Assembly: GCF_000024265.1 (NCBI RefSeq) | Contig: NC_013204.1 | Location: 1,848,180-1,912,179, forward strand | DNA from: Eggerthella lenta DSM 2243 | Lineage (GTDB): Bacteria; Actinomycetota; Coriobacteriia; Coriobacteriales; Eggerthellaceae | Direction: 5' to 3' | Length of the DNA stretch: 64,000 nt | In this document: positions 1 through 64,000 of the stretch, in pieces | How positions within the stretch are numbered: the stretch's first letter is position 1 | How the letters are laid out: every line of letters begins with the position of its first letter | Made by a program: the position numbers and the translations under genes | The notes under the pieces: generated by a model | What the model was told of the DNA's origin: nothing | The model's database searches: none | What the model saw: the letters and a program-made list of their open reading frames with translations, nothing else

Positions 1-1071
1 TCCACGGCGAAGCGCCTGTGCCCTCACGCCATCTGGACGCACGGCCGCTTCGACCGCTACCGCGAGATGTCGAACGCCATCATGGACATACTGCGCGCCG
101 AAACGCCGCACGTGCAGCAGGTCAGCATCGACGAGGCGTTCATGGACGTGTCTCCCACGTCGGTGAACCGAGAGCATCCCGTGCGCGTCGCGCAGCGTAT
201 CCAGCAGCGCGTCGAGGAGCTGGGCGTCACGTGCTCCATCGGGGTGGGCACGTCGAAGACCGTCGCGAAGATAGCCTCGGACATGGACAAGCCGCGCGGG
301 CTGACCGTGGTGTACCCCGGAGGCGAGCGGGATTTCCTCGCGCCCCTGCCCGTGCGCACGATGAGCGGCATCGGAGCCGCAGCCGAGGAGAAGCTGCACT
401 CCCGCGGCATACGCACCCTCGGCCAGCTGGCCGATGCGGACGAAGGAATGCTGCTGCGCGCGTTCGGCAAGAACGGCCGCGTCATGCACGTGCGGGCGAA
501 CGGGGGCGACGACGCGCCCGTGGAGCAGGACGACACGGTGAAATCGGTGTCGAACGAGATGACGTTCGCGGTGGACCTCACCACGCGCGAAGACGTCGAG
601 GGCGCCATCGCCACCATCGCCGCGAAGGTGGGGCGCCGCCTGCGACGCAAGGGGCTGCGCGGCCGCACCCTGGGCCTGCGCATGCGCTACGACGACCGCA
701 GCGTGCGCTCGGTGCAGCGTCAGCTGCCGGCGCCCAGCGACGACGAGCTTTCCTACACGCCGCTTCTGTACCGCATGGCCGACGAGCTGTGGCGCCCCGG
801 CATGCCCGTGCGCCTCATCGGCGTGGCGATGACCGGGTTCGGCGGAGGCGAAAGCGTGCAGGACAGCCTGTTCGACATCGCCGAGGCTGCTCCCAGCGAT
901 GACGATGTGGACCCCGTCATCAAAGACGAGGCGAAGCGGCGCGGACTCATCGAGGCAACCGACCTCGTCAAGGACAAGTTCGGCGAATCCGCGGTCCGCT
1001 TCGGCCGCGAGCTGCGAGGCGAGGGCAACACCACCGGCTCCGCCAGCAAGAACCCGGCCGACTACAAGTAG
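1..1071 (+). CDS. dinB: DNA polymerase IV (Y-family), 5' truncated by window
   Basis: Translesion DNA polymerase. The open frame runs in from the window edge in frame 1, so the N-terminal part with the first catalytic Asp lies outside. The catalytic palm motif SIDEAF is visible near the start, followed by the thumb helix-hairpin-helix region (MSGIGAAAEEKLHSRGI) and the little-finger domain (KSVSNEMTF, RLRRKGLRGRTLGLRMRY). The C-terminal tail after the little finger is acidic and then basic. The downstream gene converges, so dinB ends its transcription unit here. No LexA box can be judged because the promoter is outside the window. The family assignment is firm; only the true start is unknown. 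Confidence 0.95.
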   Translation, partial: STAKRLCPHAIWTHGRFDRYREMSNAIMDILRAETPHVQQVSIDEAFMDVSPTSVNREHPVRVAQRIQQRVEELGVTCSIGVGTSKTVAKIASDMDKPRGLTVVYPGGERDFLAPLPVRTMSGIGAAAEEKLHSRGIRTLGQLADADEGMLLRAFGKNGRVMHVRANGGDDAPVEQDDTVKSVSNEMTFAVDLTTREDVEGAIATIAAKVGRRLRRKGLRGRTLGLRMRYDDRSVRSVQRQLPAPSDDELSYTPLLYRMADELWRPGMPVRLIGVAMTGFGGGESVQDSLFDIAEAAPSDDDVDPVIKDEAKRRGLIEATDLVKDKFGESAVRFGRELRGEGNTTGSASKNPADYK

Positions 1072-1142
1072 ACATTATCAAAGCGAAGCCGGACGCAAGC
1101 GATATGCAGCCGCGAACCCTTCGAGAAAGCCAGCCTGAGGAG

Positions 1143-1244
1143 GTCGGGGCGGGCATGCCGCGCGCAGTTCCGCACGAGCCGAAGCGTCCTGTGAACGCTT
1201 CGAGCGAGCTCAGGACTGTTTGAGCACGGCATGTCTGCCCCGAC
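1143..1244. repeat. nested inverted repeat between convergent dinB and degV
   Basis: An 18-base left arm at 1143-1160 (GTCGGGGCGGGCATGCCG) pairs with 1227-1244 with two mismatches. Inside the 66-base loop a second perfect 7-bp hairpin (GAAGCGT / ACGCTTC, 1181-1187 and 1195-1201) is present. It lies between two genes that converge, so a bidirectional terminator is the simplest role. The C-run after the right arm is not a normal U-tract. Confidence 0.5.
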
Positions 1245-1282
1245 CCCCCCAACAGGTTGAAAAATCGACAATGGACGCCAGG

Positions 1283-2161
1283 CTATCGCTTGTCGGCCAG
1301 GAAGAACAGCGCCATGGTGCCAGGTCCCGAATGGGCGCCGATGACGGGGTCGACGTAGTTGATGACGACCTCCTTCACGCCGAAGCGCTCCTTCACCTCT
1401 TGGGCCACGTACTCGGCGTCCTCGAGGCAGTCGCCGTGCGTGATGAACACCATCTGCTGGTCGATGGGGGCGATGGCCGTCTTCTCCATGTGGTCCACCA
1501 GGGCGTGCAACGACTTCTTGCGTCCGCGCACCTTCTCCAGGGGGATGAGGCGCCCCTCGTCGTCCACGTGCATGACCGGCTTGATGTTGAGCATGGTGCC
1601 CGCCCACGCCGCGGTCTTCGACACGCGCCCGCCGCGGAACAGGAACATGAGGTCGTCCACGGTGAACCAGTGCGCCAGGTTCAACTTGTGCTGCTCTACC
1701 CAGTCGCGCACCTCGTCGATGGAGGCGCCGCCTCGGGCGCGCTGCACGGCGTGCCACACGAGCAGGCCTTCGCCGCCCGAGGCGGCCAGCGTGTCCACGG
1801 AGCGCAGCTTCCGCTCGGGGAACTCCGCGGCCAGCTGCTTCACCAGGAGCTCGACGGCCTCGTAGGTACCCGACAGCCCGCTGGAGAAGCCCAGGTACAG
1901 CACGTCGCGTCCCTGTTCCAGCAGCCCGCGCATGAGCGCCTCGGAGTCGGCCAGGTTCGGCAGCGACGTGGTGATCACCTTGCCGTCGCGCATCATCGTG
2001 TAGAACTGCTTGAGGTCGGTGTGCTGCCCCTTGAGATAGCTTTGATACTGCTCGCCGTCCACCATGAAGGTGAGGGGCAGGATATGCAGACCGAATTCGT
2101 CGATCATGTCCTCGACGAGGTTGCAGCTGGAATCGGTGACGATCTCGAAGTTCATCGGCAT
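1283..2161 (-). CDS. DegV family fatty-acid-binding protein
   Basis: DegV proteins bind a long-chain fatty acid; in Firmicutes the relatives FakB1 and FakB2 present it to the kinase FakA. The N-terminus has the family signature FEIVTDSSCNL (TDSSCDL-type, phosphate side of the binding site), and the C-terminal domain ends with the GPGTMALFFL stretch. At 292 residues the length is normal. The start at 2161 is backed by a GGAAGGA ribosome site six bases upstream; a second ATG two codons in is possible. It diverges from ileS. No fakA is seen in the window, so its partner is unknown. Confidence 0.9.
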   Translation of the reverse strand: MPMNFEIVTDSSCNLVEDMIDEFGLHILPLTFMVDGEQYQSYLKGQHTDLKQFYTMMRDGKVITTSLPNLADSEALMRGLLEQGRDVLYLGFSSGLSGTYEAVELLVKQLAAEFPERKLRSVDTLAASGGEGLLVWHAVQRARGGASIDEVRDWVEQHKLNLAHWFTVDDLMFLFRGGRVSKTAAWAGTMLNIKPVMHVDDEGRLIPLEKVRGRKKSLHALVDHMEKTAIAPIDQQMVFITHGDCLEDAEYVAQEVKERFGVKEVVINYVDPVIGAHSGPGTMALFFLADKR

Positions 2162-2376
2162 ACGACGCGTCCTTCCTTGAAACTGCAGCGGTCGGAAAAA
2201 CCCGAGCTTCCCGCTGTGAATATGCGATCGTTAAAAGTATACCGTTTAGCGTCGCGCTCCTGTGTCGCAATTTTGAAAAGTGCGGGCAGGCTCGCCGGAA
2301 ACGGCGTTCGTTCCACTATACTATAGCGGTTTATGGCGACAGAAGCGCACATGCTTTGAGGAAAGGTACGGCACCC

Positions 2377-5223
2377 GTGGCGAACACGTACAAAGAAACG
2401 ATGAACCTGCCGAAGACCGACTTCGCGATGCGGGCGAACCTGCCCGAGAGCGAGCCGAAGCGTCTGGCCAAGTGGGAAGAAGAGCATATCTACGAGCAGG
2501 TTCTCGAGAAGAACAAGGACGGCAAGCCCTTCATCCTGCACGACGGCCCTCCGTACGCCAACGGCCCCATCCATATCGGCCATGCCTTCAACAAGATCCT
2601 CAAGGACTTCGTGAACAAGTCCCATGCGCAGCGCGGGTTCTTCACGCCCTACGTGCCCGGCTGGGATTGCCACGGCCAGCCCATCGAGCATATGGTGGAG
2701 AAGACCCTCGGCCCCGACAAAATGGCCAAGATCGACCAGCCCACGCTGCGCCGCCTCTGCCGCGAATGGGCTGAGAAATACGTCGACGTGCAGCGCGAGG
2801 GCTTCAAGCGCCTCGGCGTGAACGCCGATTGGGAGCATCCGTACCTCACGTTCACGCCGAACTACGAGGCGGGCAACGTCGAGGTGTTCAAGCGGATGTA
2901 CCTCGACGGCTCGGTGTACCGCGGCCGCAAACCCATCCACTGGTGCAAGCGCTGCCACACGGCGCTTGCCGAGGCCGAGATCGAGTACTCCGACGAGACG
3001 TCGCCGTCCATCTTCGTGAAGTTCAAGATGGATATCATGCCCGGCATGTTCGAGACTGCAGGCGCTGCGGGCGACGCCTACGTGCTCATCTGGACCACCA
3101 CGCCCTGGACGCTTCCGGCGAACACGGCCGTGTCGCTGGCGCCCGACGCCGACTACGTGATGGTCCAGGCGGACGGCTCCAACATGATCATGGCGCGCGA
3201 GCTGGTGGAACAGGTGGCCGAGATCGCGGGCTGGGAATCCTACGACCTCGTGCGCGGCGAGGACGGCGAGCCCGTCGCGCTCAAGGGCCGCGAATTCACC
3301 GGCCTCACCTACACGTGCCCCGTCCGCCAGGACCTCAAGGGCACCATCATCTACGGCGACCACGTCACGCTGGACTCCGGCACGGGCGCGGTGCACACGG
3401 CTCCCGGCCATGGTCAGGACGACTACCTCGTGGCGCTGGAGTTCGACGTGCCGCTGCTCATGCCGGTGGACGACAACGGCGTTCTCACCGACGAGGCGGG
3501 CCCTTTCGCGGGCCTCGACGTTGACGAGGCGAACCCGGTCATCATCGAATGGCTGCGCGAACGCGGCACGCTGGTGGCCCAAAAGGAGATCCTGCACAGC
3601 TACCCGCACTGCTGGCGCTGCCACGAGCCGGTCATCTTCCGCGCCACCGACCAGTGGTTCGTGTCCATGGACAAGAACAGCCTGCGCGAGAACGCGCTCA
3701 AGGCCATCGAGAACGACGTCGAGTGGATTCCCGCGTGGGCTTCGAACCGTATCGGATCCATGGTGGCCGACCGTCCCGACTGGTGCATCTCGCGCCAGCG
3801 TTCGTGGGGCGTGCCCATCCCCGTGTTCAAATGCGCGAAGTGCGGCTCCACCGTGGCGAACGAGCAGACGTTCGACGCGGTGATCGACCTGTTCTACCGC
3901 GAGGGCGCCGACGCGTGGTTCACGCGCGAGCCGTCCGAGTACCTGCCGCGCGGCGTGAAATGCGAGACGTGCGGCTGCACCGAGCTGACCCCCGAGAAGG
4001 ACATCCTCGACGTGTGGTGGGAGAGCGGCGTGTCGCACACCAGCGTGTTGAAGCATCGCGAGGCCGAGGGCCTGCGCTTCCCGGCCGACATGTACCTGGA
4101 AGGCTCCGACCAGCACCGCGGCTGGTTCCAGTCGTCGCTGCTCACTAGCATGGGCGCGTACGGCGTGCCGCCGTACAAGGCCGTCATGCACTGCGGCTTC
4201 ACCGTGGACGGCGAAGGCCGCAAGATGTCGAAATCGCTGGGCAACGGCGTGGATCCGGCCGAGGTCATGGCGAAGAGCGGCGCCGACGTGCTGCGCCTGT
4301 GGGTGGCCAGCGTCGATTACTCGCAGGACGTGAGCATCTCCGACGAGATCCTCCAGCGCACCTCCGAGGCGTACCGCCGCATCCGCAACACGTTCCGCTT
4401 CCTGCTGGGCAGCCTGGATGACTTCGACGATCAGAAGGACGCCGTGTCCGATTGGAACGCGCTCGAGCCCCTCGACCAGTGGGCCATGGTGCGCACGAAG
4501 CACCTGCTGGACGACGTGAGCGCCGCCTACGACGCGTACAAGTTCCACTACGTGTACCGCGCCGTGTATGACTACATTGTGAACGACCTGTCGGCCGTGT
4601 ACATGGACGCGACGAAGGACCGCCTGTACTCCGAGGCGCCTGACTCGCCGCGCCGCCGCGCCGTGCAGACGGTGCTGATGAACATCCTCGAGGTGCTCGT
4701 GCGCGTGCTGGCGCCGGTGCTCTCGTTCACCACCGACGAGGTGTGGGAGCACTACCCCCAGGCCATGCGCGAGCGCGCAGGCCGCCCGACGAACGTGCAG
4801 CTGGCCGGTTGGCCCAAGGCGTCCGACTTCGCGCCCGCCATCCCCGCGGACGGGGAGCGCGTGTCCGAGGACTTCGGCGTGATCATGGGCGTGCGCGAAG
4901 TCGTGACCAAGGCGCTCGAGGACGCGCGCGGTCAGAAGGTCGTGAACAAGAGCCAGGAGGCGGCCGTCGTCGTGACCGCGCCCCGCGCCGTGCTCGACGC
5001 GGTGGAGCGCTATGACGCGGCGGTGTTCGAGGAGCTGTTCATCGTGGCGTCCGTGTCGTTCGCCGAAGGCGAGGAGCTGGCGGCGACGGTTTCGAAGACC
5101 GAGGCCGAGAAATGCCCGCGCTGCTGGAACCACCGTGCGCTCGGCGGCAACGCGAACCACGGATCCGTCTGCGAGCGCTGCGGCGATGCGCTCGACGCCA
5201 TCGGCTTCGCGGAAGGGGAATAG
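2377..5223 (+). CDS. ileS: Isoleucyl-tRNA synthetase
   Basis: Charges tRNA-Ile with isoleucine in the cytosol. The class I signatures HIGH (in GPIHIGHAFNK) and KMSKS (in GRKMSKSLGN) are present, as is a C-terminal zinc finger (CPRCWNH and CERC) typical of the bacterial IleS type. The GTG at 2377 was chosen because the product (ANTYKETMNLPKTDFAMR) aligns with the N-terminus usual for bacterial IleS, and AGGAAAGG lies ten bases upstream; a TTG at 2356 in the same frame is less likely. Length is about 948 residues, as expected. I looked for a T-box leader and saw none. It heads a tight unit with lspA (4-base gap). Confidence 0.97.
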   Translation: MANTYKETMNLPKTDFAMRANLPESEPKRLAKWEEEHIYEQVLEKNKDGKPFILHDGPPYANGPIHIGHAFNKILKDFVNKSHAQRGFFTPYVPGWDCHGQPIEHMVEKTLGPDKMAKIDQPTLRRLCREWAEKYVDVQREGFKRLGVNADWEHPYLTFTPNYEAGNVEVFKRMYLDGSVYRGRKPIHWCKRCHTALAEAEIEYSDETSPSIFVKFKMDIMPGMFETAGAAGDAYVLIWTTTPWTLPANTAVSLAPDADYVMVQADGSNMIMARELVEQVAEIAGWESYDLVRGEDGEPVALKGREFTGLTYTCPVRQDLKGTIIYGDHVTLDSGTGAVHTAPGHGQDDYLVALEFDVPLLMPVDDNGVLTDEAGPFAGLDVDEANPVIIEWLRERGTLVAQKEILHSYPHCWRCHEPVIFRATDQWFVSMDKNSLRENALKAIENDVEWIPAWASNRIGSMVADRPDWCISRQRSWGVPIPVFKCAKCGSTVANEQTFDAVIDLFYREGADAWFTREPSEYLPRGVKCETCGCTELTPEKDILDVWWESGVSHTSVLKHREAEGLRFPADMYLEGSDQHRGWFQSSLLTSMGAYGVPPYKAVMHCGFTVDGEGRKMSKSLGNGVDPAEVMAKSGADVLRLWVASVDYSQDVSISDEILQRTSEAYRRIRNTFRFLLGSLDDFDDQKDAVSDWNALEPLDQWAMVRTKHLLDDVSAAYDAYKFHYVYRAVYDYIVNDLSAVYMDATKDRLYSEAPDSPRRRAVQTVLMNILEVLVRVLAPVLSFTTDEVWEHYPQAMRERAGRPTNVQLAGWPKASDFAPAIPADGERVSEDFGVIMGVREVVTKALEDARGQKVVNKSQEAAVVVTAPRAVLDAVERYDAAVFEELFIVASVSFAEGEELAATVSKTEAEKCPRCWNHRALGGNANHGSVCERCGDALDAIGFAEGE

Positions 5224-5227
5224 GTTC

Positions 5228-5929
5228 TTGGATACGGAATCGCCCGACAAGCAGCCCTCCTCGCGTCGTCCCGAACGACCGGAGCGGGTCGATGGAATCG
5301 ATGCGGCCTCGTCCGAAAGCGTTCCGACCCTTTCGGACGAGCGAGGCGATTCGAAGGAAGCCGCCTTTTCGGAGGAAGAAGCCCGGCAATTGAAGGCCGA
5401 TCGCTCGCGTCACACGCTTGTGTTCGGCATCGTCGTGCTTGCATGGCTCGCTCTCGACACCCTCACGAAGAACTACTTCAACGGCTCGTATTCCATGGGG
5501 GAGGTGATCACGGGGCCGTTGCTCGGCCTCGTGCGGTTCCACCTCGTTCACAACACGGGTGCGGCTTGGGGCATGTTCGGCGACTCCACGTTCCTTCTGG
5601 GCGTTATGTCGCTGATCGTATGCGTGCTGCTCACGGTGTATCTGTTCTTCCTGGCGTATCGTCCCAACATCGTGCAGGTGGTGGGCGCGGCGCTCGTGGT
5701 GGCGGGCGGCCTCGGCAACGCGTTCGATCGCTTCGCGTTAGGCTACGTCGTGGACTTCATCGAGCCGGTGTTCATCGACTTCCCCGTGTTCAACGTGGCT
5801 GATATTGGCGTGACATGCGGATTCGTGCTATTCCTTGTCGGCGTTATCGTCAGCTGGCGCCACGAGGATCGCCTATCCGCAGAGCTTGCCGCGTCCGACG
5901 GCGAAGGCGAAGGAACCGACGCGCGATGA
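5228..5929 (+). CDS. lspA: Lipoprotein signal peptidase with N-terminal extension
   Basis: Signal peptidase II is an integral membrane aspartyl protease that cleaves prolipoproteins. Both catalytic motifs are visible, GGLGNAFDRF and FNVADIGV, together with NTGAAWGMF, and four membrane segments fit. The frame opens with a TTG at 5228 just after the ileS stop, preceded by GAAGGGG. This gives about 233 residues, roughly 60 more than usual; the extra N-terminal part is polar, rich in Ser, Arg and Glu, and likely cytosolic. The stop overlaps the next gene's ATG, so the two are translationally coupled. The extension could shrink if an internal non-ATG start is used. Confidence 0.92.
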   Translation: MDTESPDKQPSSRRPERPERVDGIDAASSESVPTLSDERGDSKEAAFSEEEARQLKADRSRHTLVFGIVVLAWLALDTLTKNYFNGSYSMGEVITGPLLGLVRFHLVHNTGAAWGMFGDSTFLLGVMSLIVCVLLTVYLFFLAYRPNIVQVVGAALVVAGGLGNAFDRFALGYVVDFIEPVFIDFPVFNVADIGVTCGFVLFLVGVIVSWRHEDRLSAELAASDGEGEGTDAR

Positions 5930-6960
5930 GCCGCATGTTGAGCTACGTCGCAGCACCCGACGACGCGGGTCAGCGCCTCGATGCGCTTTTGGCCGCGCGC
6001 GGTCTGTATCCCAGCCGTAGCGCGGCTGCGCGCGCGGTGGACGACGGCCTCGTGTTCGTGAACGGCGCGGAGGTTGCGAAGAAGCATCCCGTGGCGCCGG
6101 GCGACACGATCGTGTACCAGGTTGAGGAGCCGGTAGAGCCCGGCCCTTTGCGCGGCCAACCCATCGATCTGGACATACGCTTCGAGGACGAAGACCTCAT
6201 CGTGCTGTCGAAGCAGGTGGGGCTCGTGTGCCATCCGTCGGTCGACCATGACGACGGCACGCTGGTGAACGCCCTCATCTACCACTGCGGCGCCGAGAAC
6301 CTGTGCAACGTGCAGGGCGAGGACGACCGTCTGGGCATCGTGCACCGCCTCGACCGCGACACGAGCGGCCTCATGCTGGCGGCGAAGAACGACGAGACGG
6401 GCTATGCCCTCATGTCGGACATCCGCGATCGCGCGGTCGACCGACGTTACCTGGCGCTCGTGCACGGCGTGATCGCCCACGACACCGGTATGATCGACGC
6501 TCCCATCGCGCGCGCCGAGAAGGAGCGCACGCGCATGGCCGTCCGCGACACGCCGTCGGCTCGCGAGGCCATCACGACGTTTCGGGTGCTCGAGCGCTTC
6601 GAGCACGGGGCGCGCGACGACGGCTACACGCTCATCGACTGCAAGCTGTTCACAGGGCGCACCCATCAGATACGCGTGCATCTGGAGTACGCGAAGCACC
6701 CTCTTGTGGGCGACCCGGCGTACACGTCGGGCGCGCCGAGCGCGCCTGCGGCCGACCTCGGCCTCGACCGCCAGTTCCTGCACTCGTTCCAGCTGTCGTT
6801 CCAGCATCCCGTCACGGGGGAGGGCCTGCGCTTCGCGGACAACCTGCCCGTCGACCTGCAGGAAGCGCTCGACGACCTCGCCTCCCGCAGCACGGGCCGC
6901 ACGACGGCGGGGGAGGAAGTGCGAGCGTTGCTGGAAGACGCCCCGAGGCCGCGGCTGTAG
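5926..6960 (+). CDS. RluA-family pseudouridine synthase (RluD-like)
   Basis: Isomerises uridine to pseudouridine in rRNA. An S4-like RNA-binding domain (residues about 15-75, GQRLDALLAARG) precedes the catalytic domain, which contains HRLDRDTSGL with the catalytic Asp and the GRTHQIRVHL motif. About 344 residues, normal for RluD-type enzymes. The ATG overlaps the lspA stop (ATGA), the same lspA-rluD order found in many Gram-positive genomes. Which uridine it modifies cannot be read from sequence. Confidence 0.92.
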   Translation: MSRMLSYVAAPDDAGQRLDALLAARGLYPSRSAAARAVDDGLVFVNGAEVAKKHPVAPGDTIVYQVEEPVEPGPLRGQPIDLDIRFEDEDLIVLSKQVGLVCHPSVDHDDGTLVNALIYHCGAENLCNVQGEDDRLGIVHRLDRDTSGLMLAAKNDETGYALMSDIRDRAVDRRYLALVHGVIAHDTGMIDAPIARAEKERTRMAVRDTPSAREAITTFRVLERFEHGARDDGYTLIDCKLFTGRTHQIRVHLEYAKHPLVGDPAYTSGAPSAPAADLGLDRQFLHSFQLSFQHPVTGEGLRFADNLPVDLQEALDDLASRSTGRTTAGEEVRALLEDAPRPRL

Positions 6961-6961
6961 C

Positions 6962-7777
6962 CTATCCCTTCCCGTACACGCTCATGTTCTGCATGCGGGA
7001 TTGCAAGTAGCTGTCGGGGAAGTGCTCGTCGAAGAACCGCTGTTCCCACGTGGTGGCGGGCACGCCCGCGGCGCGCTGCCCCTCGCGGTCGAGCGCGAGC
7101 AGGGTGACGGCGATGTTCAGCGCCATGAACAGGCTGAGCGCCGCGGTGACCAGGCGTGCGAGCATGCTCCTGGCATCCACGTGCGAGAACACCCGCTTGA
7201 TGAACGGCAGGATCGTGCGCACCCACACGAGGCCCAGAAGCCCCCACATCACGCCGAACGCGAAGTTCGTGCGGCCGTTGATGCTGCCGAACGTGCCGGT
7301 ATAGTCCCAGGCGATGGCGCCCCACAGCACCTCCATGAGCCAGCTCGTCGCGTACTCCATCACCGAGCCCAGCAGCATGGCTATGAGGAAGATGATGAGG
7401 TTGTGCGAGTGGTAGAAGCGGTTGAGCGACACCGTGAGCACCACCGCACCCACGCCGTATATGGGCGAGAACGGGCCCCACACGAGGCCGGCGCGGCTTT
7501 CGTAGCCGCCGTACACGATGGCGTGGAACACCGTCTCCACTACGAGGCCGAACACGCTGCCTGCGACGAACAGCCAGAACAGCGTGAAGTAGTCGATCTT
7601 GAGGTATCCCTGGTTCGGACGGACCTGCTCGCGCGCCTCTTTGCCGATCTCGCGGAGGATGCCCGGATGCGGTTCGGGGCTTTCGCAGGGGGAGGAGCCG
7701 GCTTCGGGTTCCCGATCGGACGTTTCGGCCTGTCGCGACGTCGATTCCACAGCCGATTTTTTCGGTTCTTTCTCCAT
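6962..7777 (-). CDS. CmpB-like putative ABC transporter permease (membrane protein)
   Basis: A 271-residue membrane protein. After a charged N-terminal 60 residues come several hydrophobic segments with family-like blocks: DYFTLFWLFVAGSVFGLVVET, GLVWGPFSPIYGVGA, EYATSWLMEVLWGAIAWDY and NGRTNFAFGVMWG. These match the PF06541 'putative ABC transporter permease' family, whose role is unknown. It converges on the pseudouridine synthase with one base between the stop codons. No ATP-binding partner is beside it, so transport is only an annotation habit. Confidence 0.8.
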   Translation of the reverse strand: MEKEPKKSAVESTSRQAETSDREPEAGSSPCESPEPHPGILREIGKEAREQVRPNQGYLKIDYFTLFWLFVAGSVFGLVVETVFHAIVYGGYESRAGLVWGPFSPIYGVGAVVLTVSLNRFYHSHNLIIFLIAMLLGSVMEYATSWLMEVLWGAIAWDYTGTFGSINGRTNFAFGVMWGLLGLVWVRTILPFIKRVFSHVDARSMLARLVTAALSLFMALNIAVTLLALDREGQRAAGVPATTWEQRFFDEHFPDSYLQSRMQNMSVYGKG

Positions 7778-7871
7778 TCACCTGCCCTGTCGATAGTCAA
7801 TGGGCTAAACTATAACAGATTTTCCAGGGCGGAATTCAACCGTTTCGTCATGTCTACTCCGCGGGAAGGTG

Positions 7872-8903
7872 ATGAACATCGTGCCAGAGGGGAAGCGCTC
7901 GGGGGTGCTCCTAGTGAACACCGGCACGCCTGCCGTGCCCAAGCCCCGCGCCGTGCGGAAATATCTCGCCAAGTTCTTGATGGACAAGCGTATCGCGCCG
8001 ATGAACCGGGCAGGATGGTGGTTCGTCCTTCATCTGTTCATCCTCCCGAAGCGGGGACGCGCGTCTGCCGAGAAATACCAGAAGATCTGGACCGACGAAG
8101 GATCGCCGTTCACCATCGCCCATCAGAAGCTGGAGGCCGGCCTGGGGGCCGCGTTCGAGGACGAGGGGCTGGACGTTGCGGTGCGCTGCGCCATGAGCTA
8201 CAGCGACCCGTCGGTGCTCGATTGCGTGCGCGAGCTCAAGGGCGCGGGCTGCACGCGTCTCATCGTGCTTCCGCTGTACCCGCAAAGCGCCTACTCGACC
8301 ACCGGCTCGGTGTCCGACAGCGTGGAGCGCGCGCTCAAGAAGGCGCGTTGGGACGTGCCGTGCGACTTCGTCGACAACTACCACGACGACCCCACCTACA
8401 TCCGCGCCATCGCTGCGTCCATCGAGCATGCCGGTTTCAAGGTGGACTCTGACGATAAAGTGCTGTTCTCGTACCATTCCATCCCGCTCGTGGACATCGA
8501 GGCGGGGGACACCTACGAGCTGCAGACGGGCGCCACCAGCTTGCAGGTGGCCAGCGAGCTGGGCATCGACCGCAACCGCTGGACCATCGGCTACCAGTGC
8601 CGTTTCGACAAGGGCCGCGAATGGCTCTCCCCGTACACGCGCGACGTGCTGACGCGCTGGGCGGAAACCGGGGTGGGACGCGTGTTCTTCATCTGCCCGA
8701 ACTTCGCCGTCGATTGTTTGGAGACGCTCTACGACATCGACCACGAGCTCAAGCCGTTTTATTTCGACCAGATCAAGCAGGCGGGTCGCACGCCCGGTGA
8801 GGAAAGCTTCACGTACGTGCCCTGCCTCGACCGCAGCCGCGCGCACCTTCGAGTGCTTTCCGACGTGCTGCGCCCGCATATAGAGGAGGGCTCTCATGAC
8901 TAA
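7872..8903 (+). CDS. hemH: Ferrochelatase
   Basis: Inserts Fe2+ into a porphyrin at the last steps of haem synthesis. The metal-side histidine is in FSYHSIP and the conserved acidic residue is in FAVDCLETLYDID; YPQSAYSTTGS is also typical. These blocks look closer to the protoporphyrin (E. coli-like) form than to the coproporphyrin ferrochelatases common in actinobacteria, which is inference from memory of both families. The start is uncertain: GTG 7869, ATG 7872 and GTG 7881 are all close to GGGAAGG (7863-7869). The 3' end overlaps coaBC by 8 bases. Confidence 0.92.
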   Translation: MNIVPEGKRSGVLLVNTGTPAVPKPRAVRKYLAKFLMDKRIAPMNRAGWWFVLHLFILPKRGRASAEKYQKIWTDEGSPFTIAHQKLEAGLGAAFEDEGLDVAVRCAMSYSDPSVLDCVRELKGAGCTRLIVLPLYPQSAYSTTGSVSDSVERALKKARWDVPCDFVDNYHDDPTYIRAIAASIEHAGFKVDSDDKVLFSYHSIPLVDIEAGDTYELQTGATSLQVASELGIDRNRWTIGYQCRFDKGREWLSPYTRDVLTRWAETGVGRVFFICPNFAVDCLETLYDIDHELKPFYFDQIKQAGRTPGEESFTYVPCLDRSRAHLRVLSDVLRPHIEEGSHD

Positions 8904-10116
8904 TGTGAACGAAGGCGCGGCAAACCCCGCGCAGAAGACCGTGCTTTTGGGCGTGACGGGGTGCATCGCCGCCTACAAATCGTGCGAGATCGTGCGGGGC
9001 CTGCAGAAAGCGGGCGTGCGCGTGAAGGTGGTCATGACCGAGCATGCCACCGAGTTCGTGGGACCCACGACGTTCCGTGCGCTTACGCACGAGACGGTGG
9101 CCGTGGGCCTGTTCGACGACCCGTCCGACCCCATCCACCACGTGTCGCTCGCGCAGGAGGCCGACGTGTTCCTCATCGCGCCGTGCACCGCGAACGTCAT
9201 CGCGAAGATCGCGAACGGCATCGCCGACGATCTCTTGACCACCACGGCGCTGGCCACCACCGCGCCGCTCGTCATCGCGCCGGCCATGAACGTGAACATG
9301 TACGAGAACGGCGCCACGCGCTACAACATAGGCAAGCTGCATATCCGCGGCGCGCGCTTCATCGACGCAGGCGACGGCTACCTGGCGTGCGGCGACATCG
9401 GCAAGGGCCGGTTGGCCGAGGTGGACGACATCGTGTCGGCAACGCTGGACGAGCTGGGCGTGAAGCGCGACCTGGCCGGGCGCAGTGTCATGATCACCGC
9501 GGGCCCCACGGTTGAGCCCATCGACCCGGTTCGCTACATCTCGAACCACTCCTCCGGCAAGACCGGCTACGCCCTCGCGCGCGCGGCGGCCCTGCGCGGC
9601 GCCGACGTGACGCTAATCTCGGGCCCCGTGTCGCTGGCGGCGCCGCAGGGCGTGCACATGGTGCACGTGAAGACGGCGCGCGACATGTTCGCGGCGGCCG
9701 AGGACGCTTTCGAAGACGCCGACATCGCCATCTTCGCGGCAGCGGTGGCGGACATGCGTCCGCGCGAGGCGGCCGGGCATAAGCTGAAGAAGGGCATCGC
9801 CGACGCCGAGCTGGGCACCATCGACCTCGTCGAGAACCCGGACATCCTGGCCACGCTGGGCGAGCGCAAGGAGCAGCAGGTGGTGGTGGGCTTCGCCGCC
9901 GAGACGAACGACGTGGTGGCGAACGCCGAGAAGAAGCTCGTATCCAAGCACGCCGATCTGGTGGTCGCTAACGAAGTGGGAGGCGGTCGCGCGTTCGGTG
10001 CCGACGACAACGTGGTATGGTTCGTGGACGATCAGGACGTCGAGGAGCTTCCCCGCATGTCCAAGACCCGTCTCGCCGACGAGATTCTCAACAAGGCCAT
10101 GCAGTTCCTGGCGTAG
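8896..10116 (+). CDS. coaBC: Bifunctional phosphopantothenoylcysteine synthetase/decarboxylase
   Basis: Carries out two steps of coenzyme A synthesis: ligation of cysteine to 4'-phosphopantothenate (CoaB) and decarboxylation (CoaC). The N-terminal flavin-dependent CoaC domain shows GVTGCIAAYKS, the histidine-bearing HHVSLA and PAMNVNMYENGAT. The C-terminal CoaB domain begins near ITAGPTVEPIDPVRYISNHSSGKTG and contains ADMRPREAAGHKLKK. About 406 residues, normal. GAGGAGG sits just upstream and the gene overlaps hemH, so the two are co-transcribed. Confidence 0.96.
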   Translation: MTNVNEGAANPAQKTVLLGVTGCIAAYKSCEIVRGLQKAGVRVKVVMTEHATEFVGPTTFRALTHETVAVGLFDDPSDPIHHVSLAQEADVFLIAPCTANVIAKIANGIADDLLTTTALATTAPLVIAPAMNVNMYENGATRYNIGKLHIRGARFIDAGDGYLACGDIGKGRLAEVDDIVSATLDELGVKRDLAGRSVMITAGPTVEPIDPVRYISNHSSGKTGYALARAAALRGADVTLISGPVSLAAPQGVHMVHVKTARDMFAAAEDAFEDADIAIFAAAVADMRPREAAGHKLKKGIADAELGTIDLVENPDILATLGERKEQQVVVGFAAETNDVVANAEKKLVSKHADLVVANEVGGGRAFGADDNVVWFVDDQDVEELPRMSKTRLADEILNKAMQFLA

Positions 10117-10184
10117 CGAAGTGCGATGGACGGGGCTGAACGCCTTCGGCTTTCCCCGGGCTTGAAGAAGATATAAATTTCTTC

Positions 10185-10213
10185 TTGCAAAGCCGGCAGG
10201 TTACCGTTAAGAT
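10185..10213 (+). promoter_or_regulatory. promoter of tRNA-Pro
   Basis: TTGCAA (10185-10190) and TAAGAT (10208-10213) are separated by exactly 17 bases, a good housekeeping sigma promoter, with transcription expected about 40 bases before the tRNA. Confidence 0.7.
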
Positions 10214-10260
10214 AGTCAACGCTGTTTGGGAAGCTCGCAAGAGCAACCGGGCGAGCACAA

Positions 10261-10337
<77 letters not shown>

Positions 10338-10346
10338 GCAACTTAG

Positions 10347-10382
10347 AGCAGGTCATCGGAGAAACCGGTGGCCTGCTTTTTT
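10347..10382 (+). terminator. Rho-independent terminator of tRNA-Pro
   Basis: A 13-bp stem (two G-U pairs) runs from AGCAGG (10347) to CCTGCT (10377) around an AGAAA loop and is followed by a run of T. It sits 10 bases after the tRNA. Confidence 0.9.
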
Positions 10383-10398
10383 ATGCTCAGCGGCGTGA

Positions 10399-10440
10399 AC
10401 GCATCCCATCGGAAGCGTTGACGCTTCCGATGGGATGCGT
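10399..10440. repeat. perfect 19-bp hairpin downstream of tRNA-Pro
   Basis: Arms 10399-10417 (ACGCATCCCATCGGAAGCG) and 10422-10440 are exactly complementary around a TTGA loop. There is no T-run and the tRNA terminator lies before it, so it is not needed for termination of that gene. Apart from this hairpin, the 10383-10628 stretch holds nothing else that I can recognise. Confidence 0.6.
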
Positions 10441-10628
10441 GGCGACTTGTGGTCATCGTGTGACGAACGCTGAGAAGGCCGGATAGCAATCGGTGAACGG
10501 TAGGCGCGATAATCCTGCATGAAACGCACCTTACGATTCTGTTTTCTGCATGGTGCGCGCAGGGGGTTCCAAAATTGGCGGCGAGCGGTCTGATGCGTGC
10601 GTTACCGTTGGTTGGAAATCTTCGCGTA

Positions 10629-10661
10629 AACGTTTTGTGCATCTGCACAAAACGTTATACT
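10629..10661 (+). promoter_or_regulatory. palindromic operator overlapping -10 of the triple-RidA gene
   Basis: Arms AACGTTTTGTGCA (10629-10641) and TGCACAAAACGTT (10644-10656) are perfect complements with TC between them. The last base overlaps a TATACT -10 element (10656-10661). No good -35 sits 17 bases upstream, so a regulator is likely to act here. The core reads TTGTG-CATCTG-CACAA; the same half-sites at the same spacing recur at 18795-18810. Confidence 0.6.
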
Positions 10662-10730
10662 ACAGCCCTCCGAATACGGAGCGCTCCTTAAGGAGCGTAC
10701 AGCGAAGCCCCCAAAAGGAGGATACGATCA

Positions 10731-11993
10731 ATGGCTGATAACGTAGTATTGGCTCGTAACACGGACGAGGCCCCTCAGAACGACCGTTTTGCGCAGACCG
10801 TGGCGTTCTCGCACTACAACAACATCTCGGCTCAGCTCCCCATCGACCCGGAGACCGGCGCCATCGTCGAGGGCGGCATCTTCGAGCAGGCCGAGCAGTG
10901 CTTCGAGAACCTCGAGGCCATCGTCGAGAGCATCGACCACTCGCTGAACGACGTCGCGAGGATCACCGTCTTCGTGCGCGACATCCGCGACATGGACGTG
11001 GTCGACGAGGTGTACCGCGCCTTCTTCACCACGTATCTTCCTGCCCGCACGGTTATGGCTGTTGCGGCGCTGCCCATGGACGCGCTCGTGCAGGTGGAGG
11101 CGCTCATCACCAACGGTGAGGGCACCATCCCGAACGAGCCCCAGGCCGGCGACCTCGTCAAGTACGTGAACAACACGCACAACGCTCCTTACGACGCCCT
11201 GTCCACGCAGACCGTGGCGTTCTCGCACTACAACAACATCTCGGCTCAGCTCCCCATCGACCCCGTGTCGAACCAGATCGTGGTCGGCGGCGTCGCCGAG
11301 CAGGCCGCTCAGTGCCTCAAGAACATCAAGGCTGTCCTCACGAGCATCGACGTCCCGTTCGATGACATCGTGAAGGTCACCGTCTTCCTGAAGAACCTCT
11401 CCGACATCGATGCCGTGAACGAAGTGTACACGCGCTTCTTCCCCGATTCGGGCATCGCCCGCGCCGTGGCCTACATGCCGGCCCGCACCGTGGTCGAGGT
11501 TGCCGAGCTGCCGATGCACGCGCTCGTGCAGATCGAGGCCGTCGTGTCGCACGGCGACGGCACCCCGCCGCAGGAAGTGGAGGCCCGTCACGGCCTGATC
11601 ATCGAGGCCAACGACACGGACGCTGCTCCGGTGAGCCCGCTGTCCTCGCAGAGCGTCGCGTTCTCGCACTACAACAACATCTCGGCGCAGCTGGGCGTCG
11701 ACGCCGCGTCGGGCAAGCTCGTCGCTGGCGGCGTTGCCGAGCAGGCCGAGCAGGCATGCAAGAACATCAAGGCCATCATCGAGAACGTCGGCCACGTGAT
11801 GGAAGACGCCGTCAAGGTGAACGTCTACCTGAAGAACATCGACGACCTCGCTGCCGTCGAGGACGTGTGCGCCCGCTACTTCACCGGCACCCCTGCGTTC
11901 CGCGCCGTCGGCACCGCTGCGCTGCCCATGGACGCGCTCGTGCAGATCGACGCCATCTTCGGCAACGCCGAGGGCACCCCGCCGATCAAGTAG
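10731..11993 (+). CDS. Triple-domain RidA/YjgF family protein
   Basis: RidA enzymes hydrolyse reactive enamine/imine intermediates (2-aminoacrylate and relatives); the normal protein is about 130 residues and forms trimers. This 420-residue protein holds three RidA domains in tandem (about 1-138, 139-285, 286-420), each starting near AFSHYNNISAQL. The conserved arginine of the family (in PARTV) is present as R106 and R252, but F390 occupies that place in the third domain, with R391 next to it. A single chain could therefore fold as a pseudo-trimer with altered sites. It stands alone between its own promoter and terminator, and AAAGGAGG lies upstream of the ATG. Substrate unknown. Confidence 0.88.
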   Translation: MADNVVLARNTDEAPQNDRFAQTVAFSHYNNISAQLPIDPETGAIVEGGIFEQAEQCFENLEAIVESIDHSLNDVARITVFVRDIRDMDVVDEVYRAFFTTYLPARTVMAVAALPMDALVQVEALITNGEGTIPNEPQAGDLVKYVNNTHNAPYDALSTQTVAFSHYNNISAQLPIDPVSNQIVVGGVAEQAAQCLKNIKAVLTSIDVPFDDIVKVTVFLKNLSDIDAVNEVYTRFFPDSGIARAVAYMPARTVVEVAELPMHALVQIEAVVSHGDGTPPQEVEARHGLIIEANDTDAAPVSPLSSQSVAFSHYNNISAQLGVDAASGKLVAGGVAEQAEQACKNIKAIIENVGHVMEDAVKVNVYLKNIDDLAAVEDVCARYFTGTPAFRAVGTAALPMDALVQIDAIFGNAEGTPPIK

Positions 11994-12016
11994 CTCGCCT
12001 GAGCATCGGATGAACG

Positions 12017-12049
12017 AAAAGGCTGGAGATCGATCTCCAGCCTTTTTTT
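12017..12049 (+). terminator. Rho-independent terminator after the triple-RidA gene
   Basis: The palindrome AGGCTGGAGATC/GATCTCCAGCCT (centred at 12031) is followed by seven T, 27 bases after the stop codon. Confidence 0.92.
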
Positions 12050-12109
12050 GCGTCGAGAATACATGCTTCCGTCGGCGCAGTCCTCGTGGCCGCGACCTTG
12101 CCCTTGCCT

Positions 12110-12178
12110 GGACATCATCATCGCTCCGAAAACACGCCTCGTGCGCTGAGGCGTGTTTTCGGAGCGATGATGATGTCC
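12110..12178. repeat. perfect 31-bp inverted repeat
   Basis: Arms 12110-12140 and 12148-12178 are exactly complementary over 31 bases, with a 7-base loop GTGCGCT. The left arm begins GGACATCATCATCGCTCC. It lies after a good terminator and before an unrelated small gene, with no T-run of its own. No coding frame is supported in the 11994-12314 gap besides this element and the terminator. Confidence 0.75.
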
Positions 12179-12314
12179 GTCGGCGTCACGCCGCTCACGG
12201 GGCGGCATCCAACCGACTACAGGCTGCATACGGCTTTCTGGTCAGGCTGTTCTAAGCGCAACGCTCGTCTATCCTCGTCAGCATCACCTATGAGCTTCGA
12301 GGAAAGGAACTGCT

Positions 12315-12566
12315 ATGAGCATCATCGTATGGATCATCATCGGCGGCTTGGCCGGTTGGATCGCGAACATGATCATGAAGACGGACGGCAGCCTCGTCAA
12401 GAACATCGTGACGGGCATCGTCGGTGCGCTGATCGGCGGTTTCGTCATGAGCTTCTTCGGCGCCGCGGGATTCACCGGGTTCAACCTCTGGTCGTTCTTG
12501 GTGGCGTTGATAGGCTCGATCATTCTCATCGCCGTCATCAACCTGCTGACCGGCAAGCGCGCCTAG
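12315..12566 (+). CDS. GlsB/YeaQ/YmgE family small membrane protein
   Basis: An 83-residue, almost wholly hydrophobic protein with three membrane segments and many glycines (IIGGLAGWIANMIMK, GIVGALIGGFVMSFFGAAG). This is the pattern of the transglycosylase-associated (GlsB/YeaQ/YmgE) family, linked to general stress in Gram-positives; the biochemical role is not known. An AGGAAAGGA ribosome site stands seven bases before the ATG. It is monocistronic and ends at a strong shared terminator. Confidence 0.88.
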   Translation: MSIIVWIIIGGLAGWIANMIMKTDGSLVKNIVTGIVGALIGGFVMSFFGAAGFTGFNLWSFLVALIGSIILIAVINLLTGKRA

Positions 12567-12616
12567 CGACGTTGTGCGCACGAGCCGAAAGCGGGGCGGC
12601 GGTCCTCTTTCGGGAC

Positions 12617-12657
12617 GAAGCGGCCGGGATCGAACGTTCCCGGCCGCTTCGCGTTTT
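12617..12657. terminator. bidirectional terminator hairpin
   Basis: A perfect 13-bp stem (GAAGCGGCCGGGA / TCCCGGCCGCTTC) with an 8-base loop is followed by GCGTTTTT on the + strand. The convergent DUF4179 gene ends right beside it, so it may serve both. Confidence 0.8.
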
Positions 12658-13716
12658 TCACGGCATCGGGATTTCAACGCCTCCGACCGTGACGGACTTC
12701 ACCTGGTCGAGGTCGAGGATCTTGTCGAACATAAGGTCCGCGCGGCGTTTGGTGGCTCCTCCATCGTTCATGGCGCCGACAGACGGTACGTCGATAGACG
12801 AGCCGTTTCGCAGATTCACCGTTATGGGAACGTCGATGCCTGCGGAGCCTCTGCGCTTTCCCGTTTCTTCATCTTTCGTCAGGAGTGGCTCGTCTGCTGT
12901 GTATTCGACCACGATGGCGATGGGGGAGAGGACTACGGAGTCGATTGCGACGTCGATGCCGTCGAGCTTCGTCCTTTGCCCGGCGCTCAGTTCAATCGAT
13001 GCGTCCTCGTAGTTGAGCGGGAAGCTCATGTCCCAAGATCCTTCGATGACCGTCTGGAGGGACGGGAGAGTGGTTTTGCCGTCTGCCGTCATTTCTCCCG
13101 TCGCCAAATCTCCTAGTTCGACGTGCATGATCTTGCCTATGAACGAGTCGCCTCCTATGAACGAAGTCATCTTCACGATGCATTGCACGGAGTTGTCGGA
13201 AGGATCGGCGTCGTAGAAGCAGTATTCCGGGCCTACTTTGGTGTTTCCCACTCTGAACAGCTGTGCACCAGTGAAGACCGTCGTAAACGACTTGTCCAAA
13301 ATCGTATCGACGCCCTCGATCGGCATGCCGTCGGTTCGGGCGATACTGAACACCGCAACGCAGTGTTCGTTGTCGCCGATCACCGCATCTGCTGTGATCG
13401 CAACACCGTTCGAAACGGCACTTGCGCCGATTGGGCGGCCGATCTTGTCGATCACCTCCGTCTGCGACGGTGCGCCCCCAAACAGATCCTCGGCGAAGTC
13501 TTCCAAGCTCACGAACGCTCCTGCAAGATACGCCGTGCAGCCTACTGCCAGGGCCAGCACGGCTGCGGCTGCGGCTATCACAAGGGCGCGCGAGCGCCGT
13601 GTCGGACGGGGAAGGGGCTCTACGACGGCGGCAACTTCGATGCGCTGCACCATGCGTCGCTTGGCCTCGGGCGAGAACCGCAGCTCGTCGAGGGCTTCCT
13701 TGTATTCATCGATCAT
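12658..13716 (-). CDS. DUF4179 membrane protein, probable anti-sigma factor
   Basis: A 352-residue protein with a cytosolic N-terminal part of about 43 residues, one membrane segment (ALVIAAAAAVLALAVGCTAYLAGAF) and a large extracytoplasmic domain of DUF4179 character. Its start overlaps the end of the ECF sigma gene by 11 bases. A short cytosolic part, one membrane span and coupling to a sigma gene make an anti-sigma role likely; this is inferred from layout. The body has no enzyme motif. The signal it senses cannot be told. Confidence 0.78.
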   Translation of the reverse strand: MIDEYKEALDELRFSPEAKRRMVQRIEVAAVVEPLPRPTRRSRALVIAAAAAVLALAVGCTAYLAGAFVSLEDFAEDLFGGAPSQTEVIDKIGRPIGASAVSNGVAITADAVIGDNEHCVAVFSIARTDGMPIEGVDTILDKSFTTVFTGAQLFRVGNTKVGPEYCFYDADPSDNSVQCIVKMTSFIGGDSFIGKIMHVELGDLATGEMTADGKTTLPSLQTVIEGSWDMSFPLNYEDASIELSAGQRTKLDGIDVAIDSVVLSPIAIVVEYTADEPLLTKDEETGKRRGSAGIDVPITVNLRNGSSIDVPSVGAMNDGGATKRRADLMFDKILDLDQVKSVTVGGVEIPMP

Positions 13717-14197
13717 CGTCCGCTCCTTCCAACAGGGCGCGCAGCTTCTTGCGTCCGCGGCTCAGGCGGGCCGCCACGGCGTCCTCGGTGCCGCCCGTCA
13801 TGTCCGCGATCTCGCGCGCGGTGTAGCCCTCGTAGTAGTGCAGGTACAGGGCCTCCCGAAACGGCTGCGACAGCTCCATCACCGCTTCGAGTACGGCGCT
13901 GTCGGGAACCTCGGGCGCGGCCGCCTCCGCGACGGCGTCGAGCGCCACCGACGTGCGGCGTCGCGCGCTGCGCAACACGTCCTTGCAGGCGTTCGCCGTC
14001 GCGCGCACGATCCAGGCGCGCTCGTGCTCGGCGCTCTCGAAGGCGCGATCGGTCTGCAGCAGCTTGATCAGCACGTTCTGGCAGACGTCTTCGGCGTCGT
14101 GCGTGGATTTGAGATACGTGTAGCCAAGTCGCAGGATGAGGTCGGCGTACGTCTGCACGAGCCGCTGCGCCTCGGTATCGGGTTGTCGTTTGCGCAT
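13706..14197 (-). CDS. ECF-type RNA polymerase sigma factor
   Basis: A 163-residue sigma-70-like factor. Region 2 (about residues 10-75) contains HDAEDVCQNVLIKLL and the region-2.4-like HERAWIVRATANACKDVLRS; region 4 (about 105-155) contains EALYLHYYEGYTAREIADM followed by AVAARLSRGRKKLR, a helix-turn-helix for the -35 element. Domain 1.1 and region 3 are missing, as in extracytoplasmic-function sigmas. The overlapping downstream gene is its likely anti-sigma partner. No target promoter was recognised. Confidence 0.92.
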   Translation of the reverse strand: MRKRQPDTEAQRLVQTYADLILRLGYTYLKSTHDAEDVCQNVLIKLLQTDRAFESAEHERAWIVRATANACKDVLRSARRRTSVALDAVAEAAAPEVPDSAVLEAVMELSQPFREALYLHYYEGYTAREIADMTGGTEDAVAARLSRGRKKLRALLEGADDDR

Positions 14198-14285
14198 AGA
14201 GTCCGTTCCTGTCGTTCTTCGGGCAACGCCGTTTCACCTGCAATACGAACGAGCAGGGCGAATCCTGACAGCGCGGGCGAATCTT

Positions 14286-15257
14286 CTAGGAGAATTCCCA
14301 AAAATCCTGGATAAGCTCCTTGCGGTTAGCCCGCTCGGCCTTCTGGAGGATATGGTGTATGTGCACCTTGACGGTGCTCGGCGCAAGATGCATGGATGTG
14401 GCGATGTTCTGGTTGTCCTTGCCCAGCAGCACGAGTCGCAGCACCTCGGCCTCGCGCTTCGACAACTGTCGCGCGGCCGCGTAGGCTGCGAGATTCTGGT
14501 CGATGAACGTCTCGAGCGATGCGCCTCCCTGCGTGGGCGGTTCGGTACGTCGTAGCGACAGGCTGCGCCACGCGCTCGTGCAGGCGGCGAAGCCGCAACA
14601 CAGCACGAGCGCGTTCTCAGCGAAGTTGCGCTCGGGGAAGAAGGGCAGCCTCTGACCTGCGATCGCATGCGGGTCGATGACCAGCAGGAACACGACGTTC
14701 TCAAGCAGGACGCAGGTGACGAGCGCCCATAGCGCGCCGTACAGAGCACGATGGCGCCGCATGCGAAGCCGTAACACGTCGTCGCGCGTGCCGATGTAGC
14801 GGGCGGCGAGGTAGACGAGCATCGCGTACAGCATGGCCTCGCGCATGCTGTAGAACAGGAACATCTGGCCGTTGCCCTCGGGCGCGAGCAGAAGCACGGC
14901 GAAGCTTGCCAGCACGAACGCCGCACCCGGGATCCAGCGTACCGCCGGCCTATCCTCCTCCAGATACTCGCACAGCACGAGCCAGAACGATATGAGCGCG
15001 CCGCCGCCGACGAGGACGGAAGCGACAGGGCTGCCGATGAAGAAGGGCGAGACGGACGCGTCGGAGGCTCGCTGCATGAGGAAATCGTCCTGGAACACGA
15101 GCGCCACATCGAAGAAGTAGAACAGGAACCCGGCGAACGCGTAGCGGTAGGTCTTGTTGCGCGTCACCAGGTACGACGCGAGGCACGTCGCCGCCGTTAG
15201 GATGACGGCCAAAAGCACGATGAGCGTGTAGTAGAAAAGACCCAGTCCCAGATCCAT
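14286..15257 (-). CDS. LuxR-type regulator with membrane sensor domain
   Basis: About 323 residues. The first 230 hold seven or so hydrophobic segments (for example FYYTLIVLLAVILTAATCLASYL); the last 60 form a LuxR helix-turn-helix (LSKREAEVLRLVLLGKDNQNIA... STVKVHIHHIL). Membrane-bound LuxR proteins of this layout are common in Eggerthella and its relatives and usually stand next to the transporter or reductase they control. The start at 15257 was chosen for its GAGGAAG site; a longer frame to 15347 lacks one. It is divergent from the yfcC-like transporter, its probable target. Confidence 0.88.
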   Translation of the reverse strand: MDLGLGLFYYTLIVLLAVILTAATCLASYLVTRNKTYRYAFAGFLFYFFDVALVFQDDFLMQRASDASVSPFFIGSPVASVLVGGGALISFWLVLCEYLEEDRPAVRWIPGAAFVLASFAVLLLAPEGNGQMFLFYSMREAMLYAMLVYLAARYIGTRDDVLRLRMRRHRALYGALWALVTCVLLENVVFLLVIDPHAIAGQRLPFFPERNFAENALVLCCGFAACTSAWRSLSLRRTEPPTQGGASLETFIDQNLAAYAAARQLSKREAEVLRLVLLGKDNQNIATSMHLAPSTVKVHIHHILQKAERANRKELIQDFWEFS

Positions 15258-15484
15258 GCGCTTCCTCGTTCGCAGTCGCCGGCCTCGCGCCCAAGCGGGC
15301 GCACATCTCGAACAGTATAGACGATTCGCCGCAACGCGCCAGATCAAACGGCTCTACACCCGAAATACACCCGCTCCTACCACCAGATTAGGACTGCCCG
15401 CGCGCTCGTTCGCGCGACACGATGAAGACAACGTCCGGAACCTGCCGAACGAAACGACGAAGGTAGACGAAAGGGGACAAGCGC

Positions 15485-17071
15485 ATGTCGACGGAAGCCG
15501 TACTGCCCACCAGCACCGCCTCGCCCAAGGAAGGCCCGCCTAAGAAGAAGAGGAAGCTCAGCTTCCCCACCGCCTTCACCATCCTGTTCGCGCTCACCAT
15601 CGTCGCGGTGGCGGCTACATGGTTCGTGCCGGCGGGCCAGTACGCGAAGCTCGCGTACAACGCCGACGCGGGCACGCTTCAGATCACGAGCCCCCAGGGC
15701 GCGGTGAGCGAAGAGCCCGCCACGCAGGAGACGCTCGATGCTATCGGCGTGAACATCGGGATCGACCAGTTCACCTCGGGCGCGCTGTCCAAGCCCATCT
15801 CGGTTCCCAACACGTACGAGCGCCTGGAGCAGCAGCCCAAAGGCATCGCCGACATCACGGTGAGCATGGTGTCGGGCACGGTGGAGGCCGCCGACATCAT
15901 GGTGTTCATCCTTGTGCTGGGCGGCCTTATCGGCGTGGTGAACGCGAGCGGCGCGTTCGAGTCGGGCCTCATGGCCCTCACGAAGAAGACGAAGGGCCAT
16001 GAGTTCCTACTCGTGTTCCTCGTGAGCGCCCTCATGGTCCTCGGCGGAACCACGTGCGGTCTCGAAGAAGAGGCCGTCGCCTTCTATCCCATCCTCGTGC
16101 CTATATTCCTGGCGCTCGGCTACGATTCCATCATCTGCGTCGGCGCCATTTTCCTGGCAGGTTCCATGGGCACGACGTTCTCCACCATCAATCCGTTCTC
16201 GGTGGTCATCGCCTCGAACGCCGCGGGCGTGAACTTCACGCAGGGCATCGAATGGCGTATCGCGGGATGCGTCGTGGGCGCCATCGTGGTCATCGCGTAT
16301 TTGTACTGGTACAGCCGCAAGATCAAGGCGAACCCGGCGTTCTCCTACACCTACGAGGATCGCGAGAAGTTCGCCAAACTGTACAACGTGGAGGCGGGGG
16401 AGACGAAGGAGGCGCGCGCGACCGGCTTCACGCTTAAGAAGAAGGCAATCCTCGTGCTGTTCGTGGCGGCGTTCCCCATCATGGTGTGGGGCGTCGTGAG
16501 CCAGGGCTGGTGGTTCCCGCAGATGGCAGCCTCGTTCCTGGCCATCGCGATCATCATCATGTTCCTGTCGGGCATCGCCGAGAAGAAGGTGGTGGATGCG
16601 TTCATCCACGGAGCGTCAAGCCTGGTGGGCGTGTCGCTCATTATCGGGCTCGCGCGCGGCATCAACCTGATCATGGAGCAGGGGCTCATCTCCGACACGC
16701 TGCTGTTCTGGTCGTCGGGGCTCGTGCATGGCATGACCGGACCTGTCTTCATCCTGGTCATGATGCTGATCTTCTTCCTGCTGGGCTTCGTGGTGCCGTC
16801 GTCGTCGGGTTTGGCCGTGCTGTCCATGCCTATCATGGCGCCGCTGGCCGACACCGTGGGCATCCCGCGCTCGGTGGTGGTGTGCGCCTACCAGTGGGGC
16901 CAATACGCCATGCTGTACCTCGCGCCCACCGGCCTCGTGCTGGCCACGCTCACGATGCTGGACATGAAGTACTCCAAGTGGCTCAAGTTCGTGTGGCCTA
17001 TGGTGCTGTTCGTGCTCATCTTCGGCGGCATCCTGCTGGTCGCCCAAGTCCTCGTCTACGGCGCCGCCTGA
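15485..17071 (+). CDS. YfcC family (DcuC-superfamily) carboxylate or amino-acid transporter
   Basis: A 528-residue inner-membrane transporter with a lysine-rich cytosolic start, a large loop after the first segment (residues about 55-125) and about 11 further hydrophobic segments. Blocks such as GGLIGVVNASGAFESGL, GLEEEAVAFYPILVPIFLALGYD and PSSSGLAVLSMPIMAPLAD fit the YfcC family of the C4-dicarboxylate/arginine-ornithine group. The substrate cannot be read. AAAGGGG lies eight bases upstream of the ATG. A divergent membrane LuxR regulator stands 227 bases away. Confidence 0.85.
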   Translation: MSTEAVLPTSTASPKEGPPKKKRKLSFPTAFTILFALTIVAVAATWFVPAGQYAKLAYNADAGTLQITSPQGAVSEEPATQETLDAIGVNIGIDQFTSGALSKPISVPNTYERLEQQPKGIADITVSMVSGTVEAADIMVFILVLGGLIGVVNASGAFESGLMALTKKTKGHEFLLVFLVSALMVLGGTTCGLEEEAVAFYPILVPIFLALGYDSIICVGAIFLAGSMGTTFSTINPFSVVIASNAAGVNFTQGIEWRIAGCVVGAIVVIAYLYWYSRKIKANPAFSYTYEDREKFAKLYNVEAGETKEARATGFTLKKKAILVLFVAAFPIMVWGVVSQGWWFPQMAASFLAIAIIIMFLSGIAEKKVVDAFIHGASSLVGVSLIIGLARGINLIMEQGLISDTLLFWSSGLVHGMTGPVFILVMMLIFFLLGFVVPSSSGLAVLSMPIMAPLADTVGIPRSVVVCAYQWGQYAMLYLAPTGLVLATLTMLDMKYSKWLKFVWPMVLFVLIFGGILLVAQVLVYGAA

Positions 17072-17079
17072 TCTGCTGG

Positions 17080-17108
17080 TTGTTCTCGGCAGGCGGCTTG
17101 CGTATACT
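17080..17108 (+). promoter_or_regulatory. promoter upstream of the MATE gene
   Basis: TTGTTC (17080-17085) and TATACT (17103-17108) are 17 bases apart. The next feature is a hairpin beginning inside the -10 element, which suggests control of this promoter or of its leader. Confidence 0.5.
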
Positions 17109-17140
17109 GGCAAGGATCGGGATGACCCGATCCTTGCCAG
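17107..17140. repeat. perfect 15-bp hairpin after yfcC, over the MATE promoter
   Basis: CTGGCAAGGATCGGG (17107-17121) pairs exactly with 17126-17140 around an ATGA tetraloop. No T-run follows. It may end yfcC transcription, or act as an operator since it overlaps the -10 of the next promoter. Confidence 0.6.
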
Positions 17141-17204
17141 GTGTCGAGCCCCTCGCAGGCTGCTCCGCCGCAAGCCCGTCTGCCGGGACAACCCGGGAAA
17201 CCAT

Positions 17205-17266
17205 CGAGCATGCGGCCCATCCGACGGCCCGCTTCGCGCGGCGCCGAGCGGCGGGCCGCATGCTCG
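17205..17266 (+). promoter_or_regulatory. long stem-loop in the MATE leader
   Basis: CGAGCATGCGGCCC (17205-17218) pairs exactly with GGGCCGCATGCTCG (17253-17266); the GC-rich loop can fold further. It ends about 22 bases before the ATG, close to the ribosome site, so it may control translation. I could not match it to a known riboswitch class. Confidence 0.5.
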
Positions 17267-17288
17267 CGCACGTATGGAGCGAAGAATC

Positions 17289-18770
17289 ATGCACGGAACC
17301 GAAGAGGCTGTGGACGGCGAGGGCGTCGTCGCCGAGATCGCACCGAAGTCGAGAAGCGATCGGAAGATCGACCGTTTGGGCACTGAGAGCACCTTCAAGC
17401 TGCTTCTGGAGTTCTCCATCCCGGCGGTGGCGGGCATGCTCGTGCAGATGCTGTACAACGTCATCGATGCGGTATACGTGGGACATGCGGTAGGCGCCGA
17501 CGGCCTGGCCGCCACCACGGTCGCGAATCCCATGATGACGGCCATGGTGGCCGTGGCCATGCTCGTGGGCGTGGGCGGCAACGCGCTGGCGGCGATCAAG
17601 CTGGGCGAGCGCAAGAAGGGCGTGGCGGAACGCGTGATGGGCAACAGCTTCGTGCTGCTGCTGATCGCCACGGCGGTGCTGTGGGGCATCGCCATCTTCG
17701 CGCTCGAGCCCATCCTTCGCTACTCGGGCGCCGACGGCTCCGTGCTGCCGCTCGCGCTCGACTTCATGACGGTGATCGTGGCAGGCTGCCCGCTGCAGTT
17801 CATCGCGTTCGGCATGAACAACTTCATCCGCACGGCAGGGCACCCCAACCGAGCGCTGGGCTCCATGCTCGTCGGAACGGGCGCGAACGTGGTGCTGGGC
17901 TACCTGTTCATCATCGTGCTCGACGGCGGCATGCGCGGCGCCGGGCTGGCCACCGTGTGCTCATGGGCGCTGTCGGCTCTGTTCGTGATGCAGTTCTTCC
18001 TCAAGAAGGGCTCACCCATGCCTTTGCGCCGTCCGTCGCTGTCGCTCGACCCGCGCATCGCGCTGCGCGTCTGCGCCCTCGGAATCGCTCCGTGCGTCAC
18101 GCAACTGGGCTTCGCCGTGTCGTCTTTGATAGAGAACAACCTGTTGGTGCTGTACGGTGCCGCCGATGCGCTCGGCGTGGACGGAGCGCTTGCGGTGATG
18201 CGCGTGCTGTCGGCCGTAGGCCTGTTCACGTTCATGCCGGCCATGGGCATCGCCATGGGGGCGCAACCTATCGTGGGCTACAACTACGGCGCTCGCGCTT
18301 ACGGCCGCATGAAGCTCGTGCTCGTGCAGGCCATAGTGCTGGGCATCGCCATCACGACGCCTTTGTGGGCAACGGTCGTCCTCGCACCCGACCTGTACGC
18401 GCACTTGTTCGGCTTGCCCGAGATATATATGAAGGAAACGGCTTGGGCGCTTGTGCTGTACCTCATGTTCATTCCCATCCTGCCTATTCAGACCATCGGC
18501 TCGAACTACTTCGACGCCACAGGCCAGGCGGCGAAAGCGACCGTGCTCACGCTCACGCGCCAGATCCTGTTCCTTATTCCGCTGCTCGTGTTCTGCCCGC
18601 TCGTTCTGCCGCAGGTGCTGCCCATCACGGCGCTTGAGAGCGTGTGGCTGGCGCCCTCGATATCCGATATAACATCCACGCTCATCGTAAGCGGTTTTCT
18701 CGCCTTCGAATGGCGGCGCCTGCGCGCTGCGGAAGCGGGGGAGGGCTCGAATGGCCTCCATCGAGCCTAG
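17289..18770 (+). CDS. MATE family efflux transporter
   Basis: A 493-residue exporter of the multidrug and toxic-compound extrusion family. Twelve hydrophobic segments fall in two repeats: the first starts at LLLEFSIPAVAGMLVQMLYNVIDAVYVGHAVG, the second near GIAPCVTQLGFAVSSLIENN, and the family block GAQPIVGYNYGAR is present. A charged 35-residue N-terminus precedes the first segment. The ATG at 17289 has GGAG upstream; an ATG five codons earlier (17274) is possible. A promoter and a long structured leader stand upstream. Substrate unknown. Confidence 0.9.
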   Translation: MHGTEEAVDGEGVVAEIAPKSRSDRKIDRLGTESTFKLLLEFSIPAVAGMLVQMLYNVIDAVYVGHAVGADGLAATTVANPMMTAMVAVAMLVGVGGNALAAIKLGERKKGVAERVMGNSFVLLLIATAVLWGIAIFALEPILRYSGADGSVLPLALDFMTVIVAGCPLQFIAFGMNNFIRTAGHPNRALGSMLVGTGANVVLGYLFIIVLDGGMRGAGLATVCSWALSALFVMQFFLKKGSPMPLRRPSLSLDPRIALRVCALGIAPCVTQLGFAVSSLIENNLLVLYGAADALGVDGALAVMRVLSAVGLFTFMPAMGIAMGAQPIVGYNYGARAYGRMKLVLVQAIVLGIAITTPLWATVVLAPDLYAHLFGLPEIYMKETAWALVLYLMFIPILPIQTIGSNYFDATGQAAKATVLTLTRQILFLIPLLVFCPLVLPQVLPITALESVWLAPSISDITSTLIVSGFLAFEWRRLRAAEAGEGSNGLHRA

Positions 18771-18794
18771 CGGCTCGAGCCGTTCCCTCGTGTT

Positions 18795-18810
18795 TTGTGT
18801 GCGTGCACAA
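18795..18810. promoter_or_regulatory. TTGTG-N6-CACAA palindrome upstream of the ech operon
   Basis: TTGTG (18795-18799) and CACAA (18806-18810) flank six bases. The same half-sites and spacing are found over the triple-RidA promoter at 10635-10650. It lies 238 bases before echA. The half-sites recall Rex and Crp sites, but the spacing is two bases shorter than either. Confidence 0.4.
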
Positions 18811-19047
18811 TGAAATAACGGTCGGGTAACGGAGAAGAAGCGGCTCGTCAATGCGAAACCGTTTGCCTTCAACGTCTCGCCGCTGATCGAATCCGTGTTC
18901 GCCGTTGGCTCCCTTTTACCGAGCAATCGCCTCCGGAGGGGCCATGTCATCCGACCGTTTACTTTTCTCTGGTAGAGTGGCCTGGCGGGCGATATCGCTC
19001 GCTTTTATTGTTCAAGTGCAATCGGTAAAGGTAAAGGGGGAAGCTAC

Positions 19048-20967
19048 GTGGCTATGCTCGGGTTTTTAATCCTTTTCCCGCTGGTTGTTGCCGGCGTTCT
19101 GCTTGTCGTGCGCAACAACCGAGCGAGAAACGTGATTGTGGGAGCCTCCGCGCTCGTCATCGGGTTAGCGTCGGTGTGGCTCGTCGTGTCCTATCTGGGA
19201 GCTCCGTGGATAACGTATGATTTCTACTCCCCGGTGGTCGACTACGTCTGCATGGCCGTCAGCGTGCTCATCGCTGCCGCCATCTTGTACTTCGGCATCA
19301 AGTACAAGAACCTGTGGGCTTGCGTGCTCGCAGCCGTCCAGGTGGTCGGCTCGCTTGTGTTCGAGTTCGGTTTCGCCCACGACGTCCTCGTGACCGAAGG
19401 GCTGTACCTCGACTCGCTGTCGCTGCTCATGGCTTTCATCATCGGCGTCATCGGCTCCGGCATCTGCGTGTACGCTCTCGGTTACATGGAAGACTTCCAG
19501 GCGCACGAGCCGGAAGGCGCGAAGGACCGCCGGCCGACGTTCTTCGCCCTCATGTTCGTCTTTCTGGCGGCCATGTTCCTCATCGTGTTCTCGAACAACA
19601 TGCTGTGGCTGTTCACCGGCTGGGAGATCACCACGGTGTGCTCCTTCCTCCTCATCGGCTTCACCCGTACCGAGGAGGCCATCAAGAACGCCTTCCGCCA
19701 GATCATCATGAACCTGCTGGGCGGCATCGCCTTCCTGGCGGCTCTGTACGTCATGGCCATCCAGTTCAACACGCTGTCGTTCCTCGAGTTCCTGCAGATC
19801 GGCATCGCCAACCCCGGCATGGTCGTGCTGCCGGTCACGGCGCTCGCGTTCGCCGGCCTCACCAAGGCTGCGCAGATGCCGTTCCACACGTGGCTCCTCG
19901 GCGCCATGGTGGCGCCCACTCCCACGTCCGCGCTGCTGCACTCTTCGACCATGGTGAAGGCGGGCGTCTTCTTGCTCATCAAGCTGGCGCCCATCATGAT
20001 GGCGTGTCCCGTTCCGTCCGTCATGGTCATCCTCGTTGGCGGCCTCACGTTCTTGTTCTGCTCGTTCATGGCCATCTCGCAGTCGAACGCCAAGCGCGTG
20101 CTGGCGTACTCCACCATCGCGAACCTCGGCTTGATCGTGGCCTGTGCGGGCGTTGGCACGCCCGAGGCGGTCTGGGCCGCGGCCTTCCTCGTGCTGTTCC
20201 ACGCTATCGCGAAGTCGCTGCTGTTCCTGTGCGTCGGCACCGCCGAGCACCATATCGGCAGCCGCGACATCGAGGACATGGACCTGTTGTTCGAGCGCAT
20301 GCCGCGTCTCGCCCGCTTCATGATGCTGGGTATCCTGTGCATGTTCATCGCCCCGTTCGGCATGCTGCTGGCCAAGTGGGCCACGCTCGTCTCCTTCGCG
20401 GATACCGGTCAGGTGGCGCTCATCGTGCTTCTGGCGTTCGGCTCCGCGGCCACGTTCATGTTCTGGGCGAAGTGGCTGGGCAAGCTTTCCGGCATCGCCG
20501 CTCGTCCCGAGAACGTCGAGGCCAAGGTGCATTCCAGCGAGTGGGTGGCCATCATGGTCATGGCCGTGCTCGTCATCCTGTGCTGCATTGGACTGCCCAT
20601 CATCTCGTGGGCTGTGGTGGAACCGTACATCTACAGCGTGTTCGGCACCGTGGGCCAGGACATCTCGTCGTCCAACCTGTGGATCGCCTCCATCCTGTCG
20701 GCGTTCATCGCCGTGGTTCTGTTCGCCGGACTCGGCCGCTCGAAGGCCAAGAAGGTCGACATCTACCTGGCAGGCGTGAGCCGCGACAACGCCGAGCGCA
20801 CGTTCTCCAACTCGCTGTCGGGCGAGTCCACCGCATCGGCGCGCAACTGGTACCTCGAGGGCATCTTCGGCGAGAAGCGCTTGTCGCCGTTCGGCACCGC
20901 GTGCTGCACCGTCATCATCGTGATCGCATTCGCGGCGGCGGCCGTGGGCGTTCCGGGATTGTTCTAG
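19048..20967 (+). CDS. echA: Ech-type hydrogenase, NuoL-like proton-pump subunit
   Basis: The large antiporter-like membrane subunit of an energy-converting [NiFe]-hydrogenase, homologous to NuoL of complex I. The 639 residues form many membrane segments; conserved blocks include LFTGWEITTVCSFLLIGF, KAAQMPFHTWLLGAMVAPTPTSALLHSSTMVKAG and the lysine and histidine residues within them used for proton translocation. GTG at 19048 follows GGGGG by seven bases; ATG 19054 is an alternative. It opens a six-gene operon in the order known for echABCDEF. Alone it could be read as complex I, but the downstream nickel-site subunit decides the call. Confidence 0.9.
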   Translation: MAMLGFLILFPLVVAGVLLVVRNNRARNVIVGASALVIGLASVWLVVSYLGAPWITYDFYSPVVDYVCMAVSVLIAAAILYFGIKYKNLWACVLAAVQVVGSLVFEFGFAHDVLVTEGLYLDSLSLLMAFIIGVIGSGICVYALGYMEDFQAHEPEGAKDRRPTFFALMFVFLAAMFLIVFSNNMLWLFTGWEITTVCSFLLIGFTRTEEAIKNAFRQIIMNLLGGIAFLAALYVMAIQFNTLSFLEFLQIGIANPGMVVLPVTALAFAGLTKAAQMPFHTWLLGAMVAPTPTSALLHSSTMVKAGVFLLIKLAPIMMACPVPSVMVILVGGLTFLFCSFMAISQSNAKRVLAYSTIANLGLIVACAGVGTPEAVWAAAFLVLFHAIAKSLLFLCVGTAEHHIGSRDIEDMDLLFERMPRLARFMMLGILCMFIAPFGMLLAKWATLVSFADTGQVALIVLLAFGSAATFMFWAKWLGKLSGIAARPENVEAKVHSSEWVAIMVMAVLVILCCIGLPIISWAVVEPYIYSVFGTVGQDISSSNLWIASILSAFIAVVLFAGLGRSKAKKVDIYLAGVSRDNAERTFSNSLSGESTASARNWYLEGIFGEKRLSPFGTACCTVIIVIAFAAAAVGVPGLF

Positions 20968-20985
20968 GAAAGGGTGTGATCTGAC

Positions 20986-21855
20986 ATGACAATGCTCTTC
21001 GCTCTTATCGGCACCCTCGTCTTCGCCATCGTCGCGCCGGTTCTGGGATGCCTGCTCGCCGGTCTCGACCGCAAGATCTCGGCTCGTATGCAGGGTCGCG
21101 TGGGACCCCCGCTGTTGCAGCCGTACTACGATGTCCGCAAGCTCATCGAGAAGGACAACGTGTCGGTGAACTCCACCGAGGGCACCTACATCACGTGCGC
21201 CCTCGTGTTCACCCTCATCGCCGGCGGCATCTTCTTCTCCGGCGGCAACCTGCTGATGAGCGTGTTCGTGATCACGCTGTCGGGCCTGTTCTTCATCGTG
21301 GCCGCGTACTCCACGCGCTCGCCGTACGCCGAGATCGGCGCGAACCGCGAGACGCTGCAGGTCATGGCGTACGAGCCCATGGTGCTGTTCATGGCCGTGG
21401 CGTTCTACATGGCGGCCGGAACCTTCAACTCCGCAGGCGTGTTCTTCCTCGACGCGCCCGTAGTGACCAATATCTGGCTCGTATTCCTGGGCTTTTTGTT
21501 CGTGCTCACCATCAAGCTGCGCAAGTCGCCGTTCGACCTGTCGTACTCGCATCATGCGCATCAGGAGATCGTCAAGGGCATCACCACCGAGATGAGCGGC
21601 AAGACGCTGGCGAAGGTGGAGATCATGCACTGGTGCGAGAACGTGCTGTTCCTCGGCTGGACCGCGCTGTTCTTCCTTTGGGGCAACCCGCTGTCCATCG
21701 TGCTGGCGCTCGTGGTAGTGGTGCTCGTGTACTTCCTTGAGATCTGGATCGACAACAACTTCGCTCGCGTGAAGTGGCAGGCCCTGCTGGCATCGGCGTG
21801 GGGCGTGGCCCTCGTCGCGGGCGGCGTGAACATCGCGTTCTTGGCCTACCTGTAA
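20986..21855 (+). CDS. echB: Ech-type hydrogenase, NuoH-like membrane subunit
   Basis: The 289-residue membrane subunit that links the peripheral hydrogenase module to the pump, homologous to NuoH and HycD. It has about eight membrane segments and the conserved cytosolic loops GLDRKISARMQGRVGPPLLQPYYDVRKLIEKD and YSTRSPYAEIGANRETLQVMAYEP, the latter corresponding to the quinone or junction loop of the family. AAAGGGTG stands upstream. The gene follows echA by 18 bases. Confidence 0.92.
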   Translation: MTMLFALIGTLVFAIVAPVLGCLLAGLDRKISARMQGRVGPPLLQPYYDVRKLIEKDNVSVNSTEGTYITCALVFTLIAGGIFFSGGNLLMSVFVITLSGLFFIVAAYSTRSPYAEIGANRETLQVMAYEPMVLFMAVAFYMAAGTFNSAGVFFLDAPVVTNIWLVFLGFLFVLTIKLRKSPFDLSYSHHAHQEIVKGITTEMSGKTLAKVEIMHWCENVLFLGWTALFFLWGNPLSIVLALVVVVLVYFLEIWIDNNFARVKWQALLASAWGVALVAGGVNIAFLAYL

Positions 21856-21868
21856 AGGAGCTGCACCT

Positions 21869-22312
21869 ATGACGTATGCAACCAAATCACCGTGGGTCAT
21901 CCACTACGACGGTTCCAGCTGCAACGGCTGCGACATCGAAGTGCTGGCCGCGCTGTGCCCCGGGTTCGATGTGGAGCGCTTCGGCATCATCAACACGGGC
22001 AACCCCAAGCACGCCGACATCTTCCTCGTCACGGGCAGCGTGAACGAGCAGAACATCGGCGTGGTCCAGGAGATCTACAACCAGATGGTCGAGCCGAAGG
22101 TGGTCATCGCGTGCGGCATCTGCGCATGCTCGGCCGGCATCTTCCACGACTGCTACAACGTGATCGGCGGCGTCGACCAGGCCATCCCCGTGGACGTGTA
22201 CGCGCCCGGCTGCGCCGTGCGTCCCGAAGCCATCATCGATGCGGTCGTGCAGGGACTCGGAATCCTGGAAGAAAAATCGAAAGCCCTGCAGGCGCAAAAG
22301 AAAGGGGCGTGA
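21869..22312 (+). CDS. echC: Ech-type hydrogenase small subunit (NuoB-like, proximal [4Fe-4S])
   Basis: A 147-residue small subunit carrying the proximal [4Fe-4S] cluster. Likely ligands are C18 and C21 (SSCNGCDIE), C82 and C115 (GCAVRP), the spacing of NuoB and HycG. It has no Tat signal, as expected for a cytoplasm-facing group 4 hydrogenase. AAAGGAG lies just upstream, and the gene is 13 bases after echB. Confidence 0.92.
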   Translation: MTYATKSPWVIHYDGSSCNGCDIEVLAALCPGFDVERFGIINTGNPKHADIFLVTGSVNEQNIGVVQEIYNQMVEPKVVIACGICACSAGIFHDCYNVIGGVDQAIPVDVYAPGCAVRPEAIIDAVVQGLGILEEKSKALQAQKKGA

Positions 22313-22317
22313 GAAAC

Positions 22318-23046
22318 GTGACCCTGCAATCGGAATTCATCCCGCTCACCATCGAGGGCCTGCCGGCGCTCGCAGCGGAAAAGAAGGCGGAAGGCGCGCG
22401 CTTCGTGCAGATGCTGTGCGTGAACACCGAGGAAGGCATCGATCTCGTGTACTCGTTCATGAAGGACGGCGTGCTGACGAACCATGAGATCAAAGGCGTG
22501 AAGAAGGGCACGACCGTACCCAGCGTCACCGATCAGTTCCTGGCGGCGTTCGTGTTCGAGAACGAGGCGCACGATCTGTTCGGCGTGGACATCGAGGGCA
22601 TCGCCATCGACTTCGGCGGCAACTTCTACGCGCTCGCGCAGAAAGAGCCCATGACCATCATCTCGCCGGAGCAGAAGGCGGCTCGCGAGAAGGCGAGGAA
22701 GGTGGCCGAGGCGAAAGCCGCCAAGGAGCGCGCTGCGAAGGCCGCGGAGGCCTCGTACGTGGCGAGCCATCCCGAGGCGAAGTCCAAGCCGACAGGCGAC
22801 GTCATCAAGCCTTCGGGCTCCGACGACCTGGACGCGCGCCTGGCCGGCGTGGATCCCGAGAAGGTCGCCCGCGTCAAGGCGGCCATCGCCGCGAAGGCCA
22901 AGAAGGAGGCTGCGGCGAAGCAGGCGGCCGCCGATGAGAAGATCGCGAACCTCGACCCTGAGAAAGCAGCCAAGGTGAAGGCCGCTTTGGAAGCCAAGGC
23001 CGCGCGCGAAGCGGCGAAGACGGAAACAGAAAAGGAAGGTGAGTAG
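22318..23046 (+). CDS. echD: Ech-type hydrogenase NuoC-like subunit with long Ala/Lys tail
   Basis: Residues 1 to about 115 form the NuoC/EchD domain (FVFENEAHDLFGVDIEGIAIDFGGNFYAL). The GTG at 22318 is preferred because AAAGGGG is ten bases upstream; another GTG at 22309 is too close. The remaining 125 residues (116-242) are unusual: a charged, Ala/Lys/Glu-rich, probably helical tail with two related units, DPEKVARVKAAI at 179-190 and DPEKAAKVKAAL at 213-224. The usual EchD is about half this length. The tail has no known domain; it may contact a partner or the membrane. Confidence 0.88.
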   Translation: MTLQSEFIPLTIEGLPALAAEKKAEGARFVQMLCVNTEEGIDLVYSFMKDGVLTNHEIKGVKKGTTVPSVTDQFLAAFVFENEAHDLFGVDIEGIAIDFGGNFYALAQKEPMTIISPEQKAAREKARKVAEAKAAKERAAKAAEASYVASHPEAKSKPTGDVIKPSGSDDLDARLAGVDPEKVARVKAAIAAKAKKEAAAKQAAADEKIANLDPEKAAKVKAALEAKAAREAAKTETEKEGE

Positions 23047-23047
23047 C

Positions 23048-24136
23048 ATGGGAAAGGCGACCGTCATCCCGTTCGGCCCCCAACATCCGGTGCTGCCCGA
23101 GCCTTTGCACCTCGATCTCGTGGTGGAGGACGAGACCGTCATCGAGGCGGTTCCGCAGATCGGCTTCATCCACCGCGGCCTCGAGAAGCTCGTGGAGACG
23201 CGCGATTACAACCAGTTCATCTACGTGGCCGAGCGTATCTGCGGCATCTGCGCGTTCGGGCATTCCATGGGCTACGCCGAGACCGTCGAGAAGCTCATGG
23301 GCGTCGAGATCCCCGAGCGCGCCGAGTACCTGCGCGTCATCTGGCACGAGCTTTCGCGTATCCACTCCCACGTGCTGTGGATGGGACTCGCGGCCGACGC
23401 ATTCGGTTTCGAGAGCCTGTTCATGCACTGCTGGCGTTTGCGCGAGCGCGTGCTGGACATCTTCGAGAAGACCACCGGCGGGCGCGTCATTTTCTCGGTC
23501 GTCAAGGTGGGCGGCGTGGTCCGCGACATCGATGACGCGCAGTTCGCCGAGATGAAGCGCGTGCTGGAGGGCATCAAGGACGAATACCGCCAGCTGTGCA
23601 ACGCGTTCCTCAAAGACAGCTCGGTGAAGAACCGCACCGTTGGCGTGGGCTATATCAGCCATGAGGATGCGCTGGCCCAGAGCATGGTGGGTCCGTTCGC
23701 GCGCGCCTCCAACGTGAACTACGACGCGCGCATGCTGGGCAACGGCGGCTACGGCTTCCTGTCCGACTTCCAGCCTGTCCTCGACGGCCAAGGCGACTGC
23801 TACGCTCGCGTGAAGGTGCGCGCGCTCGAGGTGCTGCAGTCCATCGATATCATCGAGGAGATGATCGCCAAGATCCCCGCCGGCGACATCGCCGTCGACG
23901 TGAAGGGCTCCCCTGCGGCCGGTGCCGAGGCCGCCAACGTGGTGGAGCAGCCTCGCGGCGAATGCTACTACTATGCGCGCGGCAACGGGTCGAAGTTCCT
24001 CGACCGCATGCGCATGCGCACGCCGACGTCGCAGAACCTGGCCGGCATGGCCACGGCGCTCGCCGGGTGCGACCTGGCCGACGTCAACATGATCGTGCTC
24101 ACCATCGACCCCTGCATCAGCTGCACGGAAAGGTAG
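23048..24136 (+). CDS. echE: Ech-type [NiFe]-hydrogenase large subunit
   Basis: The catalytic subunit, homologous to NuoD but with an intact nickel site: RICGICAFGH (C65, C68, H72) near the N-terminus and DPCISCTER (C356, C359) at the very end. These four cysteines are lost in complex I, so this is a real group 4 hydrogenase. The protein (362 residues) stops three residues after the last cysteine, so there is no C-terminal extension for a maturation protease to remove. The ATG at 23048 follows AAGGAAGG and the echD stop. H2 production from reduced ferredoxin is the expected direction (inference). Confidence 0.95.
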   Translation: MGKATVIPFGPQHPVLPEPLHLDLVVEDETVIEAVPQIGFIHRGLEKLVETRDYNQFIYVAERICGICAFGHSMGYAETVEKLMGVEIPERAEYLRVIWHELSRIHSHVLWMGLAADAFGFESLFMHCWRLRERVLDIFEKTTGGRVIFSVVKVGGVVRDIDDAQFAEMKRVLEGIKDEYRQLCNAFLKDSSVKNRTVGVGYISHEDALAQSMVGPFARASNVNYDARMLGNGGYGFLSDFQPVLDGQGDCYARVKVRALEVLQSIDIIEEMIAKIPAGDIAVDVKGSPAAGAEAANVVEQPRGECYYYARGNGSKFLDRMRMRTPTSQNLAGMATALAGCDLADVNMIVLTIDPCISCTER

Positions 24137-24143
24137 GAGGACC

Positions 24144-24500
24144 ATGGGAAGCTTCAAGCTGGGAAAAATGACCCTTGGGGGCCTGTTCAAGAAGCCCGAG
24201 ACGCTCATGTACCCCGTCGAGACGAAAACCCCTCCCGCGGGTCTCAAGGGCCATGTGGTGAACGACGTTGACCGATGCATCCTGTGCGGCATCTGCCAGA
24301 AGCGCTGCCCCTGCGCCGCAATCGTAGTGGACAAGCCGGCGCGCACCTGGACCATCGACCGCTTCCGCTGCGTGCAGTGCGGCAGCTGCGTGCGCGAATG
24401 CCCGAAGGACTGCCTGACCATGGAGCCCACGTACACGCCGCCGGCGACGAGCAAGCACGTCGACTCCTTCGAGGTTCCGGAGACCAAGAAAACGGCGTAA
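24144..24500 (+). CDS. echF: Ech-type hydrogenase ferredoxin subunit (2x[4Fe-4S])
   Basis: A 118-residue polyferredoxin subunit that passes electrons from soluble ferredoxin to EchC. Two clusters are visible: C45-x2-C48-x2-C51-x3-C55 (CILCGICQKRC) and C76-x2-C79-x2-C82-x3-C86 (CVQCGSCVREC). The N-terminal 40 residues are basic, as in NuoI-like proteins. TAGGAGG stands before the ATG. Last gene of the ech operon; a strong terminator follows. Confidence 0.94.
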   Translation: MGSFKLGKMTLGGLFKKPETLMYPVETKTPPAGLKGHVVNDVDRCILCGICQKRCPCAAIVVDKPARTWTIDRFRCVQCGSCVRECPKDCLTMEPTYTPPATSKHVDSFEVPETKKTA

Positions 24501-24521
24501 GGCGAGTCCCGTCGGAACTGC

Positions 24522-24562
24522 GAAGACCCGGGAGCCCTGACGGTTCCCGGGTCTTCTTTCGT
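24522..24562 (+). terminator. Rho-independent terminator of the ech operon
   Basis: GAAGACCCGGGA (24522-24533) pairs exactly with TCCCGGGTCTTC (24545-24556), followed by TTTCGTTT, 21 bases after echF. Confidence 0.85.
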
Positions 24563-24586
24563 TTCCGGCCCCGGGGATACAGTTCC

Positions 24587-24653
24587 TCATGCACGCTTTT
24601 GTCAACCAGGTGCGGGCATATGGATCCCTTTCGCTTGACAAAAGCGTGCATGA
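24587..24653. repeat. perfect 19-bp inverted repeat between ech and pgsA-like genes
   Basis: TCATGCACGCTTTTGTCAA (24587-24605) is the exact complement of 24635-24653, separated by 29 bases. No T-run and no supported coding frame. It follows the ech terminator, so it is not needed to end that operon. Confidence 0.6.
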
Positions 24654-24793
24654 ACCAAACGAACGCGCCAGAGGGGAACTCTCTGGCCGTCGTCGCGCGA
24701 GGTGCGCGGGCGAATGGAAATCCCGTTGAAGACGTGAACAAGGACGGGGTTCTGGGGAAACCTGCTAGAATGGTGCAAATCGGAACACGTTCT

Positions 24794-24822
24794 ACCGGGC
24801 CCGAGCGCATGGCCCGGTTTTT
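24794..24822 (+). terminator. terminator-like hairpin in the leader of the phosphatidyltransferase gene
   Basis: ACCGGGCC (24794-24801) pairs with GGCCCGGT (24811-24818), followed by a run of five T, only 37 bases before the next ATG. A TAGAAT -10-like box at 24766-24771 is 23 bases upstream of the stem. This could be an attenuator or the end of a very short RNA. Confidence 0.55.
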
Positions 24823-24858
24823 GCGTCGAGAGACGGCGCGGAAGGGAAGGATGCTCGT

Positions 24859-25512
24859 ATGGGACAGAAGGATGAGGGCTGCGCAGCCGACCAGGTGAGC
24901 GACCGCATCTTCACCGTGCCGAACATCATCTCGTTCGTCAGGCTGTGCCTCGTGCCCGTCTTCCTTGTGCTGCTTCTCAACGGTTTCAACGTCGCGGCTA
25001 CGCTGCTGTACGCGCTGGCAGCGGGCACCGACTGGATCGACGGGCAGATCGCCCGCCGGACGAATGCCGTGTCCCGTCTGGGCCAGCTGCTCGATCCGGC
25101 GGTCGACCGCATCCTCATGATCTCGGGCGTGTGCGGCCTGTTCCTCGTGGGACGTCTGCCGCTGTGGATCATCCTCGTGGTGCTCGTGCGCGATCTGCTG
25201 CTGCTCATGGGCGGCGCGGTGCTGCTCAAGCGCTTTCGCGTGCGCGTGGCCGTCATCTTTCCGGGCAAGGTGGCCACGACGCTCTTGTTCGTCGGCTTCG
25301 CCGGCCTGCTGCTGAACTGGCCGCTCGTACCGGGACTCGGTCTCGTGGACGCGGCTTGGTTGCCGGGTTTGAACGGGCTGCCCTGTTCGTGGGGCATCTG
25401 GTTCGTATATGCCGGACTTGCGCTGGGGCTGGTCACTACCGCGTATTACATCGCTGCGGCACTGCGGAAGCTGCGTGCTGTCAAGGATGCGCAGGCGGAG
25501 AGCACGCGGTAG
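24859..25512 (+). CDS. CDP-alcohol phosphatidyltransferase (PgsA-like)
   Basis: Makes a phospholipid head-group linkage from a CDP-lipid and an alcohol. The whole family motif is present, D58-x2-D61-G-x2-A-R66-x8-G75-x3-D79-x3-D83 (TDWIDGQIARR... LGQLLDPAVDR), with six or so membrane segments in 217 residues. PgsA (glycerol-3-phosphate) is the commonest function for a protein of this size, but a different alcohol cannot be excluded. It precedes the vanW-like gene by 3 bases, so both share a transcript with a terminator-like hairpin in the leader. Confidence 0.85.
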   Translation: MGQKDEGCAADQVSDRIFTVPNIISFVRLCLVPVFLVLLLNGFNVAATLLYALAAGTDWIDGQIARRTNAVSRLGQLLDPAVDRILMISGVCGLFLVGRLPLWIILVVLVRDLLLLMGGAVLLKRFRVRVAVIFPGKVATTLLFVGFAGLLLNWPLVPGLGLVDAAWLPGLNGLPCSWGIWFVYAGLALGLVTTAYYIAAALRKLRAVKDAQAESTR

Positions 25513-25515
25513 CGC

Positions 25516-27816
25516 ATGGCCGCCCGGACGCCCAGAAAAGCGAACGCGAGCCGCACCGGACGACCCGATCCTGCTCGCCGAGCGCCATCTGCGCGCGAGA
25601 TGCGCGAGCGCGCCCCCCAGCGTCCCGCCGCCTCCGCGCCGCGGCGCGCTCCGACGACGCCGCCCCGCCGCGGCGGGACGAACGCGGGCAAGGGGTCGCG
25701 GCAGACTCGTTCTTCCGCGCAACGGCCGCGCGGTTCCCGTTCCTACAACACGCCCGCCGTCTGGACGAAGGAGGCGCCACGCTCGAATCTCGCAGGAGGA
25801 GCCGCGCGCCGAGCGCTCGGCGCAGTCGGCGGCGTGCTGCTGTCCTTGCTCGCCCTGGTCGGCAAGGGGCTTGCGACGTTGTTCCGCGCGCTCGCGGCTC
25901 TCGTGGCGCGCAGCCGCATCGCGCTCGCCGTGGTCTTCGTGTGCGCGGCGCTGCTCGTCTTCGGCGTTGCGGACTTCGCCGTAAACGCGAACAAAGCTTA
26001 CCCCGGCGTGCGGGTGGGGCAGATCGACGCCGCCGGAAAGACGGCCGACGAGCTGGCCGCCCTCATCGACGAGGTCTACGGCGCGCGCCTGGCCCAAGGC
26101 AGCGTGACCATCTACGCGAACGACGAAGCGGAGGCGCGCATCGCCGACGAGACGGCCGCCGCGCAGGACGCGGCGCTTGCCGAGCAGCTGGCGTTGGAGG
26201 AGGCGCGCGCCAACAAGCTTGCTTGGACGGCCGACGCGGCCTCGCTCGAGGCGCGCGTTCCTTCCGATGAGCTGGCCGCCGAGGCGCTCGCCGTGGGTCG
26301 CGAGGACGGCGGCATCCTGGCGCGTCTCGCTGCGTTGGCGACGGGCCGCGAGCTGAAGCCTCGCGCCGCGTATGCGGAGACGGCGGTGGAGTCGCTGGCT
26401 TCCGACATCGACGCGGCCATCGGCGACCCGCGCGTCGACTACGGGATCGTCGTGGAGGACGGCACGGCTTCGGTCACCGAAGGCCATGACGGCTTCATGG
26501 TGAATCGCGACGAGCTCAGGCGGACGCTCGACGAGCTGCTGCTCGGTCAGGAGGACGGTAGCAGGTCGTTCGTCGCCCGAGCCGAGCATGCGCCTTTGCG
26601 CATCGACGAGTCCGCCGCGCAGGATGCATGCGACGCTGTGAACGCGGCCATTGCCGACGGGGCGCGGTTCACGTACGAAGGCGCCGCTTGGAGCGCGTCG
26701 GCTTCGGACGTCGGCAGCTGGGTGTCCACGCGCATCGACGGGTCGTCTCTCGCGGCGTTCGTCGACGCCGCCAAGGCGAAGCCTGCGCTGCTGGCGCATG
26801 TCGCCGAGGTGGGCAAAGGGGATCCCGTGCACGTGTCGTTCGAGGTCGCAGACGACGATGTGATCGTCCGCACCGATGGCGAGGGCGCCATTCCGCTAGT
26901 CGCGGAAGCTACGGGGCTGTTGGATGCCGCGCTGTTCGGCGATGACGGCAAAGCGCGTACCGGCGTGGGAGCGGGCGCGCCGGTCGAAGTGGCCATCGGC
27001 TCCGGTCCCGCACCTGAGGCGATGCCGTTCGACGAGGCGATGGATCTCGGGGTGATCGGCGCCATCGCCTCCTACACCACCGAGTACGCCACAGGCCCCG
27101 GCACCGAGGCGCGCAACCACAACATCGCGCTCGTGTCCCAGTACCTCAGCGACTCCGTGGCGAAGCCCGGCGACAGCTGGTCGTTCAACGGGACGGCGGG
27201 GGATTGCAGCACCGAGGAGCGCGGCTTCAAGGGCGCGGGCGCCATCGTGGACGGCGAGTACGACGACGCCATCGGCGGGGGCATCTGCCAGGTGGCCACC
27301 ACCGTGTTCAACGCCGTGTACGATGCAGGATTCCCCGTGCTCACGAGGCACAACCACTCGCTTTACATCGCCAGCTACCCCACGGGGCGCGATGCGGCGG
27401 TCAGCTGGCCCGATCTTGACTTCGTATGGCAAAACGATTCCGCTAGCGATGTTTTGGTGCGTCTTTCTTGTGTGGACGGGTCCGTAACGGCTACACTATA
27501 CGGAGTCGACCCCGGATACAAGGTGTCCACGACGACGGGCGACTGGGGCGAAGGCCGGAAGTACGAGACGAGGACGACGATCGACGATACGCTCGCGCCG
27601 AACGCGAGCTACGTCAAGACGCGCGGAACCGATGGGCGCACCATCACCATTATCCGTACGGTCAAGGACGAATCCGGCGAGGTTCTGCACGAAGATCCGT
27701 TCAGCTCCGTGTACGATCCGGTAACGGAGGTCGTCGTCGAGGGTCCCAAAGTCGCGGGCGACGGAAAAAGCGACGCTGCGACGGAGGGTTCTTCATCCAA
27801 CGTCACGAGCAATTGA
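25516..27816 (+). CDS. VanW family protein with peptidoglycan-binding-like domains
   Basis: A 766-residue cell-envelope protein. The first 95 residues are very rich in Arg, Pro and Ala and likely cytosolic; hydrophobic segments lie at about 100-125 and 134-156. Then come two PG_binding_4-like regions (ANKAYPGVRVGQIDAAGKT and HDGFMVNRDELRRTLDELL) and a VanW domain at about 520-660 containing GGGICQVATTVFNA and NHSLYIASYP. VanW proteins occur widely and are not by themselves a glycopeptide-resistance marker. The tail is polar. The ATG is 4 bases after the phosphatidyltransferase stop. Confidence 0.86.
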   Translation: MAARTPRKANASRTGRPDPARRAPSAREMRERAPQRPAASAPRRAPTTPPRRGGTNAGKGSRQTRSSAQRPRGSRSYNTPAVWTKEAPRSNLAGGAARRALGAVGGVLLSLLALVGKGLATLFRALAALVARSRIALAVVFVCAALLVFGVADFAVNANKAYPGVRVGQIDAAGKTADELAALIDEVYGARLAQGSVTIYANDEAEARIADETAAAQDAALAEQLALEEARANKLAWTADAASLEARVPSDELAAEALAVGREDGGILARLAALATGRELKPRAAYAETAVESLASDIDAAIGDPRVDYGIVVEDGTASVTEGHDGFMVNRDELRRTLDELLLGQEDGSRSFVARAEHAPLRIDESAAQDACDAVNAAIADGARFTYEGAAWSASASDVGSWVSTRIDGSSLAAFVDAAKAKPALLAHVAEVGKGDPVHVSFEVADDDVIVRTDGEGAIPLVAEATGLLDAALFGDDGKARTGVGAGAPVEVAIGSGPAPEAMPFDEAMDLGVIGAIASYTTEYATGPGTEARNHNIALVSQYLSDSVAKPGDSWSFNGTAGDCSTEERGFKGAGAIVDGEYDDAIGGGICQVATTVFNAVYDAGFPVLTRHNHSLYIASYPTGRDAAVSWPDLDFVWQNDSASDVLVRLSCVDGSVTATLYGVDPGYKVSTTTGDWGEGRKYETRTTIDDTLAPNASYVKTRGTDGRTITIIRTVKDESGEVLHEDPFSSVYDPVTEVVVEGPKVAGDGKSDAATEGSSSNVTSN

Positions 27817-27832
27817 GAGGTGAGCATCCAAG

Positions 27833-29143
27833 GTGTACTATCAGCCAGACATCGAGACCATGCCCGTAGAGCAGCTGCGCGACCTGCAGCTGGAGCGCAT
27901 GAAGAAGACCGTGCAGCACTCCTATGACAACGTGGCGTTCTACCAGCGATCGTTCAAGGAGGCCGGCGTCGAGCCGGGCGACCTCAAGACCCTCGAGGAC
28001 CTGCCGAAGTTCCCGTTCGTCGTGAAACAGGACATGCGCGACGCCTACCCGTTCGGGCTGTTCGCCGTGCCGCAGAAGGACGTGGCGCGCATCCACGCGT
28101 CGTCGGGCACGACGGGCCAGGCCACCGTAGTGGGGCATACCGCGAACGACCTCAAGAACTGGGGCGACTGCTTCGCGCGCGGCATCCATATGGTGAACGG
28201 CAACGAGGACTCCACCATCCAGGTGTCTTACGGCTACGGCCTGTTCACGGGCGGCTTGGGCGCGCACTACGGCGGCGAGGCCGCGGGCTGCACGGTCATC
28301 CCCACCTCCTCGGGAAACACGAAGCGCCAGATCCAGATGATGAAGGACCTGGGCACCGATATTCTCGCTTGCACGCCCTCCTATGCGCTGCTCATCGCCG
28401 ACACCGCCATCGAGATGGGATACGACCCGGCGGTCGACTTCAAGATCTCGGCCGGCATCTTCGGCGCTGAGCCCGCCTCCGAAAGCATGCGCGAGGACAT
28501 CCGCAAGAAGCTGGGCATCCAGTACTGCGACGTGTACGGTCTGTCCGAAGTCATGGGCCCGGGCGTGGCCATGGAGTGCGCGGAGTCGCACGGCCTGCAT
28601 GTGGCGGAGGATCATTTCTACGCCGAGATCGTGGATCCCGATACGCTCAAGCCCCTGCCCGACGGCGAGTACGGCGAGCTCGTGTTCACCACGCTCACGC
28701 GCGAGTGCTGCCCGCTCGTGCGCTACCGCACCCGCGACGTCACGCGCATCATCCCCGAGGAGTGCGCGTGCGGACGCACCCACCGCAAGATCGACCGCAT
28801 CGTGGGGCGCACCGACGACATGCTCATCCTGCGCGGCGTGAACGTGTTCCCGTCCCAGATCGAGCAGGTCATCGTCAGCTTCCCGGAGATCGCGGCGCAG
28901 TACCAGATCATCCTCACCTCGAAGGGCCCGCTCGACCACGTCGAGCTGGACGTGGAGACGGTGCCCGAATTCCCGTTCGACGAGATCCGCAAGCTCCAGG
29001 ACCTCAAACGCCGCTTGGCCGCCGAGCTCAAGAGCAACCTGCAGATCGCCGTGGACATCAAGATCGTGGAGCCGAAGACCATCGAGCGCAGCGAGGGCAA
29101 GGCGAAGCGCATCATCGACCTGAGAGAAGGGAAGAAGGCATGA
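27833..29143 (+). CDS. paaK: Phenylacetate-CoA ligase family enzyme (first copy)
   Basis: An AMP-forming ligase of 436 residues that joins aryl-acetate to CoA, or runs in reverse to give ATP from aryl-acetyl-CoA. Motifs: SSGTTGQ (phosphate loop), YGLSEVMGPGVAMEC and RTDDMLILRGVNVFPSQIE with the C-terminal AMP-binding domain ending EGKAKRI. GTG start with GGTGAG eight bases upstream. The stop overlaps an ACT-domain gene, the same pairing as at 33953-35757, though in the other order. Its true acyl substrate cannot be told; aromatic acetate is likely because of the iorAB genes 2.4 kb on. Confidence 0.9.
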   Translation: MYYQPDIETMPVEQLRDLQLERMKKTVQHSYDNVAFYQRSFKEAGVEPGDLKTLEDLPKFPFVVKQDMRDAYPFGLFAVPQKDVARIHASSGTTGQATVVGHTANDLKNWGDCFARGIHMVNGNEDSTIQVSYGYGLFTGGLGAHYGGEAAGCTVIPTSSGNTKRQIQMMKDLGTDILACTPSYALLIADTAIEMGYDPAVDFKISAGIFGAEPASESMREDIRKKLGIQYCDVYGLSEVMGPGVAMECAESHGLHVAEDHFYAEIVDPDTLKPLPDGEYGELVFTTLTRECCPLVRYRTRDVTRIIPEECACGRTHRKIDRIVGRTDDMLILRGVNVFPSQIEQVIVSFPEIAAQYQIILTSKGPLDHVELDVETVPEFPFDEIRKLQDLKRRLAAELKSNLQIAVDIKIVEPKTIERSEGKAKRIIDLREGKKA

Positions 29144-29568
29144 TTTCGCAGCTGACCGTTTTCCTCGAGAACGAGAAGGGCCGCCTCGCGGCCGCCTGCC
29201 GCGCCGTGTCCGACGCGGGCATCAACATGCACGCGCTGAACCTGGCGGACACGTCGGACTTCGGCGTGGTGCGCATGCTGACCGACACGCCCGAGGCCGC
29301 AGCCGAAGCGCTGCGCGAGCAGGGCTACCGCGCCACCGTCACCCCGGTGCTGGCCGTGCGCGTTCCCAACGTGCCGGGCGGCCTGGCGAAGCTCCTCGAG
29401 TTCATGGACGAGCAGGACGCCAACGTCGAGTACGGCTACTGCTTCTCGGTGAACGAGGACTACGCCGTCGACGTGCTCAAGGCCGACGGTTCGGACGACC
29501 TGGAGCAGAAGCTGACCGATGCCGGTTTCGAGCCGGTGCGACCGGAGGACATCTACCGCATTGACTAA
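29140..29568 (+). CDS. Tandem ACT-domain amino-acid-binding protein
   Basis: A 142-residue protein of two ACT domains (about 1-70: ISQLTVFLENEKGRLAAACRAVSDAGINMHAL; 71-142: VRVPNVPGGLAKLLEFMDEQDANVEYGY). ACT domains bind amino acids to control enzymes. No enzyme domain is attached, so it is likely a stand-alone sensor for the ligase gene it overlaps (ATGA). A second copy accompanies the second paaK. Amino acid unknown, aromatic ones are the guess. Confidence 0.88.
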   Translation: MISQLTVFLENEKGRLAAACRAVSDAGINMHALNLADTSDFGVVRMLTDTPEAAAEALREQGYRATVTPVLAVRVPNVPGGLAKLLEFMDEQDANVEYGYCFSVNEDYAVDVLKADGSDDLEQKLTDAGFEPVRPEDIYRID

Positions 29569-30964
29569 CTTCTTCGAGCATATCGCATCCGTCGGGCGAG
29601 CGCGCCTTCTAGCATGCGCGCTCGCCTGCGCGCTGGCGCTTTCGGGCGCCGCTTGGACGGCACCCGCCTTCGCCGACGTGCGCAAAGCAGACGTCGTATA
29701 CGGCCAAACGGTCGATGCACGCGGCCTGGCCGTGGCGCAGTGCCCCAGCATCGACGCCGAGTACGCCATGGTCATGGGGGCCGACGGCACCGTGTACTTC
29801 GAACGCAACGCCCAAAGCCCCACGCAGATCGCGTCCATCACGAAGATCATGACCGGCGTGGTTGCCCTCGATGCCGTGGAGGACGGGCTCCTGTCGCTCG
29901 ATTCGCCCGTCACGGTTTCCGCCGCCGCCGCCGCGGTAGGCGAGTCGTCGGCGGGCTTGCAAGAGGGCGACGTCATGAATCTCGATGCGGCGCTCAAGGC
30001 GCTGCTCGTGCCTTCGGGCAACGATGCCGCCGTGGCCATCGCCGAGACGATCGGTGCTCTCATGGAGCCGGGCACGTCCGATCCGGAAGCCGTGTTCGTG
30101 AACGCCATGAACGCCAAGGCTCAGGAGCTGGGCTGCACCGACACGGTGTACGACAACCCGCACGGGCTTGATTTCGACGCCTACGCGGGCGATTTGCACA
30201 GCACGGCGGCCGACGTGGCGAAAGTGGTGCAGTACGCCATGACCAACGACACGTTTCGCGCGGCTGTGGGCGGCGGGAGCACCACCATCCAGGTGACGCG
30301 CGCCGACGGCGCGAAGGCCGACATCTACCTTGAGACCACCGACGGGTTCTTCGACATCTACGAGTACGCCATAGGCGTGAAGACCGGCGTCACCCTGCTC
30401 GCCGGCCCGTCGTTCGCGGGCGCCGCCAACAAGGACGGCCGCGAGCTGTACGCCATCGTCATCAACTCGTCCTCCGAGGCGCAGCGTTTCAAAGACGCCG
30501 AGAGCCTCTGCGAATGGGTGTACCAGCACGAGATATCCTACCAGCTTGCGAACAGCCCCGAAACCGCCACGATGAACGGCACCGAGGTGCCGGTGGTGGC
30601 TGAGGTGGCCCATTCCGGCTGGATCGACAAGACGGTGAAGGCGACGCTGCGCGACCCTGCGGCAGCCGTCACCATCTTCGACTTGAACGGCAACGTGAGC
30701 CAGTCGCTCGAGTTCGACGAGCTGGCGGGCAACGTGAAGGAAGGCGACAAGGTGGGCACGATCACCTTCAAGCAGCGCAACACCGTCATCGCCACGATGG
30801 ACCTCGTGGCATGCGAGGACGTCGACGCGCCCGACTTCTTCGAGGGCATGGGCGTGTGGTGGGACCGCCTGTTCCGCAGCTTCTCCGGAGGCCAGGAAGT
30901 GGCGCGTTCCATCACGCTCAACGAGACGCCGCTCGTCATCGACAAGACCGCGTCCGCAGCGTAG
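29561..30964 (+). CDS. D-alanyl-D-alanine carboxypeptidase (serine-type, S11)
   Basis: A low-molecular-weight penicillin-binding protein that trims D-Ala from peptidoglycan stem peptides outside the membrane. All three active-site motifs are present: S92-I-T-K95, S152-G-N154 and K274-T-G276. An N-terminal signal peptide ends near APAFA-DV (residue 38). A C-terminal beta-rich domain (about 360-440) follows, then an amphipathic end. The start is TTG at 29561, within the ACT gene's last codons and 11 bases after GGAGGAC. It lies inside a gene group devoted to aromatic acids, an odd neighbour. Confidence 0.9.
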   Translation: MTNFFEHIASVGRARLLACALACALALSGAAWTAPAFADVRKADVVYGQTVDARGLAVAQCPSIDAEYAMVMGADGTVYFERNAQSPTQIASITKIMTGVVALDAVEDGLLSLDSPVTVSAAAAAVGESSAGLQEGDVMNLDAALKALLVPSGNDAAVAIAETIGALMEPGTSDPEAVFVNAMNAKAQELGCTDTVYDNPHGLDFDAYAGDLHSTAADVAKVVQYAMTNDTFRAAVGGGSTTIQVTRADGAKADIYLETTDGFFDIYEYAIGVKTGVTLLAGPSFAGAANKDGRELYAIVINSSSEAQRFKDAESLCEWVYQHEISYQLANSPETATMNGTEVPVVAEVAHSGWIDKTVKATLRDPAAAVTIFDLNGNVSQSLEFDELAGNVKEGDKVGTITFKQRNTVIATMDLVACEDVDAPDFFEGMGVWWDRLFRSFSGGQEVARSITLNETPLVIDKTASAA

Positions 30965-30989
30965 CGCCGGACTGAAGAGAGGATACGCC

Positions 30990-31427
30990 ATGAGCATGTG
31001 CCCTGTTTGCAACAACCCCATCGATTCGCAGGCTCCGGTCTGCCCGCATTGCGGGTTCAAGCTGCTCGGATCCACCCAGCGTTTCGAGCCGGTGTCGTTC
31101 GGCGACGATGCACTGCCCGTCGCGGCCGCCCCCCAGGCCGCTGCCGCCCTCCACGTGGTGCGCGGCCCGCAGACCGGGGTCACCTACCAACTGGGCGATC
31201 AGGCGCTCACCATCGGGCGCAGCCCGCAGTGCGACCTGTTCCTCAACGATATGACCGTGTCGCGCGAGCACGCTTCGGTCGAGCCTGCGGACGGCGGCTA
31301 CGTCATCCGCGACGCCAACTCGTTCAACGGCGTATGGGTGAACAACGAAAGCGTGGAAACGCGCCGGCTCGTCTCGGGAGACGTCATCCAGATCGGCGCC
31401 TTCTGCCTGGTCTACAAGGAGGAGTAG
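30990..31427 (+). CDS. Zinc-ribbon plus FHA-domain protein
   Basis: A 145-residue cytosolic protein. The N-terminal zinc ribbon has C4-x2-C7 and C18-x2-C21 (CPVCNNP, CPHCGF). Residues about 55-145 form a forkhead-associated domain with the usual blocks LTIGRSPQCDLFLNDMTVSREHASVE, a phosphothreonine reader. No kinase gene is nearby, so the partner is unknown. AGAGAGGA stands upstream of the ATG, 25 bases after the carboxypeptidase gene. Confidence 0.9.
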   Translation: MSMCPVCNNPIDSQAPVCPHCGFKLLGSTQRFEPVSFGDDALPVAAAPQAAAALHVVRGPQTGVTYQLGDQALTIGRSPQCDLFLNDMTVSREHASVEPADGGYVIRDANSFNGVWVNNESVETRRLVSGDVIQIGAFCLVYKEE

Positions 31428-31548
31428 ACGCGATCTCGCGTGTCGACAGGCGCGCTTCGCACTGCACCCAGGATGGCAACATGCGCAAAACGCGCGCCGT
31501 TCGGCTCGGTTTTGGACGTTTGACCGGGGCGGGCGGTGCGCGTTGCCG

Positions 31549-31554
31549 TATAAT
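31549..31554 (+). promoter_or_regulatory. perfect -10 box before iorA
   Basis: TATAAT at 31549-31554, 35 bases before the ATG. The nearest TTGACC (31520-31525) is 23 bases away, too far for a normal spacer, so an activator may be needed. Confidence 0.4.
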
Positions 31555-31589
31555 TCCCCAGTGGGTTTATCACACGGAAGGGTTCGCTC

Positions 31590-33341
31590 ATGGAATTGAT
31601 GTCAGGCAACGAGGCAATAGCCCAGGGGGCATGGGAGGCCGGCGCGCGCATCGGCGTGGCCTATCCCGGCACGCCGTCGACGGAGACGCTCGAGGCGTTC
31701 GCGAAGAAGGACGGCGTGTACGCCGAATGGTGCGTCAACGAGAAGGTGGCCGTCGAGGTGGGCATCGGGGCGTCGGTCGCCGGCGCGCGCGTGCTGTCCA
31801 CGATGAAGCACGTCGGCGTGAACGTGGCGGCCGACCCGTTGTTCACTGCGGCATACGCGGGCGTGGGCGGCGGGCTCGTGGTGCTGGCTGCCGATGATCC
31901 GGGCATGTACTCGTCCCAAAACGAACAGGATTCCCACTGGTACGCACGCGCAGCCCACATCCCCATGCTCGACCCTGCCGATTCCGCCGAGGCTTTGCGC
32001 TTCACGCGCGAGGCGTACGACGTGTCCGAGCGCTTCGACGTGCCCGTCTTCATCCGTTCCACAGTGCGCGTGTCGCACACGAAAACGCCGGTGGAGCCCG
32101 GCGAGCGCACCGAGATCGCGCTCAAGCCCTACGAAAGCGATCCGGCGAAGTGGGTCATGATGCCCGCGTTCGCCAAGCCCCGCCGCAAGGTGCAGCTGGC
32201 GCGCATCGACGCGCTGCGCGCCTGGGCCGAGGAGTGCCCCTACAACGAGGTCGTGCGCAAGGGGAGCGCCGTGGGCGTGGTGTGCGCCGGCGCCGTCTAC
32301 CAGCACGTCGTGGAAGCGCTGCCCGACGCGTCCGTGTTCAAGCTGGGCCTCACCTGGCCGCTTCCGCAGCAGGCGCTGCGCGACTTCGCCGAGAGCGTGG
32401 ACGCGCTCTACGTGGTGGAGGAGGCTTCCGAGTACCTGGACGAGGGCGTGCGGGCGCTGGGCATCGAGGTTGCCGCGTTCGAGAGCCCGCTGCCGCGCGA
32501 CGGCGAACTGACCCCCGGCCTCATCAGAGCGGCGTTCGGCTTCGAGGAGCCTGCTCACGAGCCGTTGCCCGCCGGCCTTCCGGGCCGCCCGCCGGCGTTG
32601 TGCGCCGGGTGCCCGCACCGTCTCGTGTTCAAGGAGCTTTCCCGCATGAAGGCCGTCGTCACCGGCGACATCGGCTGCTACACTTTGGGCGCGCTGCCGC
32701 CGCTGTCCGCCATGGACACCACCATCGACATGGGCGCGTCGGTTTCCATGTCGCATGGCTTCGAGCTGGCTTGGGCGGGCACCGACCACCGTCCCGTCGT
32801 GGGCGTCATCGGCGACTCGACGTTCGCGCACTCGGGCCTGTCGGCGCTGATCTCCACCGTGTACAACCAAGGACGCGGAACCGTCTGCGTGCTGGACAAC
32901 CGCACCACGGCCATGACGGGTCGCCAGGGAAACCCCTTCAACGGCGAGACGCTGCAAGGCCGCCTCTCGCGCGAGCTCGACCTTGAGAGCGTCGTGCGCG
33001 CCATCGGCGTCGAGGACGTGCGCACCGTCGACCCGAACGACGCCAAAGCCGTTCGCCGCGCGCTCAAGGAGGCCGTGGCCTCGGAGGAGCTTTCCGTGCT
33101 CGTGTTCCGCAGCCCCTGCGTGCTGATCGACCGGCATCGCGAGCCCGCCTACGCGGTGACCGACGCCTGCACGGCATGCGGCGTGTGCTCGACTTTAGGC
33201 TGTCCGGCCATCGCGAAGGATCCGGCGAACGACCACGCGCTCATCGATGCCGCCCAGTGCATCGGATGCGGCCAGTGCGCCCAGTACTGCGCTTGGAACG
33301 CCATCGCGCAACCCGCTGGGGAGAAAGGAGGCGTCGCATGA
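31590..33341 (+). CDS. iorA: Indolepyruvate ferredoxin oxidoreductase, alpha subunit
   Basis: The thiamine-diphosphate subunit of an arylpyruvate:ferredoxin oxidoreductase: arylpyruvate + CoA + oxidised ferredoxin to aryl-acetyl-CoA + CO2 + reduced ferredoxin. The 583 residues start with the family block MSGNEAIAQGAWEAG and contain the TPP domain (DIGCYTLGALPPLSAMDTTIDMGAS, GDSTFAHSG). Two C-terminal [4Fe-4S] clusters are visible (CTACGVCSTLGCPAI and CIGCGQCAQYCAW). It is oxygen-sensitive by nature, in line with an anaerobe. iorB overlaps its stop. Confidence 0.95.
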   Translation: MELMSGNEAIAQGAWEAGARIGVAYPGTPSTETLEAFAKKDGVYAEWCVNEKVAVEVGIGASVAGARVLSTMKHVGVNVAADPLFTAAYAGVGGGLVVLAADDPGMYSSQNEQDSHWYARAAHIPMLDPADSAEALRFTREAYDVSERFDVPVFIRSTVRVSHTKTPVEPGERTEIALKPYESDPAKWVMMPAFAKPRRKVQLARIDALRAWAEECPYNEVVRKGSAVGVVCAGAVYQHVVEALPDASVFKLGLTWPLPQQALRDFAESVDALYVVEEASEYLDEGVRALGIEVAAFESPLPRDGELTPGLIRAAFGFEEPAHEPLPAGLPGRPPALCAGCPHRLVFKELSRMKAVVTGDIGCYTLGALPPLSAMDTTIDMGASVSMSHGFELAWAGTDHRPVVGVIGDSTFAHSGLSALISTVYNQGRGTVCVLDNRTTAMTGRQGNPFNGETLQGRLSRELDLESVVRAIGVEDVRTVDPNDAKAVRRALKEAVASEELSVLVFRSPCVLIDRHREPAYAVTDACTACGVCSTLGCPAIAKDPANDHALIDAAQCIGCGQCAQYCAWNAIAQPAGEKGGVA

Positions 33342-33949
33342 TGACCTCGAACGATACTGTCACCGTCCTTCTGTGCGGCGTGGGCGGCCAGGGCACCATC
33401 CTGGCGGCCGACCTCCTGGCCCATGCGGCGCTGGAATCCGGTTACGACGCGAAGGTGTCCGAGATCCACGGCATGTCGCAGCGCGGCGGCGCGGTGACCA
33501 CGGTCGTGCGCTTCGGGCGCGCGGGCGTGCAGTCCATGGTGTCCGACCCGGGATGCGCCGATTGCGTCGTCTCCTTCGAGACCACCGAGGCGTTGCGCAA
33601 CCTTCCCAACGTGCGCGAGGGCGGCTACCTTCTCGTTGCCGACGAGTCCATCCAGCCGCTTCCCGTGCTCATCGGGCGCGCTTCCATGCCCGAGCATGCG
33701 CGCGAGACGCTGGCCGCTGCGGGCGCCACGCTCATCCCGGCCGGAGACATCGCCGTCGGCGTGGGCGCGCCGAAGTCGGTGAACGTGGTGCTGCTCGGGG
33801 CGTTGGCGACCCGCCTCGACTTCTCGCAAAAGGCATGGGAGCGCGTCGTCGCGCGCCGCGTGCCTCCCAAGACCGTCGATGCCAACTTGGCAGCGTTTCG
33901 CGCGGGCCTCGCGTTCGCTCGCGAGGCTGCGGGCGGGGAAGGGGCTTAA
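33338..33949 (+). CDS. iorB: Indolepyruvate ferredoxin oxidoreductase, beta subunit
   Basis: The 203-residue gamma-like subunit that completes IorAB. It starts with VTVLLCGVGGQGTILAADLLAHAA and has EIHGMSQRGGAV, both standard for the family. GAAAGGAGG precedes the ATG at 33338, which overlaps the iorA stop (ATGA); a second ATG follows directly. Expected to work as an alpha2-beta2 complex in the cytosol. Confidence 0.95.
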   Translation: MMTSNDTVTVLLCGVGGQGTILAADLLAHAALESGYDAKVSEIHGMSQRGGAVTTVVRFGRAGVQSMVSDPGCADCVVSFETTEALRNLPNVREGGYLLVADESIQPLPVLIGRASMPEHARETLAAAGATLIPAGDIAVGVGAPKSVNVVLLGALATRLDFSQKAWERVVARRVPPKTVDANLAAFRAGLAFAREAAGGEGA

Positions 33950-33952
33950 GGC

Positions 33953-34387
33953 GTGAGCGTTCAACAGATCAGCGTATTCTTGGAAAGCCGCCCCGGGCAC
34001 TTGCGCCGCGTGCTCGATGCGTTCGAGGACGCGCATGTCAGCGTGCGCGGTTACAGCGCCTCCGACACGGGGGACTACGGCATCGTGCGCTTCATCGTGG
34101 ATGCGCCCGACAAGGCGCTCGCCGTGCTGCAGGATATGGGCGCGGCGGCCACGCAGACCGACGTCCTGTGCGCGCGTCTCGACGACGTGCCTGGCGAGCT
34201 GGCGCGCGTCATGGGCATCATGGCCGACTGCGGCATCAACGTGACGTACAGCTATTCGCTCATCTCCACCTACATCGCGCTGTCCGTCAAGGACATCGCG
34301 CGCGCCGAGAAGCTGTTGGCGGCTCAGCCCGTCGAGCTCATCGGGCAGGACGACCTCGCCCGCCCCGTCGCGCCGGAAAGCCGGTGA
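33953..34387 (+). CDS. Tandem ACT-domain amino-acid-binding protein (second copy)
   Basis: A 144-residue, two-ACT protein (SVQQISVFLESRPGHLRRVLDAFEDAHVSVRGY and CARLDDVPGELARVMGIMADCGINVTYSY). It resembles the ACT protein at 29140 in build and again pairs with a paaK gene, here just upstream of it. GTG start, 3 bases after iorB. Probably senses an aromatic amino acid or its product (inference). Confidence 0.88.
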   Translation: MSVQQISVFLESRPGHLRRVLDAFEDAHVSVRGYSASDTGDYGIVRFIVDAPDKALAVLQDMGAAATQTDVLCARLDDVPGELARVMGIMADCGINVTYSYSLISTYIALSVKDIARAEKLLAAQPVELIGQDDLARPVAPESR

Positions 34388-35757
34388 TCCGCGTGACCGA
34401 CATCACCGTGAAAGGAGCGGCTTTGGCCGCCGTCGCGGCAGGCGATTTCTCAAGCCTGCCCATCCACAATCCGGCTGTCGAATGCGCCTCGCGCGAGCGC
34501 ATCCGCGCCATCCAGCTGGAGAAGCTCGTCGCGCAGGTTCGCTGGACGTACGAGCGCGTGCCCTGGTACCGTGCACGCATGGACGATTCGGGCGTGACCC
34601 CCTCCGACATCAAGACGCTCGAGGACGTGCGCATGCTGCCGTTCACGGACAAGTCCGTGCTGCGCGACACTTTCCCGTACGGCCTGTTCGCCGTGCCGCT
34701 GGACGAAGTGGTGGAACTGCACTCGTCGTCAGGCACCACGGGAAAGCCCATCGTGGTGGGCTATAACGAAAGCGATATGGCCATGTGGGCCGACTGCATC
34801 ATGCGGCTCGTGCAGATGGCGGGCGTCGTGCCGGGCGATCGGGCGCAGATGGCCTTCGGTTACGGCATGTTCACCGGCGGCTTCGGCCTGCACTACGGGC
34901 TGCAGAAGCTGGGCTGCATGATGATCCCCGCCGGCTCCGGCAACACCGAGCGCCACATCGCCATGATCGAGGACTACGGCACCACCGTGCTGGTGGCCAC
35001 GCCGTCCTACGCGCTGCACGTGTGCGAGGTGGGGGAGAAGATGGGCTACGATTGGGCGAAGTCCCCGCTGCGCGTGGGCCTGTTCGGCGGCGAGCCGTGC
35101 CCGCCGGGCCTCAAGGCCGAGATCGAGGATCGCATGCACATCGTGTGCACCGACAACTACGGCCTGACCGAAGTCATGGGGCCGGGCGTGTCGGGCGAGT
35201 GCCTGGCCTCGCGCGACATGCAGCACCTCGCCGAGGACCACTTCCTCTGGGAGGTCGTCGACCCCGAGACGGGCGATCCGGTCCCCGACGGCGAGATGGG
35301 CGAGCTCGTGCTCACGCCGCTGGGCAAGCAGGCCATCCCCGTGCTGCGCTACCGCACGCACGATCTGACCCGCGTGGTCACGGAGCCGTGCGCGTGCGGC
35401 CGCACCACGGCCCGCATGCAGAAGGTGCGCGCCCGCTCGGACGACATGCTCATCATCCGCGGCACGAACGTGTTCCCCTCGCAGGTGGAGGACGTGCTGG
35501 CCGGCATCGACGGCGTCACGCCGCATTACCGCATCGTCGTGGAGAGCGCAGGCGGCCTCGACCGCATGACCGTGCACGTGGAGCTCAAGCCCGAGGCGTT
35601 CTCGGACTCGTACGAGGACATGGAGAATTTGCGCCGCTCCATCGAAGACAAGCTCAAGGGCGTGCTGCTGGTGGGTGTGAAGGCGAAGCTCGTCGAGCCC
35701 GGCGGCATCGAGCGCAGCACCGGCAAAACCAAGCACGTCGAAGATTTGAGAAAGTAG
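34384..35757 (+). CDS. paaK: Phenylacetate-CoA ligase family enzyme (second copy)
   Basis: An AMP-forming aryl-acetate:CoA ligase of about 457 residues. Motifs SSSGTTGKP, YGLTEVMGPGVSGE and RSDDMLIIRGTNVFPSQVE match the first copy, and the order with iorAB suggests it acts on aryl-acetyl-CoA made there. The start is uncertain: GTG 34384 overlaps the ACT stop, GTG 34393 is also possible, and a TTG at 34423 has AAAGGAG before it. Compared with the first copy it has an N-terminal extension of about 20 residues. Confidence 0.9.
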   Translation: MIRVTDITVKGAALAAVAAGDFSSLPIHNPAVECASRERIRAIQLEKLVAQVRWTYERVPWYRARMDDSGVTPSDIKTLEDVRMLPFTDKSVLRDTFPYGLFAVPLDEVVELHSSSGTTGKPIVVGYNESDMAMWADCIMRLVQMAGVVPGDRAQMAFGYGMFTGGFGLHYGLQKLGCMMIPAGSGNTERHIAMIEDYGTTVLVATPSYALHVCEVGEKMGYDWAKSPLRVGLFGGEPCPPGLKAEIEDRMHIVCTDNYGLTEVMGPGVSGECLASRDMQHLAEDHFLWEVVDPETGDPVPDGEMGELVLTPLGKQAIPVLRYRTHDLTRVVTEPCACGRTTARMQKVRARSDDMLIIRGTNVFPSQVEDVLAGIDGVTPHYRIVVESAGGLDRMTVHVELKPEAFSDSYEDMENLRRSIEDKLKGVLLVGVKAKLVEPGGIERSTGKTKHVEDLRK

Positions 35758-35767
35758 AGGGTTCCGC

Positions 35768-36709
35768 GTGGAAGCCGCCTCGTCGTCCGCTCCCGTGGTG
35801 GGGCGGTTCGCTCCTTCGCCGACGGGGCGGATGCATGCGGGGAACGTGTTCGCGGCGTTGACGGCATGGCTCGTGGCCAAGTCGCAAGGTGGCCGCATCG
35901 TGCTGCGCATCGAGGACCTCGATGCCGAGCGCTCGAAGCCCGTCTACATCGATGCCGTGCAGCGCGACTTCGAAGCGCTGGGGCTGACTTGGGACGAAGG
36001 GCCGTACTTCCAGCACGACCGCACGGAGGCCTACCGGGCCGCGTACGATGAGCTGCGCGAACGCGGCCTTGTGTACCCCTGCTTCTGCACGCGCGCCGAC
36101 CTGCATGCGGCATCGGCGCCGCATCGCGGCGAGAAGCCGGTGTACCCGGGGACCTGCCGGCATCTGAGCGACGGGGAGCGCGCCGTCCGCGCGCAGCAGC
36201 GCATGCCCGCGCAGCGTCTCATCGTGCCCGATCGGGAGGTCGCCTTCGTCGATCAGGTGCAGGGATCCTACGCGCAGAACCTCGCCGCCGACTGCGGAGA
36301 CTTCCTCGTGCAGCGCTCGGACGGCGCGTTCGCCTACCAGCTGGCCGTGGTGGTGGACGACGCGGCTCAGGGCGTCACCTCGGTGGTGCGCGGCGTGGAC
36401 CTCCTGTGCTCCACGCCCCAGCAGCTCTACCTGCAGGAGCTGCTCGGTCTGCCGCATCCCGCCTACGCGCACATCCCGCTGCTCGTGGCCGAGCGCGACC
36501 GGCGCCTGTCGAAGCGCGACCGCGACGCCGCCCTCGATGCGCTGCTCGCGCGCTTCAAGACGCCCGAAGCCGTCATCGGCCATATCGCCGGCATCACCGG
36601 CCTTGCGCCCACATGCGACCCCGCAACGCCCGAAGAGCTGCTGGCGACGTTCGATCTCGCCGCGCTGCCGACGACCTTCGACGACCTCGTGCAAGTGCGC
36701 TGGAGGTAA
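35768..36709 (+). CDS. gluQ: Glutamyl-Q tRNA(Asp) synthetase
   Basis: A truncated glutamyl-tRNA synthetase that attaches glutamate to queuosine in tRNA-Asp without binding the anticodon. The 313 residues include the HIGH-like SPTGRMHAG, the zinc site (CFC and YPGTC) and the KMSKS-like RRLSKRD, and lack the anticodon-binding domain. GTG start with GAGGG upstream. It follows paaK by 10 bases but its job is unrelated, so it is likely a passenger at the end of the iorAB unit. Confidence 0.92.
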   Translation: MEAASSSAPVVGRFAPSPTGRMHAGNVFAALTAWLVAKSQGGRIVLRIEDLDAERSKPVYIDAVQRDFEALGLTWDEGPYFQHDRTEAYRAAYDELRERGLVYPCFCTRADLHAASAPHRGEKPVYPGTCRHLSDGERAVRAQQRMPAQRLIVPDREVAFVDQVQGSYAQNLAADCGDFLVQRSDGAFAYQLAVVVDDAAQGVTSVVRGVDLLCSTPQQLYLQELLGLPHPAYAHIPLLVAERDRRLSKRDRDAALDALLARFKTPEAVIGHIAGITGLAPTCDPATPEELLATFDLAALPTTFDDLVQVRWR

Positions 36710-36715
36710 GCCTAC

Positions 36716-36742
36716 CGGAGTCGCCCCGCCGCAGCGACTCCG
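36716..36742 (+). terminator. hairpin after gluQ
   Basis: CGGAGTCGC (36716-36724) pairs with GCGACTCCG (36734-36742), seven bases after the stop. No T-run, so termination is uncertain. Confidence 0.4.
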
Positions 36743-36747
36743 CTGCC

Positions 36748-36891
36748 GTGGGCGCAAAACGGCACCCATGACGTTTTCTTGAGGCTATCCACTAGGAAAT
36801 CGTATATCGAAAAATTCGCCATCAGGGGCTTTGGTCGACGTCGCACCCGCACGGCACGCGCAAATTGCCATGGGTGCCGTTTTGCGCCCAC
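36748..36891. repeat. 23-bp perfect inverted repeat flanking a 98-bp AT-richer segment
   Basis: GTGGGCGCAAAACGGCACCC (36748-36767, arm to 36770) is the exact complement of 36869-36891. The 98 bases between have a lower GC content than their surroundings. The layout resembles a short non-autonomous mobile element, but no direct repeat flanks it and no transposase is near. A small frame on the - strand here has no ribosome site and was not called. Confidence 0.55.
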
Positions 36892-37067
36892 AACGGCGAA
36901 TCGCTCGCCGACCCCCTGTTTTCTCAGCTGAAATTCCCTCACTCACGCATTTTGCGTGAGAATTTTCGCCATAATTCCTCCACATTTCATCCAGAATGCA
37001 GATAGTTTCGCCATCGTTCGCTGCCTAAAGTTAGCCCAACGGAGGAATGCAGCGAAGGGGGAGGCGC
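36892..37067. other. AT-rich upstream region of the molybdoenzyme locus
   Basis: No gene. A terminator-like hairpin CTCACGCA-TTT-TGCGTGAG with AATTTT lies at 36942-36966. TTTCGCCAT occurs at 36964-36972 and again at 37006-37014, 42 bases apart (four helical turns), and TTCGCCAT also at 36815-36822. These are candidate regulator sites for the genes that follow. Confidence 0.4.
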
Positions 37068-37745
37068 ATGACTGCCATGCAAGATGAAACCGTCGTCGAC
37101 GCGAAAGCCGTCGAGGATCGGCTGGCCGCAATCGAGGACGCGGTATGCCGCCATCCGCTCAACCGCGAGGTGCTCTATCGCATGCTCGCGTACTGCGCCG
37201 AGGAGCGCGCGTTGGACGACCTTGAGCGCGAAGCAGCATCCTGGCCCGAATTCGAAACCGCTACCCAGAACCAGTACCGCCTGGCCGAGCATCTCGTGCG
37301 CGCCGGCGGGCTGGATAGGATCGAGCGAGACGAGCGCGGCGCCATTGTCATGGAACAGGACAAGGAGGGGCTCGACGAGGACGCCGTCGACGACCTCGTG
37401 CGTTCCGTAGCGTTTCGCACCACCGAAGCGGGAGTGCGCTTCGTCGAGCAGCATCGCCCTCGGGCGCGCCTCGTGGAGTTGCTGCAGCTCGCGCCGGAAC
37501 GCGCTGACGTGTATATCGAGCTGCTGGAGTTCGTCCGAGCTCGTCCGCGCGCCTACAACGACATCGCGGAACTGCTGCGTGGGCGCCCCGCGCTGGAAAC
37601 CGTCATCGACGGCGAGCGGCGGCGCATGCAGCCCAGCGTGTTCGTGGACAAGCTGGAGCGCTCGGGCGCTTTGGTCTGGAAAGAAGGTTGGTGTCTGACG
37701 GAGGAGGGGGACGCGTTTCTACGGGATCTGAAGGCAAGCGAGTAG
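37068..37745 (+). CDS. Conserved hypothetical accessory protein of the molybdoenzyme locus
   Basis: A 225-residue, acidic and mainly helical cytosolic protein of no family known to me. There is no signal peptide or membrane segment. The C-terminal part (about 185-225, PSVFVDKLERSGALVWKEGWCLTEEGDAFL) looks like a small winged helix, so DNA or protein binding is possible. GGGGGAGG stands before the ATG. It is 29 bases upstream of the molybdoenzyme and must share its transcript, which suggests a role in control or assembly (inference). Confidence 0.72.
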   Translation: MTAMQDETVVDAKAVEDRLAAIEDAVCRHPLNREVLYRMLAYCAEERALDDLEREAASWPEFETATQNQYRLAEHLVRAGGLDRIERDERGAIVMEQDKEGLDEDAVDDLVRSVAFRTTEAGVRFVEQHRPRARLVELLQLAPERADVYIELLEFVRARPRAYNDIAELLRGRPALETVIDGERRRMQPSVFVDKLERSGALVWKEGWCLTEEGDAFLRDLKASE

Positions 37746-37774
37746 AACCATCATAAGGAGAAAGGTTGGAGAAC

Positions 37775-40603
37775 ATGGCTGAAACCACGTTGACACGTCG
37801 AAGCTTCGTCAAGGCGTCCGCTCTGGTGGGCGCGACGGCGGCGTTCGGCGCTTCGATGGCCGGCTGTATGCAGGAGGCTCCGCAGGAGCAGGCTCCGTCC
37901 GGCGGCGGCGCCGACGAGGGTCTCGTGAGGATGAAGACGTCCTGCCACGGCTGCATCCAGATGTGCCCGGCTATCGCGTATCTGAAGGACGGCGTCGTCG
38001 TAAAGCTGGAAGGCGACCCCGACGCGCCGGTAAGTCGCGGAAGCCTGTGCATCAAGGGCCTCAACCAGCTGCACACCATGTACAGCCCCCGCCGCGTGCT
38101 GCATCCGCTTCGGCGTGCCGGCGAGCGCGGCGAGAACAAATGGGAGGTCATCAGCTGGGACGAGGCCGTCGAGGAAGCGGCCACGCATATCTGCGACGCC
38201 ATCGACAAATACGGCCCCTATTCCTTCTTCGCCAGCGTGGGCGGCGGCGGGGCCTACTCGTTCATGGAGGCCATGACCCTGCCCATGGCGTTCGGGTCGC
38301 CCACCGTGTTCGAGCCCGGCTGCGCCCAGTGCTATCTGCCGCGCTGGAGCATGTCGAAACTGTTCTACGGCGGCAACGACCAGTCCATCGCCGACAACGC
38401 CGTGCAGGAGATATTCCGTCCCGACCCCGACAACAAGGCCGAGGTCGTGGTGCTGTGGGGCGCCCAGCCTTCCGTCAGCCAGACGGCGGAATCGGGTCGC
38501 GGAATGGCCGAGCTGCGCGCCAAGGGCGTGAAGACCATCGTGGTCGATCCCAACTTCTCGCCCGACGCGGTGAAGGCCGACGTGTGGCTGCCGGTGCGCC
38601 CGGCCACCGACACGGGTCTGCTCCTGTGCTGGTTCCGCTACATCTTCGAGAACAAGCTCTACGACGAGCAGTTCACGAAGTACTGGACGAACCTGCCCTT
38701 CCTTATCGACCCCGAGACGAAGCTGCCGGTGAAGGCGCAGGAGCTGTTCCCCGACTTCCAGCAGACCACGCCCGAGAACACCCCGGCCTACGTCTGCTAC
38801 GACCTCAAGACGAACGCAGTGGCGCCCTTCGAGTTCTCCGCGCCCGCCGACGCCGCAGTGGACCCCGAGATCTTCTGGACGGGCGACTTCGAAGGGAAGA
38901 CGTACAAGACCGCCGGCCAGATCTACAAGGAAGAAGCCGATCCCTGGACGCTCGAGCACACCGCCGAGAACTGCTGGCTCGATGCCGGCAAGATCGAAAA
39001 AGCCATCAAGATCTACGCCGAGGCCTCCGTGGCCGGCATCGCCAACGGCGTGGCGTCGGATATGACCGAGTCCGCCTCGCAGGTGCCGCTGGGCTGCATG
39101 GGCCTGGACTCCATCATGGGCTACGTCAACAAGCCCGGCTGCACGATGACGCAGTACGGCGCCGCCGGCGCGCCGCCGACGAAGCGCCCGGTCACGTACA
39201 ACAACGGCTTCGACGGCATGTTCTCGGACATGTACGGCATCGGCGCGGTCATCGGCATGAGCGATGCCGAGAACGAGGCGCGCGCCAAGAAGCTGGGGGA
39301 GGAGAACCCGCAGCAGAAGCTGGCGAACCAGCTGCTCGTCGATCGACTTGGCATGAAGGACCACAAGGGCCTGTACGCATGGTGCCACAGCCATATCCCC
39401 ACGGTGCGCGAGGCCATCGCCACCGGCGAGCCGTACAAGCCGCGCGTGTGGTTCGACATGTCGGGCAACAAGCTGGCCATGCTGGGCAATGCGAAGTCGT
39501 GGTACGACGTGTTCCCCGAGGTCGACTACATCATCGGCCAGTACCCGATGCTCACCTCCTTCCACATCGAGGCCGCCGACCTCGTGTTCCCCGTGCGCGA
39601 GTGGCTGGAAGAGCCCATGGTGAACATGACCCAGCTCAACACCCAGTGGCTGCAGAACGAGTGCGTGCACATCGGCGAGACGGTGTCGCACTCCATCCCA
39701 GCCGCGCAGGTGGTGGCGAAATGCGCGGAGAAGATGGGCGGCGAGCTGCCCGGTCTCAAGCCCGGATACCTGGGCAGCGCCACCGAGGAGGAGGTCAAGG
39801 CCTCCGTCGCCGAGACGCTGCACGCGCCCAGCTGGGACGAGCTGGTGAAGGACGCCGACAAGTACGTGCCCTACGTCACGCCGGCCAGCGAGTACTTCCA
39901 TTACGACCAACATGAAACCGTGGTGGACGATGGCCTGCCTGCCGGCTTCGGCACCGAGTCCCGCAAGATCGAGGTGTACTGCCAGATCCTGCTCAAGCTG
40001 GCGCGCACGGGATATCCGTTCTGCTATCCGGAGCCGCAGGAGCCCTGCGAGGACTACAGCCCCATCTGCTCGTACATCGAGCCGGCGGAGAGCCCGCTAT
40101 CCGACGAGGAGTACCCCTTCGTGCTCACGTCGGGCCGCGTGCCGTACTTCCACCATGGCACCATGCGCCACGCCGCGCTGTCGCGCGAGCTGTTCCCCAC
40201 GGCCGAGATCCGCATCAATCCGGCGAGCGCCAAGGAGCTGGGCATCGAGCATATGGATTGGGTGAAGGTGACCAGCCGCCGCGGCGAGGTGCACGCGCGC
40301 GCCTACCTCACCGAGGGCGTGCATCCGAAAACCGTGTGGATGGAGCGCTTCTGGAACCCGGAGTGCTACGACGAGTCCCAGACGAACCCGACGGCCGGCT
40401 GGCGCGAGTGCAACGTGAACGTGCTCACGAAGAACGACGCCCCGTTCAACGAAGTGTACGGCTCCTACACGAACCGCGGTTTCACGGTGAAGATCGAGAA
40501 GTCCCAGAAACCTGCGAACGTATGGGTGGAGCCCGAGGAGTTCGCGCCGTTCCTGCCGACTGAGGAAATGCTGTCCGAAGCTCAGACGAAGGATGTGTTC
40601 TGA
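37775..40603 (+). CDS. Molybdopterin-dependent oxidoreductase, DMSO-reductase family, Tat-exported
   Basis: A 942-residue bis-MGD enzyme. The N-terminus carries a twin-arginine signal (RRSFVK) with a lipobox-like AGC at about residue 31. A [4Fe-4S] cluster is formed by C57, C60, C64 and C92 (CHGCIQMC... GSLCIKG). The likely Mo-ligand region FEPGCAQCY has C183 and C186, a CxxC; which one binds Mo is open. The C-terminal cofactor domain starts near PFVLTSGRVPYFHHGTMRH. ATG 37775 is chosen; TTG 37766 is possible. With the next genes it makes a membrane-linked reductase. The substrate is unknown; relatives in Eggerthella include catechol dehydroxylases. Confidence 0.9.
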   Translation: MAETTLTRRSFVKASALVGATAAFGASMAGCMQEAPQEQAPSGGGADEGLVRMKTSCHGCIQMCPAIAYLKDGVVVKLEGDPDAPVSRGSLCIKGLNQLHTMYSPRRVLHPLRRAGERGENKWEVISWDEAVEEAATHICDAIDKYGPYSFFASVGGGGAYSFMEAMTLPMAFGSPTVFEPGCAQCYLPRWSMSKLFYGGNDQSIADNAVQEIFRPDPDNKAEVVVLWGAQPSVSQTAESGRGMAELRAKGVKTIVVDPNFSPDAVKADVWLPVRPATDTGLLLCWFRYIFENKLYDEQFTKYWTNLPFLIDPETKLPVKAQELFPDFQQTTPENTPAYVCYDLKTNAVAPFEFSAPADAAVDPEIFWTGDFEGKTYKTAGQIYKEEADPWTLEHTAENCWLDAGKIEKAIKIYAEASVAGIANGVASDMTESASQVPLGCMGLDSIMGYVNKPGCTMTQYGAAGAPPTKRPVTYNNGFDGMFSDMYGIGAVIGMSDAENEARAKKLGEENPQQKLANQLLVDRLGMKDHKGLYAWCHSHIPTVREAIATGEPYKPRVWFDMSGNKLAMLGNAKSWYDVFPEVDYIIGQYPMLTSFHIEAADLVFPVREWLEEPMVNMTQLNTQWLQNECVHIGETVSHSIPAAQVVAKCAEKMGGELPGLKPGYLGSATEEEVKASVAETLHAPSWDELVKDADKYVPYVTPASEYFHYDQHETVVDDGLPAGFGTESRKIEVYCQILLKLARTGYPFCYPEPQEPCEDYSPICSYIEPAESPLSDEEYPFVLTSGRVPYFHHGTMRHAALSRELFPTAEIRINPASAKELGIEHMDWVKVTSRRGEVHARAYLTEGVHPKTVWMERFWNPECYDESQTNPTAGWRECNVNVLTKNDAPFNEVYGSYTNRGFTVKIEKSQKPANVWVEPEEFAPFLPTEEMLSEAQTKDVF

Positions 40604-41217
40604 TGAGAAACTGCCTGGTTATCGATCTCGACCGCTGCAGCGGATGCGACGGCTGCGTTGCGGCCTGCAAGCTTGAGAACAACGTCGATTTGGGCGTGTG
40701 CTACAACCGCGTGCACGCCGTGGGACCCACGGGCACCTTCCCGGACATCGAGCAGTACTGGATTCCCCTGCAATGCCAGCAGTGCGAGAACCCCGGCTGC
40801 ATCGAAGTGTGCCCGACGGGCGCATCGTACCGCGACGAAGCCACGGGCGTGGTGCTGGTCAATGCCGAGGAGTGCATCGGGTGCGAATCGTGCCTGAAGG
40901 GCTGCCCGTACAATGTGCGCACGCTCAATCCGAACACGAATGTGGTGGAGAAGTGCACGTTGTGCTTCCAGCGACATGAGGAGGAGGACTGGGTGCCGGC
41001 CTGCGTGCACAACTGCTGCTGCGGCGCGCGCTACTTCGGCGACCTGGACGATCCCGACAGCTCCGCTGCGAAGGCTGTTGCGGCGGCTGGCGCGGAGAAC
41101 TGCCACCAGCTTGACGATCCGCACGGGCTCAAACCGGCGACGATCTACATCTTGTCCGCCGCAACGGCGGCATGGCAGGGCGATCCTGTGACGACGGACC
41201 GCGTGTCCGCATCGTAA
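40603..41217 (+). CDS. Four-cluster ferredoxin-like subunit (DmsB/NrfC type)
   Basis: The 204-residue electron-transfer partner of the molybdoenzyme. Four cysteine groups for [4Fe-4S] clusters are visible: CSGCDGCVAACK, CQQCENPGCIEVCP, CIGCESCLKGCPY and CTLC with CVHNC. It has no signal of its own and would be exported with the Tat-bearing subunit. Its ATG overlaps the end of the catalytic gene by one base (TGATG), so translation is coupled. Confidence 0.93.
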   Translation: MRNCLVIDLDRCSGCDGCVAACKLENNVDLGVCYNRVHAVGPTGTFPDIEQYWIPLQCQQCENPGCIEVCPTGASYRDEATGVVLVNAEECIGCESCLKGCPYNVRTLNPNTNVVEKCTLCFQRHEEEDWVPACVHNCCCGARYFGDLDDPDSSAAKAVAAAGAENCHQLDDPHGLKPATIYILSAATAAWQGDPVTTDRVSAS

Positions 41218-41235
41218 GCCCGCGCGCTGCAACCC

Positions 41236-41274
41236 GTCCCGGCAGGCCGAACCCCTCCCAAGGCCTGCCGGGAC
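41236..41274. other. 13-bp hairpin inside the molybdoenzyme operon
   Basis: GTCCCGGCAGGCC (41236-41248) pairs with GGCCTGCCGGGAC (41262-41274) around 13 bases. No T-run. It sits between the ferredoxin and chaperone genes and may be an RNA-stabilising or partial-termination element that sets their ratio. Confidence 0.5.
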
Positions 41275-41327
41275 ACGGTAGCGCGTCCAAGCCAGGGGTC
41301 GAGAAGCAACGAGAAAGGGGAGTCACG

Positions 41328-42017
41328 ATGATGGAGACGCAGACCTGCGCGGGCCTCGTGTCGGCGCTCGAGGGTCGCGCGGCGTTCTACGACGTGGTGG
41401 CGGCGCTGTACTACAAACCGCTCGCCCAAGAGCAGATCGACCGCATTGCCGAGGGAGGCCTTGCGGCATTCGCCGGCGCGGGAGAGCTCATGGCGGAGGG
41501 CCTGCACGACATGGAGCGCGCGCTGTCAAAGCGGCACTCCGGCACGCGCCAGGAGCTGGCAGTGGACTTCACGGGCGCCTTCGCCGGGACGTCGTCGTGG
41601 AAAGGCCGCTACGCCACGCCCTACGAGTCGGTGTTCACGAGCGAGGAAGGCCTGCTGTTTCAGGACTCCTACCACGAGGTGTACCGCCTGTACCGCCAGA
41701 ACAGCGTGCGGAAAAGCCCCGGCTACGACTTCCCCGACGACCACCTGTCGTACCTCTGCGAGTTCCAGGCTCTCCTGGCGAGGCGGGCCGTGCGCTCGCT
41801 CGAGGCGAACGATGCGGAATGCGCGCTCGAGCAAGTGCGCCTTTCGCAGCACGTGCTGCACGACCATATCCTGTCGTGGTTCGACGACTTCGAGGAGCTG
41901 GCGCTGCACTTGGTGAAAACGCGTTTCTACCGCGGCGTGCTGAAGATGAGCAAGGGCTTCTTCCTGTTCGACGCCGAGGTGCTGGCCGATATGGCGGAGG
42001 AGTTGGAGAGGCTATGA
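41328..42017 (+). CDS. TorD/DmsD-like molybdoenzyme chaperone
   Basis: A 229-residue, all-helical cytosolic protein. Features of the TorD family include the block YATPYESVFTSEEGLLFQDSYHEVYRLYRQ, SPGYDFPDDHLSYLCEFQALL and HILSWFDDF. Such proteins bind the Tat signal and help load the molybdenum cofactor. GAAAGGGGAG stands before the ATG at 41328; a second ATG follows. The gene overlaps the next one (ATGA). Confidence 0.88.
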   Translation: MMETQTCAGLVSALEGRAAFYDVVAALYYKPLAQEQIDRIAEGGLAAFAGAGELMAEGLHDMERALSKRHSGTRQELAVDFTGAFAGTSSWKGRYATPYESVFTSEEGLLFQDSYHEVYRLYRQNSVRKSPGYDFPDDHLSYLCEFQALLARRAVRSLEANDAECALEQVRLSQHVLHDHILSWFDDFEELALHLVKTRFYRGVLKMSKGFFLFDAEVLADMAEELERL

Positions 42018-42697
42018 CGTTCGCGCTGGTGCTCGCATGCACGGTTGCCGCCTGCTTCGCGCTGCGCAACCCCCTCAAAGCCTGCCCGATGGCGTTCTAT
42101 GCGGCGGCCCTGCTCGTGGACGTCGCCTTCGTGGCGGGGACGTTCTGGGGCATGCCGCGCGAGGTGTGGAGCGTGTTCTTCGTCCTTATCCAGAAATGCC
42201 TGCTGCCGCTGGCTCTGTTCGTCGTGGTGATGTACATCGGCGTGCTGGATCGCGGATCGCGCGCGTGCATGTGGCTCAAGCCCGTGCGCGCCGAGCTGTC
42301 CATCGTCGCCTGGCTCCTGTCGCTCGGCCACGTGGCCGTGTACGGGGCCACGTACCTGCCGCGGATCGCGACGGGCGGGGCGACGAACGGCAACGTGGTC
42401 GCCTCGTTCGCGGTGGCCGTCGTGCTGCTGGCGCTGCTGGCCGTGCTGGGCGTCACGTCGTTCAACTTGGTGAAGAAGCGCATGCGCACCGAAACCTGGA
42501 AGAAGGTGCAGAAGCTCGCCTACCCGTTCTTCCTGCTCACGTACGTGCACCTGCTGCTGATGCTGGCCCCGTCTGCGCTGCATGGCGGCGTTGCGGCGAC
42601 GACAAGCGTTGCGGTATACTCGATCGTGTTCGCGGCATACGTCGTTTTGCGGCTCGTCCGCGCGGCGAAGGATCGCCGTATCCGCGAAGCCGTCTGA
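42014..42697 (+). CDS. Haem-type membrane subunit (ferric-reductase-like/MsrQ-like)
   Basis: A 227-residue membrane protein with about six segments. Histidines within segments (LGHVAVYG and LTYVHLLLML) fit haem ligation as in the ferric-reductase-like transmembrane family. It would replace the usual DmsC/NrfD anchor and pass quinol electrons to the ferredoxin subunit, an inference from its place in the operon. The ATG overlaps the chaperone stop. No other membrane anchor is in the locus. Confidence 0.75.
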   Translation: MTFALVLACTVAACFALRNPLKACPMAFYAAALLVDVAFVAGTFWGMPREVWSVFFVLIQKCLLPLALFVVVMYIGVLDRGSRACMWLKPVRAELSIVAWLLSLGHVAVYGATYLPRIATGGATNGNVVASFAVAVVLLALLAVLGVTSFNLVKKRMRTETWKKVQKLAYPFFLLTYVHLLLMLAPSALHGGVAATTSVAVYSIVFAAYVVLRLVRAAKDRRIREAV

Positions 42698-42760
42698 CGC
42701 TCGAGGGGAAGCGCGCGGTTCGGGCTGTCGTCCGTTTCGGGAGGGGGAGTCGACGGCTTC

Positions 42761-44317
42761 ATGAAGGGATTTTTCGAAAAGCTCGTCAAGGCGTGTCCGT
42801 CGCTGCCGTTTCTGGCGTTGGGCGTCTGGCTGGCATGGGCCTACATCGCCTGCAGCGGCACGGCATGGCTCTCCGACACGGAGATGAACGGCGCCAATAT
42901 ATCCACGATGTACATCGTGTTCACGCTGACGTTCGGCATCGTGCTCTTGGCGTCCACCTTTCGGGCGGCTCGCATACGGCAGCTGCTCGAACGCCCCGCC
43001 GTGGTGATCGCCGGCGGCGCGTTCGCTTCGCTCGGCTGCCTCGTCATCGTCCTCATCGGGCCGTACTACCTCACGAAGGTGCTTCCGTACGACCTGATCA
43101 CCGCTCTTTTCTACATCGCCAGCGCCTGCACGGGGCTGGGCACGGCCGTCGTCGGCTTGAAGTGCGGGCAGCTCTACGGCGCCATCGCGCCGCGCAAGGC
43201 CATCCTGTACACGGCGCTGTCGCACGTGGCGATCGCAGTCATCTACTTCACCGTCATCGGATCGCCCTCATGGCAGCCCGTGCCCGGCGGGCCGTCGCTC
43301 GCGGGCATCCTCGCCTTCGTGGGCATGCCGCTTGCGGCAGCCGGAGCCGCCGCGCTGTCGTTCATCGCACCGTTGGGCGAGAAGGCGGAGCGCGCCGAGA
43401 GCCGCTCCCGCTTCCCGCGCTCGTTCTGGAAGCTGGCAGCCGTCACGTTCGCGTTCTCGTTCGTCGTGGTTGCCCTGCGCTCGATGCTCGTCGAGGTGTC
43501 GCCGATCGACGTCACGTTGGACAACACGCGCCTGGTCATGCTGCTGCGCATGGCGATGGCGCTCGTCTTCGCAGCGGCCGCCATCGGCGTGGAGGGCGAG
43601 CGGTTCGATTTCGGAAAGATCTACTCCGTCATCATGGCCGCCGTCGTAGCGCTCATCGCGTTCTGTCCCATCGTTGGCGTCACGCACCTTGGATGGAGCG
43701 CGCTCGTCACGTTCCTCTCGGCGGTCTTCGAATTCGTGCTGTGGTGCATCCTCGCGTTCGTGGTGTACCAACGCCACATCTCGGCCGTACTCGTGTTCGG
43801 CTTCGGTTACGGAGCGTTCATGGCGGGGTCGGGAGCAGGATGGCTGGCGGGCGTGCACGTGTTTCCGCAGATAGCAGCCACGGGCAACTCGATCGTGCTG
43901 TACCTCGTGCTGGCGTTCGCAGTGCTGGCCTGCGCGTTCGTGCTGTTCTCGGAGAAGGAGTTCGATCGTCTGTTCAAGCCCGAAGGGGAGGGGGAGGCCT
44001 CGCTCAACGACCTGCTGGGCGACGAGCTGCCCGGTATGCGCCCCGACGACGCTGACGCGCATACGAACAAGAAGGGGCGCTTCGGGCTGGCCATCGATGC
44101 GCTAGCCGATCAGGCGGGGCTGTCGCGACGCGAGAAGGACGTGCTGCGCTGCCTTGCCATGGGCTACGATGCCGGCGCCGCAGCCAAGCGCCTTCAGGTG
44201 TCGTGGAATACCGTGCGAACCCACACCCGCAACGTGTACGCGAAGCTGGATATCCATTCGCGCCAAGAGCTCATCGACCTCGTCGACCGCGCCACCGAAC
44301 GTACGCAGGAGCGCTGA
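42761..44317 (+). CDS. LuxR-type regulator with 12-segment membrane domain
   Basis: A 518-residue protein. About twelve hydrophobic segments (residues 15-405) resemble a transporter-like sensor; a cytosolic linker leads to a LuxR helix-turn-helix at about 450-510 (LSRREKDVLRCLAMGYDAGAAAKRLQVSWNTVRTHTRNVYAKLDIHSRQELI). Its place at the end of the molybdoenzyme locus points to control of that operon. GGAGGGGGAG precedes the ATG. Its TGA abuts the stop of the convergent gene in the sequence TGATCA. Confidence 0.9.
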   Translation: MKGFFEKLVKACPSLPFLALGVWLAWAYIACSGTAWLSDTEMNGANISTMYIVFTLTFGIVLLASTFRAARIRQLLERPAVVIAGGAFASLGCLVIVLIGPYYLTKVLPYDLITALFYIASACTGLGTAVVGLKCGQLYGAIAPRKAILYTALSHVAIAVIYFTVIGSPSWQPVPGGPSLAGILAFVGMPLAAAGAAALSFIAPLGEKAERAESRSRFPRSFWKLAAVTFAFSFVVVALRSMLVEVSPIDVTLDNTRLVMLLRMAMALVFAAAAIGVEGERFDFGKIYSVIMAAVVALIAFCPIVGVTHLGWSALVTFLSAVFEFVLWCILAFVVYQRHISAVLVFGFGYGAFMAGSGAGWLAGVHVFPQIAATGNSIVLYLVLAFAVLACAFVLFSEKEFDRLFKPEGEGEASLNDLLGDELPGMRPDDADAHTNKKGRFGLAIDALADQAGLSRREKDVLRCLAMGYDAGAAAKRLQVSWNTVRTHTRNVYAKLDIHSRQELIDLVDRATERTQER

Positions 44318-44755
44318 TCAGACGAACAGAATCGAGAGCGCGGTCATAACGGCGCAGGCTCCCAGCAGCAAGACGAGCAGGCGCGCGCCGTCCTTCTTGA
44401 AGCGATCCCGATAGTTCTGCTCGTCGCGACCCGCGAACAGCGTCCAAAGCAGGCTCAGGCAGAACGCCACCAGCGCTATGTTGTTGAGGATGGAGGAGGT
44501 TTGCGCGAACGCCGGCACGCCGGTCATCTTGCTCATCTCGTAGGCCATGAGCGTGGCCGTCACGGCGAAGCAGGCGACCATCACCCATGCCGCGCGCTTT
44601 CCCGTATTAGCGGTTCCTTCGGGGAAGAACGTGCCCTTCTTCGTCTTCTCGGGCTTGGCGATGAGGAACAGCCAGCGCCCGTTGTACAGCTGCACCGTCA
44701 GCAGCGCGAACGCGACCAGCAGCAACACGCCTAGAACCAAACGAGCGATCTCCAT
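44318..44755 (-). CDS. Small four-segment membrane protein (DUF3784-like)
   Basis: A 145-residue protein. The first segment is LVLGVLLLVAFALLTVQLYNGRWLFLIA, followed by a short polar stretch and three more segments. The pattern resembles DUF3784 proteins, whose function is unknown. AAAGGAG stands eight bases before the ATG at 44755. It converges on the LuxR gene. Confidence 0.75.
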   Translation of the reverse strand: MEIARLVLGVLLLVAFALLTVQLYNGRWLFLIAKPEKTKKGTFFPEGTANTGKRAAWVMVACFAVTATLMAYEMSKMTGVPAFAQTSSILNNIALVAFCLSLLWTLFAGRDEQNYRDRFKKDGARLLVLLLGACAVMTALSILFV

Positions 44756-45380
44756 CCGCATTCTCCTTTGTTCCTCGCAAGCGGCGTCCGTCGCCGTTGC
44801 CGCATCGTAGCCGCAGCCCCGGGCGGCGTCTCCCGCCTCGTCGTTTTCACGTCCTTGGAAGTATACGGCATGCACGGCCCTTCCGACCACCACGTGACGC
44901 GAGATGTCCCGAAAGCGGAAGGGTCTCTCGCACGGTGCGTCGTGCGAGCACGATGTTTCGGGGGCTCGCGTCGGAGGCGCCTTCCCGCCGAGCATCTCGA
45001 GTCCTCCCCTCGGTGCATCCGAAAGCGCCTCCGTTGGCGAAAAATCATCGGATTCGGAAGTTTTCAAACGGATAGCAGACGTGTTGGCGTGCTCGCTTCC
45101 GCATACGGCCTGTTCAATGGAAAGATCCGTTCTTGTCATCGAATTCGCTTTCTTGCAGGGTACGCGATTTCTTCCGAATTCGATGTGTTCTCGCCTTTTC
45201 GAGGACGGCGGGCTGCTCGGAAGGGCACAAGCGGAAAGAAGCGGCTTGCCCTCGCGATCCGAGAAATCGCCGCAGTCCCGTCGAGGGAGCTCGCGTCGTC
45301 GTGCTTCGAGCGAGGCAGATCGGCCCGAGTCGCTACAGCCCCGCCGCGACGGTCGCTTCCATGAGATCCCGTTCCTTCCG
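44756..45380. other. 625-bp stretch without a supported gene
   Basis: Open frames on both strands here lack ribosome sites and family likeness. The 45030-45190 part has a lower GC content than the rest. A TATACT on the - strand near 44862 could be a -10 for the small membrane protein, but no -35 fits. A decayed gene is possible; I see no remnant that I can name. Confidence 0.4.
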
Positions 45381-46310
45381 CTAGAGCGCGACCGCGATGC
45401 CGCTTGCCAGGATGGCCGCCGCGTAGAACGCGCCCAATGCGATGTTCGCGCTACACACCTGCGCCATGGCGCCGATGCGGGCCTGCGGCGCCAACGGGTT
45501 GCCCAGCAGCGCCTTGAGCAGGGGATAGCTTGCCAGCAGCATGAACGGCATCACCAGAAGCCCGTTCGTGAAGAACGCAGCCACGAGCACGACGATGGCG
45601 GCCACCCAGGCGTACACGACGCCGTGATACAGCTTGCGCGCCCGCTCGCGTCCCAGCAGCACCGACAGCGTGCGGCGTCCCGATTCCACGTCCTTCTCAA
45701 CGTCGCACGTGTTGTTCGTGAACATGATGAGCCCCACGCCCAGGATGGTGGGCACGGCCCACAAGAGCGCACGGAGGTCGAACGTGCCGGAAAGCGCCTG
45801 GTAGCACGCCAGCGGAATGAGCCCGCCCATCACGAACCCGCTGACCAGCTCGCCGATGGGCAGGTACGAGATGGGCGTCTTGCCCGCCGAGTACAGCACC
45901 ACGACGACGGCGCCCGCCGCGCCGATGGCGAGCGGGATCCATCCGGCGATCCAGATCACGTACGCCCCCAGCAGAAACGCCGCCGCGAGGAACCCGACGG
46001 CCAGAGCCAGCGCCGCGCGCGGGTTCACGTTGTTGTACACCAGCACCGCGTCGGTCGGGTCGACGTTGTCGTCGGCCGAGTCGGCGCCCTTCACGTAATC
46101 GTAGTAGTCGTTGAACGTGTTCACCGCCGACTGCATGAGCACGCAGATGACTAGCAGCACGCATACCATGGTCGCCGAGATGCTGAAGGAGGTAACGGCC
46201 GCCGCCGCGGCGGCGACGAGCACGGGCAGGATGGCGGCCGGCCAGGTATGCGGCGCGGCCAGCTGCCAGGCCATGCGGGGGGTCAGTCGTCCGTACGCGC
46301 TAGCGGTCAT
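45381..46310 (-). CDS. menA: 1,4-dihydroxy-2-naphthoate polyprenyltransferase-like (UbiA family)
   Basis: Attaches the prenyl chain to the menaquinone ring precursor in the membrane. The 309 residues contain the two Asp-rich motifs of UbiA enzymes, NTFNDYYDYVKGAD and NNTCDVEKDVESGRRT, and about nine membrane segments. MenA is the best fit; the related prenyltransferase of the futalosine route cannot be ruled out without the other genes. The start overlaps the stop of the lipase-like gene upstream, so both are co-transcribed. Confidence 0.85.
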   Translation of the reverse strand: MTASAYGRLTPRMAWQLAAPHTWPAAILPVLVAAAAAAVTSFSISATMVCVLLVICVLMQSAVNTFNDYYDYVKGADSADDNVDPTDAVLVYNNVNPRAALALAVGFLAAAFLLGAYVIWIAGWIPLAIGAAGAVVVVLYSAGKTPISYLPIGELVSGFVMGGLIPLACYQALSGTFDLRALLWAVPTILGVGLIMFTNNTCDVEKDVESGRRTLSVLLGRERARKLYHGVVYAWVAAIVVLVAAFFTNGLLVMPFMLLASYPLLKALLGNPLAPQARIGAMAQVCSANIALGAFYAAAILASGIAVAL

Positions 46311-47479
46311 GCTTCGGTTCCTTTCTCGGGGTCGTACGTTTCGCGGCGTCGGGGAAGCCAGGTGGGCGGGGCGGGCTTGAAGCGCTTGACGGTCTCGTCC
46401 TTGAGTATGCCTCCGAGCGAGCCCAGCGTCTGCCAGATGAAGCTCTTCGTCTCCGCGTCCAGCTTCGAGCGCGCACCTAAAAGCTGCCTCGTGTTCGCGA
46501 ACAGCTTGGTTTGGAACTCGCTCCAGGTTCCGGCCTCGGTGGAGGCGAACAGCTCGTAGATGGTGTCGATGAAGCGCTCGCGCTCGTCGGGAGCTTTGCT
46601 ACGCAGCCACGCGTCAAGCGCCTCGTCGAAAAACACGGCGGAGGGGTTGAGCGCCTCCTGGTACACGAAGTCGTCGTCTTCGGTCAACCAGGTGAAAGGC
46701 TCGTGCTGGAACACCGACATAGCCGAGGATCGCACCACGCGGTAGTCGGCGCGGCGCTCGAGGATCATGCCGAACGCCGACGACTCGGGCACGGTCTTGT
46801 GCAGCAGGGCGTGGAATCGATCGTCGTCGATGCGCGGCGAAGGATCGTCCAGAAACGACGGCCCGTCGTGGTTGAACACGCCGCGCAAGCGCTCGAAGGC
46901 GCTCTCGTCGGCTACGAGCGCAGCATACTCGGCGAGGTTGCCGCCCTTGGAGTGCCCGCCGACGATGAGCGGGCAGGCGAGCGCCGACGCCACGCCCGAC
47001 AGGTACGCCGCCGCCGTGCATTGGGAAGGGATCACTTCCTTGAAGCAGAGGTTGAAGTCTTCCTTCCAACCGGCGAAACTGCCGTCGGTGCCGCGATACG
47101 CGAGGTAGGCGACCTCGCCGTCGGCGGCGGGGAACGTCAGCGTGACGGCGGAGAATTGCTTTTCCACGATCTCCGATCGCTCGTTGGCATAGAACGAGGC
47201 GCGCACGTCGCGCATGCGGCGGCTTGCCGACAGGACGTGCAGAAACGCCTCGGTGTCCTTCGCGTCCTCCATCCAGCTGTGCGCGGTGAGCGCTTCCCAA
47301 TCGGACAGCATCACCACGTCGTGCAGCAGGACGCCGTCGGGGGAAGCGAGGTCGACGCCGGGCGCCACCTCGTAGTTGAAGTACGCGAGCGTCGCGAACA
47401 CAAGCGAGTCGACGGGGTTAAACGGTGATTCCGCGAAGGTGCGCTGCTCTTCGGCCATATACGTTACGATATTCCTCAT
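46307..47479 (-). CDS. DUF2974 lipase-like alpha/beta hydrolase
   Basis: A 390-residue cytosolic protein. The N-terminus NIVTYMAEEQRTFAESPFNPVDSLVFATLAYF is the mark of DUF2974 (Mbeg1-like) proteins. The nucleophile elbow GGHSKGGN is present, so a serine hydrolase is likely. The start at 47479 follows that N-terminal pattern although no good ribosome site is seen. Substrate unknown; coupling with menA may be accidental. Confidence 0.82.
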   Translation of the reverse strand: MRNIVTYMAEEQRTFAESPFNPVDSLVFATLAYFNYEVAPGVDLASPDGVLLHDVVMLSDWEALTAHSWMEDAKDTEAFLHVLSASRRMRDVRASFYANERSEIVEKQFSAVTLTFPAADGEVAYLAYRGTDGSFAGWKEDFNLCFKEVIPSQCTAAAYLSGVASALACPLIVGGHSKGGNLAEYAALVADESAFERLRGVFNHDGPSFLDDPSPRIDDDRFHALLHKTVPESSAFGMILERRADYRVVRSSAMSVFQHEPFTWLTEDDDFVYQEALNPSAVFFDEALDAWLRSKAPDERERFIDTIYELFASTEAGTWSEFQTKLFANTRQLLGARSKLDAETKSFIWQTLGSLGGILKDETVKRFKPAPPTWLPRRRETYDPEKGTEA

Positions 47480-47520
47480 GCGAACATTGTAGCCGATTGC
47501 AAAGGACGGACAGCGAAGCC

Positions 47521-47970
47521 ATGCGGGTTTGCACGCCAATCACCATACGCTATGCGGAGACCGACATGATGGGCATCGTCTACCATGCCAACTATCTGCT
47601 GTACTTCGAGGATGCGCGCACGCGGTTCCTCGAGGCTATCGGGTTTCCGTACGACCATATCGAGCAGGCGGGCTACCTGTCGCCCGTCACGCATTTCGAA
47701 TGCGACTACGGCGCGCCTTTGCGTTACGGCGACACGGCCGTCGTGCGCACGCGCGTAGTGTCCTCGCGCCCGACGAAGACCGTATACGCCTACGAGGTGT
47801 TCCGGGAAGGCCAGGATCTCGACATCGAGAAGCCCTGCTGCACGGGACGGAGCACCCATTGCCTCGTTGATGCTGAAACGTTCAAGCCGGTCAGTCTGAA
47901 GCGCGCCGTGCCCGAGCTGTACGAACGCTACCTCGAAGTCCTCGAACCCGAGGAGGGGGAGAGCCGATGA
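47521..47970 (+). CDS. YbgC-like acyl-CoA thioesterase
   Basis: A hot-dog-fold thioesterase of 149 residues. The catalytic Asp is in the family block RYAETDMMGIVYHANYLLYFEDAR. It probably hydrolyses short or aromatic acyl-CoA; the exact substrate cannot be told. AAAGGACGGA lies some 10 bases upstream of the ATG. The stop overlaps the phosphatase gene (ATGA). Confidence 0.88.
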   Translation: MRVCTPITIRYAETDMMGIVYHANYLLYFEDARTRFLEAIGFPYDHIEQAGYLSPVTHFECDYGAPLRYGDTAVVRTRVVSSRPTKTVYAYEVFREGQDLDIEKPCCTGRSTHCLVDAETFKPVSLKRAVPELYERYLEVLEPEEGESR

Positions 47971-48443
47971 GCGCGCCGCATCGCATCCTATTCGTGTGCC
48001 ACGGCAACATATGCCGTTCAACCATGGCTGAGTTCGTGATGAAGGATCTCGTCTCGCGCCGAGGCATGGCCAACGCCTTCGTCATCGGGTCGGCAGCCAC
48101 GCACGACGACGAGATCGGCAGCCCCGTGCATCACGGCACCCGCGCCGTGCTGGAAGCGCAGGGCATCGATTGCTCCGGCAAGACCGCCCGTCGCCTGCGC
48201 CGCGCCGATGCTGACGAATGGGACCTGTTCGTAGGCATGGACGAGGCGAACATGCGCGACATGCGTCGCCAGCTGGGACGGGCTGCGGAGGGCCGCTGCT
48301 TCAAGCTGCTCGAGTTCGCCGATTCCGCGCGTGACGTGGCCGATCCTTGGTACACAGGCGATTTCAACGTCACGTACGACGACGTGCTGGCCGGTTGCGC
48401 GGGGCTTCTCGCGTGGTTGGACTCCGGCGCGCCCCGCTCGTAG
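47967..48443 (+). CDS. Low-molecular-weight protein-tyrosine phosphatase
   Basis: A 158-residue phosphatase. The P-loop is FVCHGNICRS (C-x5-R), and the general acid lies in DPWYTGDF. It removes phosphate from tyrosine, or from arginine in some relatives. GGAGGGGGAG precedes the ATG. No tyrosine kinase gene is near, so the target is unknown. Confidence 0.92.
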   Translation: MSAPHRILFVCHGNICRSTMAEFVMKDLVSRRGMANAFVIGSAATHDDEIGSPVHHGTRAVLEAQGIDCSGKTARRLRRADADEWDLFVGMDEANMRDMRRQLGRAAEGRCFKLLEFADSARDVADPWYTGDFNVTYDDVLAGCAGLLAWLDSGAPRS

Positions 48444-48452
48444 GAGCCTCGC

Positions 48453-48995
48453 GTGGACATCGCCGTTCTCGACGCCATCCAGCAGCATCTGCGCACGCCG
48501 CTGCTCGACCAGATCATGCTGCTGGCCACGCATCTGGGAGACCTCGCCCTCGTGTGGCTCGTCGCCGGCGCCGTGCTCGTCGCGCAGCCGAGGTACCGCA
48601 GGTGGGGCGTAGCCGTACTCCTGGCCGTCGTCGCGACCGCGATCCTCGGCATGTTCGTGCTGAAGCCGCTGTTCGGGCGCGCACGGCCGTTCGTCGCCTA
48701 CGAGTTCGCCGGTCTGCTCATCCCGCCGCCGTCGGGCGATTCGTTCCCCTCGAACCACTCCATGGTGTCGTTCGCCGCTGCCGCGGCGCTGTGCTGTCTG
48801 CCGGGGAAGGGCAGAGGCGTGCTGGCGCTCAAGGTCTCGGCCGTGGCCGTCGCATGCCTCATCGCCTTCTCGCGCCTCTACCTGTACGTGCACTATCCCT
48901 CCGATATCCTGGCGGGCGCCGTCATCGGCATCGCGGTCGGCATCGGTTCGGTTTGGCTCGTGGAGAAGACCTGGCCCGAATCGTCGTCAGACTGA
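48453..48995 (+). CDS. PAP2-family membrane phosphatase
   Basis: A 180-residue membrane phosphatase. All three PAP2 motifs are present: KPLFGRARP, PSNHS and SRLYLYVHYPSD, with five or six membrane segments. It may act on undecaprenyl pyrophosphate or on phosphatidate-type lipids. GTG start, 9 bases after the tyrosine phosphatase stop, with GGAG upstream. Probably the last gene of the three-gene unit. Confidence 0.9.
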   Translation: MDIAVLDAIQQHLRTPLLDQIMLLATHLGDLALVWLVAGAVLVAQPRYRRWGVAVLLAVVATAILGMFVLKPLFGRARPFVAYEFAGLLIPPPSGDSFPSNHSMVSFAAAAALCCLPGKGRGVLALKVSAVAVACLIAFSRLYLYVHYPSDILAGAVIGIAVGIGSVWLVEKTWPESSSD

Positions 48996-49031
48996 GAGCG
49001 TTGCCGAAGAGGCCTCTCCCGTCGCGAGCCT

Positions 49032-49856
49032 CTAGGCCGACGCCCGCTTGCGCGCGGGTTTCTTCGCCGGAGCGGGCTTCTTCGGCTCGCCGTCCTTGCC
49101 GTCGCGCGCCTTGAGGCTGGCCGACAGGGCGTCCATGAGATTGATGATGTTCGACGGCTGGGCTTCTTGGCTTTCGGCCACGATCTGCTTGCCGGCTATC
49201 TTGTCCTGGATGAGCTGCATGAGCTTCTCCTGGTACGTGTTGCGGAAGCGGCTCGGATCGAACGGCGCAGTCATGCTCTCCACCAGCTGCTTCGCCATGG
49301 ACAGCTCCTCGTCGGCCACGTCGGGGTGCTGGAGCGTCTTGGGGATGTCCTTAACCTCGCTCTGATAGTGCAGCGTCATCATGACCAGGTCATCGTCGTG
49401 GGGGATGAGCGCGATGGGCGTTTCCGAATTGCCCAGCACCGTCGTGCCGATGGCGATCTTGCCTTCGTCCACCATGGCTCGTCGAAGCAGTTCGAGCGCC
49501 TTCTCGCCGCCGGGCTGGGCTACCACCTGGTAGGGCTTCTCGAAGTAGAGAGGCGGCACCTCGTCGATGTCGGAGAACTGCACGATCTTCATAGCACGAT
49601 CGGCATCGGTCTTGATGACGTCCAGCTCCTCGTCGTCCACCACTACGTACTTGCCCTTCTCGTACTGGTAGCCTTTCACGATGTCTTCCGGTTTCAGCTC
49701 TCGTTTACAGTCAGGGCACGTCTTCACGTATCGCACGCGCTTCATGCTATCTTTGGCAAGTTGGTTGAACCGTACGGCGTCATCCTGCGTCGCCGTGAAC
49801 AGCTCCACCGGGATGTACACGAGACCGAACGCGATTGCGCCTTTCCTACCGGCCAT
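49032..49856 (-). CDS. ku: Ku protein (non-homologous end joining)
   Basis: Binds broken DNA ends as a homodimer ring. The 274 residues begin MAGRKGAIAFGLVYIPVELF, the mark of bacterial Ku, and end with a Lys/Ala/Pro-rich tail that helps DNA binding and ligase recruitment. A zinc-like CPDC is present early. The partner ligase LigD is not in the window. It diverges from the glycosyltransferase gene. Confidence 0.95.
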   Translation of the reverse strand: MAGRKGAIAFGLVYIPVELFTATQDDAVRFNQLAKDSMKRVRYVKTCPDCKRELKPEDIVKGYQYEKGKYVVVDDEELDVIKTDADRAMKIVQFSDIDEVPPLYFEKPYQVVAQPGGEKALELLRRAMVDEGKIAIGTTVLGNSETPIALIPHDDDLVMMTLHYQSEVKDIPKTLQHPDVADEELSMAKQLVESMTAPFDPSRFRNTYQEKLMQLIQDKIAGKQIVAESQEAQPSNIINLMDALSASLKARDGKDGEPKKPAPAKKPARKRASA

Positions 49857-50013
49857 GACCTGCTCCTTCCTCGCGGATGCTTCTCGGCATCGTAGCGCGG
49901 GCTTGCCGTCTGCCTCGCTTCGGAGATCGACCGAGGACGAACTGCAACGATGGCGTTTTCACGCGGGCAAGCTGGCAGATGAGCTGAGGCGAGGAAAGGA
50001 GGCGGAAGCGGGC

Positions 50014-52149
50014 ATGGACGAGCAGGTCGTCTATTGGATCGGCTTCTTCGTTGCGCTCGCGTTCATCGTGTTCGGCGCGGACGACGTGCTGTGGGACGTG
50101 TTCGCGCTGTTTCGCGGCACGGGCAAGAAGCGCGTGAAGCTGTCGCTCATCAACGAGAAGCCGCCGAAGATGCTGGCCGTGGTCATCGCCGCCTGGCACG
50201 AGGACGCCGTGCTGGGCGAAGTGGTGGACAACCTCGTGGCCTCCGCGCAGTACCCGCGCTCGCTGTACCGGGTGTTTTTGGGCGTCTACCCCAACGATGC
50301 GGCTACCGTGGCCGTGGCTCGCGCGCTCGAGGTGCGCCATGGAGGCACCGTGGTGTGCGTGGTGGGAGACGATCCCGGACCCACGTCGAAGGCCGCCAAC
50401 ATCAACCATACCGTGCGGGCCATCCGGGAATACGAGGCCGAGCGCGACGTGCGCTTCGCGAGCGTCACCATCCATGACGCGGAGGACGTGGTGCACCCCA
50501 ACGAGTTCAAGATGACGAACTACTTGATCGACGACTACGACGCCCTCCAGTTCCCCGTGTTCCCGCTGCAGCGCATGCCGCGGCTGCGGCTGTTCTTCAA
50601 GACGTTGACCTCGTCCACCTACGCCGACGAGTTCGCCGAGCATCACTTCCGCACCATGGTCATGCGCGACGAGCTGGGCTTCGTTCCTTCGGCGGGCACG
50701 GGCTTCGCCATCGGCCGGCGCGTCCTCGACGCGTTTCGCGACGAGGACCTGCTGCCGCGCAACAGCCTGACCGAGGATTACAAGCTGTCGCTCACCTTGC
50801 GCATGCGCGGCTTCCGCGTGCACTACGTGCTTGAGAAGGTGCCGCGCGTCGACGCGCGCGGGCGCACCGTGTGGGACTACATCGCCACGCGCTCGCTGTT
50901 CCCGTCGACGTTCAAGGCGGCGGTGCGGCAGAAAGCGCGATGGGTGTACGGCATCACGATGCAGAGCGCGAGCATGGCCGATGTGTTCGGCAAAAGCGAG
51001 CTTACGTTCGCCGAGCGCACGTTTCTGTACAAGGGCCTCAAGGCGAAGTTCGCGAACTTCGTGCTGCTGCCGGGCTACGCCGTGCTCGCGTACTTCCTCG
51101 TGCAGACGTTCGCGCCGCAGCTGGAGCTGCCCGTCATGTACCCCTTGCACAGCCCTTCGTGGTGGATGTGCGTGTTTCTGCTGTTCATGATGGTGGAACG
51201 GCAGGTGCTTCGCGGACGCGCGCTGGCGAACGTGTACGGCTGGAAGACGATGGCGTTCTCCATCCTGCTGCCGCCGCTGTTCCCGCTCAGGCTTCTATGG
51301 GGCAACCTCATCAACATGTGCGCGACGTTTCGCGCATGGCGGCAGAAGATCGCCTACGTGCTGCTGCGCGGACGAGAGGCCAAGGCGGCCGCCGCGCCGG
51401 TCGTCGAGCATCGGGGCAACGCGGCAGAGGAGGAGGGCGAAAGAAAGCCTGCAACGGACGGAGACGAGGCGCAAACCTCGAATGCGACGTCTGCGCAGGA
51501 AGGTCCCGCATGGAACAAGACCGACCACGAATTTCTCCCCGCTTCGGTGCTCGAACGCTATCGGCGCCTTCTGGGCGACGCGCTGCTGGAGAGGGGTTTC
51601 GTGGAGCCAGGGCATCTGGAAGACGCCGTGGGATCGGCGCGTGCGCGCGGCGTGCGGTTGGGGCAGGAGCTGCTGAGGCAGGGATTGGTCGAAGAGAGGC
51701 ACCTCACGCAGGCTTACGCCTTGCAGCAGCAGTCGATGTACGTGCGTGCACAGCCCGACCTCGTGCTTCTGGAGCTGATGGATCGCATGCCGTTCGCCGC
51801 GGCGGATCGGTTCGCCGCGCTGCCGCTGGTCGAGAGCGAAAAAGGATGGATCGTCGCCGTGGACGACGACCTTTCTTGCGCGGAGCGAGACGAACTGGCG
51901 TTTCTGCTGGGCGAACCGACGTTCTTCCTGTTCTCCAGCACAGCCGACCTGCTCGAAGCGTTCGAAGGCGCTCTCGCGTTCGACAACGCGGCGGAAGCTC
52001 CGCAACCTGCCGGGGCGGCGACGCTTCTGGAGGAGACGAGCGTAGAGCTGCCACAGGCGGGCATGGCGCTAGCTTACGCGCTGCATCTCGGCCGCTCGGT
52101 CGACGACATCGCTTGCGAGATGGGCCTCGCCGTGTCGCGTTTCTCCTAG
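50014..52149 (+). CDS. Glycosyltransferase family 2 protein with C-terminal T2SSE_N domain (NfrB-like)
   Basis: A 711-residue protein. One membrane segment at the start is followed by a GT2 domain (about 50-340) with DxD-like IHDAEDVVH, LTEDYKLSL and the RQKARWVYG block, then three or four membrane segments (350-450). After an acidic linker, residues 505-640 form a domain like the N-terminal part of type II secretion ATPases (LGDALLERGFVEPGHLEDAVGSARARGVRLGQELLRQGLV). This order is that of NfrB, the phage N4 adsorption protein B of E. coli. AAAGGAGG lies 11 bases before the ATG. It shares the bases CTAG with the convergent mnaA stop. Confidence 0.88.
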   Translation: MDEQVVYWIGFFVALAFIVFGADDVLWDVFALFRGTGKKRVKLSLINEKPPKMLAVVIAAWHEDAVLGEVVDNLVASAQYPRSLYRVFLGVYPNDAATVAVARALEVRHGGTVVCVVGDDPGPTSKAANINHTVRAIREYEAERDVRFASVTIHDAEDVVHPNEFKMTNYLIDDYDALQFPVFPLQRMPRLRLFFKTLTSSTYADEFAEHHFRTMVMRDELGFVPSAGTGFAIGRRVLDAFRDEDLLPRNSLTEDYKLSLTLRMRGFRVHYVLEKVPRVDARGRTVWDYIATRSLFPSTFKAAVRQKARWVYGITMQSASMADVFGKSELTFAERTFLYKGLKAKFANFVLLPGYAVLAYFLVQTFAPQLELPVMYPLHSPSWWMCVFLLFMMVERQVLRGRALANVYGWKTMAFSILLPPLFPLRLLWGNLINMCATFRAWRQKIAYVLLRGREAKAAAAPVVEHRGNAAEEEGERKPATDGDEAQTSNATSAQEGPAWNKTDHEFLPASVLERYRRLLGDALLERGFVEPGHLEDAVGSARARGVRLGQELLRQGLVEERHLTQAYALQQQSMYVRAQPDLVLLELMDRMPFAAADRFAALPLVESEKGWIVAVDDDLSCAERDELAFLLGEPTFFLFSSTADLLEAFEGALAFDNAAEAPQPAGAATLLEETSVELPQAGMALAYALHLGRSVDDIACEMGLAVSRFS

Positions 52150-53267
52150 TCGAAGGCGTCATGGAGTGCGCTGCATATGCGCTCGGCCGCATGCCCGTCT
52201 CCGTAGGGGTCGGGAGCGGCCGCCATGCGCGCGTACAGCGCCGCATCGCCCAACAGCGCCTCGCACGATGCGCGCACGCCTTCGTACGTCGTGCCGACCA
52301 GGGCGGCGCAGCCCGCTTCAAGCGCTTCGGGACGCTCGGTATCGTCGCGCAGCACGAGCACGGGCACGTCGAGGGCCGGTGCTTCCTCCTGCACGCCGCC
52401 CGAATCCGTCAGCATGAAGGCGCATCGTGCCATGAAGTTGGAGAAATCGGCGTATCCGAGCGGTTCGACGAGGGTGATGCGCGGATGCCCGCCCAGCGCC
52501 CTCTCGGCTATCGCGCGCACGGCGGGGTTCTTGTGCACGGGGTACACCACGCGCACGTCAGCGTGGGCGTCTGCCGTGTCGCGTACTGCAGCGAACATGC
52601 GCTCCATCGGTTCGCCCAGGTTCTCGCGCCGATGGCACGTCAACCCTAAGACGCGCAATCCGTCGAAATCGACCGCTTCGAGAGCCGGCTCCTCGAAGCG
52701 GTAGGAAGAGCTTACCGTTTCAAGGAGCGCGTCGATGACGGTGTTGCCCGTTACCCGGATGCTATCCGGATCGACGCCTTGCGCGAGGAGGTTTGCTCGG
52801 TTGCCTTCGGTGGGGGCGTAGTGCCAGGTGGAGAGGCTTGAGATAAGACGACGGTTCATCTCCTCGGGAAAGGGGGAGTACCGGTTTCCCGATCGCAGGC
52901 CCGCCTCCACGTGCCCCACGGGGATCTGTCGGTAGAACGACGCGAGCGCCAGCGCGAGAGCAGTGGTGGTGTCGCCGTGCACGAGCACTGCGTCGGGCGC
53001 CGCGAGCTCCAGCACGGGGGTCGCGGAGGTCAGAATGCGCGCCGTGAGCCCGTCGAGCGTCTGACGGTCGCGCATGAGGTTCAGGTCATGATCGATGCGC
53101 AAGTCGAACGCAGCCGCCGTCTGGTCGAGCATCTCGCGGTGCTGAGCCGTCGAGAGCGCCTCGACCTCGAACGCCTTGTCGGCTTCGAGCGCGTTCAAAA
53201 CCGGCGCCATCTTAACCGCTTCCGGGCGCGTGCCGAATGCGATGAGCACGCTCTTCCTGCGCTTCAT
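52146..53267 (-). CDS. mnaA: UDP-N-acetylglucosamine 2-epimerase (non-hydrolysing)
   Basis: Interconverts UDP-GlcNAc and UDP-ManNAc for cell-surface glycans. The 373 residues show the family blocks FGTRPEAVKMAPVL, VHGDTTTALA, GHVEAGLRSGNRYSPFPEEMNRR and LTDSGGVQEEAPAL. ATG 53267 was chosen for its GGAGG site; the frame extends upstream over a hairpin. It faces the NfrB-like glycosyltransferase, so the two may serve one surface polymer (inference). Confidence 0.94.
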   Translation of the reverse strand: MKRRKSVLIAFGTRPEAVKMAPVLNALEADKAFEVEALSTAQHREMLDQTAAAFDLRIDHDLNLMRDRQTLDGLTARILTSATPVLELAAPDAVLVHGDTTTALALALASFYRQIPVGHVEAGLRSGNRYSPFPEEMNRRLISSLSTWHYAPTEGNRANLLAQGVDPDSIRVTGNTVIDALLETVSSSYRFEEPALEAVDFDGLRVLGLTCHRRENLGEPMERMFAAVRDTADAHADVRVVYPVHKNPAVRAIAERALGGHPRITLVEPLGYADFSNFMARCAFMLTDSGGVQEEAPALDVPVLVLRDDTERPEALEAGCAALVGTTYEGVRASCEALLGDAALYARMAAAPDPYGDGHAAERICSALHDAFD

Positions 53268-53302
53268 GCAAGCCTCCGTTTCCTTGCGGCTCCAAGACGG
53301 AG

Positions 53303-53328
53303 GAAGGGCCGGCATATGCCGGCCCTTC
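53303..53328. repeat. perfect palindrome in the mnaA leader
   Basis: GAAGGGCCGGCATATGCCGG (from 53303, to 53328) is fully self-complementary over 26 bases. No T-run. It lies between the 24-codon frame and mnaA and could end or slow transcription between them. Confidence 0.6.
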
Positions 53329-53342
53329 TCGTTCGTATCCCG

Positions 53343-53417
53343 TTATGCAAGACGTCGGACGAGCGAAACGCATCCCAACACGCCTAGGAAGCATAGCAGG
53401 GAAACCACGTACCCCAT
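53343..53417 (-). CDS. 24-residue hydrophobic peptide upstream of mnaA
   Basis: ATG at 53417 with a strong AAGGAGG six bases upstream opens 24 codons ending at TAA 53343: MGYVVSLLCFLGVLGCVSLV plus RRLA. One membrane segment with a positive end. A perfect palindrome follows, then mnaA. It may be a small membrane protein or a leader peptide. The ribosome site is the main support; no family is known to me. Confidence 0.55.
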   Translation of the reverse strand: MGYVVSLLCFLGVLGCVSLVRRLA

Positions 53418-53548
53418 GATTCCTCCTTGCAAAGAGCCTACGGTATCCATGGCGCACACGATACCATTCCGCAGACCGAACGCACCAAAGCGTTCATATC
53501 GGTTACCGTGCAGTATCCTAAACGTAACCGCCGCAGATGACGCGGACT

Positions 53549-54115
53549 CTAGCCTGAGAACAGCGCGGTAGACAGCGCCTGCTCGGCTCCGCTCGCCGGC
53601 CCCCATGCGTTGTCCGTGCGCGTGAACGGCAATTCCACCGGGTTGGATTCAGTCGGTTCCACCGAGCCGAGCGCTTCGAGCACCAGCTGGCCGACCTTCT
53701 CGTTGATCTGGTCGGCATCGAGCTCGGCCGTCTGCTCATCTTCTGCCAGCTCCGTCGTAGCCTCCGTAAGCGCTTGGGCGAACGCGTCGAACTTCTTGCA
53801 GGTAAGCACCACGGTCGCCGTGGCGCTGTCGCCGTCCACCTTCACCTCGTCGATGCGGTAGTCGAATCCGTCGAGATAAGCGGCTATGAACGACTTGGCG
53901 TCGATGCCGTAGGTTGCCAGCTGGTCCACCCCGCTGTCGGCCGCCAGCTCGTCGAGCAGCGCCTCGTCGTGGGTCTTCAGGCGTTCCAGCTCGTCGGCCA
54001 CCCCCTGTCGCACCACTTCCTCCGCGCTCGGGCCGCAGGCGCCGAGCGATAGGGCTCCGACGCTCAGCGCGACCGCGGCAAGGCAAGCCGCCACGATCGT
54101 TTTAATGGGTTTCAT
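53549..54115 (-). CDS. Predicted lipoprotein of unknown function
   Basis: A 188-residue lipoprotein. The signal peptide (KPIKTIVAACLAAVALSVGA) ends in a lipobox LGAC, with Cys at about residue 28. The mature part is helical and acidic (EEVVRQGVADELERLKTHDEALLDELA, ATYGIDAKSFIAAYLDGFDYRIDEVKV), like a group of Coriobacteriia lipoproteins without known function. GGAAGGGG stands before the ATG at 54115. A palindromic MerR-type site lies 110 bases upstream. Confidence 0.8.
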   Translation of the reverse strand: MKPIKTIVAACLAAVALSVGALSLGACGPSAEEVVRQGVADELERLKTHDEALLDELAADSGVDQLATYGIDAKSFIAAYLDGFDYRIDEVKVDGDSATATVVLTCKKFDAFAQALTEATTELAEDEQTAELDADQINEKVGQLVLEALGSVEPTESNPVELPFTRTDNAWGPASGAEQALSTALFSG

Positions 54116-54216
54116 CGTTTTCCCCTTCCTGGTATGCGTCGTTCCAGCATAAGGCCTTGCGAGCCTCGCGTCCATCCCGGTTTGTCGGCTTGCTGATCGG
54201 CGACGGCATAATGCGA

Positions 54217-54249
54217 GCGACCGTCTTAGAGCAACTCTAAGACGGTCGC
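54217..54249. promoter_or_regulatory. 15-bp hairpin containing a MerR-type palindrome
   Basis: GCGACCGTCTTAGAG (54217-54231) pairs exactly with 54235-54249 around CAA. The core CTTAGAGCAACTCTAAG (54225-54241) differs by one base from the palindrome before merR at 57306-57322. It may be an operator for the lipoprotein gene, or the terminator of the DUF5996 gene, or both. Confidence 0.5.
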
Positions 54250-54276
54250 ATCGACCGCTGCAGGGGGAGGGGGAGG

Positions 54277-55173
54277 CTAACCGTTCAGCAACGGCTCGGT
54301 GAACCAGTCGCGACGTTCCCAGTTCTGCCGTTCCATGATGCGCGCGAACGTTGAGGAGCAGAACCGACGAACCGCGGCCTGGGGATCGTCGTAACGCAAC
54401 GCATCCTTCAGCCGCAGAAAGTACTCGGAGTTCTCGACATCGAAGAACGCCTCGTCGACATTCGCATCGCTCGACGACCCTTTCTCGATAAACGGATAGG
54501 CCAGTACGAAGAAGGAAGGATCGTTCGTAGCATCGTCGCCCGGCCAGAACCCGAATTCCACGAACTGCTCGTCGAAGGCGACGCGCTCTACTATGGAAGC
54601 CGTGCGTTCGAAGGGACAGGGCTTTCCGGAGAACAGCACGGTCGTCATGTCGAAGGTGCCCCAGAACAGCGAAGGCGGGATCTTCTTCCCGCGAAACGGC
54701 GCCGCGAACCCGCTCAAAGCCCCGCGCGCGAACAGGAACTGACGGAAGCTGCGCCGTGCAGCCGCGGCATCGAACTCGCGCGCGATGTTCTGCCGATCGA
54801 ACGGAACCTCAGTGTGCATTTCCTGCGGGACGGTGTTGATGGCTATCGGATGCCCGATGTTTTCGAGCATCGCCGTGAAACGGCCGTACAGCTCGCTCAC
54901 CGAGACGCACTCTTCGATAGGGAAACGCGCGCAGTCGCCTGCCGCGGTCATCGCGGCCATCTCGGCATCCGCGATGTTCAGTTTAATCTCGAAGCCGTCC
55001 GCGCCGAACGGGATCAGTCCGGTGGTGAAGCCGTTCGCATCGGCATCGAGCACCACTTGCTTCCATTCAGGTTGCGGATCCATCGATTGCAGCTTCGCTT
55101 TTCCCATCATCTGCAGCAGCATATGCACGGTGTCGCACGTGTCGCGCCACTCGCCGTACGTCAATACGTTCAT
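54277..55173 (-). CDS. DUF5996 family protein
   Basis: A 298-residue cytosolic protein. Blocks such as HMLLQMMGKAKLQSMDPQPEWKQ, GFTTGLIPFGADGFEIKLN and VSVSELYGRFTAMLENIG fit DUF5996, a family without known function. No signal peptide or membrane segment. ATG 55173 follows GAGGTG by six bases; a GTG three codons earlier is less likely. It diverges from the acetate transporter. Confidence 0.82.
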   Translation of the reverse strand: MNVLTYGEWRDTCDTVHMLLQMMGKAKLQSMDPQPEWKQVVLDADANGFTTGLIPFGADGFEIKLNIADAEMAAMTAAGDCARFPIEECVSVSELYGRFTAMLENIGHPIAINTVPQEMHTEVPFDRQNIAREFDAAAARRSFRQFLFARGALSGFAAPFRGKKIPPSLFWGTFDMTTVLFSGKPCPFERTASIVERVAFDEQFVEFGFWPGDDATNDPSFFVLAYPFIEKGSSSDANVDEAFFDVENSEYFLRLKDALRYDDPQAAVRRFCSSTFARIMERQNWERRDWFTEPLLNG

Positions 55174-55455
55174 ATCTATCACCTCGCAGCCATCCTACGA
55201 GCGGACGAAGCCGGAACCGCCAGCCGCGGACGGTTCGTCAGACGTTCGTTGGCAAATCGGGATGCCGCCGTACTGCTTGCCCGGCTTATTCCGACGTCGC
55301 AGTTGAGCCTTCGCCCATGCGCGAAAGGACGATCACCGACAAAACAGGTACGTTCGGTAGCTGAAGAAGCATCGGCGTGCTCGGCTGCCCGCAAGCCGGT
55401 ATCATTGCTCAAAATTTACCACTTTAGTAGGAATTAATCGAAAGGAGTTGCGAGC

Positions 55456-56070
55456 ATGGGGGAGATGAAGAAGGAAGAGCGGGGCTCGTGGGCTGATCCG
55501 AGCGCTCTAGGGTTGTTCGGGCTGGCGATAGTCACGCTCGTGGCCTGTTCTCAAAAACTCGGCATCACCGACGGGACGGCGGCTGTCATGGGGTGGGCCA
55601 TTTTCCTCGGGGGATGCGCTCAGCTTATCGCCGGATTGATCGATTTGAGGAAGAACAACGCATTCGGCGGCACCGCGTTTATCGCTTACGGGTTGTTTTG
55701 GCTTGCCATGGCATTCGGCTGGGCGACGACCAACGGCATGTTCGGCTCTTATGCGGCCGAAACGTTCGATCCGCGCCAAACAGGAGCCGCTTTCGTGGCG
55801 TACCTCATCTTGACTGCGTTTATGACCATAGGAGCGCTGCGTACCACGAAAGTGCTGTTCTTCATATTCCTCGCCATTGATTTTCTGTTCGTCGGCTTGG
55901 CTCTAAGCGCGTTCGGGGTTGCTCGGGAAGCGACGCATATGCTCGCCGCGATCAGCGAGCTTGTTATTTCGCTCCTCAGCTTCTACTGCGCGGGCGCCAA
56001 TATCTTGAACAACCACTTCGGGGAGCAATTCCTATCGCTCGGCAACCCCTTCTGGTCGAAAAAATCCTGA
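55456..56070 (+). CDS. satP: Acetate uptake transporter (AceTr, SatP/YaaH family)
   Basis: A six-segment membrane protein of 204 residues for acetate or succinate uptake or release. The N-terminal block DPSALGLFGLA matches the family signature (N-P-A-P-L-G-L), and the C-terminal SFYCAGANILNNHFG is typical. AAAGGAG lies upstream of the ATG. The 3' region after the stop is unusually AT-rich. For a fermenter that makes or uses acetate either direction is possible. Confidence 0.9.
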   Translation: MGEMKKEERGSWADPSALGLFGLAIVTLVACSQKLGITDGTAAVMGWAIFLGGCAQLIAGLIDLRKNNAFGGTAFIAYGLFWLAMAFGWATTNGMFGSYAAETFDPRQTGAAFVAYLILTAFMTIGALRTTKVLFFIFLAIDFLFVGLALSAFGVAREATHMLAAISELVISLLSFYCAGANILNNHFGEQFLSLGNPFWSKKS

Positions 56071-56169
56071 ATATCAGTATAACTTTACATAAGACATATT
56101 ATCAATAAAATAGGTAATTGAGGAGCGGTCGGGGGAGTTTGGGCTGGCGAGCATTCGGAAGCAAAAAGC

Positions 56170-56207
56170 AAAGCGCTGCGGGTTCCGTGCATAACCTGCA
56201 GCGCTTT
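56170..56207 (-). terminator. Rho-independent terminator of the 56232 gene
   Basis: On the - strand AAAGCGCTGC (complement of 56198-56207) pairs with GCAGCGCTTT (complement of 56170-56179), then GCTTTTTGC follows. It lies 25 bases past the stop. Confidence 0.75.
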
Positions 56208-56231
56208 ATGCGGTTTCGACAGCGGATAAGA

Positions 56232-56714
56232 TTATCCCCAGGTCGAGGTCGATCCTGCAGCGCCGATCCCGGCATCCGTCACAGCTCCCGCGTAATCGCC
56301 GCTTTCCATCATCTCGAGTACTACGGGCATCATCAGATAGAACGAAATCGCATTGAGCGTGAGCGCCACGCCGCACACGGCAACGCCGACGATCGCCGAG
56401 CGCTTGAGACGCTGCGCAAGCGCGGATACGTCCGTGCGCTTCTCGATGAGCTTGTTCAGCTTGCGGAGCGCGATGATGGCGCAGGCCAGTCCCACGCCGC
56501 TGAGAAGCACGCCGCCGATGAACAGCGACACGGGTCCGGCCACGCTCGCCACCATGACCATCGTCTGAGCCTTTTTCAGCTCGCGAAGGTCGTTCATGTT
56601 CGACGACGGAACCGGGACGCCGTTAAGCGTCGTCTGCCGGCTGCGATCGTCAGGCTCGCGCCCGGGATCGCGCCCTTGAGGCGGCTCAGGCGGCCTATGT
56701 TCGTTGTCAGTCAT
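56232..56714 (-). CDS. Conserved small membrane protein of unknown function
   Basis: A 160-residue protein with a polar, Pro/Arg-rich first 45 residues and three hydrophobic segments (TMVMVASVAGPVSLFIGGVLL, GVGLACAIIALR, AIVGVAVCGVALTLNAISFYLM). Layout resembles DUF4190-type proteins; no function is known. It ends in its own terminator. Monocistronic. Confidence 0.7.
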   Translation of the reverse strand: MTDNEHRPPEPPQGRDPGREPDDRSRQTTLNGVPVPSSNMNDLRELKKAQTMVMVASVAGPVSLFIGGVLLSGVGLACAIIALRKLNKLIEKRTDVSALAQRLKRSAIVGVAVCGVALTLNAISFYLMMPVVLEMMESGDYAGAVTDAGIGAAGSTSTWG

Positions 56715-56877
56715 GCGCTCTTTCCCTATTTCTCAAAATTTCATAGCCATTGACCTGGGGTTTTGCAAACGAGGCTCTGAGAGCCGTTCTAAGGCCCTAT
56801 TTCGCCTTCGGACGAGCCCTAGGTCATGGAAATCGCGGTTCTTCAAACCGGATTCGGCGAGTACTATACCACGAAGG

Positions 56878-57285
56878 TCATCGAGACTTTCTATCCGTCG
56901 ACAATTCCACACCTGCGGCGCTCAACCGCTTCAAGCTCTCGTCGAGCTCGGCTCGCTGGTACTCGAGCACCGTCTCCTGAGCCCGCACGATGGCCAGCCG
57001 CTCGTCGCGCGTCGCCGCGCCGCGGCGCTGCAACTTCACGTAATACTGGATGCCCTCGATCGACAGGCCGCTTTTCCGAAGCGCATCGACGAAGTACAGC
57101 TGAGCCACATCCGATTGCGAGAACGTGCGGACGCCGCGCGCATCGCGCGCCAGTTGGGGAAAGAACCCGCATTTGTCGTAGTAGCGAATCGTGAACGCGG
57201 AGATGCCCGCCATGTCGGCGACTTCGCTGATGCCGAAGCATGGCAGCGTGTTGTCGGCTTGAGCTCCGTGCTCGCTCGCGTCCAT
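56878..57285 (-). CDS. MerR family transcriptional regulator
   Basis: A 135-residue DNA-binding protein. The MerR winged helix begins at FGISEVADMAGISAFTIRYYDKCGFFPQLARDARGVRTFS, followed by a coiled helix (ERLAIVRAQETVLEYQRAELDESL) for dimer formation. Only scattered cysteines, so metal sensing is not obvious; the build resembles YhcF/NmlR-like members. AAAGGGG precedes the ATG at 57285. A 17-base palindrome 21 bases upstream is its likely operator. Confidence 0.9.
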   Translation of the reverse strand: MDASEHGAQADNTLPCFGISEVADMAGISAFTIRYYDKCGFFPQLARDARGVRTFSQSDVAQLYFVDALRKSGLSIEGIQYYVKLQRRGAATRDERLAIVRAQETVLEYQRAELDESLKRLSAAGVELSTDRKSR

Positions 57286-57305
57286 CGATGCCCCTTTCGC
57301 TCTTG

Positions 57306-57322
57306 CTTAGAGTAACTCTAAG
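57306..57322. promoter_or_regulatory. probable MerR operator upstream of merR
   Basis: CTTAGAGTAACTCTAAG is a near-perfect palindrome of the type bound by MerR-family proteins. On the - strand a TTGAAC (57339-57344) and TAGAGT (57315-57320) flank an 18-base spacer. Autoregulation is likely. Confidence 0.65.
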
Positions 57323-57340
57323 TGGGTGGAAGGATCAGGT

Positions 57341-57790
57341 TCAAAGACTCACGCCGCTGCTGCCGAACCCGCCCGCGCCGCGCTCCGTATCCGGCAGCTC
57401 CGCGCACACGTCGAACGCGGCGTCGGGCACGCGCATGACGACGAGCTGCGCTATGCGGTCGCCCCGCTTGATCGCGAACTCGCTCTGCGGATCGAGGTTG
57501 ACCAGGATGGCCTGGATCTCACCTCGATAGTTGCTGTCGATCAGGCCGGGTGCGTTGACCAGCGATACGCCGTGCTTGATAGCCAGCCCGCTGCGCGGCA
57601 GCACGAACCCGGCGTACCCGCTCGGAATGGCCACGGCGATGCCGCATGGGACGAGCTTGCGTTCGAAGGGCTTCAAGATGTCGTCGCAGGTGGCGCGCAG
57701 ATCTACGCCGGCATCGCCGACGTAGGCGTACGCAGGTACGGGCAGGTCGGGGTCAATCTGCTGCAAAGGAATCGAAACGCGCTCTATCAA
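57341..57790 (-). CDS. dut: dUTP diphosphatase
   Basis: Removes dUTP to keep uracil out of DNA and supplies dUMP. The trimeric dUTPase motifs are all present in 149 residues: DAGVDLRA, PRSGLAIKHG, LIDSNYRGEI, RGDRIAQLV and ERGAGGFGSSG. ATG at 57790 overlaps the nrdR stop by four bases. Pairing with nrdR joins two nucleotide-control genes in one unit. Confidence 0.96.
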   Translation of the reverse strand: MIERVSIPLQQIDPDLPVPAYAYVGDAGVDLRATCDDILKPFERKLVPCGIAVAIPSGYAGFVLPRSGLAIKHGVSLVNAPGLIDSNYRGEIQAILVNLDPQSEFAIKRGDRIAQLVVMRVPDAAFDVCAELPDTERGAGGFGSSGVSL

Positions 57791-58233
57791 CGCAATCCCT
57801 CCAATGCGGCAGCGAACTCCTCGACGTTGCGGAAGTCCTTGTACACGCTCGCGAAGCGCACGTAGGCGACGTCGTCGAGCTTGGCGAGGCGCACGAGCAC
57901 CATATCGCCCAGATCCTTCGAACCGATCTCGTTACGGGAGGCGTTGCGCAGCTCCGCTTCGATGCTGTCGATGAGCGAGGCGATCTGCTCGGGCCCGATG
58001 GGCCGCTTCGCCGCGGCGTTGAGCAGGCCGCGCATGAGCTTCTGACGGTCGTAGGCCTCCGACGATCCGTCAGCCTTGATGACGATGAGCGGATTGTCGC
58101 CCAGGCGTTCGTAGGTGGTGAAACGACGTCCGCATTCGAGGCATTCGCGGCGCCGGCGAATGGCCGTGCCGTCTTCGGAAGGCCTCGAGTCGACCACTTT
58201 CGACTCTGGATTGCCGCAGGAAGGACAACGCAT
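57787..58233 (-). CDS. nrdR: Ribonucleotide reductase repressor NrdR
   Basis: A 148-residue repressor of ribonucleotide reductase genes. The zinc ribbon has CPSCG and CLECGRRF with the RRRREC basic stretch; the ATP-cone follows (IVIKADGSSEAYDRQKLMRGLLNA). No nrd gene is nearby in the window. Overlaps dut. Confidence 0.96.
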   Translation of the reverse strand: MRCPSCGNPESKVVDSRPSEDGTAIRRRRECLECGRRFTTYERLGDNPLIVIKADGSSEAYDRQKLMRGLLNAAAKRPIGPEQIASLIDSIEAELRNASRNEIGSKDLGDMVLVRLAKLDDVAYVRFASVYKDFRNVEEFAAALEGLR

Positions 58234-58337
58234 ACTTGCTCCTTTGCCGATTTTGGGTTCAGCCTAACATACAATATATAGTGGTTCAATCAACATGTCG
58301 GATTCGCGCAAAAAACCTGCACGAGAAGCGCTCCTTC

Positions 58338-59852
58338 CTATCGGACAACGCGCACGTGAGTATCGCCCAGCCCAACCTCCCCTTTCTCCTGCTCGACCTC
58401 GAACACCCAGCGCTCGTCCACGAGCGCGTCGAGGAACTGCTCGTCGTGCGACACGAGCACGAGAGCGCAGGCGCAATGACGCAACACGTCCTGCAAGGCC
58501 TCGATCGAGCGTATATCCAGATGGTTCGTCGGTTCGTCCATGACGATGAGGCGAGGCGACGAGAGCAGGCTACGCGCGATCATGAGCTTGCGCACCTCTC
58601 CCGGGCTCAGCTCCTCGCCGTCGAGCACGCGAGCCGGCGGCGATTCGAGTCGCGCCACGATGGAGAGCACGCGGCCCCGCTCGGCCGTCGGGAGCGCCCG
58701 CAGCTCGACGAGCAACGCGCGGACCTCGTCGTCGGGAACCTCCTGCGGAAAGTACGCCACCCACTCCTCCAACGTCACCCGGCGAAGCAAGGCATGGAGC
58801 AAGGTGGACTTCCCCGCCCCGTTTTTGCCGACGAGCCCGACTCGATCCTCGTTGCCCAGGTACAGCTCGGGATGATGCAGCATGCGCTCCGGGCCGAGCG
58901 GCATGCTGCCTGCGGGGAGGCGGGCGAGCACCTTGCGGGGCGCGGGCGCGGCGTCCAGCTCCAGGGAGCCGCGGCGCTCCTTCTTCGCATCGAGCGCCTC
59001 GAGGCGTTTCTCGGCCACGCCTATGCGCTTGTCCATCTGGGACGAAAGCTTGCCCGCCTTGCCGTCCTGTCCCGTATAGACGGCGAGCTTGATCTTCTCC
59101 CGCCCGTCGCGGTCGTGCCGGTCGAGATGACGCGCCGAGCGCCGGGCGGCCGATCGAGCGGCCACGGCGGCGCGACGATCTCGCTCGGCCTTGATGCGCG
59201 CCAGCTCGCCGCGCGCCTGCCGGCGCTCGGTTCGCACGGTATCTTGGCGCAGCTCGAGCTCCCGGCGCGCCTGGGTGTACGTCCCCGGAATAGCGAGCGC
59301 TCGGCCGGCCTCGATGAACACGCACGACCGCACAAGCTTGTCGAGCAGCGCGCGATCGTGCGATACGAGCAGGCCGACGCCCTTGAAGGAGGAGAGCGCC
59401 TGCGCGACGAGGGCGCGCGTGGGAGCATCGAGGTGGTTCGTCGGCTCGTCGAGCGCCAGCACCTGCGGTTCTGCGGCAAGCGCGCACGCGATCTGGATGC
59501 GCTTGCGCTCGCCATGGGACAGCATAGCGTAGCTCCAGAGCTGCTCGTCCTCGATTTCCAATAGCGAGCGCAGCTTCACCGCCGTCGAACCGTAGTCGCA
59601 GGCGAACTCCTCGAGCGTCTCCGGAGGCGTCGCGGTCGATTGCCGGCACACCGCGCCGCGCACGCGGGGCGTCACGGCGCCTTGATCGGGTGCCAGGGTG
59701 CCGCAGATGCAGTGCACGAGCGTGCTCTTGCCAGCGCCGTTCGGCCCGACGATGCCCGTCCAGCCGCTCGCAAACGCGAGCGAGACGTCGTCGAGCGCAG
59801 GCTGGTCGGCGCCTTCGTAGGTATGGGAAAGATGATGGGCGGTAACGAACAT
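58338..59852 (-). CDS. ABC-F family ATPase
   Basis: A soluble protein of 504 residues with two ATP-binding cassettes and no membrane segments, as in ABC-F translation factors. Cassette 1: GPNGAGKST, LSHGERKR, LALDEPTNHLD. Cassette 2: GKNGAGKST, LSPGEVRK, IVMDEPTNHLD. The linker (about 195-290) is rich in Arg and Lys. Some ABC-F proteins protect ribosomes from antibiotics, others act in translation; sequence alone does not decide. GGAGGT precedes the ATG. A long leader lies upstream. Confidence 0.88.
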   Translation of the reverse strand: MFVTAHHLSHTYEGADQPALDDVSLAFASGWTGIVGPNGAGKSTLVHCICGTLAPDQGAVTPRVRGAVCRQSTATPPETLEEFACDYGSTAVKLRSLLEIEDEQLWSYAMLSHGERKRIQIACALAAEPQVLALDEPTNHLDAPTRALVAQALSSFKGVGLLVSHDRALLDKLVRSCVFIEAGRALAIPGTYTQARRELELRQDTVRTERRQARGELARIKAERDRRAAVAARSAARRSARHLDRHDRDGREKIKLAVYTGQDGKAGKLSSQMDKRIGVAEKRLEALDAKKERRGSLELDAAPAPRKVLARLPAGSMPLGPERMLHHPELYLGNEDRVGLVGKNGAGKSTLLHALLRRVTLEEWVAYFPQEVPDDEVRALLVELRALPTAERGRVLSIVARLESPPARVLDGEELSPGEVRKLMIARSLLSSPRLIVMDEPTNHLDIRSIEALQDVLRHCACALVLVSHDEQFLDALVDERWVFEVEQEKGEVGLGDTHVRVVR

Positions 59853-60245
59853 GGCGACCTCCGTTTAAGAGGCGCACGGGTGGCTCTGCTCAGCGTTCGG
59901 CGATGCCGATGAAGGAAGGCCGCACGGATCGGAAGAGGAAGAAACGCGAGGCGAAGTCGAGAACGATGACGAAAGCGCACCCGATGCGGCTGATTAATGA
60001 ATGCAAGGGGTGAAAAAGGGCTTTCGTTATCGCTTCATGTTCCGTTTCTCCTTCGCGAAGCGCCCGTCCGCATGAGGATGCGTCGGCGCGGCATGATTGG
60101 CTGCTCGCCCGAGTCTAGCACGCCGCAAGCGGCGCGTAAACCCCCGAACGGACGCGCCTCCGGGGTGGCGGAGGCGCTACGCAGCCGCAGAAACGCAGCA
60201 TCTGCGGGTTATGGAACGGCCGCGCGGGGCCGGGAAAGGTCTCGG
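59853..60245 (-). other. 393-bp region upstream of the ABC-F gene
   Basis: No firm gene. On the - strand AAGGAG (60048-60053) stands nine bases before ATG-AAG-CGA-TAA (60027-60038), a three-codon frame that could be a leader peptide for the ABC-F gene. A 9-bp GC hairpin with a six-base loop lies at 60154-60177, downstream of the SOS gene. No U-run attenuator is clear. Confidence 0.35.
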
Positions 60246-60512
60246 CTAGAACCCTGCGAACAGGCTGGCGAGTGCGAGCGCCGCGAACACGCATCCGCCG
60301 ACGACCGCCTGCCAGCGCTGCACGCGGCCGAACGCCACGCCTTGCGCCGAACCCGTGCGCACGGCCGAAACGATGGAGGCGCCGTCGCGATCGGGCAGAA
60401 CCGCATGCTGGGGGAACGCTATGATGCGGGCGCGTCGAGCAGGCGCCGAATCGAGCTTCGGTTGAAGGGCCGACGTTCCCTCGACGGGGCAGTTCATCTC
60501 AAAATTCTTCAT
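60246..60512 (-). CDS. SOS-controlled small membrane protein (YneA-like by position)
   Basis: An 88-residue protein with a polar first 65 residues and one C-terminal membrane segment (WQAVVGGCVFAALALASLFAGF). AGGAGG precedes the ATG at 60512. It is divergent from lexA and has a consensus promoter with a LexA box inside the spacer, so it is part of the SOS response. In other Gram-positives the gene next to lexA is yneA, which stops division; here the LysM domain of YneA is missing and I see no sequence likeness, so the function is inferred from position only. Confidence 0.72.
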   Translation of the reverse strand: MKNFEMNCPVEGTSALQPKLDSAPARRARIIAFPQHAVLPDRDGASIVSAVRTGSAQGVAFGRVQRWQAVVGGCVFAALALASLFAGF

Positions 60513-60536
60513 TTTGTGGCCTCCTGCTCTTGCGTA

Positions 60537-60548
60537 GAACCTTTGTTC
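60537..60548. promoter_or_regulatory. LexA box 1
   Basis: GAACCTTTGTTC fits the Gram-positive SOS consensus GAAC-N4-GTTC. It lies between a weak TTGCGT (60530-60535) and TATAAT (60554-60559), an 18-base spacer, on the lexA strand, pointing to autorepression. Confidence 0.85.
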
Positions 60549-60554
60549 GCGTAT

Positions 60555-60583
60555 ATAATAGGTCGAACAAAGGTTCATGTCAA
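60555..60583 (-). promoter_or_regulatory. SOS promoter of the divergent small gene
   Basis: On the - strand TTGACA (complement of 60578-60583) and TATTAT (complement of 60555-60560) are 17 bases apart. LexA box 2 fills the spacer, so bound LexA would block this strong promoter. Confidence 0.8.
60565..60576. promoter_or_regulatory. LexA box 2
   Basis: GAACAAAGGTTC, again GAAC-N4-GTTC, 28 bases from box 1 and inside the spacer of the divergent promoter. Confidence 0.85.
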
Positions 60584-60636
60584 TAGAAATTTCATACATT
60601 TGTTCGATAGGCGTAGAGGCGACGAAAGGATTACCT

Positions 60637-61275
60637 ATGGCCGAGAAAGTGACGAAGCGCCAGCAAGCGGTGCTCGACTGCATCGAGGAGTGCATTCGGG
60701 AGAAGGGATACGGCCCGACCGTGCGCGAGGTCTGCCAGAGCCTCGGCCTCTCCTCCCCCTCCACCGTGCACGTGCACTTGAAGGCGCTCGAGGAGAAGGG
60801 CCTCATCAAGCGCGATCCGCTCAAGTCGCGCTCCATCGCCCTCACCTACCAGCTCGAAGACGCCGCGCTGGCCACCAACGTGGTGCAGCCCAGCTTCAGC
60901 AACATCGTGAACGTGCCCCTCGTGGGCAACGTGGCCGCCGGCTCCCCCATCCTCGCCGAGGAGAACATCACCGACACCCTGTCGCTTCCCACCGAGATCG
61001 TGGGCGACGCCCCGTCGTTCTTGCTCTCCGTGCGCGGCGAGAGCATGATCGAGGCGGGCATCAACGACGGCGACTACGTCGTGGTCAAGGAGCAGCCCGT
61101 GGCGAACAACGGCGACATCGTCGTGGCCATCATCGACGACGGGGCCACGGTGAAGCGCTTCTTCAAGGAAAGCGACCATATCCGCTTGCAGCCGGAGAAC
61201 TCCACGATGGATCCCATCATCACCACCGACTGCGCCATCGCCGGCAAGGTGGTCGCGGTCTTCCGCCGCCTGTAG
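60637..61275 (+). CDS. lexA: SOS repressor LexA
   Basis: A 212-residue repressor. The N-terminal winged helix (about 5-65) contains PTVREVCQSLGLSSPSTVHVHLKAL. The C-terminal protease domain keeps the self-cleavage site A101-G102 (GNVAAGSPI), the nucleophile S136 (RGESMIEAGI) and the lysine K173 (GATVKRF); all three are offset by 17 from their E. coli counterparts. ATG 60637 follows GAAAGGA; earlier in-frame starts lack a site. Two LexA boxes stand upstream. Confidence 0.97.
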   Translation: MAEKVTKRQQAVLDCIEECIREKGYGPTVREVCQSLGLSSPSTVHVHLKALEEKGLIKRDPLKSRSIALTYQLEDAALATNVVQPSFSNIVNVPLVGNVAAGSPILAEENITDTLSLPTEIVGDAPSFLLSVRGESMIEAGINDGDYVVVKEQPVANNGDIVVAIIDDGATVKRFFKESDHIRLQPENSTMDPIITTDCAIAGKVVAVFRRL

Positions 61276-61454
61276 CGGCGAACCGCACGCTGGTCGTCAG
61301 CTTGATCGAACCGCGAAGCCCTGCCGCAATCCGACCGCTTCGGCAAGGCTTTTCCGGCTTTTCCGAACGTGCCGCTGCGCCGGTTCCCGCTTTCGCCGTC
61401 CGATAAGGCGCCGCCGCAGACCGGCCGCAAGAACGAAACGCCTACCCTGCGACG

Positions 61455-61494
61455 AAGCGAGCCGCCCCGGGTCGATGCCCGGGGCGGCTCGCTT
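61455..61494. terminator. 17-bp hairpin between convergent lexA and hflX
   Basis: AAGCGAGCCGCCCCGGG (61455-61471) pairs exactly with 61478-61494 around TCGATG. No long T-run, but its place between two gene ends points to bidirectional termination. Confidence 0.65.
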
Positions 61495-61497
61495 ACC

Positions 61498-61512
61498 TTA
61501 GAGTTACTCTAA
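61498..61512. promoter_or_regulatory. third MerR-type palindrome, overlapping the hflX stop
   Basis: TTAGAGTTACTCTAA is a near-perfect palindrome that matches the core of the site before merR (16 of 17 bases in the wider comparison). It covers the stop codon of hflX and lies between convergent genes, an odd place for an operator. Confidence 0.4.
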
Positions 61513-62819
61513 CCGACCGTGTAAGGACGGAACATGCTCGCGAACGAAGGAGCCGCCAGCATGACGATGCGCGTGCCCTGCTCCTCATGGGTTTCCGACA
61601 GGATGTGGCATCTTTCGTGCGCCACCGACACGAGGTCGCCGCGGTTGTAGGGAATCAGCACGTCGAGATGCTCGTCTTGCGCCGAGGCGACGCGGGCAAC
61701 GTGCTCCACGAGCTCGCCTACGCCCTCCCCCGTCGCCGCCGATACGAACTGAGCCTGCGGATGGCGCGCTTTAAGGGCGCCGAGGCGCTCCTCGCCGAGC
61801 AGGTCGCACTTGTTGAACACGAGCACGCGCGACAGGTCCTGCGCGTGTATCTGCCCGAGCACGTCCTCGACGGCCGCGATCTGCGCCTCGTACTCGTCCG
61901 ACGAGGCATCCACCACGTGCAGCACGAGGTCGGCGCCCGTGATTTCGTCGAGCGTCGATTTGAACGCCTCGATGAGCGTGGTCGGAAGCTTCTGGATGAA
62001 CCCGACCGTGTCGGTGACGGTGATCTCGCGGCCCTCGGGAAGCTCGAACTTGCGCGTGGTGGAGTCGAGCGTGGCGAACAGCTTGTCGTACGCCAGCACG
62101 TCCGCATTCGTCAGCCGGTTGAGCAGGCTCGACTTGCCGGCGTTCGTGTAGCCGGCCAGCGCCACCTTGAACATGCCGCTTTCGTAACGGCTTTCGCGCT
62201 GGACGGCGCGCACCTCGGCCAGATGCTTGAGCTCGCGCTTGATGGACGTGATGCGCTTGCGCACCATGCGGCGGTCGACCTCGAGCTGGCTCTCGCCTTC
62301 GCCGAAGCGCGATCCCACGCCGCCGCCCATGCGGTTGGAGGCCAGGTGGGCCCACATGCCGCGCAAGCGCGGCAGCAGGTACTCGTTCTGGGCGAGCCGC
62401 ACCTGCAGCCGGCCCTCCTTGCTGGTGGCGTGCAGGGCGAAGATGTCGAGGATGAGCGCCGTACGGTCGATGACCTTCACGTCGCGGCCCATCGCCTTCT
62501 CGAGGTTCGCCTGCTGGGAGGGCGTCAGCTCGTCGTCGAACACGACGAGGTCGGCCGCGTGGGCGCGCGCAAGCTCGGCCACTTCTTCGGCCTTGCCCGT
62601 GCCCACGAACGTACGCGGATTGGGCGCGTCGAGCTTCTGCGTGGTGGTGGCCACCGCGTCGGCGCCTGCCGTATCCACGAGGCGCTCGAGCTCGGCGAGC
62701 GACGATGCCAGCGGCCACGTGGAGCCGGGGCGATCCACACCGACGAGCACGGCGCGCTCGCGGCGCTCTTCGGAGATCGGGGTCATGCCCCGCGTGATGA
62801 CTGATTCGAATTCCGTCAT
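61509..62819 (-). CDS. hflX: GTPase HflX
   Basis: A ribosome-binding GTPase that splits stalled 70S ribosomes. The N-terminal HflX domain contains TFVGTGKAEEVAEL and VFDDELTPSQQANLEK; the G domain begins at ALAGYTNAGKSSLLN and includes DTVGFIQKLP and NKCDLL. About 436 residues. The ATG at 62819 has AAAGGTTGGA upstream. It follows miaA in the same direction, an arrangement shared with many bacteria. Confidence 0.95.
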   Translation of the reverse strand: MTEFESVITRGMTPISEERRERAVLVGVDRPGSTWPLASSLAELERLVDTAGADAVATTTQKLDAPNPRTFVGTGKAEEVAELARAHAADLVVFDDELTPSQQANLEKAMGRDVKVIDRTALILDIFALHATSKEGRLQVRLAQNEYLLPRLRGMWAHLASNRMGGGVGSRFGEGESQLEVDRRMVRKRITSIKRELKHLAEVRAVQRESRYESGMFKVALAGYTNAGKSSLLNRLTNADVLAYDKLFATLDSTTRKFELPEGREITVTDTVGFIQKLPTTLIEAFKSTLDEITGADLVLHVVDASSDEYEAQIAAVEDVLGQIHAQDLSRVLVFNKCDLLGEERLGALKARHPQAQFVSAATGEGVGELVEHVARVASAQDEHLDVLIPYNRGDLVSVAHERCHILSETHEEQGTRIVMLAAPSFASMFRPYTVG

Positions 62820-63012
62820 GGATCCAACCTTTCGATGCAGAGACGAGCACGCCGGCATCGGCGTGCGAAGACAGTCGGGAGCGGCGGCGAGCCGCTAGAG
62901 AAAGGCGTGCGCTGTCTGCATGATAGGTGCTCCGATCTTGAACGGTTCGACGGCAGGAGTGTGCCCGTGGCTTCGTATCATATCACAAGCGTTCCTTCGT
63001 CTGGAGAAACCG

Positions 63013-63993
63013 TCAGGCAACGCCGTCATCAAGCAGCTCGAGCGCTTCTTCGACGAGCGACGGGATATCGCGCGACGTCGCATCGAGCCACCGGATACGC
63101 GCGTCCTTGCGAAACCAGGTGCGCTGCCGCTTCGCGTAGCGGCGCGTGGCCAGCTTGATCCGCTCCACAGCCTCGTCAAGAGAGATGAACCCGTCGAGAG
63201 CCTCCACGATCTCCTTGTACCCGATAGCCTGCGGCGCCGTCACGCCTTCGCGAAAGCCCCTGTCGAGCAGCCCTTCCACTTCCGCCACGAGACCCGTCTC
63301 CACCATGGCGTCCACCCGCGCGTCGATGCGCGCGCACAGCACGTCGGGATCCACCGCCATGCCGAAGAAGACGGCCGGAACCAACTGCGGGATGTGGGCG
63401 AGTTTGGCGCGCTGTTCGGCGTAGGTCGTGCCCTCCTCTAGCAGCTCGAAGGCGCGCACGACGCGCTTGACGTCGGCGGGCGGGATGACGGAGGCGCTGG
63501 CCTCGTCGCGCGCCGCCAGCAGCTTCCACAGCGCCTCGGCGCCCTGCTCGCGCGCCAGGGCCTGGTAGCGTTCGCGAACGGGGTTTCCCACCTGCTCGCC
63601 TGCGGGAAAGTCGTAGTCGTCGACGGCTGCGCGCACGTAGAAACCGGTACCGCCGGCCAGCACGCAGCGGTTGCCGCGCGCGTCGATGGCACGGAAGCGA
63701 TCGCGCGCATAGTTCTGGAACAGCGCCGCGGAGAAGGGCTCGCCCGGGTCGACGAGGTCGAACCCGTGATGCGGCACGAGGCGCTCGGACGCGGGAAGCT
63801 TGCCCGTGCCGATGTCCATGCCGCGGTAGATCTGCATGGAGTCGGCGCTGATCACCTCTCCGCCCAGCTCGAGAGCCAGCGCTTGGGCGAGGTCGGTCTT
63901 GCCGGATGCCGTGGACCCGACGACGCAGACCGCCGGAGCCTTCAGCGGATACGGTGCTCCCCCGCCCGTCGGATCAGCGCCCGTCCGCAGCAT
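63013..63993 (-). CDS. miaA: tRNA dimethylallyltransferase
   Basis: Adds a dimethylallyl group to A37 of tRNAs that read codons beginning with U. The 326 residues hold the P-loop GSTASGKTDLA, ISADSMQIYRGMDIGTGK, GGTGFYVRA and the C-terminal TRRYAKRQRTWFRKD. The start at 63993 is seven bases from the window edge, so a longer N-terminus cannot be excluded. Confidence 0.95.
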   Translation of the reverse strand: MLRTGADPTGGGAPYPLKAPAVCVVGSTASGKTDLAQALALELGGEVISADSMQIYRGMDIGTGKLPASERLVPHHGFDLVDPGEPFSAALFQNYARDRFRAIDARGNRCVLAGGTGFYVRAAVDDYDFPAGEQVGNPVRERYQALAREQGAEALWKLLAARDEASASVIPPADVKRVVRAFELLEEGTTYAEQRAKLAHIPQLVPAVFFGMAVDPDVLCARIDARVDAMVETGLVAEVEGLLDRGFREGVTAPQAIGYKEIVEALDGFISLDEAVERIKLATRRYAKRQRTWFRKDARIRWLDATSRDIPSLVEEALELLDDGVA

Positions 63994-64000
63994 CGGGCCC

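Follow-up and report, generated by a model that had tools for sequence, protein, structure and literature searches.

The genomes of Eggerthella and its relatives encode molybdenum reductases by the dozen, with drugs, hormones and dietary compounds as substrates. The locus studied here raises two questions: which compound its enzyme reduces, and how electrons reach an exported catalytic subunit whose membrane partner is not of the usual type. The genome of Eggerthella lenta DSM 2243 is a single contig of 3,632,260 bases (3.63 Mb) with more than 30 molybdopterin oxidoreductase genes, and the analysis was centred on one stretch of 64,000 nucleotides, called the window below. At window positions 37068-44317, six co-directional genes follow one another in the order X-MoA-FeS-TorD-FR-LuxR (Table 1). 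All the reading frames of the original prediction are present in this order, and the Pfam and NCBIfam domain assignments agree with it. The cassette is compact and mostly coupled: the MoA stop and the FeS start share one base (40603), the TorD and FR reading frames overlap (42014/42017), and gaps of 110 and 63 bp separate FeS from TorD and FR from LuxR, respectively. A good Shine-Dalgarno sequence precedes the ATG of X at 37068, and scans for sigma-70 promoters and terminators gave nothing beyond chance. The perfect inverted repeat located between FeS and TorD may form an mRNA hairpin and could possibly set the enzyme:chaperone ratio of the mRNA. The 21-nt end of the small element lying upstream occurs at 20 sites of the genome, many of them in plus/minus pairs about 120-130 bp apart, and a reversed control pattern produced no such site.

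Table 1. Features of the cassette and of its upstream region (window coordinates)
Feature	Position	Strand	Description
Small element, 21-nt perfect inverted-repeat ends GGGCGCAAAACGGCACCCATG	36750..36889	.	MITE/REP-like; upstream neighbour, outside the mechanism
Palindrome CTCACGCA-TTT-TGCGTGAG, 19 bp	36942..36960	.	Candidate operator of the cassette LuxR
X	37068..37745	+	DadhE-family tandem winged-helix protein, putative maturation factor; predicted model, fold matches, paralogue context
MoA	37775..40603	+	Tat-exported (by signal) bis-MGD catalytic subunit; ATG 37775, alternative TTG start 37766
FeS	40603..41217	+	Four [4Fe-4S] electron-transfer subunit, DmsB/NrfC type; domain search
Inverted repeat, perfect 13-bp, GTCCCGGCAGGCC / GGCCTGCCGGGAC	41236..41274	+	FeS-TorD gap; read from the sequence
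TorD-family chaperone	41328..42017	+	PF02613 3e-24, PRK04976 1e-15
FR	42014..42697	+	Ferric-reductase-like membrane subunit; PF01794, invariant H106 and H179
LuxR-type regulator	42761..44317	+	Multi-TM N-terminal domain; PF00196 2e-14; last cassette gene

Orthologues of MoA (at least 77% identity) were found in 22 of 138 Eggerthellaceae genomes, belonging to 9 genera, and the records of the retrieved loci include isolates and MAGs from several animal hosts. A set of 22 orthologous loci was scanned with profiles, some of their contigs ending early. The core X-MoA-FeS-TorD-LuxR is retained wherever the contig permits; in L028, the most divergent of the 22, the X gene was not found. The notion of a self-contained, separately regulated reductase-type cassette is supported. 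The four-cluster ferredoxin and the TorD chaperone were likewise recovered by domain searches, and all 16 cysteines of FeS are invariant in 22/22 sequences.

The catalytic subunit carries a Tat signal (TIGR01409, 21.0 bits versus a cut-off of 16.7) and the Molybdop_Fe4S4, Molybdopterin and Molydop_binding domains. Its domains, metal ligand and FeS partner are those of the DMSO reductase (bis-MGD) family of complex iron-sulfur molybdoenzymes. The [4Fe-4S] motif, CHGC-x3-C completed by a fourth cysteine, corresponds to Cys 60/63/67/95 counted from the TTG, and the Mo-ligand motif is PGCAQCYLPR, in which the ligand is C186 counted from the ATG (C189 from the TTG). In a profile alignment with solved structures, this residue is superimposed on two metal ligands, Cys173 of the Thermus enzyme PsrA and the residue that binds tungsten in acetylene hydratase. 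The four cluster cysteines and the Mo-ligand cysteine are invariant in the orthologues. The CxxC (C183, C186) previously pointed out in this region is real as a motif, but a molybdenum site with two cysteines was dropped, since C186 is the ligand and C183 is replaced by Ala in L024 and by Gly in L028, two divergent orthologues.

Placing the catalytic subunit in a tree of Eggerthella molybdoenzymes had been proposed as a check, and a tree of those of this genome was used here. Enzyme names were matched to genes by position, size and identity: dadh was assigned by the accessory and LuxR/LysR genes adjoining it, hcdh by the length of the gene and Elen_0497 by 64% identity to the hcdh candidate. 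MoA forms a clade with the paralogues located at 774763 and 3210162 (support 1.0), and this clade is sister (0.996) to a group made of Dadh, Hcdh, the five enzymes of the Cadh cluster and an additional enzyme. High identity to an enzyme of known substrate was not observed: in local alignments with the enzymes of dadh, hcdh and the Cadh cluster, MoA reaches about 34% at most. The kinship announced with the catechol dehydroxylases thus holds as a relationship, MoA standing beside and not within the clade of the characterized enzymes, so that the comparison with them is an analogy.

A strict catechol dehydroxylase, removing the para-hydroxyl group of one particular catechol, is an unlikely identity for MoA. 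The published operational cut-off for homologues of this class (>30% identity, E <1e-34) is reached, but locally only (about 310 of 945 aa): MoA matches Dadh with 31.6% identity over 313 aa of its N-terminal third (E 5e-35) and the enzyme at 635502, probably Elen_0497, with 33.5% (E 2e-43), whereas identity across all aligned columns is 26-29% to Dadh and the Hcdh candidate. The FeS, DadhE-like, TorD and LuxR partners are also common to both systems. Besides the position of MoA in the tree, the cluster motif (CHGCIQMC versus CRxCGKxEC) and the Mo-ligand motif (PGCAQCYLPR versus ICKGPR) argue against this identity, as does the location of the LuxR gene, which is divergent in the dadh cluster and lies at the 3' end of the operon here. 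Distribution is a further difference: the polyphenol and catechol dehydroxylases are strain-variable and the MoA family is broadly conserved across genera, which argues for a commonly available substrate instead of a special dietary compound. The Eggerthella dehydroxylases newly characterized in 2025 are co-localized in one variable cluster elsewhere, and the MoA gene is therefore not among them. A literature search for an Elen_16xx molybdoenzyme, a locus-tag range that is itself a guess, returned nothing.

A second candidate activity is the reduction of inorganic or sulfur compounds (thiosulfate, polysulfide, tetrathionate, arsenate) by an enzyme of the PsrA/PhsA/ArrA kind. Indeed, the best NCBIfam model for MoA is PhsA, with 176 bits, far under the cut-off of 694, and its closest PDB relatives by profile are the Thermus polysulfide reductase (2vpw, 204 bits) and acetylene hydratase (2e7z, 193 bits), whose overall similarity to MoA is low. 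A cysteine is also the Mo ligand in enzymes of this kind. This activity is nevertheless judged improbable: PsrA, represented by its N-terminal part only, groups with the enzymes at 563294, 569972 and 3387417 (support 0.94) and not with MoA, and in this genome the DadhE-family partners accompany only the dehydroxylase superclade. S- and N-oxides were thought less likely as substrates, the ligand of MoA being a cysteine as in PsrA and not a serine as in DmsA, a difference that weighs against such compounds. The predicted structure of MoA is poor (mean pLDDT 68), probably as a result of a shallow alignment, and a Foldseek search with this model returned the whole DMSO reductase family, perchlorate and nitrate reductases ranking first; for these reasons, no substrate was deduced from it. 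The most likely activity would be dehydroxylation, acting on some widely available organic compound, judging by analogy from kinship and shared maturation partners; as a chemistry it is put forward tentatively, at somewhat less than even confidence.

FR, the membrane subunit, matches none of the anchor families of the DmsC/NrfD, NarI or FdnI types, and no DmsC is encoded in this cassette, in line with the prediction that the anchor was not of the DmsC or NrfD type. It is assigned to PF01794 by a score of 30.9 bits, just above the cut-off of 28, and by its two histidines, invariant in 14/14 sequences, which would suit one haem b; FR therefore probably carries a single haem. DmsABC- and PsrABC-type enzymes have in common with the cassette the catalytic and FeS subunits, the dedicated chaperone and an expected quinol-linked membrane subunit, but in these systems the latter is a haem-free DmsC/NrfD protein. 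A likeness is also found in MsrPQ (YedYZ), in which a ferric-reductase-like membrane protein with haem b delivers electrons to a periplasmic molybdenum enzyme. MsrP, however, belongs to the sulfite oxidase family and has no FeS subunit, whereas the enzyme of the cassette is of the bis-MGD type and has five Fe-S clusters. An open-access literature search found no report of a bis-MGD enzyme anchored by a ferric-reductase-like protein.

Comparison of the orthologous loci shows that two membrane modules replace one another around the same catalytic subunit. The architecture X-MoA-FeS-TorD-FR-LuxR was observed in 12 of the 22 loci and X-MoA-FeS-DmsC-TorD-LuxR in 8; FR and DmsC are mutually exclusive, no orthologous cassette containing both, and NapG/NapH-like genes are present in 5/8 DmsC-type loci. 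In a tree of MoA, the loci with FR group in a single clade (SH-aLRT 100) beside the DmsC types, with one separate divergent row. The FR/DmsC label changes only 1-2 times on this tree, versus 7.2 times with shuffled labels, which points to one or two exchanges; a single origin of FR in the orthologous cassettes is possible. The association extends beyond these orthologues. Three FR genes are found in this genome, each adjoining a MoA+FeS pair from a different branch of the tree, and in 14/14 further loci of other genomes FR again lies beside MoA+FeS, where it is the sole membrane subunit identified with the profiles built here. Among 396 sampled genomes of the phylum, FR is confined to Eggerthellaceae (10 genomes).

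The function of this module can be considered in the light of the dadh cluster (dadhABC-RS-DEFGHI; PMC11887054, PMC9734109). Both systems comprise a Tat-exported bis-MGD subunit, a four-cluster FeS protein, a DadhE-like protein, TorD and a membrane LuxR, but DadhC, D, G, H and I are absent from the cassette, which has FR instead. The A/B/C organization of catechol dehydroxylases with a DmsC-like anchor is thus not that of this locus, in which FR replaces C, and is encountered in the 8 orthologous cassettes that contain C. Genetically, dadhB, dadR and dadhD-H are indispensable and dadhC is not (PMC11887054). The electron role that FR must fill would therefore be that of DadhG and DadhH rather than that of DadhC, and FR most simply takes over electron entry. 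It probably replaces both DmsC and the NapG/NapH-like ferredoxins in this function. The dispensability of dadhC can also be read differently, as a sign that a dedicated anchor need not exist: FR would then be an accessory or sensory haem protein, and an enzyme without fixed anchor would receive its electrons from a shared NapG/NapH pair. Proteins of this type are encoded in other cassettes of the genome and could act in trans. An accessory role is considered unlikely, since in the orthologous cassettes FR substitutes exactly for DmsC, NapGH being missing as well, and since it is the only membrane protein found next to MoA+FeS in the further loci described above. Electron entry through FR remains the preferred reading. 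The natural exchange between two membrane modules serving the same catalytic subunit (70-84% identical) makes this question testable, and, if confirmed, FR would give a textbook class of enzymes an additional membrane partner.

As a separate observation, the dadh locus of this genome contains a transposase-like ORF (L053:17262-18482, genome about 612262-613482), presumably IS110-like, which interrupts the NapH-like gene occupying the place of DadhH. E. lenta DSM 2243 has been called a dopamine non-metabolizing strain (PMC11887054).

The first gene of the cassette had been considered as encoding a protein of unknown affiliation, and a comparison with Pfam and NCBIfam gave no family reaching its cut-off. 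X is nevertheless not an orphan. The genome contains five paralogues of X, each adjoining TorD and/or dehydroxylase-type (bis-MGD) genes, and one of them, in the dadh locus, lies between a 620-residue ORF and TorD, that is, at the DadhE position. According to the gene order published in PMC11887054, this gene (609643) would encode DadhE. The match between X and DadhE has a profile E of 3e-11 in a five-sequence search, for a low identity of 22-30%, and homologues of X stand beside TorD genes in dehydroxylase-type clusters; on gene order and profile, X is assigned to the DadhE family, present in 45/296 sampled genomes of the class. The predicted model of X (pLDDT 93.1, 24-sequence alignment) consists of two winged-helix domains. 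A TorD-like chaperone, which is a helical bundle, was ruled out by this tandem fold. Each half matches winged helices of the MarR/PadR/ArsR type (Z about 8-9.6), a similarity that indicates fold and not function.

This resemblance, together with its position as first gene of the operon, could designate X as a DNA-binding regulator of the cassette. Such a role is seen as quite unlikely. Dopamine was no longer dehydroxylated once dadhE had been deleted, and DadhE was reported in 2025 as indispensable for Dadh activity, while loss of the Dadh protein is listed for the dadR and dadhD deletions only (PMC11887054). Moreover, the X genes pair with TorD genes and the cassette already possesses a LuxR. 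By analogy with DadhE, X is most likely a maturation factor, which would use its winged helices for protein contacts. The DadhE maturation factor is in this way extended beyond the catechol dehydroxylases and given a fold.

The last gene encodes a LuxR-type regulator, as had been anticipated. A hydropathy scan shows a long multi-TM N-terminal domain, followed by the C-terminal HTH. With its adjoining metabolic enzyme, this protein is of a known kind, the 10-12-TM membrane LuxR family of Coriobacteriia, the membrane part of this assignment being based on hydropathy only. E. lenta possesses 83 such proteins, among which DadR, CadR and HcdR switch on neighbouring enzymes in response to their substrate (PMC9734109). 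These three regulators have the same multi-TM N-terminus, GerE HTH and molybdoenzyme neighbour, and the cassette LuxR differs from them as the last gene of its own operon. A candidate operator is provided by the palindrome located upstream of X, which occurs only once in the genome even at up to 3 mismatches. When each locus was compared with its own 200 shuffles (p <= 0.005), this palindrome (at least 13/16 matches) was detected upstream of 11/19 orthologous cassettes, including one of the DmsC type, or 9/17 without the two defining sequences. It was not recognizable in some FR cassettes (L013, L014, L020) and in most DmsC cassettes. The palindrome could be the piece needed to make the membrane LuxR a reporter capable of identifying the substrate.

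Taken as a whole, the cassette would encode a terminal reductase that is exported, linked to quinol and organized on the plan of the Eggerthella dopamine dehydroxylase (A, B, E, F and regulator R), with another electron entry. In the cytoplasm, TorD and X would help MoA to fold and to receive bis-MGD, and the Tat system would then export MoA along with FeS. On the external side of the membrane, FR with its single haem would take electrons from menaquinol and pass them to the four FeS clusters, the single MoA cluster and the C186-ligated Mo centre, which would remove oxygen, in all likelihood in the form of a hydroxyl group, from an organic compound that is frequent in the gut of animals. This substrate would be sensed by the membrane LuxR, activating the operon through the upstream palindrome. 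Gene content and order, their conservation, the cluster and Mo-ligand residues, the fold of X, the FR/DmsC exchange and the conservation of the palindrome come directly from the data; the haem, menaquinol, the direction of electron flow, the class of substrate and the function of the operator are inferred. This explanation is regarded as somewhat more probable than not in its entirety, and its architecture and electron route as slightly more so. A broader proposal, for which confidence is evenly balanced, is that FR belongs to an additional class among the membrane subunits of complex iron-sulfur molybdoenzymes. It would be a ferric-reductase-like quinol dehydrogenase with one haem, restricted to Eggerthellaceae, which displaces DmsC and NapG/NapH and, with the tandem winged-helix maturation factor, serves a widely conserved reductase whose substrate is possibly not a catechol. 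Three elements are new relative to the literature reached: FR as a recurring subunit exchanged with DmsC/NapGH, the wider range and the fold of the DadhE family, and the palindrome as a candidate operator.

Several minor observations emerged from the same comparisons. Only four G/C runs of at least 9 occur in the 22 orthologous loci, all within the cassette LuxR (L012:16507, L031:16460, L013:8169 and L023:14282), and in L012, L031 and L023 the membrane and HTH parts of this gene are in different frames, possibly reflecting a slippage switch or an assembly error. Phase variation of LuxR was set aside, as poly-G runs are common in these genomes and no enrichment of tracts of at least 8 in LuxR genes was seen in the portions of this genome examined (1/14 tracts). 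In a comparison of L023 with L012/L031, a MAG named Rubneribacter avistercoris harbours an FR-type cassette 91% identical to that of Eggerthella, while the other Rubneribacter genomes compared contain a DmsC-type cassette (84% identity); a transfer of the whole cassette is possible. Three related molybdoenzyme cassettes, including two DadhE-family genes, stand in tandem in Adlercreutzia equolifaciens (L020), where FR was seen in the middle cassette only and the third is truncated at the limit of the stretch. Finally, a formate-dehydrogenase-like gene of the E. lenta genome (2643127-2645835, G000:C1) contains an in-frame TGA, probably encoding selenocysteine.
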